From Candidatus Thalassarchaeaceae archaeon (GTDB taxonomy: Archaea; Thermoplasmatota; Poseidoniia; Poseidoniales; Thalassarchaeaceae), in NCBI GenBank assembly GCA_023700255.1, contig JAJPRD010000010.1:1-43462 (forward strand): a stretch of DNA of 43,462 nt, read 5' to 3'. The notes beneath the pieces were generated by a model, which searched no databases, had not been told where the DNA came from, and saw only the letters and a list, made by a program, of their open reading frames with translations. Position numbers and translations under genes: made by a program. Below, in pieces: positions 1 to 43,462 of this stretch. How positions within the stretch are numbered: position 1 is the first letter of the stretch; every line of letters starts with the position of its first letter.

Positions 1-122
1 ACATTCGAACTCGACAAAACATACCGTATAATCCTCACCCGGAGAAGTGTAAACATAGTGCAATGTTATATTGTGAACTAATATTAGAAAGCGTGATGTG
101 TTAATTACGTTGGCATCGAATT

Positions 123-2048
123 ATGAAAGGGAGTTCTGACTTACCCCTTACTCGATTTAATAGAAGTCAAGATCATCATGAATTATATCTAAAATTAATA
201 AAATGGGAACTTGATGATGAAATGAAAAATGTGGTTGAAAAACTTCAACATTGGCCAAGGAAAAAATTAATTGAAAACGGTATAGCATTATTTGACTTAA
301 TTGGAAAAAATGATGGTTGGTTATTCGGACAACGTATTATTAAATTTACTAATAAGAAAAAAAAGGATTTAGGAGTGCACCGTTTTAGACAAGGAGATAT
401 TGTGCTAATATCAAAGAAAGACCCTCTCAAAGAGACTCCTTTGGAAGGAACTATTTATTCTACTACAAGAAATTCTATAAAAATAGTTTTCTCCGATCTG
501 CCTAAAAATATTAGAAAAGATACTTGGAGACTTGATAAAGGGGCAAATAGAATAGCCTATGACAGAATGAAAGATGGTCTAAATACTATATTTGAAGAAG
601 ATGGTGGAGCCCCTCTAAGAGAATTGTTACTTGGCATGGTTCATGATCCATCTGGAACTGCCAGTTTGATTCCAGAGTTAGGAGGTGCGAGGGGGAGAAA
701 AACGACTTTTGCACCAGATTTGAACGAACCACAACTAATTGCCGCAAAGGCAGCTATAGAAAGAAGATTAACATTAATCCAAGGACCTCCTGGTACTGGG
801 AAGACCCACACTGCGGTCAGAATATTAGAATCATGGGCAAAACAAGATGTTGGTAGTATTTTAGCAGTTGCAGACTCAAATGTTGCGGTGGATAATCTAC
901 TTGAGGGATTACTAGCAAGAGGAGTTAGGGCTGTAAGATTAGGGCAACCTGTAAAGGTAAGGGAGAAACTAAGATTAGCTACAATTGACGCAAAGATGGA
1001 AATACACCCATTAAGAAGAGATTTAGATACCCAATTAGATCTTAATGAAAAATTGAGTAGAAGAATAAGTTCGATGAAAGGTAAAGAGAAAGGATTAGCA
1101 CATAGAGATATCAAAAAAGGTTGGAAAGAAATTCGCAGAATAGAGAATCAAATTAGAGATGATATTTTAGATAAAGCTCAAGTTATATGCTGCACTTGTA
1201 TCGGTTCAGGTAATGAAATATTAGATGGGAGAAGATTCCCTCAAGTTCTAATTGATGAATCTACACAAGCCACAGAACCAGCTGCTTTAGTCCCATTAGT
1301 TAGGGGAGCAAGACAGGTAGTATTGGTTGGCGATCATAAACAACTACCACCTACAGTTCTATCATTCAGAGCAGAAGAAAATGGCTTGAAAAGATCGCTA
1401 TTTGAAAGATTGATTGATCTAGGTATTGAACCTCTCTTATTGACTACACAATATAGAATGCATCCAGCTATTTCAAAATTCCCAAATCAGCGATTTTATT
1501 CTAATAAATTAATAGATGGAGTGAATTCTGAAGAAAGACCTGCCCCGGCTGGTTTACTTTGGCCTGACTGGGAAAACCCAGTTGCATTTGTCCCAATAAA
1601 TGGAGGAGAAACAGTATCTCCGGATGGAACCTCTAGAGAAAATCCATTGGAGGTTTCTTGGGTTCTTAAAATACTTGAAGACTTGTTAGAGGCCGGAGAA
1701 TTAACACAAAAAGACATTGGGATTATTACTCCTTATGCTGGCCAGGTCAGAGCTATTCGTAATTCAATGAGTGAACAGTTAGACGATGTAGAGGTTCGGA
1801 CAGTTGACGGGTATCAAGGTAGAGAAAAGGAAGTCATAATTTTTTCTTGCGTACGTTCTAATCCTGAAAAAAATGTTGGTTTTTTATCAGAATCTAGAAG
1901 ATTAAATGTGGCTTTAACACGTGCTAAAAGAGGTTTGATAGTAATAGGGGATCCTGATACACTGAGAAGTGATAAGAATTGGAAGGCTTGGTTAGATTAC
2001 ATAGGCAATAGTAAGTTTGAGGCGTGGCACCTTCTCGGCATGGCCTGA
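123..2048 (+). CDS. Superfamily 1 helicase, Upf1/DNA2/IGHMBP2-like (AAA_11/AAA_12)
   Basis: 641-aa ORF; Walker A 'LIQGPPGTGKTHTA', DEXX 'VLIDESTQATEPA', 'GDHKQLPPTV', 'QYRMHPAISKFPN', C-terminal 'TVDGYQGREKEVIIFSCVRSN' and 'RRLNVALTRAKRGLIVIGD' motifs. Confidence 0.93.
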   Translation: MKGSSDLPLTRFNRSQDHHELYLKLIKWELDDEMKNVVEKLQHWPRKKLIENGIALFDLIGKNDGWLFGQRIIKFTNKKKKDLGVHRFRQGDIVLISKKDPLKETPLEGTIYSTTRNSIKIVFSDLPKNIRKDTWRLDKGANRIAYDRMKDGLNTIFEEDGGAPLRELLLGMVHDPSGTASLIPELGGARGRKTTFAPDLNEPQLIAAKAAIERRLTLIQGPPGTGKTHTAVRILESWAKQDVGSILAVADSNVAVDNLLEGLLARGVRAVRLGQPVKVREKLRLATIDAKMEIHPLRRDLDTQLDLNEKLSRRISSMKGKEKGLAHRDIKKGWKEIRRIENQIRDDILDKAQVICCTCIGSGNEILDGRRFPQVLIDESTQATEPAALVPLVRGARQVVLVGDHKQLPPTVLSFRAEENGLKRSLFERLIDLGIEPLLLTTQYRMHPAISKFPNQRFYSNKLIDGVNSEERPAPAGLLWPDWENPVAFVPINGGETVSPDGTSRENPLEVSWVLKILEDLLEAGELTQKDIGIITPYAGQVRAIRNSMSEQLDDVEVRTVDGYQGREKEVIIFSCVRSNPEKNVGFLSESRRLNVALTRAKRGLIVIGDPDTLRSDKNWKAWLDYIGNSKFEAWHLLGMA

Positions 2049-2049
2049 G

Positions 2050-2634
2050 ATGAGTCTAATGAATGGACATGATTCCCCTATTTCAATAAATAAAGGTGGC
2101 ACGACACTCGCTAAAGCAATAGTTTCGGAAGATGGTGGTCATTGGCCGGTACCTGAAGGAACAATCTTGGCATCAGGGGTAAGGAGGATTGCATCTTTTG
2201 TGCTAGATACAGTAATAGTTAGTTCAATTTTACTATTAATTACAAGAGGTTTCTTAATTAATTTATGGAATCTAACTCTTTGGGTATCATATGACTTCCA
2301 TTACTCTCTAGCAATGTTATTTCTTCTTTTAGGCTCACACTGGCTATATTGGAAATATACTGGTATATACTACTCACGCTCGTTTGGTCAAAAATTAATG
2401 GGCCTAGCTGTTTTAGCAGAAGATGGTTCGGAAATGACAAGTAAAATGTGGGAAATTAGAGCCTTAAAGAAATTAGCGTATCTGATATTTCCCTTTAGTA
2501 TTTATTTTGGAGTTTATGATTTGGCAAGAATTTCTCAGAGACATACTCATCAATCGAATATTGATTTACGCGTAGGATCTATTGTAGCGCATGCTAATTC
2601 TCTCCCTCCTGCAAATAGAAAACACATAAAATGA
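2050..2634 (+). CDS. RDD family membrane protein
   Basis: ORF 2017-2634; ATG at 2050 sits just after the upstream stop and is the more likely start; 'SGVRRIASFVLDTVIVSSILLL' and 'RSFGQKLMGLAVLAEDG' are typical of RDD domains. Confidence 0.75.
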   Translation: MSLMNGHDSPISINKGGTTLAKAIVSEDGGHWPVPEGTILASGVRRIASFVLDTVIVSSILLLITRGFLINLWNLTLWVSYDFHYSLAMLFLLLGSHWLYWKYTGIYYSRSFGQKLMGLAVLAEDGSEMTSKMWEIRALKKLAYLIFPFSIYFGVYDLARISQRHTHQSNIDLRVGSIVAHANSLPPANRKHIK

Positions 2635-2643
2635 GGGTTATTA

Positions 2644-3246
2644 ATGGAAGACGCAATCAAAATGGCACGACTCGGTCATTGCGTAGTTTATCCAACCTCT
2701 ACATTACCTGCTTTAGGATGCATATTAACTTCCGACGCTCTAGATAAACTGTATAATTTGAAAAAAAGATCCCATGAGATGATTGTAAGCATAGGAGTTT
2801 ATGATCTTCAACAGGCATCAGAATTGGTACATCTAACTGATGATTTAGAAGATTTCATAGCAGCATTTCCAGAGGGAGCATTGACAATAATTTTACAAGC
2901 AAAAAAACCTCTAGATTTACGGTTAGGGGGGGAAAAAATTGCCATTCGTATTTTATCAGATCCGATTGCCAAGAAATTTGTTAAAAAAACGGGACCATTA
3001 ACAGCAACATCTGCAAATATTAGCGGAGATGCCCCTGAAAAAGATTGCGAAATAGCAGCATTATCTCTTTCAACAACCGCTAATGAAATTGCCTATATTT
3101 CTGGCATGTGTCCGGGAGGAAGACCCAGTACCTTGATAGCATGGCATACGGTCTGTAAATCACCCAACAGTCGAGAGATAGAGGTATTGAGAGAAGGTTT
3201 GGTCGCATCAAAGGAGATTCAAGAATGGTTGAAGAAGCAGATTTGA
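2644..3246 (+). CDS. Threonylcarbamoyl-AMP synthase (Sua5/YciO/YrdC family)
   Basis: 'VVYPTSTLPALGCI', 'KKRSHEMIVSIGV', 'GALTIILQAKK', 'IAIRILSDPIAKKFVKKTGPLTATSANISGD' are YrdC-domain motifs. Confidence 0.88.
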   Translation: MEDAIKMARLGHCVVYPTSTLPALGCILTSDALDKLYNLKKRSHEMIVSIGVYDLQQASELVHLTDDLEDFIAAFPEGALTIILQAKKPLDLRLGGEKIAIRILSDPIAKKFVKKTGPLTATSANISGDAPEKDCEIAALSLSTTANEIAYISGMCPGGRPSTLIAWHTVCKSPNSREIEVLREGLVASKEIQEWLKKQI

Positions 3247-4235
3247 AACAGTGGAGAGATGCCGGACACGTCGCTCGAAGAACCTTAGAAGGTATAAAAG
3301 ATGAAATTCAAGAAGGAAAATCTTGGCTTGAAGTTATTGACTCCGCTGAGAGATTTATCAGGAGACATGGAGGGCAAGCAGCCTTTCCTGTAACTATATC
3401 CGTCAATGAAATAGCTGCACATTTCACACCGAGTCATCAAAATTTACCCCCTGAGGGTTGGGATAAGCCGATGATTTTTGAAAAAGGAGATTTAGTTAAG
3501 CTAGATGTAGGAGTTCACATCAAAGGTGCTCTCGCAGATAATGCATTAACAATTGAAATTGGAAATCAAAATAATCATACTGAACAGATTAAAGCAGCTA
3601 AAGATGCAAGAGATGCATCCATTGAGAAAATGCATCCAGGTACACCATGGCATGAAATTGGACAAGCAGCAGAGCAAGTAACAAAAGATGCTGGTTTTGA
3701 ACCAGTTAGAAATCTATGTGGGCACCAACTTGAGAGATGGAACTTACATTCTGGTACGTCAATACCATCATATGCATGTGGCCCTAAATCAGGATTCAAA
3801 GGAACCGCAGAAGTAGGTGCTATCTATGCTATTGAACCGTTCAACACGACTGGGAAATCTGGAATGATTGAAAATATCCTTCCTGCTGGATCTTCAAATA
3901 TTCTGAGAGTCACCGGCGATGTATCAATCCGTAAGGCACTCTCAAAAGGTAAACTAAAACCACTAGGGGCTACAATGGCGAGATATATCGAAGAACGGTA
4001 TAGCACACTACCCTTTGCCGCAAGATGGGCCTATCCACTATTAGAAAAACCGTTCCCAAATGAAGATGCGGAAGCCCTACAGAAGAAGTGGAAGGCTATG
4101 ACAAAGAAACTAATTGCTATAAGGTTCTTAGAAGGTTATGAAGCTTTACGGGATGTTGATGGCGGTAATGTTGGACAGTTTGAGCACACTGTAATTGTCA
4201 CAGAAGGCGGCCCTGAAGTATTAACTGTACTTTAA
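3225..4235 (+). CDS. map: Methionine aminopeptidase, type II
   Basis: 'AAFPVTISVNEIAAHFTPS', 'GDLVKLDVGVHIKGALADNALTI', 'NLCGHQLERWNLHSGTSIPSY', 'AIEPFNTTG', 'QFEHTVIVTEGGPEVLT'. Confidence 0.93.
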   Translation: MVEEADLKQWRDAGHVARRTLEGIKDEIQEGKSWLEVIDSAERFIRRHGGQAAFPVTISVNEIAAHFTPSHQNLPPEGWDKPMIFEKGDLVKLDVGVHIKGALADNALTIEIGNQNNHTEQIKAAKDARDASIEKMHPGTPWHEIGQAAEQVTKDAGFEPVRNLCGHQLERWNLHSGTSIPSYACGPKSGFKGTAEVGAIYAIEPFNTTGKSGMIENILPAGSSNILRVTGDVSIRKALSKGKLKPLGATMARYIEERYSTLPFAARWAYPLLEKPFPNEDAEALQKKWKAMTKKLIAIRFLEGYEALRDVDGGNVGQFEHTVIVTEGGPEVLTVL

Positions 4236-4387
4236 AATAGAATAACTAATATTTCAGAGACTTTTCATAATTAATCTAACAATGATTATCAATTGCCCCC
4301 CTCTATCAGGGTACGTACAGGACGTAAGGTTCTGCTGAGTGCATCCCATCCCCTCGCTAATATCTCTCGCCCTGTACACCTAAACTA

Positions 4388-5308
4388 CTAATCAGTGGTA
4401 ACTTCAGTATTACCAAAGGCAGTTACAGCAATCACTGACCCTAATATCAAAATAATCCCTGCTGATTGTTGAATTGAAGGATTTTCGTTGAGGAGTAATA
4501 AGCCCCAAATTATTGTTAATACTGGTTGTAAAAGGACTGCAAATGACGTATCGGCGGCTGGGAGCCGAGGTAAAGCGTAAGTGATCGCCATCCATCCAGC
4601 TGCTTGACAAAAAATTGCTAGAAGAATTAACCAAGCATGACCAGGCCAAACCGGTTGAAGATCAATAGATTCGATACTTAAGAATTGTAAAGGCAATAAT
4701 CCGATTATAAGGAGCCCTATGGCAGCCCCAGAAGTAGCATCGAATTGGAGGTTTTGTGCAGGAGCCATTTCTCGATTTGAGTATCTATATAATATTAAAA
4801 ATGAAGAATAAAATATTGCAGCTAATATTCCAGTAATGACACCGCGTAAAGGATCTTCACCGTAGGGGTCGTTATCCCAAATACCTGATATTAAAGCCAA
4901 ACCAAGAATTACAATGGGTAAAGACAGAAGAATTGATTTGTTGGGTTTTTCGCCTAAAAATTTCCAACTTACTAAAGTAACAATGAGTACCTGAGAATTA
5001 CCAATCATAGTTGCTATACCGGTACCTACGTAGTCAATAGCCGTGTGATAAGATATGAAATCAAGAGACAATAGTAATCCTGCAGAAAAGGCTAACCAAC
5101 GAGATTTAGAGCTGCGAGAATCCTTAGATTTTAGAAAATAAACTAATAATGCTAGAACGGGAAGTGCGTAAGCCATTCGAAAAAATGCACCAGTTACTGG
5201 ATTCGTAGCAGAATATTTGTAAAATAATGGTGCGAATGAAATTAAAGTTGAACCAAATAATGCAATAAGCATGTATTTGCGGTCTTTACCGACCGCCAAC
5301 AAAATCAT
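4388..5308 (-). CDS. EamA/DMT-superfamily transporter
   Basis: About 10 hydrophobic segments; 'NPVTGAFFRMAYALPVLALLVYF', 'SWKFLGEKPNKSILLSLPIVILGLALI', 'LQPVLTIIWGLLLLNENPSIQQSAGIILILGSVI'. Confidence 0.85.
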   Translation of the reverse strand: MILLAVGKDRKYMLIALFGSTLISFAPLFYKYSATNPVTGAFFRMAYALPVLALLVYFLKSKDSRSSKSRWLAFSAGLLLSLDFISYHTAIDYVGTGIATMIGNSQVLIVTLVSWKFLGEKPNKSILLSLPIVILGLALISGIWDNDPYGEDPLRGVITGILAAIFYSSFLILYRYSNREMAPAQNLQFDATSGAAIGLLIIGLLPLQFLSIESIDLQPVWPGHAWLILLAIFCQAAGWMAITYALPRLPAADTSFAVLLQPVLTIIWGLLLLNENPSIQQSAGIILILGSVIAVTAFGNTEVTTD

Positions 5309-5309
5309 C

Positions 5310-5645
5310 TCACTCAGAATTTCCTTCTAAAATCATTTTCTGAAGTTCACCGCTTTCATACATTTCCGCGGCTATGTCGGAGCCACCTATTAATTCGCCA
5401 TAGACATATATCTGAGGCATGGTTGGAAAATCTGACCACGCACAAATAGAGGGTATTGCTCGTGGATCAGATGTGACATCGACACTTGCCCATTTATCAT
5501 CCAACTGACCTAGAACCATTGCAGCCCTATTACTAAAACCACATCGGGGTTGTTCAGGTGTACCCTTCATAAACAACACAATAGGGTTGTTATCAACTAT
5601 TTCTTGCAGTTCATCTGTTGTCCAATTAAAACTCATTTTATTCAC
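5310..5645 (-). CDS. Monothiol glutaredoxin, Grx4/GrxD family
   Basis: 'NPIVLFMKGTPEQPRCGFSNRAAMVL' with CGFS active site and 'TMPQIYVYGELIGGSDI'. Start may be the GTG at 5645 (GTGA overlap with BolA stop) or the in-frame ATG at 5636. Confidence 0.93.
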   Translation of the reverse strand: MNKMSFNWTTDELQEIVDNNPIVLFMKGTPEQPRCGFSNRAAMVLGQLDDKWASVDVTSDPRAIPSICAWSDFPTMPQIYVYGELIGGSDIAAEMYESGELQKMILEGNSE

Positions 5646-5968
5646 TCCTTCGTTTCTCTACGAATATGCACTCCAAAGAATTCTGTTTCTTTCTCAGAGT
5701 GAGGGTCGAAAGCAGTATCAAGAATTAATTCTGCTTGTTCGGGAGTCATGCATTTAAGATCTAATGCATGAACTATGTTTTGAGTAATATATGGTTTGAA
5801 ATGATTTAAAATCGGTTTTTGGCGTTGTAAAGGTCGAACACCATCATAAGTTTTCGATATTACTCGGACATGGAAATGATCACCACTACCATGTAAATCA
5901 GAAGCCTCAATTTTAGCATCTGGAACAACTTTGAGAACCTCTGAAACCATCCACGCCTCGGTAACCAT
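5642..5968 (-). CDS. BolA family protein
   Basis: 'VVPDAKIEASDLHGSGDHFHVRVISKTYDGVRPLQRQKPILNHFKPYI...VHALDLKCMTP' matches the BolA fold signature. Confidence 0.9.
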   Translation of the reverse strand: MVTEAWMVSEVLKVVPDAKIEASDLHGSGDHFHVRVISKTYDGVRPLQRQKPILNHFKPYITQNIVHALDLKCMTPEQAELILDTAFDPHSEKETEFFGVHIRRETKE

Positions 5969-6017
5969 GTACTACCTCTGAGGTTCGCCCTCTTTGAATA
6001 TTGGCAGTGTCTGCACT

Positions 6018-6698
6018 TCAATCTGATAACATTGAGTTGATTTTTATTAAGTTCTCTTTGATTGTCGCATTATTGTTTATCAAACCACTACCTACTACGG
6101 CCACATCGATTCCCCAACTCTTAACTAAGGCTGCATTATGATATTTTATACCGCCATCAATCATCAATTTTGTAGATCGCCCACCCACTAATATCTGAGA
6201 ATCAATTGCAGTTCTAAACTCACGGATTTTAAGTTCCATTTCAGGCATAAAAGATTGTCCACCTTTCCCGGGCACGACGCTCATTACAAGTACTAAATCT
6301 AATTCTGAAAGATAAGGAAGTACTGCAGAAGAGGGAGTACTAGGATTCAGAACTATTCCTGCTTGACAACCTCGTGAATGAAGATTACTGATAAGTAAGG
6401 ATATATTTTCAACCGCTTCAACATGAAATATTACTAAGTCCACACCTGCGTCAACGTATTGTTCCCAATTATCTTCAGCATTTGCCACCATAAGATGGCA
6501 ATCCACAAATACCTCGGGACCTACTCGTTGACGGATACTTTTGATCAAAGCAGGTCCAAAAGTAATCGTCTTATTCACTACCCAATTGCCATCCATTACA
6601 TCCAAATGTATCCAATTAATTCCTTCCGAAATTACTTCATCCATAACTTTACCTAATTCACAAAAATCTGCTGTAAGTATACTAGGGGCTATCTGCAT
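6018..6698 (-). CDS. rpe: Ribulose-phosphate 3-epimerase
   Basis: 'MQIAPSILTADFCELGK', 'WIHLDVMDGNWV', 'VDCHLMV', 'LVLVMSVVPGKGGQSFMPE', 'MIDGGI'. Confidence 0.92.
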   Translation of the reverse strand: MQIAPSILTADFCELGKVMDEVISEGINWIHLDVMDGNWVVNKTITFGPALIKSIRQRVGPEVFVDCHLMVANAEDNWEQYVDAGVDLVIFHVEAVENISLLISNLHSRGCQAGIVLNPSTPSSAVLPYLSELDLVLVMSVVPGKGGQSFMPEMELKIREFRTAIDSQILVGGRSTKLMIDGGIKYHNAALVKSWGIDVAVVGSGLINNNATIKENLIKINSMLSD

Positions 6699-6806
6699 AA
6701 AATATGACCTTTGGTTAACTGGATAGGCTCAAGGTACTCAATTGTTCCTATTATAATTATGATTTAAAATAACAAATTATTATTAGGGTGAGTTGGAAGA
6801 GGAAGT

Positions 6807-7139
6807 TTGTTGGTAGAGAGTATGGGACGAGTAGTAGATGTTAGTGACGCTGAATTTGATATGGCGACGAAGAGTAGTGAATGGGTCTTAGTTGACTTTT
6901 GGGCACCATGGTGTGGACCCTGTAAAATGATATCTCCAATATTAAATCAAATCTCAGAGGAAAAAGATATCACTATTGCAAAGGTAAATACAGATATGAA
7001 TCCTCTTTCAATGGGAAAGTTTGGTTTCAGAGGTATTCCTGCTCTAGTATTATTTCATAACGGGCAACCTGTTGACCAAAAAACTGGAGCTATGCCTAAA
7101 CCTATGTTTGACCAGTGGCTAAACAAGTACATGGATTAA
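6807..7139 (+). CDS. Thioredoxin
   Basis: 'WVLVDFWAPWCGPCKMISPIL' (WCGPC active site), 'KVNTDMNP', 'GFRGIPALVLFHNG'. Confidence 0.95.
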   Translation: MLVESMGRVVDVSDAEFDMATKSSEWVLVDFWAPWCGPCKMISPILNQISEEKDITIAKVNTDMNPLSMGKFGFRGIPALVLFHNGQPVDQKTGAMPKPMFDQWLNKYMD

Positions 7140-8686
7140 TTACGATCTTGATTTATTTTTCGAGCACGTTCTTCAAGTGGAGCTCCTACTTCACGAAGTA
7201 GTCTAGATCTCAATGCTTCATGTAACCACATACCCCCCTCTATCTCTAACATAAGTCCACGTTCGATTAAACTCCTTGGAGGTGGACCATTAAAATTTGC
7301 CGCCTTTGCTAAAATCTCCCAGGGCACTGGAATCTCTGAAACAGCTAAAAATGCCAATAATTCTTTGTGATCAGGGGGCAATACATCAAGTATTTCTTCA
7401 TCCAAAAATCGTAACCAATCTTCATGTAAAGTATTGCCATATATCTCTAATAATTCAACAGCAAGCGGGTGGCCCCCTGTTGCAGCATAAATATCCCTAG
7501 CAGGAGCATCACTAGGGAGGTTTAACTTGTTAATCCATTCTTCTATTTCTTCTAAACTCAATCCTGTTAATACTAATTCTTCGACTTTTCCTCTTGTATG
7601 AACATCTCTGCGATCATAAAATGCAAGATTTGTTCGAGATATCAAAAATAATCTCATTTTGGTTGCTTCGGCTACTTGCAATAATGCACCAAAAAGATGA
7701 TCCCCTTCGGGGCCAATATTATGCACATCATCTAAAATAACAAATAGATTGGGTGGTTGAATCTCTAAGAGTTTGTCTTCATCTGATAAATGAGCAATTA
7801 ATCTCCTTCGGAAAAGATCGATGTTAAATGCTGCTCCTGGCTTCAATGGTAATGATTCTAGAAGTTTATACGGGTCTGAAAATCCATCATCAGAACCAAT
7901 ACCTATCCTATGGAGTAAACTGGTTGCTATACCTAGTGGTGAATCCCATGGCTGACAAGGATAATACATAGCTTGAATTTCTTTTTCCGATGAAAGCACA
8001 TCATCTATCCAGAACGAAACAAGAGTTGTTTTACCGCATCCTGCAATACCAGATAATACAAACATTGGAATATCGGAGTTATACCATTTATCTATTGATT
8101 TTTTCTCTAAAGAACGACCATGGACTTCCCTTGTCTCGGGCGGGCGGACATGGTATGTTGAGTGCGCCCCTGATAGCAAGGTGATAGAACCAATATTATT
8201 CGATAAAACCGCCTCTGATCGAATGATTGCCCCAAATCTGATATCTCCGAAATTCAATACACCTTCATGTTGGGCATGCATTAATACTTGTAAAAGTGTT
8301 AATCCTGTTTGTAGTACAGAAGATGCTTCATCGGCCCTTATTTCTAATAATTTGCCTTTTTTGTCACGAATTAATATCTTCGTTGAGCGGAGTTTTTCAA
8401 TTCTATTTCTTGCTTCTTTTCGGCCTTCATCAGTTAATTGCCAAGTTTTCTGACGCCTTTCATCTCCCCTTACGGCTCTAGTATGTTCTGAAACAAGACC
8501 GTTGACTACTAAATCACGCATGGTACGTGATACATTTGGTAAATGAAGAGCACAGACTTCCGCGATTCCTGGACGAGTCATGTCAAATGATACAAGGTAG
8601 TGATCGGCCTGATGATCTTGCTCCCAAAGATGAAGCATAATACGATCGGAAACAGCGACATTGACTCGCGCATCGCTAGCGACCAT
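7136..8686 (-). CDS. Winged-helix (MarR-like) N-terminus fused to STAND/NB-ARC-like AAA ATPase
   Basis: N-terminal wHTH-like 'LPNVSRTMRDLVVNGLVSEHTRAVRGDERRQKTWQLTDEGRKEARN'; P-loop 'VLSGIAGCGKTTLVSFW'; Walker B 'LFVILDDVHNIG'; 'TGGHPLAVELL' as in STAND ATPases. Confidence 0.75.
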   Translation of the reverse strand: MVASDARVNVAVSDRIMLHLWEQDHQADHYLVSFDMTRPGIAEVCALHLPNVSRTMRDLVVNGLVSEHTRAVRGDERRQKTWQLTDEGRKEARNRIEKLRSTKILIRDKKGKLLEIRADEASSVLQTGLTLLQVLMHAQHEGVLNFGDIRFGAIIRSEAVLSNNIGSITLLSGAHSTYHVRPPETREVHGRSLEKKSIDKWYNSDIPMFVLSGIAGCGKTTLVSFWIDDVLSSEKEIQAMYYPCQPWDSPLGIATSLLHRIGIGSDDGFSDPYKLLESLPLKPGAAFNIDLFRRRLIAHLSDEDKLLEIQPPNLFVILDDVHNIGPEGDHLFGALLQVAEATKMRLFLISRTNLAFYDRRDVHTRGKVEELVLTGLSLEEIEEWINKLNLPSDAPARDIYAATGGHPLAVELLEIYGNTLHEDWLRFLDEEILDVLPPDHKELLAFLAVSEIPVPWEILAKAANFNGPPPRSLIERGLMLEIEGGMWLHEALRSRLLREVGAPLEERARKINQDRN

Positions 8687-8748
8687 AGTTATCCGAAACC
8701 TATGACTGGCATCAAGAGTTCGGATTCTTGTCTAAGAATGAAACACAA

Positions 8749-10593
8749 TTATTCTTCATCGGAGCATTGAGGATACTGTTCTTGCATTGGAGGGAGAAAC
8801 AAATCATTACAATCCTTATCAGAAAGTGGTAACGTTAAGATGCTACTTGTACCTAATCCGAGAGTAACTGCCATTGTAGAAACGGGGCTAGGGACATAGT
8901 CTTCACCGGTTTGAGTAATTAAAAGATGGATTCCATCACCTTCGGGGATTACTACATCCATACCAAAAAATTCCATTTTAGCGATTACTGTTTCACCGGG
9001 TGAAAGTATTTCGCCTTCTTTACCACCATTATGGAATCGTAAATCCATGACTGCATGTCCTAAATGCATACCATTACTTGCTTGTATCATCTCAACAAAT
9101 AAGTGTCCACTAGTTGAAAGTAAGGATATTGTCGCCTCTACATGAAAAGTTGGAGTCCCAATTATTCTAGTTTCTTCATCGAAAAATGGACATTCGATAG
9201 AAAGTTGAGAACTAGAAGTTATGGTTTCCCCACCTCCAATTATAGTACAATCATCCATATCATATTTTAGTAGATTTAGATCTAATGGAGGGTATGTTTC
9301 TTCGACTCGCCAACCACCAATATTATCTTGTATCTCAGCAATTAATCTTGGTTGAGGGCCCTCATCTTTAAGGTAATAATCAAACCATTCTAGTAAATCG
9401 TCAGCCCAATCCCACCTTAATGTGAATGGAAATGCTTCTGCACCATTGCCGCTGCTCAACCCTTCATGGCCACTTTTCCTGTCAGGATAATCATGACCCC
9501 ATTGCCCATAGAGGCCTTTGACATCAAATCCAGCATCACGAAATATGTTGTGAGTAGGGAATGCCATGTGAGGATCAACATTCCAATCTTGCATACCATG
9601 AATAATGTAAATTGAACCATTATAATTTTCCAATGCACGAGGAAGGAAAGTACGCTCTTCCCAATAATCACTTCCGGTCCATGCTAAATTATCTCCTGAC
9701 AAATATGCAGCAGGTCCAGCATAATATCCTTCTAGATAACCTTCGCAAGCATTTTCAGCATCTTGAAGGTCACCATCTAAACCAAAACTCCCATACACTC
9801 CATTGTGCATGATTGCCCCTCTAGCTTCCATACTACCATTACGCCACATTAAGTCATGAGCTCCAATGAGTCCAGACATAGGAATTATTGTCTTAAGATA
9901 TTCAGAACCCATGGCAGCAGCCTCCCATGGTGTTGAGCCATCATATGATTTGCCAATAATGCCTACTGCACCATTAGAAAAAGGTGCTGAGCCCAAATAT
10001 TCAACGGCAGCATGGATTCCTCTTTGTTCATCAGTTCCCATTAAATCCATACAATGATTACTTTCTCCAGTTCCAAATACACTCACTTGAGCGATTCCAT
10101 ACCCATGCGGGACAAAATTCTCAATCAAAAAACGCCCTAATCTATCGGCAGGAGTTAGTGCATCAACATCTCCGTCATTATAGTATGGACCTATTTCTGC
10201 AATTATTGGTACTTGGCAATCGGCTGAAATTTCTGCGGAATCATAGTCGCAACCTTCGATGATAGGTAGCCATAATCCTAGATGCACTGCGGCATCACCG
10301 GTTATTCCAGCACCACCGTCACTAGTAGTAATTGTTGGAACTGATACAAAAATTGATTTGACTGCACCTATCTCATATGAGCCATTAGTAGATACACGAC
10401 TGAACACATCAGTATCCTGATACTGCAAATTAGATCTATCTTCAACATCAGGTAGCCAATGAGACTTTTCAAGTATAATATCTGATTCAGTGGTACCAAA
10501 ACAACCAGATAACATTGGCATAATAATTAACAGTGTCAAGCATAGACTCAACGACCTCTTAATCATATAACTCGCGTCATTTATATTACTCAT
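8749..10593 (-). CDS. Secreted lipoprotein hydrolase, X-Pro dipeptidyl-peptidase / CocE (S15) family
   Basis: Lipobox-like '[13 protein letters not shown]'; '[33 protein letters not shown]' (nucleophile Ser), '[15 protein letters not shown]', 'QWGHDYPD' (His). The 685-aa ORF is over-extended; CAT at 10591-10593 (MSNIND...) or 10564-10566 (MIKR...) is a likelier start. Confidence 0.85.
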
Positions 10594-10644
10594 GAGTGTT
10601 TGCCATAATGGTTTTTGATATCTGATTAAAAAATTAATGAAAAT

Positions 10645-11571
10645 ATGAATATAATAATAGATTACTTGAATAACTCCAACGTTTGGACAAAGATTGTGGA
10701 TAGTAAGAGGAAGAGACGTTTGATTCGGCTTCAGCGGATGGAAATTACTGAAGCGGAAGTTTATAGAAAACTTGCTAAAAAACAAAAAAATGAAAATAAT
10801 AAACAAATTCTAGAACAAATATCTTCACAAGAAATAGAGCACTATAATATTCTAAGAGAAATTACTAATGTCGACGTTAGTGCATCAAAAATCAGAGTAT
10901 CATTACATGTTCTGGCATCGACTTTGTTGGGACTTACATTCTCTCTGAAATTAATGGAAAAAATTGAGAAAGGGGCTTCAACGGAATATCTAGATTTAGG
11001 ACTAGATGATATTGCTAAGGAAGAAGATGAACATGAAGAGAAACTTCTCTCCCTATTAGAAGAAGATGCTTTGAATTATCTAAGTAGTGTAATTTTAGGC
11101 CTCTCAGATGCTTTAGTTGAACTGACGGGGGCACTTGCAGGACTTACTTTCGCATTTCAAGAATTAAAAATTGTAGCATTAGCAGGATTGGTGACGGGTT
11201 TTGCAGCATCATTTAGTATGGCTGCGTCAGAATTTTTAGCAACTAAGGAAGAAAAATCTGAACGTTCGCCAATGAAAGCAGCGATTTTTACTGGAACTGC
11301 ATATCTGGTTACAGTATTACTTCTTGTTACACCTTACCTACTGTTAAATGAAAATAGTCAGATTATATTTGGCCTAGAACCTCATGTTCAAGCACTTTGT
11401 GCAACTCTAATCATTGGATTGTTGATTATTGCTTTATTCAATTTTTATGTATCTATAGCTCAGGAATACTCATTTAGGCAACGATTTTTTGAGATGACTG
11501 GCATTTTAGTTGTAGTTACTGGTATTTCATTCGTAATAGGATTAGTTCTAAGAGATTGGTTCGGTGCATGA
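10645..11571 (+). CDS. Ferritin-like domain fused to VIT1/CCC1-type membrane domain
   Basis: N-terminal '[38 protein letters not shown]' (ferritin-like E..EIEH); C-terminal '[20 protein letters not shown]...[23 protein letters not shown]' (VIT1/CCC1). Confidence 0.85.
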
Positions 11572-11598
11572 AATTAAACAACCTTCAAAGATATATTA

Positions 11599-11615
11599 AT
11601 TAGAGACTCTCTAAT
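11599..11615. promoter_or_regulatory. Perfect 17-bp palindrome attagaga-c-tctctaat adjacent to TATA-like atatattaat
   Basis: 8-bp arms perfectly complementary around a single centre base; lies in the 81-bp gap upstream of the M32 carboxypeptidase. Confidence 0.55.
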
Positions 11616-11652
11616 GAAAGGGTTTGATTTACAATACTGATTCCGCGAAACT

Positions 11653-13155
11653 ATGGATGCTTATGATGAACTATTAATAAGATTGAAAGATATCGATTTA
11701 GTTAGCCAAATAGGAGGACTTTTGGGTTGGGATCAAGAAGTATTAATGCCGCCAAAAGCAGCAGCATTGAGAGCCGAACAACTCTCTTGGATTTCCAAAA
11801 CAGGCCATGAAAAGTTAACAAATCCAAGAATAGGAGAGTTGCTCGAACAGTTGGAACAAAGAGATGACTTAAATCAAGTACAGATGGGAAATCTTAGATT
11901 AACTAGAGATTCTTATAGGAAAGCAACAAAACTTCCTACTGCTTTTGTAGCGGAAATGGCAATGCATAAATCAAAATCTCAAATTTCTTGGGCCGAAGCA
12001 AGGTCAAAAAATGATTTTTCTATATTTAGGGATGATTTGGTAAAAATGGTAGAAATGTCAAGAAAAAAAGCCGATTATCTGGGTTATGAAGGTGTTAGAT
12101 ATGATGCACTTCTTGATTTATATGAATCTGGGTTAACTGTTTCAAAGGTAGACCCTTTGTTTGCTGGATTGAGAGAGAATGTTGCTCCGCTTGTAAAAAA
12201 AGTGATCGAAAATGGAAAGAAGCCCGATATGTCTTGGGTTCATGAAAATACTTGGAGCAAAGAAGGGCAAGAGGGGCTTTCGCAATCTATTTCTGAAGCA
12301 ATAGGTTTTGATTTCCAGGCAGGTAGAAGAGATGCATCAACTCATCCATTCTGTGGTGGACCAAATCCTGATGATGTAAGGTGGACGACTAGATATGATG
12401 AGACTGATCCTTTTGGGTCATTATATGGTTCAATGCATGAAACAGGACATGGACTCTATGAACAAGGAAGGCCAAGAAATTTAGATTTTCAACCTGCTGG
12501 TTCGGCTAATGGTTTAGGAGTACATGAGAGTCAAAGTCGTTTATGGGAAAATCAAATAGGCCGATCAAAAGAATTTTGTGAATGGTCACTTCCTTTATGG
12601 AAAAAATATTTCCCAAAACAAATGGAAGGGGTCTCGGCAGAGAATTTATGGCGTTCAGTGAATTTTGTTGAGCCTAGTTTGATTCGAGTTGAGGCAGATG
12701 AAGCTACATATAATCTCCATATTATGATAAGGTATGAAATTGAGAAGAAACTTATTGCCGGGGAGATTGAAGTTGATGACTTACCAGATGCATGGGATAA
12801 TATGTATCAAGAATTTTTAGGAATTAGCGCACCGAATAGAACATTAGGTGTCCTTCAAGATATACATTGGTCATTTGGAGCATTTGGATACTTCCCCACA
12901 TATACCCTTGGTAACCTATACTCTGCTCAATTACTCAATGCAGCAAAGAAAGAACTACCTAATCATGATCAACTGATTAAAAATGGTAATTTTACACCCC
13001 TCCTTGAATGGATGAGAAAGAATGTACATTCACGAGGAAGTATCATAGAACCTTCTGCCTTAATCGAAGAAGCTACAGGTAGCCCTCCGTCGCCAGATGA
13101 TTTCGTGAAGTATCTTCAAGATAAGATGCAATATTTGTATGAATTAACATCTTAG
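11653..13155 (+). CDS. M32 family metallocarboxypeptidase (carboxypeptidase Taq)
   Basis: 'SMHETGHGLYEQG' (HEXXH type, HETGH), 'GVHESQSRLWENQIGRS', 'RVEADEATYNLHIMIRYEIEKKL', 'GILQD/GVLQDIHWSFGAFGYFPTYTLGNLYSAQ'. Confidence 0.95.
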   Translation: MDAYDELLIRLKDIDLVSQIGGLLGWDQEVLMPPKAAALRAEQLSWISKTGHEKLTNPRIGELLEQLEQRDDLNQVQMGNLRLTRDSYRKATKLPTAFVAEMAMHKSKSQISWAEARSKNDFSIFRDDLVKMVEMSRKKADYLGYEGVRYDALLDLYESGLTVSKVDPLFAGLRENVAPLVKKVIENGKKPDMSWVHENTWSKEGQEGLSQSISEAIGFDFQAGRRDASTHPFCGGPNPDDVRWTTRYDETDPFGSLYGSMHETGHGLYEQGRPRNLDFQPAGSANGLGVHESQSRLWENQIGRSKEFCEWSLPLWKKYFPKQMEGVSAENLWRSVNFVEPSLIRVEADEATYNLHIMIRYEIEKKLIAGEIEVDDLPDAWDNMYQEFLGISAPNRTLGVLQDIHWSFGAFGYFPTYTLGNLYSAQLLNAAKKELPNHDQLIKNGNFTPLLEWMRKNVHSRGSIIEPSALIEEATGSPPSPDDFVKYLQDKMQYLYELTS

Positions 13156-13195
13156 ATACGAAAGCACGAAAGCACAGGCATGCTTAGGAATATTA

Positions 13196-14251
13196 ATGCA
13201 AAAGCATCGACTAGAGGGGCTATCCTCATTTGTCAGAGATTTAGGGAGTGAATGTACCACCCTAATTATGCATAATAATGCCCTAATTGCAGGTTCAAAA
13301 GACGGGAAGATTGTGGCTTGGGATATTGATGATGGCCGGGAAAAATGGACATTACAAGTAGATGGCCCCATTTCAGATATTGCAATAAGTGATAGAATTT
13401 ATGTAACTGCATCGGCAGAGTTGCATGCGATAGAAATAGAACAAGGAACTTTAGAGTGGACAAAAAATATTGGAGGGTCTAGTGATCTTGTCGTATTGGA
13501 TAAAGATTCAATTTGGGTGACCTCATCGTTGTATGAACTTGATGTGGAAGACTATACCGAAACCACACTATTTCAGTTCAATAAAGATTCAAAAATAATT
13601 AAGTCAATTAATTTCGAAGAAAAACCCTGGTTTTTAATAATGCAAAAAAATGAGTTGATTTTAGGTGTGGGGAGGCCCAGATGCGGATATTTAGCGATAA
13701 ATAGCGAATATGAAATTAGGCATAAGAAAATTAAGGGGCAAAGTCCGATTACGCTTGGAATTGAAACATTATCTGGCTTCTTATTGGGGCATAGCAATGG
13801 ATCGATTACTGAAATTAATGATGACCAGGTAAATGTTATTCAATTTGAAAAATCGCCAATAACTGCAGTTATATCAAAAGAAAATAAGTGGTGTGTTGGA
13901 AACAGTCATGGAACTATTATGTCATCTAATGGTTGGAAAAAAGGATTTGTTGGTATAATTGATTGTTTACTAGATGTTGGGGATTTTATTTGGGCATCAT
14001 TATCTAATAGTGAAAACAATATATATCTACTAAATAGAAATGATGGAGAAATACAACATCAAATCATTCATGATACCAGGATTAGATTAATGAGCAATAC
14101 AGATGATAAGATTGCGGTATCAGACCAAAATGGAAAAGTAATGCTTTTTGAAGAAAAAATACTCTCTAGAAGGCTAGGCGAAATCAAAGAAGATTCGGAT
14201 GATCAGCAGAAAAGAGATTTGTTAAAAAAACGATTAAGAGCGCTAAGATGA
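13196..14251 (+). CDS. PQQ-like/WD40-like beta-propeller protein
   Basis: Repeats such as 'NALIAGSKDGKIVAWDIDDGREKWTLQVDGPISDIAISDRIYVTASAELHAIEIEQGTLEWTKNIGGSSDLV'. Confidence 0.75.
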   Translation: MQKHRLEGLSSFVRDLGSECTTLIMHNNALIAGSKDGKIVAWDIDDGREKWTLQVDGPISDIAISDRIYVTASAELHAIEIEQGTLEWTKNIGGSSDLVVLDKDSIWVTSSLYELDVEDYTETTLFQFNKDSKIIKSINFEEKPWFLIMQKNELILGVGRPRCGYLAINSEYEIRHKKIKGQSPITLGIETLSGFLLGHSNGSITEINDDQVNVIQFEKSPITAVISKENKWCVGNSHGTIMSSNGWKKGFVGIIDCLLDVGDFIWASLSNSENNIYLLNRNDGEIQHQIIHDTRIRLMSNTDDKIAVSDQNGKVMLFEEKILSRRLGEIKEDSDDQQKRDLLKKRLRALR

Positions 14252-14272
14252 CTTAAAAAATGCAGTGGAAAT

Positions 14273-14294
14273 AACCCCTGTTTAACCCCTGTTT
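14273..14294 (+). repeat. Perfect tandem 11-bp repeat (aacccctgttt)x2
   Basis: Read directly: aacccctgttt aacccctgttt. Confidence 0.97.
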
Positions 14295-14510
14295 CCAGTG
14301 GACTGCGGCCTTGTTGAGGAAAGGTTTAAGAACCGTGGCCGTCCCTGAGAACTTTGCTGCTTCGGTGAAGGAGTGTGGGCGCGTTTATTCGCGACCCGCG
14401 GGCCACAACAACCGAGCTCCGAAAAGGAGCAGTAAAACCGGAAATCGAAAGAGATCCGGGGAATAGTCAAAACGTCTGTGGACGTAAGACGACGGGAGAA
14501 CTGAGATGGG

Positions 14511-14535
14511 AAAAACTGGACGAAAGGAAGGGGAA
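14511..14535 (+). repeat. Direct repeat copy 1 'aaaaactggacgaaaggaaggggaa'
   Basis: 25/25 identical to 14691-14715, exact offset 180 bp. Confidence 0.97.
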
Positions 14536-14690
14536 AGAAATCACAGAGGAAGTATGGAAAACAAAACCGAACCGGCAACGGGGAAAACATAAACCGAAAT
14601 ACAAAACTATCCCGAAAAGGTACATGAGCGAAGAAAATGAACCAGAGATGGGACAAATTTGAGGCGCATATGTGAGGAAGTAAAGATGAA

Positions 14691-14715
14691 AAAAACTGGA
14701 CGAAAGGAAGGGGAA
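14691..14715 (+). repeat. Direct repeat copy 2 'aaaaactggacgaaaggaaggggaa'
   Basis: 25/25 identical to 14511-14535. Confidence 0.97.
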
Positions 14716-15018
14716 GAGAAACAAAACGGAAACACATTGAGAACAAGAGCGGGAAACCGTGGAGGATCAGTACTGAGGCGTGGAAAAAACTAGTGAGAGC
14801 TAGGGAAATAAGCGAACACGGGTTGAAAGAAGAGATTCTTAAAATTCGGAAAACGACAAAGAGAGAGCATGAAGTCTCAGAGTCATCTACCCCAGGCGAG
14901 TAGGGACCTTCGGGAACCTGCAGACTTGGGACCCTGCGGAGTTAGCAGAGGGTAATGATCCCCCAATGTTCAGAACCCACTGCTAGCTCCCACCTAATCG
15001 GTACTTCGGCTCTATTTT

Positions 15019-16623
15019 CTAATTCTTATTAGGCCCAATCATTTCTTCAGGTTTTACCCATTCATCAAATTGATGGTTGTCTAATAATTTTAGATCAAGT
15101 GCACTTTCTCTTAATGTCAAATTATTTTTATGAGCGTTTTTGGCAATTTTTGCAGCATTGTCGTAACCTATGTAAGGATTTAATGCTGTAACAAGCATTA
15201 ATGAGTTTTCTAAATGTTGAGAAATTTTCTCATGATTTGCCTCTAACCCCATAATACACTTTTCAGAAAAAGAGATACAGGTATCGGAAAGTATCCGAAT
15301 ACTATGAAGAAGATTATGTATCATCATTGGTTTGTAAACGTTCAATTCGAAATTACCTTGACTACCTCCTATTGAAATTGCTGTATTATTACCCATCACC
15401 TGGCAACAAACCATCGTCATTGCTTCTGCTTGCGTTGGATTTACCTTGCCCGGCATTATACTCGAACCAGGCTCATTTGCAGGTAGAGATAACTCTCCGA
15501 ATCCGCATCTAGGCCCGGAACCCATCCATCTCACATCATTTGCAATTTTCATCAAAGATGCAGATAGAGTATTCAACATTCCAGAAGTAGCAACTATAGC
15601 ATCATGAGCACCCAGTTGAGCGAATTTATTCTCTGCACTAACGAAATCTAAAGAAGTGTATGTTGCTATCTTTTCTGCTACTTTTTCGGCAAAATCAGGA
15701 TGTGTGTTGAGACCGGTGCCCACCGCAGTTCCCCCAAGAGCTAATTCAAGCAGATCTACTTGAGAGTTTTCTATACGTACGAGATCGGAGTCTAGCATTG
15801 AAACATATGCACTGAATTCCTGACCTAACGTCAAAGGCACGGCATCCATTAAATGCGTACGACCAATCTTAACTATATCGGAAAAATCCTTTGATTTCTG
15901 ATCTAAAGAGTTTCTTAGATTCATGATTGCAGGTATTAACCTGTGGCGGATTTCTTCGGCTGCTGCTATATGCATTGCAGTAGGAAATGTGTCATTACTT
16001 GATTGGGCCCTATTGACATGATCATTTGGATGGACTGGTGTTTTACTCCCTAGTTGACCGTTTGTGAGCTCTATAGCACGATTAGCAATTACTTCATTGG
16101 CATTCATATTAGTTTGTGTCCCTGAACCAGTTTGCCATACACGCAATGGGAAATGAGCATTTAGACTGCCTGAAATTACTTCTTCGCAAGCAGAAGAAAT
16201 TAATGCCCCTATCTTAGGATCTAATTCTTTTAATTCCACATTCGTTTCTGCTGCAGATTTTTTAAGAATTCCGAAGGCACGAATCATTGCATGCGGCATT
16301 GTATCCTTTCCGATATTGAAATTTATTAGTGAGCGTGCAGTTTGAGCACCGTAATAACGATCGGAGGGGACTTCTACCTCGCCCATTGTATCTTTCTCTA
16401 TCCTCATTGAGTCTTTTTGCCCACGTGCTTTTTTTGGCACGCCCTCGGGGGCGTATGGTTGAGAATTGCTATCTGAAGAAAGGGCTTTTTCAATCATTTT
16501 AGAGATTGTTGCGGAACGACCATCATTCTGTCCTTTGCCTACTTTTTTATCTAGTTTTTTCGCTAATTCTTCTGGTATACTTATGCTTAAAATTCGACGA
16601 TCACCCGCGCGATGTTTTGCCAT
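15019..16623 (-). CDS. fumC: Class II fumarate hydratase with N-terminal ribbon-helix-helix domain
   Basis: Fumarase part from about M102 of the ORF (16407): '[19 protein letters not shown]', '[24 protein letters not shown]', '[20 protein letters not shown]'. N-terminal '[40 protein letters not shown]' matches RHH/CopG pattern. Start chosen at ATG 16621-16623 ([10 protein letters not shown]). Confidence 0.9.
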
Positions 16624-16706
16624 GTAATACGCGGTTATTAACTTATTAATAAACTTAGAGTTTCGATTCGCAGCATGGCATTTCAAGTTTTCATAAAAAC
16701 AAAGGA

Positions 16707-17195
16707 TCAAATTCTTTTGACAGAAATAATCTGCATAGGTGTTTGAGGTTTGTCTCGGAAATCAGTATTTTGTAACTCTATTTCTTTAACTACATCCATT
16801 CCTTTTACAACTTCTCCGAAAACTGCATGATTTCCATTCAACCAAGGAGTAGCAACTGTAGTTAAGAAGAACTGTGAACCGCCTGTATTTTTCCCAGCAT
16901 TAGCCATGGAGAATAGGCCCGGTTTATCGTGTGCCTTTGCAAGTGCAGAAGCTTCGCAAGGAATTTGCCACCCTGGTCCTCCTGTTCCTGCTGCACGACT
17001 ATCTGGGTCCTTTGATTTAGGACAGCCGCCTTGAATCATGAAATCTTTTATTATTCGATGGAAATGAAGCCCATCATAATATCCCGAATCTACTAATTTT
17101 AAGAAATTACCAGTGGTTTCCGGGCAATCATTTGTGTAAAGTTCAATTTGGATTTCGCCTAAAGTTGTTGACATTTCTACGTAAGTCATACCCAT
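16707..17195 (-). CDS. Cyclophilin-type peptidyl-prolyl cis-trans isomerase
   Basis: '[32 protein letters not shown]', '[44 protein letters not shown]'. Confidence 0.95.
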
Positions 17196-17274
17196 CGGAA
17201 GTAACTGGCACTCAAGAGGATAATGGTCTAATGCCGTGACAATAGTAATGTGTTATGTCCTACTTGACGTAACT

Positions 17275-18441
17275 ATGAGTGAGCTTAGTGACCATAACTG
17301 CCCTCGATGCAATTTAGGGCTATTCATAGAAACTAGCGAACAGGCTGAAGGAGTAGATTTATTGATTTGTAAAGAGTGTTGGGGAGTAGCTGTCGCCGCT
17401 AAATCGATGGAGTCAGTTATTTCAAATGGAAGAGAATTGGATGAAAAGCGCGCAGATTCAAATACACAAAAAATTGGATGTGATTGCCCGATTTGTTCGG
17501 CTAAAATGAAAGAAATCGAATTAGACGTGCCTGAAGAAATTAGAGATAAATTAAATTTAATTGACATATCTGAATCTAAAAAAGTCATAATTGACTCTTG
17601 TGAGAATTGCCCTACCTTCTGGTTTGATGCTGGAGAATTAGATCTTCTAAATGGAATTCAACCTAAACTAAGAAGAGGATTTGATACAGAACCAGATAGG
17701 CTAATAGGCGATAAAACACTAACTGAACAGGATTTACAGCATAAAACAATGTTTAGGAAAGGCGCGGGTGCAGTAGTAGTAGTCTTGGCTGCTATTCTAG
17801 CAACTCAGGGCGGCATAGGAATGACATTCGTGGCAGGAATTTTGGGGATTGGGGGGATAATTGCGATATTATCCAGAAATCCCGATCAAGCTCTGGCTAA
17901 AGGCACCTGCGATAAATGCCTAAAGGAAAATAAATCTCTAGCATGGAATTGCCAAAGAGGTGGGTGTTGGGCACATATTTGCACCGACTGCCAAACTATC
18001 GGCGCTGATCCAGTGGAAGCCTATGCCAAAACTATCGGACAAGTTGCAATTGGAGTGGTTGTCGTAGGTGTAGGCATTCTGGCAATCGCCGCTGTGGCCG
18101 AAGGTGGCGGAGTAGGACTTGCCGAGTTTGTCCCGGTAGGATCAAGTAAATCAAAGAAAGATGGGAAGGGTCAAAAGATCGCGCTTTTACTTTGTAGAGA
18201 ATGTGTTGAAGTATCTAATAAAGAATCAAAAGAGCAGGCTAAGATCACTAAAGACGCTAAAACGCTTGAAGAACTAACCCCCACTCATACTACCATCCAA
18301 TTATCTGATGATAGTGTGAGAAAACCAGAGATGAGAAAATCTACATCAGATGGTTATTGCAAATATATAGATAGTGTAAATGATAAAAAGTGTCGGAGAT
18401 TAGAGTTTAGAAGTTCCGGTTATTGTTATACTCATAAGTAA
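17275..18441 (+). CDS. Zinc-ribbon (zf-TFIIB-like) membrane protein with C-terminal Cys/His motif
   Basis: 'CPRCNLGLFIET...LLICKECWGVAV', 'CPICSAKMKEIELD...IDSCENCPTFWFDAGELDLL'; hydrophobic segments 'AGAVVVVLAAILATQGGIGMTFVAGILGIGGIIAIL' and 'GQVAIGVVVVGVGILAIAAVAE'; C-terminal 'GYCKYIDSVNDKKCRRLEFRSSGYCYTHK'. Confidence 0.65.
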   Translation: MSELSDHNCPRCNLGLFIETSEQAEGVDLLICKECWGVAVAAKSMESVISNGRELDEKRADSNTQKIGCDCPICSAKMKEIELDVPEEIRDKLNLIDISESKKVIIDSCENCPTFWFDAGELDLLNGIQPKLRRGFDTEPDRLIGDKTLTEQDLQHKTMFRKGAGAVVVVLAAILATQGGIGMTFVAGILGIGGIIAILSRNPDQALAKGTCDKCLKENKSLAWNCQRGGCWAHICTDCQTIGADPVEAYAKTIGQVAIGVVVVGVGILAIAAVAEGGGVGLAEFVPVGSSKSKKDGKGQKIALLLCRECVEVSNKESKEQAKITKDAKTLEELTPTHTTIQLSDDSVRKPEMRKSTSDGYCKYIDSVNDKKCRRLEFRSSGYCYTHK

Positions 18442-18459
18442 GAATAAAATTACTGAAGA

Positions 18460-18858
18460 TTAGGCTACAGTCGAACCTAGTAAAACACCATCTGGTAATT
18501 CTAGAAGATTAACAGAACCATCTGGATCTAGAGCACCAAGAATTAAAAATTGAGAAATGAAACCCCCTGGTAACGTTTTATCTCCAAGATTGATTGCCCC
18601 AACAACCAAGCGTCCGATTAATTCACTTCGGGGATAGTTAGTTATCTGAGCAGAACTAGATAATTCACCTATTACAGGCCCGAAATCAACTCGAATTTTA
18701 TAGGATGGTTTTCTCATCTCAGGATATTCGGAGACATCTATTATTTTTCCAGCCCTTATATCTAAAGAAAAATAATCATTAACACTAACATATTCTTTTC
18801 TGAGTAATTTTTCCGGATGATAAGGAAGGTTGTCGGTATCAATTTGATGCTGGCTCAT
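18460..18858 (-). CDS. tRNA-binding domain protein, CsaA-like
   Basis: 'FSLDIRAGKIIDVSEYPEMRKPSYKIRVDFGPVIGELSSSAQITNYPRSELIGRLVVGAINLGDKTLPGGFISQFLILGA'. Confidence 0.88.
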   Translation of the reverse strand: MSQHQIDTDNLPYHPEKLLRKEYVSVNDYFSLDIRAGKIIDVSEYPEMRKPSYKIRVDFGPVIGELSSSAQITNYPRSELIGRLVVGAINLGDKTLPGGFISQFLILGALDPDGSVNLLELPDGVLLGSTVA

Positions 18859-19443
18859 TCACTCACCTGTGATGTCAGAACGTAGAAGTAAAGGAAGTAA
18901 TGAAACACCTGCTTGATTGAAAGCTTCTATCCCACCTTCCTGCCTATCAAGAATCGTTATGCAAGCGACTACTTCGCAGCCCATTTCGACAAGTCTTTCT
19001 GATGCTTTAAGTGCTGAACCCCCAGTTGTTGTTACATCTTCTAACAAAATTACTCTATCTCCTTTTTTGAGGCTCGCTCCCTCGATACCAGGGGGATTTC
19101 CTGTCTTCCTTCCACCTCGCCCTTTCGCTTCTTTACGGACCATAAATCCACGGAGAGACGAGCCTTTTGGAGCCTTGGCAATTACTATGCCAGTTAACGG
19201 TACGGCTCCTAACTCCAACCCTCCGATAGCGTCAATTGAATCTAAAGAATCTATTTCTGAATGTATCATAACTCCCAAAAGATGAGCGCTTTCAGGATCC
19301 ATCATTACTGGTTTCATATCAAAGAAATGAGGGCTCTGTCTACCACTGGCTAAAGTGAATAAATCACCTGGAGAATGGAGATAAGCCAGCTCTTGGACTT
19401 TTTGGATTAAGCGAGATTTAGCATCATTTACACTTGTCGACAT
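18859..19443 (-). CDS. pyrE: Orotate phosphoribosyltransferase
   Basis: 'FTLASGRQSPHFFDMKPVMMDPE', 'DAIGGLELGAVPLTGIV', 'FMVRKEAKGRG', PRPP motif 'VILLEDVTTTGGSALKA'. Confidence 0.93.
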   Translation of the reverse strand: MSTSVNDAKSRLIQKVQELAYLHSPGDLFTLASGRQSPHFFDMKPVMMDPESAHLLGVMIHSEIDSLDSIDAIGGLELGAVPLTGIVIAKAPKGSSLRGFMVRKEAKGRGGRKTGNPPGIEGASLKKGDRVILLEDVTTTGGSALKASERLVEMGCEVVACITILDRQEGGIEAFNQAGVSLLPLLLRSDITGE

Positions 19444-19576
19444 ACTGTTTCCTCTTATCTGCGGCGGCAGTGAATCGAATGAATGTTGTCACATCAAAAT
19501 ACGTGATTCGACATTGTTTACTGTGAATGTTCTTGTGCGGCCGGTATCGTTGAGAGATTATTGAGTGGCCGGGGGG

Positions 19577-22500
19577 ATGCATATGGATGAAGTAAGTACT
19601 AAAAATTTCATAATTGATACTGCTCGTCTTGAACAAGAACAATCAGATTATGAAGCATGGTTAGAAGAACATACTGAAGGAGTGTATCAAATCGCTCAAA
19701 AAGCCAAATTAAGAGGGCTTGATTTTGAAAATTTCATTGAGATCCCGAGAGCTTCTGATTTAGCAAGTAGAACTGAAAAATTACTTGAAGATTACTTAGA
19801 TGGCATGAAGATTGAGGATGATTTAAGGCATCTTCTTAAAACTACAGATAGAGAAAGTGCTTCGATACAAATTGCTGTAGATGTTGCTAGAAAAATGAAT
19901 GAGCAAACGTTAGATATGCAGAAGTCAATAGATTGTGGATTGAGAGTCGGTTTAGCTGTATTAACTGAAGCAGTTTTAGTCGCGCCTTTAGATGGAATCG
20001 GAGATGTAAGAATTCTAAATAATACTGATGGAACTGAGTTTTTATCGATAGATTTTTGCGGGCCGATTAGAGCCGCCGGAGGGACTGCTCAGGCTCTTGG
20101 GGTTCTTATCGGAGATATGGTTAGGAGAGAATTAGGATTGAATAGATATATTCCAACAACTCAAGAAGTTGAAAGGGTAAAAGAAGAATTTGGATTATAT
20201 CGAGTAGGTTTGCAATATAAGCCACCACCAGAAGAAATTGAGACTATAATGAGGGCGTGTCCCGTGATGGTCAATGGGGAAGAAACTGAAAAAATAGAAT
20301 GTTCAGGGTATAAAGAAGTGAGAAATATTGTCAATTCTAATGGATCATATAGAACTCGGATTAGGGGGGGGGTCATGCTTGTAATCGGAGAGGGGCTATG
20401 TTTGAAAGCACCTAAAGTTCAGAAGCATACAGAAAGAATGAATATTCAAGGTTGGGAATTTATAGCCCAATTTGCAAATAAAAATAAAGGTAATAACCAA
20501 AATAAAGACTCTTTCAAAGCGAGAGAAATCCCTCCTATTAGCAGATATATGGAAGATGTCATTGCAGGAAGGCCCGTATTTGGTGAACCCAACCAACCCG
20601 GGGGATTTCGACTAAGATATGGGCGGAGTAGGATTACAGGTTTGGCTGCAGCCGGAGTTAATCCAGTCACTATGGAAGCGATGGGGGGTTTCCTCGCCGT
20701 AGGGACACAAATGAAAATTGAAAGACCGGGAAAGGCATGCGCAGTAACTCCATGCACGGAGGTCGATGGGCCTACTGTGTTAATGAATAATGGAGAATAT
20801 AGGCGAATTAAAGATTTAGAAGATTGGAGAGAAAGCCTTACTGAAATCAAAAGCATATGGGATTCTGGAGAGATATTAATCGGCTATGGAGAATTCTTGG
20901 AAAATAATAAGAAATTAGTCCCTTCAGCGTACAATAAAGATTGGTGGGCATCTGACTTAATAGAATCTCTTGATATGCCCTCAAAAGTAGAAAAATTTGC
21001 CTCAATAATAGGGGTTCAAAAAAAATCATTACCAGAAGGTCTGCCATTTAATGGCGCGATAAAAAGAGGGGGAGAAAACCCCATAGATAGAAAATGGAGA
21101 AAACGAAAATGGGTAATGTATCTTAGAGAATTAGAATTAGAATGGAGACAGATTAAACAGATCTCTATCGACTTTGGAACTGCTATTCCGCCGCCATGGA
21201 ATCTTTGGTGGTCTGACTTACCTCTGAATTTCATACCTTTATTAATTCAAAGTTTGACAAATTCAAAAATTCAAAATGGAGCTATAATAATCCCAAATAT
21301 TGTTGAAAATTGGCCTTTCAACGAGAGTGTTGTCAATAATCAAATACCTGAACAGATTTCTAATAATTGGCCGCGATGGACTGAAGTAAAAAATCATGGA
21401 GTTGTGAAATCTTCACTTATGACCCTAGGGGTTGAGCATTATCATGAAAGCGGGAACCTCATTATCGATAAAAATTGGGAATCTTTACTAGAGGGTTTGG
21501 GGCTAGAAATTTCAGAAGAAAAGATTACAATTTTAATCGATACGGAATCACATGTAGGACAACGGGTAGAAAGAATAAATAATGCTCGAACAAGAATCAA
21601 ACAAGAAACCGAAAGAATTCAAGAATTAGAACATCTCAGGGATTTAGAACGCATCGAAGCCACTACTGCTGCTAGACAATCTGGAATGAATATTCAAGAG
21701 ACTGAAAAAGCAGGCGAAAAAGCCGCAGAGAAAATTATCGACAATGGTACTGGAAACAGTGAAGAATTGCTAAATGCAAAAATATTAATCGATGAGAATG
21801 AGGTTGAAAGAAGCCTCTGGGTAATAAGAAAAGTCTCTAATTTGAGGTGGGAGGATTCTGTTCCCTGCAGAGTTGGGGCAAGAATGGGGAGGCCTGAAAA
21901 ATCCGCTAGAAGAGAATTAAAACCAATGACTCATTCATTATATCCAATTGGAGAAAATGGTGGCTCTCAGAAATTACTACTACAAGCAGCAAGTAAAGGA
22001 CGTATTAGGGTAGAAATGGGAAGACGTATTTGTCAAGATTGTGGTAAAGAATCACCCAATTTAGTGTGTCACAATAGAGAAGACGCGTCTGAAGCAATAG
22101 AATGTGGAGGAAAAACTACTGAAAGAAAATCAAGGAGTTCAAATCTGCGAAGAAGGAGAAGAGGCGAAAGAACAACTGTAGATTTAGACAAAATATTAGA
22201 AGTTAAAAGAAGATCTTTGGGCTTAGATAGATTGCCAAAAATTATCAAAGCACAGAAAGAATTACTTTCGGTAGGACAAACACCTGAACCAATAGAAAAA
22301 GGAATTCTTAGAGGGAAACATGGGGTTTCGGTCTTTCGAGATGGTACTTCAAGATACGATATGATAGATGTTCCAGTAACTCATTTTAAACCTAGAGAAA
22401 TTTATACTTCGTGGGAAAAATTGTATGAATTGGGGTATAAAAAAGACGTATTTGGTGAAGATTTAGTCTCGGATGAGCAAATTTTAGAATTATTTCCTCA

Positions 22501-23560
22501 GGACATTATTCCTTCTTTGAATGCAGAGCAGCATTTGGTATCAACATGCAATTTTATTGATGACTTGTTAGTTCGTTTCTATAAAATGGAACCTTTCTAT
22601 AATGTTAAGAATATTAATGATATTGTTGGGTCGTTAGCTATAGGGCTTGCTCCACATACCTCTGGTGGAGTATTATGTCGAATAATTGGCTGGACTGCTG
22701 CATCTGCAGGCTATGCACATCCACTTTTCCATGCTGCAAAAAGAAGAAATTGTGATGGAGATGAAGACAGTATATTGATGCTAATGGATGGTTTACTAAA
22801 TTTTTCAAAACATATTTTACCTTCAGGAAGAGGTGGGAGAATGGATGCACCTCTTGTTTTAACCACTAGATTGAATCCCAGTGAAATAGATAAAGAAGCA
22901 TTGAATGTAGATTGTGCACATAACTATTCAAGACAGTTTTATGAAGAAACTCTCAGACAACCGCACCCAAGTGAGTTAAGCAATATTGTTGAAACAGTAG
23001 AATCAAGGCTTGGAACAATTGGAGACTTACGAGGCTATGGTTGGACTCATGAATCTGGTGATTTAGATGCAGGTCCTACTAATTCTGCTTACAAAACTTT
23101 AGGATCAATGGAAGATAAAATGAACGGACAATTAGCGATTGGGAGTCTGTTGAGGAGCGTGCGGGTTGAAAAGGTCGCTTCACAAGTAATTGAATCTCAC
23201 TTTTTACCGGATTTAAGAGGGAATCTAGTGGCATTTACAAGACAAAAAGTAAGATGTGTGAAATGTGGTGAATCATATAGAAGAATGCCTTTAGCCGGCA
23301 AATGTATTCAAACACATAAACTAGAAATTGGTGGTTTATCTGCAAGAAGAGGAGAAGACACTGCAAAATGTGGGGGGAATGTTATACTAACTGTTTCAGA
23401 AGGTGCTGTAAGAAAATATATCAAAGTAACTGAAGGTATTATTCAAAACTACGGAGTTGATCTTTATACAGAGCAGAGAGTTAGATGGTTGACTGAGAGT
23501 ACAGATTCATTATTCAATAATGATCGCGTGACTGTAATGACTTTAACTGATTTTTTATAA
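19577..23560 (+). CDS. polC: DNA polymerase D large subunit DP2 (archaeal Pol II large subunit), apparently intein-free
   Basis: 1331-aa ORF (ATG at 19577 gives MHMDEVSTKNF); 'DFCGPIRAAGGTAQALGVLIGDMVRRELG', 'HAAKRRNCDGDEDSILMLMDGLLNFSKHILPSGRGGRMDAPLVLTTRLNP' catalytic region, C4 zinc motifs, C-terminal 'VTVMTLTDFL' possibly PIP-like. Confidence 0.96.
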   Translation: MHMDEVSTKNFIIDTARLEQEQSDYEAWLEEHTEGVYQIAQKAKLRGLDFENFIEIPRASDLASRTEKLLEDYLDGMKIEDDLRHLLKTTDRESASIQIAVDVARKMNEQTLDMQKSIDCGLRVGLAVLTEAVLVAPLDGIGDVRILNNTDGTEFLSIDFCGPIRAAGGTAQALGVLIGDMVRRELGLNRYIPTTQEVERVKEEFGLYRVGLQYKPPPEEIETIMRACPVMVNGEETEKIECSGYKEVRNIVNSNGSYRTRIRGGVMLVIGEGLCLKAPKVQKHTERMNIQGWEFIAQFANKNKGNNQNKDSFKAREIPPISRYMEDVIAGRPVFGEPNQPGGFRLRYGRSRITGLAAAGVNPVTMEAMGGFLAVGTQMKIERPGKACAVTPCTEVDGPTVLMNNGEYRRIKDLEDWRESLTEIKSIWDSGEILIGYGEFLENNKKLVPSAYNKDWWASDLIESLDMPSKVEKFASIIGVQKKSLPEGLPFNGAIKRGGENPIDRKWRKRKWVMYLRELELEWRQIKQISIDFGTAIPPPWNLWWSDLPLNFIPLLIQSLTNSKIQNGAIIIPNIVENWPFNESVVNNQIPEQISNNWPRWTEVKNHGVVKSSLMTLGVEHYHESGNLIIDKNWESLLEGLGLEISEEKITILIDTESHVGQRVERINNARTRIKQETERIQELEHLRDLERIEATTAARQSGMNIQETEKAGEKAAEKIIDNGTGNSEELLNAKILIDENEVERSLWVIRKVSNLRWEDSVPCRVGARMGRPEKSARRELKPMTHSLYPIGENGGSQKLLLQAASKGRIRVEMGRRICQDCGKESPNLVCHNREDASEAIECGGKTTERKSRSSNLRRRRRGERTTVDLDKILEVKRRSLGLDRLPKIIKAQKELLSVGQTPEPIEKGILRGKHGVSVFRDGTSRYDMIDVPVTHFKPREIYTSWEKLYELGYKKDVFGEDLVSDEQILELFPQDIIPSLNAEQHLVSTCNFIDDLLVRFYKMEPFYNVKNINDIVGSLAIGLAPHTSGGVLCRIIGWTAASAGYAHPLFHAAKRRNCDGDEDSILMLMDGLLNFSKHILPSGRGGRMDAPLVLTTRLNPSEIDKEALNVDCAHNYSRQFYEETLRQPHPSELSNIVETVESRLGTIGDLRGYGWTHESGDLDAGPTNSAYKTLGSMEDKMNGQLAIGSLLRSVRVEKVASQVIESHFLPDLRGNLVAFTRQKVRCVKCGESYRRMPLAGKCIQTHKLEIGGLSARRGEDTAKCGGNVILTVSEGAVRKYIKVTEGIIQNYGVDLYTEQRVRWLTESTDSLFNNDRVTVMTLTDFL

Positions 23561-24316
23561 TTAGTATTTGACGCCTAGAATCTGCAAAATTTTAGCCATC
23601 CATTGCAATTTAATCAGTTTCTCAGCGGGATTAGTTACACCAGACCATTTACCCACTATATCGGTACGAGTCCCCAGCAACGAGATGTTAGCGATAGGGA
23701 CGCCTAAGGCAACCAAAAAGCAGATTGACCTGTCTCCATCAGTGAATCCCCCTGGGTTATACATACCCTCTATTTTTTTAGGAGTTTGATGAGTAAGTAC
23801 TAACCGAGGAGGAGTTTGAATATTCGCTGCTAGAGTCAAAATCTCTTTCCAAGAATCAAAATTATCCCCATGGGCATGTAGAATAACTGGAATGCTTCTC
23901 TTGACAGCTGCTGTAGTCCCCTCGCCTCCATCAGCATCACTGACAATACAAACTAAGCGTGACCAAGCCCGTTCGGATATAGATTCAGGTAATGAAGAAA
24001 GAACTCCTACTGCTCCATCGGCTGCAACAATTAGATCAGTAGTATCTAACAAAGATCTTACTTCTGATTCTTCAACAGCGGCGCCTAATACAGCAATTTT
24101 AGTATCTCTAAGTACTAACCTCCTACGTAGGTTTGCTAATGTCACTAATCTCTGAGATCTGGTCCAAGCCTCAATTGGATAGAGTTCCACCGTTGATAGT
24201 AATTGCATTGCACTTTCAGTGTCAGATTCGATGTCCCACCCGAAAAAATCTCGTACTTCATCCTGTATCTGAATTAATTTATTATTAGTTGTAGAAACGC
24301 CGATATCAATTGACAT
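23561..24316 (-). CDS. mptE: 6-hydroxymethylpterin diphosphokinase MptE-like (DUF115)
   Basis: 'KIAVLGAAVEESEVRSLLDTTDLIVAADGAVGVL', 'CIVSDADGGEGTTAAVKRSIPVILHAHGDN', 'NPGGFTDGDRSICFLVALG'. Confidence 0.85.
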   Translation of the reverse strand: MSIDIGVSTTNNKLIQIQDEVRDFFGWDIESDTESAMQLLSTVELYPIEAWTRSQRLVTLANLRRRLVLRDTKIAVLGAAVEESEVRSLLDTTDLIVAADGAVGVLSSLPESISERAWSRLVCIVSDADGGEGTTAAVKRSIPVILHAHGDNFDSWKEILTLAANIQTPPRLVLTHQTPKKIEGMYNPGGFTDGDRSICFLVALGVPIANISLLGTRTDIVGKWSGVTNPAEKLIKLQWMAKILQILGVKY

Positions 24317-24382
24317 AACACGTTAACTCCAGTGGAAGGGGTCGGTGAGCATTGAAGAACCCTCGTCGTTCATGCTTGTAAT

Positions 24383-25522
24383 ATGCCGATGCCGCTCACC
24401 AAACCGAGCATCGAAAATGAATCGATAATGGCGAGATATCCGTTCTTACCTCAAGGCAGTGTTTTTCTGAAATTCGTTCTTGAAAAAAATGGAATAACAG
24501 TAGAAGACCTCATCGAAGCACCTTGGCTTGAAGAGGTGAGGGCGAGAGGAAGAATACGCCTCCTAGAATCTGTAATGCATAAAGAAGGAGTAGACGCTGC
24601 TACGACTATTGATTTATCTTCAGATTTGGGTAAAATGACTGAATCACTATCTTTTCTTTATGCCATGCTTATTGTTTGTGCATCATTCAATGAACGTCTG
24701 TTGGCGAGATGGGTTGAAGGCGAAGCTAGTAGAGCGGACCAACTCTTCGGCATGGATAAGGAAAATTTTGCTATCTTAGCAAAATCTTACATTTCTGATA
24801 TTAAAGAAATACAAAATAGAGGTGTTGCTACCTACTGGATTCCTATGAGTGATTTTATAGAATTATGTCCACGAATATCTGGCAATTATTGGAGATTAAT
24901 AAATCGGCCAGTGAAGAACGGTTGGGTATGTATGAATCCAGGGGCAGGAGAAACAAGCAGACAACGGACTGCAAGGCTAATTAAAGAACGAATTCGAGAA
25001 GATTTAACGAATAGTTGTGTAGATAGAATGAATAAAATGGACGATTCATTTGCTGAACTATTCCTTGATCCAGTGGAAAGAGTCACTAAGCTATTATCCG
25101 AACAGGTCAAAGACGAAATGCCAATGACTGCAGCTATCAGAGAAGACTGGCCGCCTTGCTTTGAATCAGCAGTGGCTGAATTAAGTCAAGGAGTGAATGT
25201 TAATCATACAGGTCGAGTATTTTTGGCATCTATGTCTCTAGCAATGAGTTTGACTCAAGAGCAAACTTGTGGATTTTTCTCTAATGCACCAGATTATAAT
25301 GCAGATACTACAAGCTATCAAATTAATCAAATTTTTGAAAGAGGGTATACTCCTCATGGATGTGCTGCTCTAAAAACAAGTGCTAGATGCCCGGTTTCTC
25401 CAGGAGATGATCGGCTATGTGATCAAGAATGGTTAACACATCCATTGAAGTATCTTAAAGCAAAACAAAGACGTCGTTTCAAAGATGGTGGTGGAGTGAC
25501 CATTATTGAAGAAACTAAGTAA
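24383..25522 (+). CDS. priL: DNA primase large subunit PriL
   Basis: 'FNERLLARWVEGEASRADQLF'; Fe-S region 'CGFFSNAPDYNADTTSYQINQIFERGYTPHGCAALKTSARCPVSPGDDRLCDQEWLTHPLKYL'. Confidence 0.88.
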   Translation: MPMPLTKPSIENESIMARYPFLPQGSVFLKFVLEKNGITVEDLIEAPWLEEVRARGRIRLLESVMHKEGVDAATTIDLSSDLGKMTESLSFLYAMLIVCASFNERLLARWVEGEASRADQLFGMDKENFAILAKSYISDIKEIQNRGVATYWIPMSDFIELCPRISGNYWRLINRPVKNGWVCMNPGAGETSRQRTARLIKERIREDLTNSCVDRMNKMDDSFAELFLDPVERVTKLLSEQVKDEMPMTAAIREDWPPCFESAVAELSQGVNVNHTGRVFLASMSLAMSLTQEQTCGFFSNAPDYNADTTSYQINQIFERGYTPHGCAALKTSARCPVSPGDDRLCDQEWLTHPLKYLKAKQRRRFKDGGGVTIIEETK

Positions 25523-25592
25523 AATTTAGTCATAAAAGACAATTCTTCATAGGTGACTTTCGTTAAGGCGAATCTATAGGGGGTTAAGTCGA

Positions 25593-26717
25593 ATGGTGCG
25601 GACACTGGTTCTAACGATAGATAGAGATAATGACCTTGGTGTTAAAGCAGCGATTAGAGGTCCCGTTATAGGACGAAAACCAACCATTACTGCTGCAATA
25701 AAACTTGGAATTGCAGACCCTGAAGAATCTGATACGAATGCAATTCTAGGAGCATTACACCATTATGATAGGTTAATGGAAAACGTGGACTCAAATGATG
25801 AAGTAGAAGTTGCTATACTAACTGGAGACGTACGTGTAGGTCCAAGAAGCGATAGAGCGATTGCAAGTCAATTGGATGAAGTGATTAAAGAATTTCAACC
25901 TGATGTTGCAATTCTTGTAACTGATGGAGCAGATGATGAAGCATCGATGCCAATAATTACTTCACGCGTCAGAGTAGATCACGTTGAAAAAATAATAGTT
26001 CGGCAGTCTAAAGGTATTGAGTCTACTTATTACTACATTGCCAAGGCAATAGATGACCCTCGATGGAGAGCGAAATTACTAGTGCCTATTTCTATTTTTT
26101 TAATGATTATAGGGTTAGGGTTGATTCTGCCAAATGGGAAAGTTTTAATCGGAATTATGCCGTTAATTGTTGGTATTTGGATTCTTTCTAAGGGCCTGGG
26201 TTGGGAAGAACAATTAGAAAGACTGATGGTCGATTTAAGAGATAGTGCACAAAAAGGAATCTTCTCATCTATGCTATGGGCAATGTCAATATTTTCAGTT
26301 TTCTTGGCGGGAATAACGATGTTTCAAGTTTTCTCTGATACAGTAAATTATGGAGATTCTTCGGACGCATTGATATGGACTACTGCTATTGAAGTAGCTC
26401 TCCAATGGCTTGTTGTTGCTGTATTTACGTTTGCATTAGCAATTGGGGCAGTAAGATGGGGCGAAGGAACCTATACTGGTAGATCAATGATCCTTGCTGG
26501 AAGGGGGGCAATTGTATACACAATTGCTGATGCTTCACTTGGTGTATTAATCACAATCCTTAGTTCTCAGTCATACATAGTGAACTTTGAAACTGTTTCA
26601 AGAGATTGGGATTTACCATTATTCACACTCATACTATACTACCTCCTTAAGACAGCGGTTGAATCAATAACAAAGGATGAAGAAGAACTCTCAAACAATA
26701 AGTTCTGGGGCGTCTAA
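25593..26717 (+). CDS. DUF373 family membrane protein
   Basis: 'LVLTIDRDNDLGVKAAIRGPVIGRKPTITAAIKLGIADPEESDTNAILGAL', 'LDEVIKEFQPDVAILVTDGADDEASMPIITSRV' plus multiple TM segments. Confidence 0.9.
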   Translation: MVRTLVLTIDRDNDLGVKAAIRGPVIGRKPTITAAIKLGIADPEESDTNAILGALHHYDRLMENVDSNDEVEVAILTGDVRVGPRSDRAIASQLDEVIKEFQPDVAILVTDGADDEASMPIITSRVRVDHVEKIIVRQSKGIESTYYYIAKAIDDPRWRAKLLVPISIFLMIIGLGLILPNGKVLIGIMPLIVGIWILSKGLGWEEQLERLMVDLRDSAQKGIFSSMLWAMSIFSVFLAGITMFQVFSDTVNYGDSSDALIWTTAIEVALQWLVVAVFTFALAIGAVRWGEGTYTGRSMILAGRGAIVYTIADASLGVLITILSSQSYIVNFETVSRDWDLPLFTLILYYLLKTAVESITKDEEELSNNKFWGV

Positions 26718-27179
26718 TTAATTCTCAAATAAAGATTCTACGCGACATGATGGGCACATTACCTTAATCGGCCTAATAGGTGGAATTCCTATCCCAACAT
26801 TACAGTGGGGGCAAAGAATTGCTTGATTTACAGTTGATTGTCGTTCTTTAGCATCTCTACCTGGGTCATATGTAAAACGATATCTATGGGCATCATTTAC
26901 GAATTCAGGAGAGCCAGGGCGGGATTCTTCCGATCCGATAAAGTTGGATTCTAGATCTGGAATATCAATACTATTTGTGCTAGATGTCGGAGAGAATCCT
27001 CCTTTTTCAAAATTATTAATCTCGATTTCAACATCAGCGATAGTGAGTCCTAATTCTCTAGCAATACGGTCAATCGTCAACTTTTTTTCATAATCATCCA
27101 TGCCAATAAATTGTTGTAATATTGTTGCAGGAATTTTGACCATTAGAATCACGCTCATTTTATGCGGAGCAATTCTCAC
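26718..27179 (-). CDS. Hypothetical protein with HTH-like N-terminus and C-terminal zinc ribbon
   Basis: 'DRIARELGLTIADVEIEINNFEKGG'; 'ILCPHCNVGIGIPPIRPIKVMCPSCRVESLFEN'. Confidence 0.6.
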   Translation of the reverse strand: MRIAPHKMSVILMVKIPATILQQFIGMDDYEKKLTIDRIARELGLTIADVEIEINNFEKGGFSPTSSTNSIDIPDLESNFIGSEESRPGSPEFVNDAHRYRFTYDPGRDAKERQSTVNQAILCPHCNVGIGIPPIRPIKVMCPSCRVESLFEN

Positions 27180-27248
27180 CTAAGAATGTCAAGTCTTCTT
27201 GTTTATCTTACTTGGTTAGTAAAAAGGAATACTCAAACAAGACTAGAC

Positions 27249-27908
27249 TCATTGTGATTTCTTAAGAAATTCACTAACTATCTCCCCTTCGGCTTTTACA
27301 AGTTGTTCAGCTACCGTAGACTTCGATAGTCCTAATTTGGCTGCAATATCTCTTATCGATGTCTTTTTTGGTACAGAATACCAACCGTTGGTATGAGCTA
27401 CTTTGATAATGCGATGTTGCTGTAAAGTTGTCGCAACATCAGAAATTCCTTTTGAATTTTTAGCCCTTGTAATTCTTTCTACAGGCATCTTATTGCGAAT
27501 TGCATTAAGGATTTTGGAAATTGATGCTTGCCGTCCGGAAAATTGCAATACAAGACCTGAGGAGGTGAGGTTACTACCAGCAAGAATACAAAGATCATTT
27601 CCTGCAAAATAATCCTGAATAATCTCTGGATTAAATTCTAAAACTAATAAATGATGTGTCAAATAATCGGATGACCATTCTTCTAGTACCTCAATTACTG
27701 AAACTCCACCTATGCTATATCCAGGAGGTGGACACTGAGAATCTAGAGTAATGCATTCGACCATTAAACGAAGCTTTTCATCAAAAATTCCAAGATTTCC
27801 ACGATAATCCCAACTAACAAATTCAAGAGCCTTTTGAATACGAAAATCATGATTTATTGAGGATGGCGCGCACTCGATTCTAACTGCTCGCATGGTACCT
27901 TGCCCCAT
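27249..27908 (-). CDS. Bacterio-opsin-activator-type HTH (HTH_10) transcriptional regulator
   Basis: C-terminal 'GWYSVPKKTSIRDIAAKLGLSKSTVAEQLVKAEGEIVSEFL' is typical of HTH_10. Confidence 0.8.
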   Translation of the reverse strand: MGQGTMRAVRIECAPSSINHDFRIQKALEFVSWDYRGNLGIFDEKLRLMVECITLDSQCPPPGYSIGGVSVIEVLEEWSSDYLTHHLLVLEFNPEIIQDYFAGNDLCILAGSNLTSSGLVLQFSGRQASISKILNAIRNKMPVERITRAKNSKGISDVATTLQQHRIIKVAHTNGWYSVPKKTSIRDIAAKLGLSKSTVAEQLVKAEGEIVSEFLKKSQ

Positions 27909-27941
27909 GCTTCAGTTACCCCCAATGGTTAAGAAAATGAT

Positions 27942-30900
27942 TCATGGTTGATTTTCAGTAAAATCCCCCATTACTTTCTTTTCATTCTCCACAATTGCAT
28001 GAGCAACTTCGGGAGAGTAGCCTACTTTCGTTAAGTTTTCCAATTTCTGATTAGTGTTTTCTTCGAACTCATAATCTCTATTCAAAGAGTTCTGAATTTT
28101 ATCAGTATAATCAGATAACCCACTAATCCTTGGTTTGTTTCTTTGGACTAATATTAAACCTGCTAATAAAACCATAGTGATGCTGAATATTCCTGCTGTC
28201 ATTATTGAATTAGAGGTTGCTAACTGGAATATACTCATCTCAATATTATCGTCTTCGATAGAATCCATACAGCCATCACGATCTAAATCTGTTGATTTGG
28301 ATGATTGCCAATTCGTCAAACCGTTTGGACAGTTGTCCTTAGAATCAGAAATTCCATCGCCATCATCATCTGAGTCTTCAGTATCATCGATACACCCATC
28401 ATTATCTAAATCGAGGCCGCTTTGGATACTATTCGGACAATTGTCGAAGCTATCCAATACCCCATCATTATCATCGTCTGCATCTTCATTATCATCGTGA
28501 CAACCGTCTCTATCTGCATCTTCAATTACTGAAGATATCCAGCCTGAGGAGGGGTTATCCTGGCAATTATCAAATTCATTATCTATTCCGTCATTATCAT
28601 TATCATTGTCTTCATAATCATCCAAACAGCCATCATTATCTAAGTCACCATCTGAACCACCAGCATTAGTATTCATTTCACTTCTAACACAATTATCTTG
28701 AGTATCTAAAAAGCCATCGTTATCGTCATCAAGATCTTCTAAAAGGTCATTACAACCATCTAAATCCCAATCATTTATTGTTGAAGAATACCAGTCGGAA
28801 ACACCCATCGAGCATTGGTCGAATAAATCGAGAATTCCGTCATTATCTTTATCGTCATCTTCAGTCAAATCATGGCAGCCATCGCCGTCTTGATCTGTGG
28901 CTGGACTTGAAATCCAAAGTACTAGTCCTTGAGGACATAAGTCATCGCGGTCGTCGATACCATCGTTATCATCATCATTATCTTCGAATATATCATGGCA
29001 CCCATCAGCATCATGATCGAAGTATAAATCATCCCACCAAGAGTAACCTGAACTACAATCATCATTGGAATCTAAGTACGGGTCATTGTCATCATTATCA
29101 TCTTCATCAGCATCACGACAACCATCACCATCGTTATCTATTGCATAATCTCCCCAATACTGCGCTCCATTAGGACATTGATCATACACATTAACAACTC
29201 CATCACCATCATTATCAATATCTTCTGTAACATCATCACAACCATCCATGTCATTATCCAGGATAGCCCCAATTTGGCCAATCGGACATAAATCTTCTGA
29301 ATCTAAATAACCATCATTGTCATTATCTAAATCTTCTGAAGAATCTCTACAGCCATCACCATCATGATCATTGAAAGAAGAAGAGGTCCATCCAGTTTCT
29401 CCAAATTGACATAAATCATTCGAATCTGAAATACCATCTCCATCATCATCATTCCAATCTTGATCATTGGTAAGACTTATCTTAATCAATTTTGTAACAA
29501 AGGCTTCGTCTTTAGTGGAGGAAGTAACCAATACAGTCAACCAGAACTCTTGATCTTCATTTATCTGAGATAAAGTAGGAGCTCGGATGAATAAATCAAA
29601 ATCACTCATTTGATTTTCAATTAATGTTGATGTAGGTTGATAGTTACCAGCAAAACCAACATCAATGAACCAATTATTTGGTACACCTTGAACATCGATC
29701 ACCACAATATCGGATTCTCCAGGCAATTGGATTGCATTAATTTGATAATTTGTATTAAAGGATTGAGAGGGAAGGAATGTTATTTCATTTGGATCTGAAC
29801 TTATTTCAACATCCCATACATTCTCTGACCACATACAAACATCCCATTTCTCTTCACTTGAAGTTGAATCTAAACAATCATCTGTCGTCCAAATGATGTC
29901 TCTATTCGGCCAATCGAAATTTACTATTGGCTGAGATGCTGATTGCATATTGTTTCCAAATATACCCATCAAGTTATCTGAACTAGAGGCGATTATTCTT
30001 GTGTTTATTACGCCATAAGCATCAGTAAGTGTTTTTCCAGTGAAGAGCTCTCCATCATCATTCAATAATGGAGCGTTTATTCGAGTCCATCGAAGTTCGA
30101 CTGCCCCCTCATCTACAACGGTTTCATCCATGGACTCAAACCAAGTAATGTGGATTGAACCATCATTATCGAAATCAACCCGAGGATTAGCCCCATAAGT
30201 CATATCTGAACCAGGAACTGCAGAATTTGTAACAACCGATACTTGGTTTAAATTCAAACCATCTGCCTCTCCATTAAGAACTCCTGCACGACTCAAATCA
30301 AGTTGCATGTAATGTAATTGTGAGGCTACATCTCGACCTGGCATAGAATCTCGACCATCTACCCAAACTACGTGTATATTGCCGTCATCGCCAACATTCA
30401 CTTCGGGGTTTACTGACCACCCATGACCATTTGTTAGTCGTGTATCGTTAACTAAAACAAAGTGACCGATTGTGCTCCAACCTAATCCATCTTGCCAGAT
30501 ATAATCAAGAGTTGGCCCGATATCTTCGACATATTCTCCGGTTTGATCATCTATACTAATTGCAGGCATTCCTCTTGACCATCCGCTCCTTGGAGAATTG
30601 AGAATTGAATAAGGATTTAATACAGTCAGGAAGGTCTCTGTTGAGCCACTGCCAGTAGTTAATGAAACTATTTCGTTGACGAGGGCGTTGAGTTCATCCG
30701 TATAATTTGCAACTGGGACTATTACATCATCGATCCAAGCCGCATCAAGGCCAGAGCTTACACTTCCATCTTTGACATATTTCCACATCAAGGTATGTTG
30801 ACCGAGGCTAACAGGTGTAGTAAAATTACCAGTTTGAGAACCAGACCATTGAGCTAACTGAATACCATCAATATAAAATCTCAAAAAGTCATAATTTGAT

Positions 30901-33116
30901 TCTGAAGAAATATTATAGGAAAAACTTACAGACCCATCCGCCAATATCCCTACAAATTCTAAGTTTGTATCTTGGTTATCAGAGATTGAACCGGATTGTG
31001 CAGAGTATGTGCCGGAAATTGGAGTGGATGAGGGATTCGTCTGAGAAACATAAGAATAATCTGCGGATACTGAGCTACCGCCATCGCCGTATGTATCATT
31101 AAGATAAATAGTATAATTTCCTGCATCATTGTAACTAACTAGTATCTCATTATAATAGTTAGTGACATGGCTAGAATTGAAAGAGTCTATTGTCCCATTC
31201 GGAAGAATTACATCCATACTGAATTCTGACGCCCAATTATCAGTTGTGACTGTAAAATCTATAGGGGTATTGTTTGAAAGCACAGAAAAAGTGCAATTTA
31301 CAGAGTTAAAAGAACCTGCTTGATTGCCTCCAATGCCACACATATTCTGACTTGAATACACTAATCCATTATTCGCAGCCTCTACAGACCACATCTCGTT
31401 TGAAGTACCAGAAACTGCCCAACCGTTTGTTAAAACACCACTCTCAAAATTACCTTCAAAATTTGCCATATTATTAGATGGATATAGGTACATTTCTCCA
31501 CCTGCATCCTTTGTTTCCCAACTCGTATCGTCACAAATCCTCTGTTGAGTCCCCATGACTAATCCAGGGCATTGCGCGAGATCCATCATATGGGAACGAA
31601 CAAGTGTATCAGAACCACCACTTGCAGTAGATACACCATAAGATGATGTTCCTGCAACAGTAACTGGAATTATGCCTGCCTTGACACATGCATCATGTGC
31701 TTCAACAATACTTTGAGTATCGTCAGAATTTGCCGCTGGATCGCCTCCAAATGGACCTTCGTCAGATATAGGAATAATTAACCTTGTAGCGTTGGGATTC
31801 CATTGATGATCATATGGTGTCGCCGGGTTACCAGGCACACTTCCTGAATTATCTCTCCAAGAAAGACAGGCCCATGTTGAACCCGGACCCCACATTTCAC
31901 TGTTATAGCCCCCATCTGAAGGAATATTATAACTTGAACCATTATACATGACATCCGATAAAGCTCTGATCCCGCCGGATGTATCAGTCGTATTTTGACC
32001 TAAGTGAGTAGCCCTAGGCCCTTCACCATACCCCCCTATTTCATAAGCATCTTCACAATTTTTCTGGCTACTTGCATAACTCATTCGGCCACTTATTGCA
32101 TATAGCGTCTCTAATACGGTTATACTAGCGGATTCGAGCATTGGTTTAACACCTTGAAAATATTCTCCACTGCTTAAATTACCACCATAAAATACCGCAC
32201 ACATGTCTAGCCATTCGGTAGTCATTGAACCTGAAGAATCTATTAAACCTACATATTCAATTAAACTACCGCGGGTATCCTCCCATACTACAATAACAGT
32301 ATTATTCACCCCCATTGAAATTGCTGGACTTCCTTTGTAACCTATCGCTGGAGTTATAATCGTATTAGCTATTAATGTCGAAATTGAACTAGAGCCTGAT
32401 AAATTGAAGCCGAACATAGCATAATAAATCAAGGATGCTCCGAAAAATGTACTTTGATTATCATAGGTATCTACCCAAACAATATGAATTCCATCAAATG
32501 AGTCTATTGCGATATCCGGGTCGTTTCTAACGCCCGTTCCAACTGCTATTGTATATTCAGATACAAGAGTCATTGATGCTATATCTCCCGTGCTACCGTC
32601 TTGATCATCCTGAGATGAGTCCAGTAGAGTGTATAGAATCTCAGTATCAGTAACAGCCCAAACAATATGTGTACGATAATTTGAATCAACCACTAAAGAA
32701 GGACTGGATAATGCTGATGTTGAATTCTGACCTACAGGAGTACTTGCGATTAATACCGTGTCAATTCCAGCTATAGAGATTAAAGCATAATACAACTGAG
32801 GGCTTGTACCATTTTCAATCCAAACTAAGTGTACTCTCTGGAAGTTATCCATGACTCCAGATACTTCAATAGGATTTGAAGTATTTAGATTTGAAAGAAG
32901 CGTAGAAGTAGATGCATCGTCAAGAGTCCCATTAGCTGTCTCATATCTCTCATCAGTATCTTCTAGAACTTGAGATACTGGAGATATACTTGGGGCCGCT
33001 AATGAGAATACCATTAACAAAATCAATACAATTGATAATCTTGATTTGCGTTTATTTTCTATTGAATATTCTCTTGAAGAAAATATATTTTGCATACTGT
33101 CAGCCCCTCGAACCAT
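27942..33116 (-). CDS. Giant cell-surface protein: signal/TM N-terminus, beta-propeller-like 'IHIVW' repeats, vWA-like segment, ten thrombospondin-type-3-like repeats, C-terminal TM anchor and short tail
   Basis: 'RLSIVLILLMVFSLAAPSIS' N-terminal segment; recurrent 'VHLVWIENG', 'THIVWAVTD', 'IHIVWVDTY', 'IHVVWVDGRD', 'IHITWFES'; 'ATRLIIPISDEGPFGGDP...'; repeated 'DxDxDGCxDxxEDxDxDNDGxxDxxDxCP'; 'IMTAGIFSITMVLLAGLILVQRNK' TM. Start at ATG 33116 or 33095 preferred over ORF start 33212. Confidence 0.85.
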   Translation of the reverse strand: MVRGADSMQNIFSSREYSIENKRKSRLSIVLILLMVFSLAAPSISPVSQVLEDTDERYETANGTLDDASTSTLLSNLNTSNPIEVSGVMDNFQRVHLVWIENGTSPQLYYALISIAGIDTVLIASTPVGQNSTSALSSPSLVVDSNYRTHIVWAVTDTEILYTLLDSSQDDQDGSTGDIASMTLVSEYTIAVGTGVRNDPDIAIDSFDGIHIVWVDTYDNQSTFFGASLIYYAMFGFNLSGSSSISTLIANTIITPAIGYKGSPAISMGVNNTVIVVWEDTRGSLIEYVGLIDSSGSMTTEWLDMCAVFYGGNLSSGEYFQGVKPMLESASITVLETLYAISGRMSYASSQKNCEDAYEIGGYGEGPRATHLGQNTTDTSGGIRALSDVMYNGSSYNIPSDGGYNSEMWGPGSTWACLSWRDNSGSVPGNPATPYDHQWNPNATRLIIPISDEGPFGGDPAANSDDTQSIVEAHDACVKAGIIPVTVAGTSSYGVSTASGGSDTLVRSHMMDLAQCPGLVMGTQQRICDDTSWETKDAGGEMYLYPSNNMANFEGNFESGVLTNGWAVSGTSNEMWSVEAANNGLVYSSQNMCGIGGNQAGSFNSVNCTFSVLSNNTPIDFTVTTDNWASEFSMDVILPNGTIDSFNSSHVTNYYNEILVSYNDAGNYTIYLNDTYGDGGSSVSADYSYVSQTNPSSTPISGTYSAQSGSISDNQDTNLEFVGILADGSVSFSYNISSESNYDFLRFYIDGIQLAQWSGSQTGNFTTPVSLGQHTLMWKYVKDGSVSSGLDAAWIDDVIVPVANYTDELNALVNEIVSLTTGSGSTETFLTVLNPYSILNSPRSGWSRGMPAISIDDQTGEYVEDIGPTLDYIWQDGLGWSTIGHFVLVNDTRLTNGHGWSVNPEVNVGDDGNIHVVWVDGRDSMPGRDVASQLHYMQLDLSRAGVLNGEADGLNLNQVSVVTNSAVPGSDMTYGANPRVDFDNDGSIHITWFESMDETVVDEGAVELRWTRINAPLLNDDGELFTGKTLTDAYGVINTRIIASSSDNLMGIFGNNMQSASQPIVNFDWPNRDIIWTTDDCLDSTSSEEKWDVCMWSENVWDVEISSDPNEITFLPSQSFNTNYQINAIQLPGESDIVVIDVQGVPNNWFIDVGFAGNYQPTSTLIENQMSDFDLFIRAPTLSQINEDQEFWLTVLVTSSTKDEAFVTKLIKISLTNDQDWNDDDGDGISDSNDLCQFGETGWTSSSFNDHDGDGCRDSSEDLDNDNDGYLDSEDLCPIGQIGAILDNDMDGCDDVTEDIDNDGDGVVNVYDQCPNGAQYWGDYAIDNDGDGCRDADEDDNDDNDPYLDSNDDCSSGYSWWDDLYFDHDADGCHDIFEDNDDDNDGIDDRDDLCPQGLVLWISSPATDQDGDGCHDLTEDDDKDNDGILDLFDQCSMGVSDWYSSTINDWDLDGCNDLLEDLDDDNDGFLDTQDNCVRSEMNTNAGGSDGDLDNDGCLDDYEDNDNDNDGIDNEFDNCQDNPSSGWISSVIEDADRDGCHDDNEDADDDNDGVLDSFDNCPNSIQSGLDLDNDGCIDDTEDSDDDGDGISDSKDNCPNGLTNWQSSKSTDLDRDGCMDSIEDDNIEMSIFQLATSNSIMTAGIFSITMVLLAGLILVQRNKPRISGLSDYTDKIQNSLNRDYEFEENTNQKLENLTKVGYSPEVAHAIVENEKKVMGDFTENQP
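28250..29460 (-). repeat. Coding repeat block: ten thrombospondin-type-3-like Ca-binding repeats
   Basis: Ten 'DGCxDxxED' cores counted: GCRDSSED, GCDDVTED, GCRDADED, GCHDIFED, GCHDLTED, GCNDLLED, GCLDDYED, GCHDDNED, GCIDDTED, GCMDSIED. Confidence 0.9.
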
Positions 33117-33214
33117 AGTATTGGAGATACTCTCTAACTGATAGTATTGTGACCGGACTGGTCCATAAACACATAATAATCCGCTTTTTAATACGAATAT
33201 CAGATATCTCAATA

Positions 33215-34876
33215 TTATTCTTTTTGCGCTTTTTGAGCCGCTTTTCTACGAATAAATTCAGAATAATTACCAGGCCAGACCCAAAGGCTGCCATCTCCTG
33301 GAAGTTCCCAAATAGTATCACAAATTTTATCTAAAAACCACCTATCGTGACTCACAGTAATAATTCCTCCATCATATTCTTCTAATGCATACTCAAGCGC
33401 TTCTTTAGCATCAGTATCTAGATGGTTTGTAGGTTCATCAAGGAGTAACATGTTATTATCTTCAAGTAATAATTTAAGCATGGCAATTCTTGCTCTCTCG
33501 CCTCCACTCAATTTTTCTAACTTATTATCCACCATGTCACTTGTGAATTGAAATTGTCCAAGCAATGCCCTGATATCCTTATAGTCCATTCTTGGCTTTA
33601 ATTCTTGAATTTGTTCGATAGGAGTTTTATCGAAACTTAGAGATCTGTGATCTTGATGAAAGTATCCGACTTGAACTCCTGGTCTGACGTCAAGTTGGCC
33701 GGAATCTAATTTTAATTCACCTATTATGACACGTAGAATACTAGTTTTACCTGCCCCATTAGGTCCTACTACGCCAATTTTTTGCCCTCTCCTAACTCCT
33801 ACATCGAGACCATGGAGGATTGGCCTAGTCATACCATCAAAGTGTAAATGGGCTTTGTGAAAATCAAGTACCTCAAGACTTGATTTTTCAGTTGCTTGTA
33901 ACGAGAAGTTGAGCATTCTCCTCTGCCTTGGCTTAATTGACTTAAGCCATTTTAATTCACGTTCTGAACGCGTAATCATAAAATGTTTTTGAGAAATTGA
34001 TTTGTCGAATTTATTATTGCTTTTCATAGACTGCATAGCACCCTTTAATCGCTTCAATTCTTTTTGTGTTTTATTGATACGGTCTTCAAGTGTTTGGAGG
34101 AATAATTCTTTTTGTTTAAGGAATGAGGTATAGTTGCCGGGATAGCCTTTCGAATGAGCATCTTGAATTTCGACTATATTGTTACAAACTCTATCAAGGA
34201 AATATCTGTCGTGACTAACGACCAATAAGGCCCCTTGAAAATTCAAAAGAAAGTTTTCTAGCCAGTCAAGTGTTTGTAAGTCGAGATGATTTGTGGGTTC
34301 GTCGAGAAATAATAGGTCTATTTCTTTAAGTCCTACTAATTGCCTAGCAAGAGCAACTTTTGCCTTTTCACCGCCTGAAAGAGAGGAGAGTTTTGTGTCC
34401 ATAGGGTGGTGTGCCAAATCTAAAGCCTTGAGAATTTCTTGAGCGTGACCGGCGACATCTCCACCTCCTGAACGTGCCATTAATGCCTGTAATTCCTGAT
34501 ATCTATCCATTGTTGGTTGCCAATCTCCTTCATAGAAAGAAGGGATTGTCATCTTCTCTTCAATATCTGTTATTTCATCTTCAAGTTCCTGAAACTGACG
34601 GCCACGGCGATTAAGTTCTTCTTCGAGTGTTGCATCTTCATCTAAGTCTCGAACTTGCGTTAAAAACGCTAAGCGTAAACCGGGTGCAAAAGTAATATCA
34701 CCCATGTCTTGATCTTGATTTGAAATTGTTCGGAGAAGCGTGGTCTTCCCAGCACCGTTGTGACCCACAACACCTATTCTATCGCCTTCATCAATACGAA
34801 GATTTACGCCCTCTAAAATCGTCAATGGACCGAAGGTACGATGGATCTCATCTAGCTTAACCAGCTCACGTGCCAT
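33215..34876 (-). CDS. ABC-F family ATPase (Uup/EttA-like, duplicated ATPase)
   Basis: Two Walker A ('GVVGHNGAGKTTLL', 'GVVGPNGAGKTSIL') and two signature motifs ('LSGGEKAKVALARQL', 'LSGGERARIAMLKLL'), 'LLLDEPTNHLD' twice, no TM. Confidence 0.95.
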   Translation of the reverse strand: MARELVKLDEIHRTFGPLTILEGVNLRIDEGDRIGVVGHNGAGKTTLLRTISNQDQDMGDITFAPGLRLAFLTQVRDLDEDATLEEELNRRGRQFQELEDEITDIEEKMTIPSFYEGDWQPTMDRYQELQALMARSGGGDVAGHAQEILKALDLAHHPMDTKLSSLSGGEKAKVALARQLVGLKEIDLLFLDEPTNHLDLQTLDWLENFLLNFQGALLVVSHDRYFLDRVCNNIVEIQDAHSKGYPGNYTSFLKQKELFLQTLEDRINKTQKELKRLKGAMQSMKSNNKFDKSISQKHFMITRSERELKWLKSIKPRQRRMLNFSLQATEKSSLEVLDFHKAHLHFDGMTRPILHGLDVGVRRGQKIGVVGPNGAGKTSILRVIIGELKLDSGQLDVRPGVQVGYFHQDHRSLSFDKTPIEQIQELKPRMDYKDIRALLGQFQFTSDMVDNKLEKLSGGERARIAMLKLLLEDNNMLLLDEPTNHLDTDAKEALEYALEEYDGGIITVSHDRWFLDKICDTIWELPGDGSLWVWPGNYSEFIRRKAAQKAQKE

Positions 34877-34924
34877 AGCCTGCCGGCATACAACCTATTC
34901 ATGTGTCCATCGGTCCAACAATAA

Positions 34925-36175
34925 TCAATTAAGATCTATGAATTGTAGAGCAGTAATTCGATTATTATCTAATTTTTCCCATTCGAAGTGCCCTTCTTCA
35001 GTAGATGGTCGACCGAAGTGTCCGCCCGATGCTGTGATGCTGTAATGAGGCTCTCTCAATTTTAGTTCACGAACTATTGCAGAAGGCCTAAAATCAAATA
35101 CTTCGTTGATCTTCTCTTCTAATTCTTTGTCCGAAATTTTACCCGTTCCAAAACTATTGATATGAAGACTTACTGGTTTAGACACTCCAATCACATATGC
35201 AACTTGAATCTCACATCTTGTTGCTAATCCTGCAGCAACTACGTGCTTAGCAACCCAACGAGAATAGTATGCAGCAGAACGATCTACTTTCGTTGGATCT
35301 TTACCACTGAATGCTCCTCCCCCGTGCCTACCCATTCCACCATAAGTATCTACAACTATTTTTCGACCAGTGATTCCTGCATCTGAATATGGCCCTCCAG
35401 GATCTGCAAATCTTCCAGTGCCATTAACGACAAGCCTGTACCCATTTCTCAACCAATGAGAAGGTATTGCATGTTCAACTACATGTTTGCGAATTTCTTC
35501 TGTAACAAATTGATGTTCAAGACTTTCGCTTCCATCAAACTGATCTTTTAATGCTGAATCATGCTGAACGGCTACCACCACTGTATGCACGTGGCTAGGA
35601 TTGCCTAGATCATCATATTCAACGGTAACTTGGCTTTTACCATCAGGACGAATCCATGCAATTTCTTTAGTTTGGACTATCATATCTAATCTTCGACAAA
35701 TTCTCTGTGCTAAAGCCGCCGGTAAAGGGAAGTATCTGCCACTTAATTCCGATTCTGCCTCTGTTTCTGTACAAGCATAACCAAACATCATACCTTGATC
35801 TCCCGCACCTACATTGTCATCAGAATTACCATCAACTCCCTGGGCAATATTAGGAGATTGTGTAGTGATATGAACTTGAACCTCACATAACTCAGGATTA
35901 GTTGCATCCATCCCAATTGAGTGAGATGTATATCCTATATTTGCTGCGGTTTTTCTTGCTATTTCTTCATATGATGGCATATTTCCAGATAAACTGACTT
36001 CTCCGGCTAATATTATTACAGCTTTATCTTCCTTACCCTTAACCATTGTTTCAACTGCCACCCTAGATCTTGGATCGATTTGTAAACAAGCATCGACAAT
36101 AGCATCAGATATCGCATCACAAAGTTTGTCTGGATGACCCGCCGATACGGATTCGGAGGTGAATAACGATGTCAT
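34925..36175 (-). CDS. metK: S-adenosylmethionine synthetase, bacterial/eukaryotic type
   Basis: 'FTSESVSAGHPDKLCDAISDAIVDACL', 'GAGDQGMMFGYACTET', 'GGMGRHGGGAFSGKDPTKVDRSAAYYSRW'. Start near MM (about 36175) preferred over ORF start 36214. Confidence 0.95.
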   Translation of the reverse strand: MTSLFTSESVSAGHPDKLCDAISDAIVDACLQIDPRSRVAVETMVKGKEDKAVIILAGEVSLSGNMPSYEEIARKTAANIGYTSHSIGMDATNPELCEVQVHITTQSPNIAQGVDGNSDDNVGAGDQGMMFGYACTETEAESELSGRYFPLPAALAQRICRRLDMIVQTKEIAWIRPDGKSQVTVEYDDLGNPSHVHTVVVAVQHDSALKDQFDGSESLEHQFVTEEIRKHVVEHAIPSHWLRNGYRLVVNGTGRFADPGGPYSDAGITGRKIVVDTYGGMGRHGGGAFSGKDPTKVDRSAAYYSRWVAKHVVAAGLATRCEIQVAYVIGVSKPVSLHINSFGTGKISDKELEEKINEVFDFRPSAIVRELKLREPHYSITASGGHFGRPSTEEGHFEWEKLDNNRITALQFIDLN

Positions 36176-36306
36176 CATTATCAACGCGAGAGTTTCTCCT
36201 TCATAGAATTTCATGAAACGTGTTCAAGTTTTGAAATTTAATTAATTTATTAAAAATGTAATCATAAAGAACAGAACATTGACAAACAGAGCGCTTTCGG
36301 ACAATC

Positions 36307-37059
36307 ATGGCTAGGAAGGCGGAAGATGCTCCAGAAGCATTCGGAGGAGTGCAACCAAACAAAGTACCTGAGAAATCGGTAGATGGAAAACCTACTATCT
36401 ATACATATGCGACTTGTCCATTTTCTCTTAAAGTAAAATCATTATTAAAATCAAGAGGGATTGAATTTTCTAATGTAGAAGTTGATCCTATGAAGAAAAC
36501 CGAGTTAAATTGGTCAGATTGGACTAAAGTCCCAGTTTTTGTCGATTCAGATGGTACTCATGTAAATGACTCGAATGATATTTTACATTATATTGATGAA
36601 AAGCATGGAGCTAAATTTCCAAGAGAAGGGGAAGATGAAAAACAGGATAAATGGATGAATTTTTCAAATGACATTTTAGGAAAGAGTATTGTAGCGGTAA
36701 TTTACAAGAGTTATCGTACGTCATTACATGCGCTAGACTATGTAACTAAAGTCGATAAATTTGGATTAAAAGATAGGATTGTCAATAAATGGCTTGGTGC
36801 TATTATTATGAGAATGGTCGGTAAAAGTCGCGCAAAAATGTTTGATGAAGCGCCCCGAGAGAATCTTTTAACTCAACTAAACTCTATGTCATCAGCAATA
36901 GATGAAGATTTCTTCGGGGGAAACTCGCCTAATGGAGCAGACTTCGCCAATTATGGAATCTTGAGATCTATGCAAGGCCTGAATGGATTTGATATTGTTG
37001 AAAAACATACTGTCATTTGGCCTTGGTATAGCAGAATGCAACTATTATCTGATGTTTAG
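36307..37059 (+). CDS. GST-fold protein, N-terminal thioredoxin-like domain (prostaglandin E synthase 2-like)
   Basis: 'PTIYTYATCPFSLKVKSLLKSRGIEFSNVEVDPMKKTELNWSDWTKVPVFVDSDGTHVNDSNDILHYIDE' GST_N_3-like; C-terminal helical region. Confidence 0.75.
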   Translation: MARKAEDAPEAFGGVQPNKVPEKSVDGKPTIYTYATCPFSLKVKSLLKSRGIEFSNVEVDPMKKTELNWSDWTKVPVFVDSDGTHVNDSNDILHYIDEKHGAKFPREGEDEKQDKWMNFSNDILGKSIVAVIYKSYRTSLHALDYVTKVDKFGLKDRIVNKWLGAIIMRMVGKSRAKMFDEAPRENLLTQLNSMSSAIDEDFFGGNSPNGADFANYGILRSMQGLNGFDIVEKHTVIWPWYSRMQLLSDV

Positions 37060-37061
37060 AA

Positions 37062-38426
37062 TCAAATAGATATCTGGATTTGATTTGGATGATCTTTCAT
37101 TAATCTAGCAATATTTGCTTTATCCATCCAACCAGAAATTTTAGTTTGGTTGGAGTTCTCTTCAACTCCAATGACTAATGTTTCTCGATAAACACGAGAT
37201 ACTAATTCTACTAATCCCATATCTCCATCATCCTTAGGGGCGTATATATTTATTTTGATTGGAGGGCCGTGTAGCATTGTCATGACACTAGCCCTTAATT
37301 CATCGATACCTTGACCTGTTACGGAACTAACTAATGAAGATTCAAATGAACTATAGAAATGTACAATTTCCTTTGCTTCTCTAAGTTGTTCATCGGTACA
37401 CAAGTCTATTTTTGTTAACACGACTAACGTATTATTACTATTTCCATCATCCAGTCTTCCAAATAACTCTCTACGAGATGTTGCAAGTTTCCGACGTATC
37501 TCCTCTGGTTCATCCGACGCATCAACGAGTAGCAAAAGCATATCACAAGAAAGTGATTCTTGTAACGTCGCTGAAAAAGAATCTAATAATTCAGCAGGAA
37601 CATTATCGATAAAGCCTATTGTATCTACCATCAAGATTCTTGGTTGATTGGCCATACGCCCGACTGTTGTTTCAAGTGTAGAAAAAAGCTGATTTTTAAT
37701 TAAAACTGGTTTTCCGGAAAGAGAAGAAAATAAACTAGATTTCCCTACATTAGTATAACCGGCTAAACCCACAGTAAGTGCGCCAGATTTAGCTCTCTGA
37801 CGTCTTCTTTCGGACAATGATGAGTCTAACTTTTTTAACTTTCTCCGTAATTTTGCAATCTCATGACTAACTGCTGTCATCACATTGCTCCAACCAGTCT
37901 GTCCACCTGCTCCAAATCCTAAGCGTTCCCCAGTATGTTCTCGATTAATTAATTCTCTTAAAATAGATCTATCTGCCAATAATCTTGCAATGCGGACTTG
38001 GATTTTAGCTTCTACTGAAGATGCATGGATAGTAAATAATTCTAGTAATAATCGCACCCTATCCCAACTTTCAACGGATGTTAGATCATTAATATTGACT
38101 AATTGGCTGGATTTTAAATTACTGTGTATCAAAAGTAAATCGACATTCTGCCAATGATGCCCTTGTCCTGCCATTCGGAGCTCTTCTGAAATTTGCTGTA
38201 ATTTCCCTGTGCCAAGGTATGTCTTTGAATTTGGTTTACCTTTCTGTACTACGACATCAACGACTTCTATGCCCATTGTCTGTGCTAAAGAGGAAAATTC
38301 ATGAGTATTTTTATCTCTTGAAATTATTATGGCTTTACGTCCAAAATGAACACTATGAGACTCGGTTGAATTAACTCCACCCATGCCCGCTAGCAAAGGA
38401 ACATCGGGCACAGGATCACTGCTCAT
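37062..38426 (-). CDS. hflX: GTPase HflX
   Basis: 'INREHTGERLGFGAGGQT', 'LRRKLKKLDSSLSERRRQRAKSGALTVGLAGYTNVGKSSLFSSLSG', 'FSTLETTVGR', 'MVDTIGFIDNVPAELLDSFSATLQE'. Confidence 0.94.
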   Translation of the reverse strand: MSSDPVPDVPLLAGMGGVNSTESHSVHFGRKAIIISRDKNTHEFSSLAQTMGIEVVDVVVQKGKPNSKTYLGTGKLQQISEELRMAGQGHHWQNVDLLLIHSNLKSSQLVNINDLTSVESWDRVRLLLELFTIHASSVEAKIQVRIARLLADRSILRELINREHTGERLGFGAGGQTGWSNVMTAVSHEIAKLRRKLKKLDSSLSERRRQRAKSGALTVGLAGYTNVGKSSLFSSLSGKPVLIKNQLFSTLETTVGRMANQPRILMVDTIGFIDNVPAELLDSFSATLQESLSCDMLLLLVDASDEPEEIRRKLATSRRELFGRLDDGNSNNTLVVLTKIDLCTDEQLREAKEIVHFYSSFESSLVSSVTGQGIDELRASVMTMLHGPPIKINIYAPKDDGDMGLVELVSRVYRETLVIGVEENSNQTKISGWMDKANIARLMKDHPNQIQISI

Positions 38427-38470
38427 ATGAACCGGTCAACAAAAGGAAACATATGCGTTAGGGTGCTCCG

Positions 38471-38728
38471 ATGTCTGTGGAATCCGTTTCGACGTCTTTA
38501 GTTTGGGTTGGTTCTAAGAGTCGGGCTGAAGAATTATTAGCAGGAATTGCAGCAGATGATCCTGAGACTTTTTCAGCTGAGATTATAGAAATCGACGATG
38601 TTTATGAATTAAGAATTCATGTATCTGGGAATTCTCTGAAAAATGTTCGATCGACAGTAGATGATCTACTAGCATGCCTAGGGGCGATTGAGTCTACTTT
38701 GAATACAATTAATGATGAATCAACTTAG
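38471..38728 (+). CDS. KEOPS complex subunit Pcc1-like
   Basis: 85 aa; 'DDVYELRIHVSGNSLKNVRSTVDDLLACLGAIESTL' resembles Pcc1 size and pattern. Confidence 0.65.
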   Translation: MSVESVSTSLVWVGSKSRAEELLAGIAADDPETFSAEIIEIDDVYELRIHVSGNSLKNVRSTVDDLLACLGAIESTLNTINDEST

Positions 38729-39731
38729 AGGCATTTCTCCCCGTAGATACAGATGCATCACTTAATGTATAATCAGAAATAACATGAGCACCTGCTAGAA
38801 TTATTCCAGAAGATGCATAAACAGATGCTTGAATTCTCTGCTCAAGAGTACATGGATGAATCATTATTGAAGGCGTAGAGCGCCTTTTCGACAGATGTGA
38901 TCTCCAGCCTGCACATCTTGAATCGAGAAGATTTTTGATTTCTTCTAGCGCATTGTTTCCATCGCCTCGAAGATTAACTGCATGAATAATGGAGCACTCA
39001 TCGGCTTCGCGCCCAGGGGGGATTCTATCTTTCTGCGCTATATCAATAGCGATTACTCCCGATTTTGGGTCAAATATTCCCGAATAAGGGCTCATTACTT
39101 TGGCTTCTATAGCCATATCCAGAGCTGCAGATAACTGAGGTTCGCAAGAATCTAATTTAGAAGTTTTTAAACCTATACTTTTGAGTAAAGGGGCTGCTTC
39201 AGAAGGAGGTATTGCTAGAACAATCTTGTCACAATGGATTTTTTTCCCATTGACTATTATAGATTGAACTTTTTTATTTTGCAAGATAATTGATTCCACC
39301 TTTTCTCCAACATATATCTCAACATTAAGTTGATTTACGGCTACTATCAAACGACCTATGATACTAGACCACCCACCCCGTGGTATTATGAATTCAGTTG
39401 ATACTTTTGATGTTGAAGAAATACTCATGTTTTCTAATTTTGATAACCCATCATTTCTATCGGAAGAAATTGAAAAAAAATCCATTTGGCGAAACTGTTC
39501 TCCGATTACTCTAGGTGCTCTCAATTTTCTTAATAATTGATTTAAAGGACCTTTTTTTCGCATAAGATGCAAGCCGGGATCAATGACCCAGTCACCAGTA
39601 TTGCGCATTCGAGCCATCCCTCCAAGTGTATCTCTGGCTTCAACAAGAATAACTTCGGCGCCATCTGCTGCGAGTTGAATGCAGGCACTGAGGCCAGCCA
39701 CTCCACCCCCTACTACCGCGACTCGCATCAT
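38709..39731 (-). CDS. NAD(P)/FAD-dependent oxidoreductase (amine oxidase/phytoene desaturase-like)
   Basis: 'MMRVAVVGGGVAGLSACIQLAADGAEVILVEARDTLGGMARM' dinucleotide-binding motif. Confidence 0.85.
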   Translation of the reverse strand: MMRVAVVGGGVAGLSACIQLAADGAEVILVEARDTLGGMARMRNTGDWVIDPGLHLMRKKGPLNQLLRKLRAPRVIGEQFRQMDFFSISSDRNDGLSKLENMSISSTSKVSTEFIIPRGGWSSIIGRLIVAVNQLNVEIYVGEKVESIILQNKKVQSIIVNGKKIHCDKIVLAIPPSEAAPLLKSIGLKTSKLDSCEPQLSAALDMAIEAKVMSPYSGIFDPKSGVIAIDIAQKDRIPPGREADECSIIHAVNLRGDGNNALEEIKNLLDSRCAGWRSHLSKRRSTPSIMIHPCTLEQRIQASVYASSGIILAGAHVISDYTLSDASVSTGRNASKLIHH

Positions 39732-39798
39732 TTTTCGAATAGTATCGAGTCAATTGACGTTTCGGACGGTTGAAGTGAGATGTTAGAGACGGATTACT

Positions 39799-40737
39799 GT
39801 GCTGACACCCCCGCATGACAGGTCAGGATTGCTATCAGAACAAGGCGTTCCTACTACTTTGTTCCTTGATTCGATTGATCGCTGGATTGAAACTATGGTT
39901 GCAGATGATAGAGGAGGAGACGATTTTATGTCTCGATTTGTTAACGCAAAAGTTATTGCAAAGGGAAATGGAATTATTTGTGGACATATTATAATCGAAA
40001 GACTAGTTGAGAAGCATGCTAGTGACTGTTCTATACAATGGATGTTGGAAGAAGGAGATGAAATAATGTCTCAAGATACTATTTTAGAGATTAGTGGTAA
40101 TTCTACTGAAATATTGAAAATTGAAAGAGTCTTACTAAATATTCTAGGTAGACTCTCAGGGATTTCAACATCAACGCACGATTGGGTCACTATTACAAAG
40201 AATATAGGGGTTGCTTGTACAAGAAAGACTGATTGGGGTCTTTTAGATAAGTGGGCAGTACACATCGGAGGCGGTTTGACACATCGGTTAGATAGGGAAG
40301 ATGCTTTGATGCTGAAAGAAAATGATTTAGCAACAATGAAAAATAAGAATGAAAGTGAAATTGATGCTCTGAAGCGTATGATCTCGGATATTGATTTAGA
40401 GCAGAATTCTGAGTTCACTATAATAGAGGTTCAAAATATTGAGCAAGCAGTTGTTGCGGCAGACACGTGGTTCGAATTGCAGAAAGCTCATGCAAGAACT
40501 GACCCTGTAGTTTTACTATTAGATAATATGATGATATCTCAAGTAATAGAAATAATAATTAAATTAAAAGAATTGAATTTAAGGAAATGGTGTATACTAG
40601 AGGGATCTGGAGGGATTCTGAAAGATTCGATCCTTGATTGGGATGCGAGTGGAGTAGATTTGGTTTCAACTTCAGCAGTAAATAGGGGGATATCCCCTCT
40701 TGATCTGTCTCTAATTATTGATGGAGAGGGAAAGTGA
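39799..40737 (+). CDS. nadC: Nicotinate-nucleotide pyrophosphorylase (quinolinate PRTase)-like
   Basis: 'NILGRLSGISTSTHDWV', 'CTRKTDWGLLDKWAVHIGGGLTHRLDREDALMLKEND', 'VVLLLDNM', 'EGSGGILKDSILDWDASGVDLVS'; GTG start at 39799. Confidence 0.82.
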   Translation: MLTPPHDRSGLLSEQGVPTTLFLDSIDRWIETMVADDRGGDDFMSRFVNAKVIAKGNGIICGHIIIERLVEKHASDCSIQWMLEEGDEIMSQDTILEISGNSTEILKIERVLLNILGRLSGISTSTHDWVTITKNIGVACTRKTDWGLLDKWAVHIGGGLTHRLDREDALMLKENDLATMKNKNESEIDALKRMISDIDLEQNSEFTIIEVQNIEQAVVAADTWFELQKAHARTDPVVLLLDNMMISQVIEIIIKLKELNLRKWCILEGSGGILKDSILDWDASGVDLVSTSAVNRGISPLDLSLIIDGEGK

Positions 40738-41519
40738 TGGTTGAAATTCCTGAGAGCCACCCAAGAAGAACTTCTTTACTTTCTAGAGAAAAAATTGTTA
40801 ATGCAACAAAAGAAGGATTGTTGGCTGATTCGGCGATGATTGCACATGGAAGAGGGGAAGCTTTTGACTATCTTTTAGGAGAAAAAACGAATGATTCTGC
40901 CCGATTAGCAATTAAGGAATCGGCAGCAAGATTACTATCCTCAAAACATCCAATAATATCTGTAAATGGGAATACTGCTGTATTGGCTGGCAAATCACTT
41001 ATTCGTGTGGCAGCAGTTTTGAATTGTCCAATAGAAATTAATATCTATTATAGAACTGTTAAGAGGATTAATAATTTATATTTGTTATTAGAAAATGAAA
41101 AGATGCTATTAGCTCAAGAACAGCCTCCTACAAACTGGGTTGGAGACTGGAATTCTACCGTAATGGCTGTAGAGATACTAGGTAAAGAAAATGATGGAAG
41201 AATAGAAGGACTTGAGGGGCCAAGATCTATTTGTTCTGCCAAAGGGATAGAAAAAGCAGATGTGATTCTAGTCCCTCTTGAAGATGGTGATCGATGTGAA
41301 GCCTTAATTTCTTTAGGGAAACAAGTATTGGTTGTAGATTTGAATCCAATGTCTAGAACAGCAAAAATGGCAACAGTTACGATAGTTGATGAAATTTCTA
41401 GAGTTGCCAAGTTATTACTCGAGGATGTGGTCGATGGCGATTGTCGGCCAACAAAATGGAATAATGATGAAAATCTGATTCAGGCGTTGAAAATTATTGC
41501 AAAAAATGCAACACCTTAG
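40737..41519 (+). CDS. 4-phosphopantoate--beta-alanine ligase (archaeal phosphopantothenate synthetase, DUF137)
   Basis: 'IPESHPRRTSLLSREKIVNATKEGLLADSAMIAHGRGEAFDYLLGE', 'AARLLSSKHPIISVNGNTAVLAG', 'LVVDLNPMSRTAKMATVTIVDEISR'; overlaps nadC stop (TGATG). Confidence 0.9.
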   Translation: MVEIPESHPRRTSLLSREKIVNATKEGLLADSAMIAHGRGEAFDYLLGEKTNDSARLAIKESAARLLSSKHPIISVNGNTAVLAGKSLIRVAAVLNCPIEINIYYRTVKRINNLYLLLENEKMLLAQEQPPTNWVGDWNSTVMAVEILGKENDGRIEGLEGPRSICSAKGIEKADVILVPLEDGDRCEALISLGKQVLVVDLNPMSRTAKMATVTIVDEISRVAKLLLEDVVDGDCRPTKWNNDENLIQALKIIAKNATP

Positions 41520-41532
41520 AACTAAGGTAAAA

Positions 41533-42729
41533 TCAAAAATGTTCTTTCAATAATTTTTCACAGCGTACTGCTATGGCATTACCTACATCACTAGTAGATG
41601 CTTTGCCGCCGAGGTCGTATGTCACACAACCTCCTTCTGCAAAATGTTCTTCGATTGCTTGCATCAAAATATCTGAGCATGCGTCTAAATCAGAATCTTG
41701 CTTACGGAAACCGAGTGCTTCAAACATCAATTGTAGAGATGAAAGTGTTGCTATCGGATTTACTGTGTTTTTACCTGCATGTTTTGGAGCTGAGCCGTGC
41801 ACCGGTTCGAATAACATGTGCTTTGGACCTAAGTTGGCACTACCTGCCATGCCCATCCCTCCTTGGAGTACTGAGGCAAGATCTGTGGCAATGTCACCAA
41901 ACATGTTCGGTAAAACTACTACATCTAATGATTCCGGATCTCTCATCAACCACATTGTGAATGCATCGATATACGCTTCATTAATCTCTATTTCAGGATG
42001 CTCTTGTTCTGCGATTTCATGAAATATTTCTCTGAATAAACGACATCCTCGTGTAACATTAGACTTATCGACACAGGTGACTTTTTGTGGCTTACCTAAC
42101 TTCTTCTGACGATGTTCCGCTAAATCAAAAGCGAATCTGATTACTCTCTCACTGCCAGTTCTTGAGATTGGTCGTGTGTCCCAAGCTACTTCTCCATCTA
42201 ACCCAGGGAAACTATCAATGATCATTGGTTCATCTGTTTTACCTATTGCTTTTTGTGACATTCTCCTTAATAATGAATGATACAAACCTTCAGTATTTTC
42301 ACGTACCATCACCATATCTACTAAATTTGGATCCCAAATGTCTTTGAAAATACCATGAACTTTATGCTTCACACCATGGAATAATTTCACAGGCCTTACA
42401 TTTGCATATAGGTTCAATCCTGAGCGTAAACCAAGTATTACTTGGCCCCCCGCAAGATCGCCATTTGGAAGACGTGCGCCGGGCCAACCGATTGCGCCAA
42501 GAAGAATTGCATCAGAATTATCTCTACAATGTTCAAAAGACCCATCTGGCCATTCTTTTCCGGTCTCAAGATAATACTCTCCACCACAAGGAATTTCGGT
42601 GATTTTAAACGATACGGGGCTATTTTCTTCGAATACCGACAGAACGCGCATGGCCTCTGCTATTACTTCCTTACCAGTTCCGTCGCCTGGAAGTACGGTC
42701 ACTCGATACTCACTCATGTGTTGGGGCAA
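41533..42729 (-). CDS. Isocitrate/3-isopropylmalate dehydrogenase family protein
   Basis: 'VTVLPGDGTGKEVIAEAMRVL', 'LGLRSGLNLYANVRPVK', 'VMVRENTEGLYHS', 'SNMT/KSNVTRGCRLFREIF', 'PNMFGDIATDLASVLQGGMGMAGSANLG', 'EPVHGSAPKHAGKNTVNPIATLSS'. Confidence 0.92.
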   Translation of the reverse strand: MPQHMSEYRVTVLPGDGTGKEVIAEAMRVLSVFEENSPVSFKITEIPCGGEYYLETGKEWPDGSFEHCRDNSDAILLGAIGWPGARLPNGDLAGGQVILGLRSGLNLYANVRPVKLFHGVKHKVHGIFKDIWDPNLVDMVMVRENTEGLYHSLLRRMSQKAIGKTDEPMIIDSFPGLDGEVAWDTRPISRTGSERVIRFAFDLAEHRQKKLGKPQKVTCVDKSNVTRGCRLFREIFHEIAEQEHPEIEINEAYIDAFTMWLMRDPESLDVVVLPNMFGDIATDLASVLQGGMGMAGSANLGPKHMLFEPVHGSAPKHAGKNTVNPIATLSSLQLMFEALGFRKQDSDLDACSDILMQAIEEHFAEGGCVTYDLGGKASTSDVGNAIAVRCEKLLKEHF

Positions 42730-42816
42730 ATGGGTTTACTTCATCAATCCAACTATTGGACAATTGACAATTACCAACACGATACTTGATAGACGTTCAC
42801 CGTAAATCAGCCCACC

Positions 42817-43434
42817 ATGGACCATGCTTCAGACGACGGAGAGGGGAGTCCAAGAATAGATGTAAGAGCACTTCCTGAATCAGTAGCACGACTATGGGAA
42901 ACAATGCTCAGACTAGACCCCTCATGGAATATTTCAATGTGGTTAGACGATAGAGCAAATGAAGAGCTTCAACTCGTAGAAGGACAACTCGGGAGAGAAA
43001 AGTTGCGATTGGAACAAAGATTACATCGATTGGAAAAATTAGCTAAACGTCTAAAAAGACAAAGAGAGGTTTCGGAAGGGGTGGTTTGGACCGATCCAAA
43101 TCAAAAAAATCTATTCGATATCTATGACTCTGAAAATAAAGAATCCAAGGCATCTACAAATAAAAATGAGAATGTTGAAGATTATCCAGCAGTCGACTAT
43201 ACTAATTTAGGAATTAGTGATGACCCCTTGTTAGCAATAGTCACTGAACACGTAATGCACATTCTTGAGTCATTAACATCAAGAGGATTGGTTTCAATTC
43301 ACTTTGATGTTCTATTACAAGAATTAAGTCAAATTGGAATAAGGGATGAAGAAGTTGATGAAGCCATTTCTTGGCTGCTCCAACGAGAGAAAGTCGTAGA
43401 GTTGGAGCAAGACTACTTCTCTTTAAACATATAA
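42817..43434 (+). CDS. Hypothetical protein: coiled-coil middle, wHTH-like C-terminus
   Basis: 205-aa ORF with ATG; 'ELQLVEGQLGREKLRLEQRLHRLEKLAKRLKRQREVSE' heptad-like; 'VMHILESLTSRGLVSIHFDVLLQELSQIGIRDEEVDEAISWLLQREKVVELEQDYFSLNI' winged-helix-like. Confidence 0.6.
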   Translation: MDHASDDGEGSPRIDVRALPESVARLWETMLRLDPSWNISMWLDDRANEELQLVEGQLGREKLRLEQRLHRLEKLAKRLKRQREVSEGVVWTDPNQKNLFDIYDSENKESKASTNKNENVEDYPAVDYTNLGISDDPLLAIVTEHVMHILESLTSRGLVSIHFDVLLQELSQIGIRDEEVDEAISWLLQREKVVELEQDYFSLNI

Positions 43435-43442
43435 AACCGTGG

Positions 43443-43461
43443 GGAAAGAAACCCTTTTTTA
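43443..43461 (+). terminator. Possible T-tract terminator after the last ORF (ggg-gaaagaaa-ccc-tttttt)
   Basis: Short GGG/CCC stem followed by T6; weak stem, T-tract fits archaeal termination. Confidence 0.35.
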
Positions 43462-43462
43462 G

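What the first reader, a model, noticed from the sequence alone, without database searches (positions are those of the whole stretch)
14252..15018. Unassigned large structured RNA candidate (about 0.7 kb) between the beta-propeller and fumarase genes
This is the one gap in the window that coding does not explain. It is 767 bp long; the next longest gap between genes is about 150 bp. Convergent genes bound it, so it is not simply a 5' leader. It has a TATA-like 'cttaaaaaatg' at its left edge and T-rich sequence at its right edge. The + strand is strongly purine-biased (I count 78-80% purine in two 60-nt lines) and about 55% G+C over 14281-14460 in an otherwise AT-rich window. I can pair many local helices by eye: a GCAGTGGAAA/TTTCC..ACTGC stem (14262-14306), CGGCC/GGCCG with inner GGTT-TAAG-AACC, GGGCGCG-tttatt-CGCGaCCC (14377-14397), GCTCC-GAAAA-GGAGC, CCGG-aa-ATC-GAAAGA-GAT-CCGG (14438-14459), ACGTC-TGTG-GACGT, a UUCG-capped stem with tandem purine mismatches (14901-14920), and an 11-bp helix closing a 31-nt loop near the 3' end. 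I could not find the conserved RNase P core (gAGGAAAGUCC / ACAGAA..CCGG), the SRP helix-8 motif or any rRNA signature. This could be a new archaeal RNA class or an extremely divergent known one.
Basis: partly seen in the sequence, partly recalled or inferred. Interest (0 to 1): 0.85.

Follow-up and report, generated by a model that had tools for sequence, protein, structure and literature searches.

The report
New large archaeal structured noncoding RNA
Between two ordinary genes, a group of abundant, uncultured ocean archaea carries a separate gene for a large (about 650-letter) folded RNA that matches no catalogued RNA family, keeps its shape through compensating mutations across 14 genera, and has no known function.

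Summary
The finding holds. Window 14252-15018 carries a single-copy noncoding RNA gene. It has an archaeal BRE/TATA box (14319-14330), a predicted start near 14350 and conserved sequence to about 14996, giving a transcript of about 647 nt. It lies between the same convergent beta-propeller and fumarase genes in all 11 genera of Candidatus Thalassarchaeaceae and in three genera of the sister family. No match was found elsewhere in the phylum. Neither the window nor eight homologous loci match any of 4227 Rfam families; RNase P and SRP RNAs are encoded elsewhere. The fold is under selection: 70 of 104 consensus pairs show compensatory changes, stacked covarying pairs number 24 against 0.67 in tree-preserving nulls (maximum 8), and the 3'-terminal helix has 31 different arm pairs that stay complementary. 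Function is unknown. I favour a structural scaffold, RNA-only or RNP, comparable to OLE/GOLLD/ROOL but not homologous to them. One earlier sighting is possible: Tan1, an abundant 229-nt RNA of the same lineage reported in 2016 (PMC5069720), whose sequence I could not check. Transcription was not measured here.

The parts
14262..14306 (+). Upstream palindromic element GCAGTGGAAAT..TTTCCAGTGGACTGC, a probable operator or activator site (DNA, not RNA)
   Evidence: TGGAAA..TTTCC element upstream of 69 of 75 homologues; the pattern occurs once in the whole held genome, here; absent from the RNase P and SRP upstream regions inspected
14319..14330 (+). BRE/TATA promoter GAAAGGTTTAAG
   Evidence: TTTA invariant in 23 of 23 with no gap up to the first hairpin; same 25-nt spacing in 70 of 75 homologues
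14350..14996 (+). Predicted mature RNA, about 647 nt (start inferred from TATA spacing, end from the limit of conservation)
   Evidence: Syntenic homologues in 14 genera; alignments A3 and the 61-sequence set; fold z = -3.24
14354..14375 (+). P1, 5'-terminal hairpin UUGCYGCUYC...GRAGNGGUG
   Evidence: Forms in 75 of 75 homologues, with C-G/U-A and U-A/C-G/U-G changes
14377..14397 (+). P2 hairpin GGGCGCG-loop-CGCGaCCC, followed by near-invariant CGCGGGCCACA
   Evidence: Compensatory changes at several pairs
14416..14430 (+). P3 hairpin
   Evidence: Compensatory changes, e.g. 97-107 in A1
14438..14459 (+). P4 hairpin with GAAA loop
   Evidence: Compensatory changes; stacked covarying pairs 91-112 and 92-111
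14466..14490 (+). P5 hairpin with conserved CUGUGG loop
   Evidence: Stacked covarying pairs 119-144/120-143 and 126-137/127-136
14493..14614 (+). Central domain 1, closed by long-range helix CGGGA (14493-14497) / UCCCG (14610-14614)
   Evidence: Compensatory pairs 172-383 to 176-379; stacked covariation 147-268/148-267
14504..14551 (+). First copy of the purine-rich repeat AACUGGACGAAAGGAAGGGG
   Evidence: 48-nt direct repeat, 81% identical to the second copy
14684..14731 (+). Second copy of the repeat, 180 nt downstream; amplified to six copies in L017
14619..14774 (+). Central domain 2, closed by GGUAC (14619-14623) / GUACU (14770-14774)
   Evidence: Pairs 388-566 to 392-562, standard-pair changes at several of the five
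14889..14929 (+). UUCG-capped hairpin region of the 3' domain
   Evidence: Pairs 816-855 to 819-852 with CG/GC/AU/UG alternatives; stacked covariation 540-574/541-573
14936..14992 (+). 3'-terminal element GCGGAG-[long helix and loop]-CUCCCA
   Evidence: GCGGAG and CUCCCA invariant in the 26 aligned sequences; helix has 31 distinct arm pairs among 75 homologues
13196..14251 (+). Upstream flanking gene: beta-propeller protein, 351 aa (context, not part of the RNA)
   Evidence: Pfam PQQ_2 E = 4e-10; conserved neighbour
15019..16710 (-). Downstream convergent gene: class II fumarase (context)
   Evidence: Pfam Lyase_1 E = 2e-112, FumaraseC_C; conserved neighbour

Best explanation
This is an independently transcribed, single-copy gene for a large multidomain structured noncoding RNA, characteristic of Candidatus Poseidoniales. 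RNA polymerase starts about 25 nt downstream of a conserved BRE/TATA box, under an upstream palindrome that a regulator probably reads. The transcript of about 647 nt folds into a 5' domain of four to five hairpins, two central domains closed by long-range helices, and a 3' domain sealed by the GCGGAG/CUCCCA element. I think it acts as a stable scaffold: the fixed ends and long-range helices hold a particle (RNA-only or RNP) whose middle arms can be lengthened, duplicated or rebuilt from UUCG hairpins without loss. Shown: the gene-like unit, promoter, synteny, conserved fold, lineage restriction. Inferred: transcription, exact ends, scaffold role, partners.
For: Same gap between the propeller and fumarase genes in 23 loci first examined, then in distant genera and the sister family. 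Promoter + hairpin model R3: 153 of 340 genomes of the class, 14 of 25 genera. Compensatory changes at 70 of 104 pairs; stacked covarying canonical pairs 24 vs null mean 0.67, maximum 8 in 60 tree-preserving nulls. 3'-terminal helix: 31 arm pairs, all complementary. Fixed TATA spacing in 70 of 75. No Rfam match. The middle varies in length and content: 207-nt tandem duplication in L054, six 63-nt repeats in L017, 6-9 cUUCGg motifs in sister-family copies where about 0.13-0.16 are expected. That pattern suits a scaffold better than an antisense guide, whose target-pairing segments should be the most conserved.
Against: No transcript evidence was available here. No partner protein or target was identified. 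Several sister-family genera lack a detectable copy, so it is not universal in the order. Judged one pair at a time, only 2 column pairs pass E <= 0.05 in my strict null; the significance lies in stacked pairs. The scaffold role rests on architecture alone.
Confidence: 0.6

Rival explanations
1. A trans-acting regulatory RNA: conserved unpaired segments, or the purine-rich repeats, base-pair with other RNAs or sequester an RNA-binding protein, in the manner of a sponge.
For: Long purine-rich stretches with repeated AACUGGACGMAAGGAAGGGG, amplified to six copies in L017; conserved loop sequences such as CUGUGG and CGCGGGCCACA; a unique upstream palindrome suggests regulated synthesis.
Against: The purine-rich repeats are absent from sister-family copies, which carry UUCG hairpins there instead. 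The most conserved parts are paired ends and long-range helices. GA-flanked hairpin modules are not enriched over dinucleotide shuffles.
Confidence: 0.22
2. A catalytic RNA or the RNA subunit of a processing enzyme (a ribozyme or an RNase-P-like holoenzyme not yet described).
For: Size, multidomain fold and near-invariant short sequences are typical of catalytic RNAs.
Against: RNase P RNA is present elsewhere. No compact invariant core comparable with known ribozymes was found, and the gene is absent from several sister genera.
Confidence: 0.08
3. A cis element: a 3' UTR of the beta-propeller mRNA or an antisense regulator of the convergent fumarase gene.
For: It is always immediately downstream of the propeller gene and usually faces the fumarase gene.
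Against: It has its own promoter at fixed spacing. Conservation stops before the fumarase stop codon. The neighbouring genes persist without it in sister genera, where the gap holds another sequence or no gap at all.
Confidence: 0.06
4. An extremely divergent known RNA (RNase P, SRP, tmRNA, OLE, GOLLD, ROOL) or a mobile/viral RNA.
For: Size comparable with OLE/ROOL; one partial copy of the 5' part at a second locus in one genome (L133).
Against: No Rfam match up to E = 10 in the window or E = 5 in homologous loci. RNase P and SRP are elsewhere. No credible viral copy: 3'-motif hits score at most 15.4 bits, and the single 5'-motif contig has no model match. One fixed genomic site.
Confidence: 0.02

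Closest known systems
Tan1 (Thalassoarchaea ncRNA 1), PMC5069720
   Same: An unknown, very abundant noncoding RNA of marine group II archaea, found by RNA-Seq in the Red Sea, with a predicted complex secondary structure and homologues only in Candidatus Thalassoarchaea at 75-79% identity.
   Different: Reported as 229 nt against about 647 nt here. Its sequence and locus are only in a figure and supplements that could not be read, so identity with part of this RNA is neither shown nor excluded.
OLE, GOLLD and ROOL RNAs (large ornate bacterial RNAs), PMC12286853
   Same: Large (OLE about 600 nt, PMC12054373), elaborate, conserved noncoding RNAs of unknown biochemical function; those three form homo-oligomeric complexes.
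   Different: Bacterial; no Rfam match of this RNA to any family. Oligomer formation is untested here.
Archaeal RNase P RNA (RF00373)
   Same: Independent archaeal structured RNA gene.
   Different: The genome's RNase P RNA is at C33:7-300 with 233 bits; no match in this window.
Archaeal SRP RNA (RF01857)
   Same: Independent archaeal structured RNA gene.
   Different: SRP RNA is at other loci in 51 of 60 relatives; no match in this window. Not found in the window's own 81%-complete assembly.

Membership tests
Archaeal RNase P RNA (RF00373) | Scores above the family covariance-model cut-off | tested here: not met
   No match in the window at gathering or to E = 10 in 14000-15200; the genome's own copy is on contig C33
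Archaeal SRP RNA (RF01857) | Scores above the family covariance-model cut-off | tested here: not met
   No match in the window; relatives carry SRP RNA elsewhere
OLE / GOLLD / ROOL RNAs | Sequence and structure match to the Rfam family model | tested here: not met
   No match to any of 4227 Rfam families in the window (E <= 10) or eight further homologous loci (E <= 5); that Rfam holds these families is from my own knowledge
OLE / GOLLD / ROOL RNAs | Forms a homo-oligomeric RNA complex | not testable with these tools
   Needs mass photometry or cryo-EM
Tan1 | Encoded by Candidatus Thalassoarchaea (marine group II) | tested here: met
Tan1 | Transcript of 229 nt | tested here: inconclusive
   Conserved span is about 647 nt; a partial or processed transcript is possible
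Tan1 | Sequence identity to the published RNA | not testable with these tools
   Sequence given only in figure 5 and supplements, not held
Structured noncoding RNA (any class) | Covariation beyond phylogeny | tested here: met
   24 stacked covarying canonical pairs vs 0.67 mean and 8 maximum in 60 tree-preserving nulls
Structured noncoding RNA (any class) | No conserved reading frame | tested here: met
   Longest open frames differ in strand, place and length between close relatives
Structured noncoding RNA (any class) | A discrete transcript is made | not testable with these tools
   No expression data held

The most novel reading that the evidence does not exclude
A wholly unreported class of large archaeal RNA (Tan1 being a different molecule) that assembles into an RNA-only or RNA-protein particle in one of the most abundant archaeal groups of the ocean: an archaeal counterpart of the large ornate bacterial RNAs.
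Probability: 0.3. Interest if true: 0.92.

Novelty: categorically new. Interest (0 to 1): 0.8.

Why it matters
To my knowledge, RNase P, SRP and ribosomal RNAs are the only large structured RNAs commonly recognised in archaea. A 500-950-nt RNA gene kept at one site through a whole family, and in part of its sister family, points to an unrecognised RNA machine in marine group II archaea, which have no cultured model. The defined promoter, ends, helices and search models make it directly testable in existing metatranscriptomes and, as an in-vitro transcript, by probing and cryo-EM. It may also explain the abundant unknown RNA Tan1.

Tried and rejected
Coding gene: open frames are not conserved. 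Known RNA: no Rfam hit at relaxed thresholds. Viral carriage: three scans of viral contigs; the 35 3'-motif hits are chance by covariance model and the one 5'-motif contig has no match. Shared promoter element with SRP/RNase P genes: not seen, and the palindrome pattern is unique in the genome. Repeated GA-flanked hairpin (kink-turn-like) modules: not enriched over dinucleotide shuffles. Second copies: most are contig-end overlaps or strain mixtures at the same site; one real partial copy (L133). RHH-fumarase as regulator of the RNA promoter: not supported, because genus g17 has the RNA with a fumarase lacking that domain, and other genera have a long fumarase without the RNA. Strict pair-by-pair covariation: only two pairs reach E <= 0.05. 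A 3'-element alignment for pair counting was misaligned by MAFFT between genera, so arms were compared sequence by sequence instead.

Full report
What was checked. The 767-bp gap at 14252-15018 lies between convergent genes for a beta-propeller protein and a class II fumarase. Neither the whole window at curated cut-offs nor 14000-15200 up to E = 10 matches any of 4227 Rfam families. The strand folds better than all 20 dinucleotide-preserving shuffles, z = -3.24.

Where else it occurs. DNA search of 60 relatives found the segment in 24, all of the same family. In the 23 loci whose gap could be delimited, the two flanking genes are the same and the gap is 704-1039 nt. A 3'-end pattern searched in 85,462 species gave 54 hits, all titled marine group II / Poseidoniales / Thalassarchaea or simply 'Euryarchaeota archaeon'. 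Taxonomy: Thermoplasmatota, Ca. Poseidoniia, Ca. Poseidoniales.

Deeper relatives. Fumarase-anchored loci in other genera showed gaps of similar size with the same ends. A covariance model of promoter plus first hairpin (R3) matched 153 of 340 genomes of the class, in 14 of 25 genera: all 11 genera of the window's family and g15, g17, g22 of the sister family. At phylum level (390 genomes, 155 genera) matches again came only from these two families. An independent exact pattern for the 3' element found copies in the same three sister-family genera only, with zero hits for the reversed control pattern. In the seven sister-family loci fetched, representing these three genera, the RNA again follows the propeller gene and in most faces the fumarase gene directly. 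Sister genera without a hit have another sequence in the gap (L047, L048) or no gap (L053). In g22 extra genes lie between RNA and fumarase.

Anatomy. GAAAGGTTTAAG at 14319-14330 matches an archaeal BRE/TATA box. Its TTTA is invariant in 23 sequences with no indel before the first hairpin, and the 25-nt spacing is identical in 70 of 75 homologues. From general knowledge of archaeal TATA-to-start distance, transcription should begin near 14350, directly before the 5' hairpin UUGCYGCUYC. Upstream lies a TGGAAA..TTTCC element in 69 of 75 homologues, found once in the held genome. The 3' end of conservation is GCUCCCACCU at 14986-14995. Between these ends lie hairpins P1-P5, central domain 1 (14493-14614), central domain 2 (14619-14774) and a 3' domain ending in GCGGAG-helix-CUCCCA.

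Is the fold selected? RNAalifold on 23 sequences predicts 104 pairs, 70 of them with changes on both sides that keep the pair. That prediction uses the same alignment, so I made a stricter test on 61 sequences of mean 68% identity. Nulls were simulated on the tree with the observed number of changes per column. Pair by pair, only two pairs pass E <= 0.05. Stacked covarying canonical pairs, the signature of helices, number 24 against a null mean of 0.67 and maximum of 8 in 60 nulls; at stricter score thresholds of 25 and 35 the count is 11 against zero. Across genera the 3'-terminal helix has 31 different arm pairs that all remain complementary (a single mismatch allowed), and P1 forms in 75 of 75. 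This null is my own script, not R-scape.

Not coding. The longest open frames differ in strand, position and length among near relatives. The apparent 154-aa minus-strand frame follows from purine-rich sequence lacking stop codons on the opposite strand.

Evolution of the middle. The ends are rigid and the middle is plastic. L017 carries six copies of a 63-nt purine-rich unit related to the two copies in the window; L054 carries a 207-nt tandem duplication at 95% identity. Sister-family copies have 6-9 CUUCGG tetraloop motifs where 0.13-0.16 are expected from composition.

Mechanism. Shown: a conserved gene-like unit with promoter, fold and fixed genomic site. Inferred: transcription, ends and role. 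Rigid ends and long-range closing helices with variable-length arms suggest a scaffold, RNA-only or with proteins. A regulatory or sponge role is the main rival. The propeller gene is not a required partner, since it persists without the RNA. The 0.6 given to the best explanation covers gene and mechanism together: I hold the structured-RNA gene at about 0.97 and the scaffold role at about 0.6 given that.

Relation to the literature. A Red Sea metatranscriptome paper (PMC5069720) reported RNase P RNA, SRP RNA and one unknown abundant 229-nt RNA, Tan1, in marine group II, with homologues only in Ca. Thalassoarchaea at 75-79% identity. Tan1 may be a piece of this RNA; I put that at about 0.4. 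No other report was found in the searches made. Large ornate bacterial RNAs (PMC12286853) are the nearest functional analogy, not relatives.

Novelty. I mark it categorically new because it belongs to no catalogued RNA family and has no detectable homologue outside one archaeal order. If Tan1 proves identical, the class was glimpsed earlier as a fragment, and the full gene, structure and distribution would be what is new.

Noticed in passing
window 15019-16710 (-): The fumarase has an N-terminal extension resembling a ribbon-helix-helix DNA-binding domain (Pfam RHH_1, E = 0.005, below the curated cut-off). The extension appears in many but not all relatives, suggesting a DNA-binding fumarase fusion.
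   Followed up: partly
L133:3453-3900 (G130 contig C32): A second, partial copy in one genome: the same type of promoter and first two hairpins, then unrelated sequence ending in a strong GC hairpin, next to a moaA-like gene; R1 scores 35.4 bits.
   Followed up: partly
L054:3111-3539: 207-nt tandem duplication at 95% identity inside the RNA gene of genus g8.
   Followed up: partly
L046, 3' half of the gap: The 3' part of the RNA, including the terminal GCGGAG..CUCCCA element, occurs twice in tandem in a genus g3 genome, with a run of N between; it may be an assembly effect.
   Followed up: no
L047 and L048, propeller-fumarase gap: Two sister-family genera lacking the RNA have other sequence in the same gap that looks like a membrane-protein gene by eye, suggesting replacement or loss.
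   Followed up: no
window 14262-14306: The TGGAAA..TTTCC palindromic element upstream of the RNA is found once in the held genome and is conserved across most homologues; its binding factor is unknown.
   Followed up: partly
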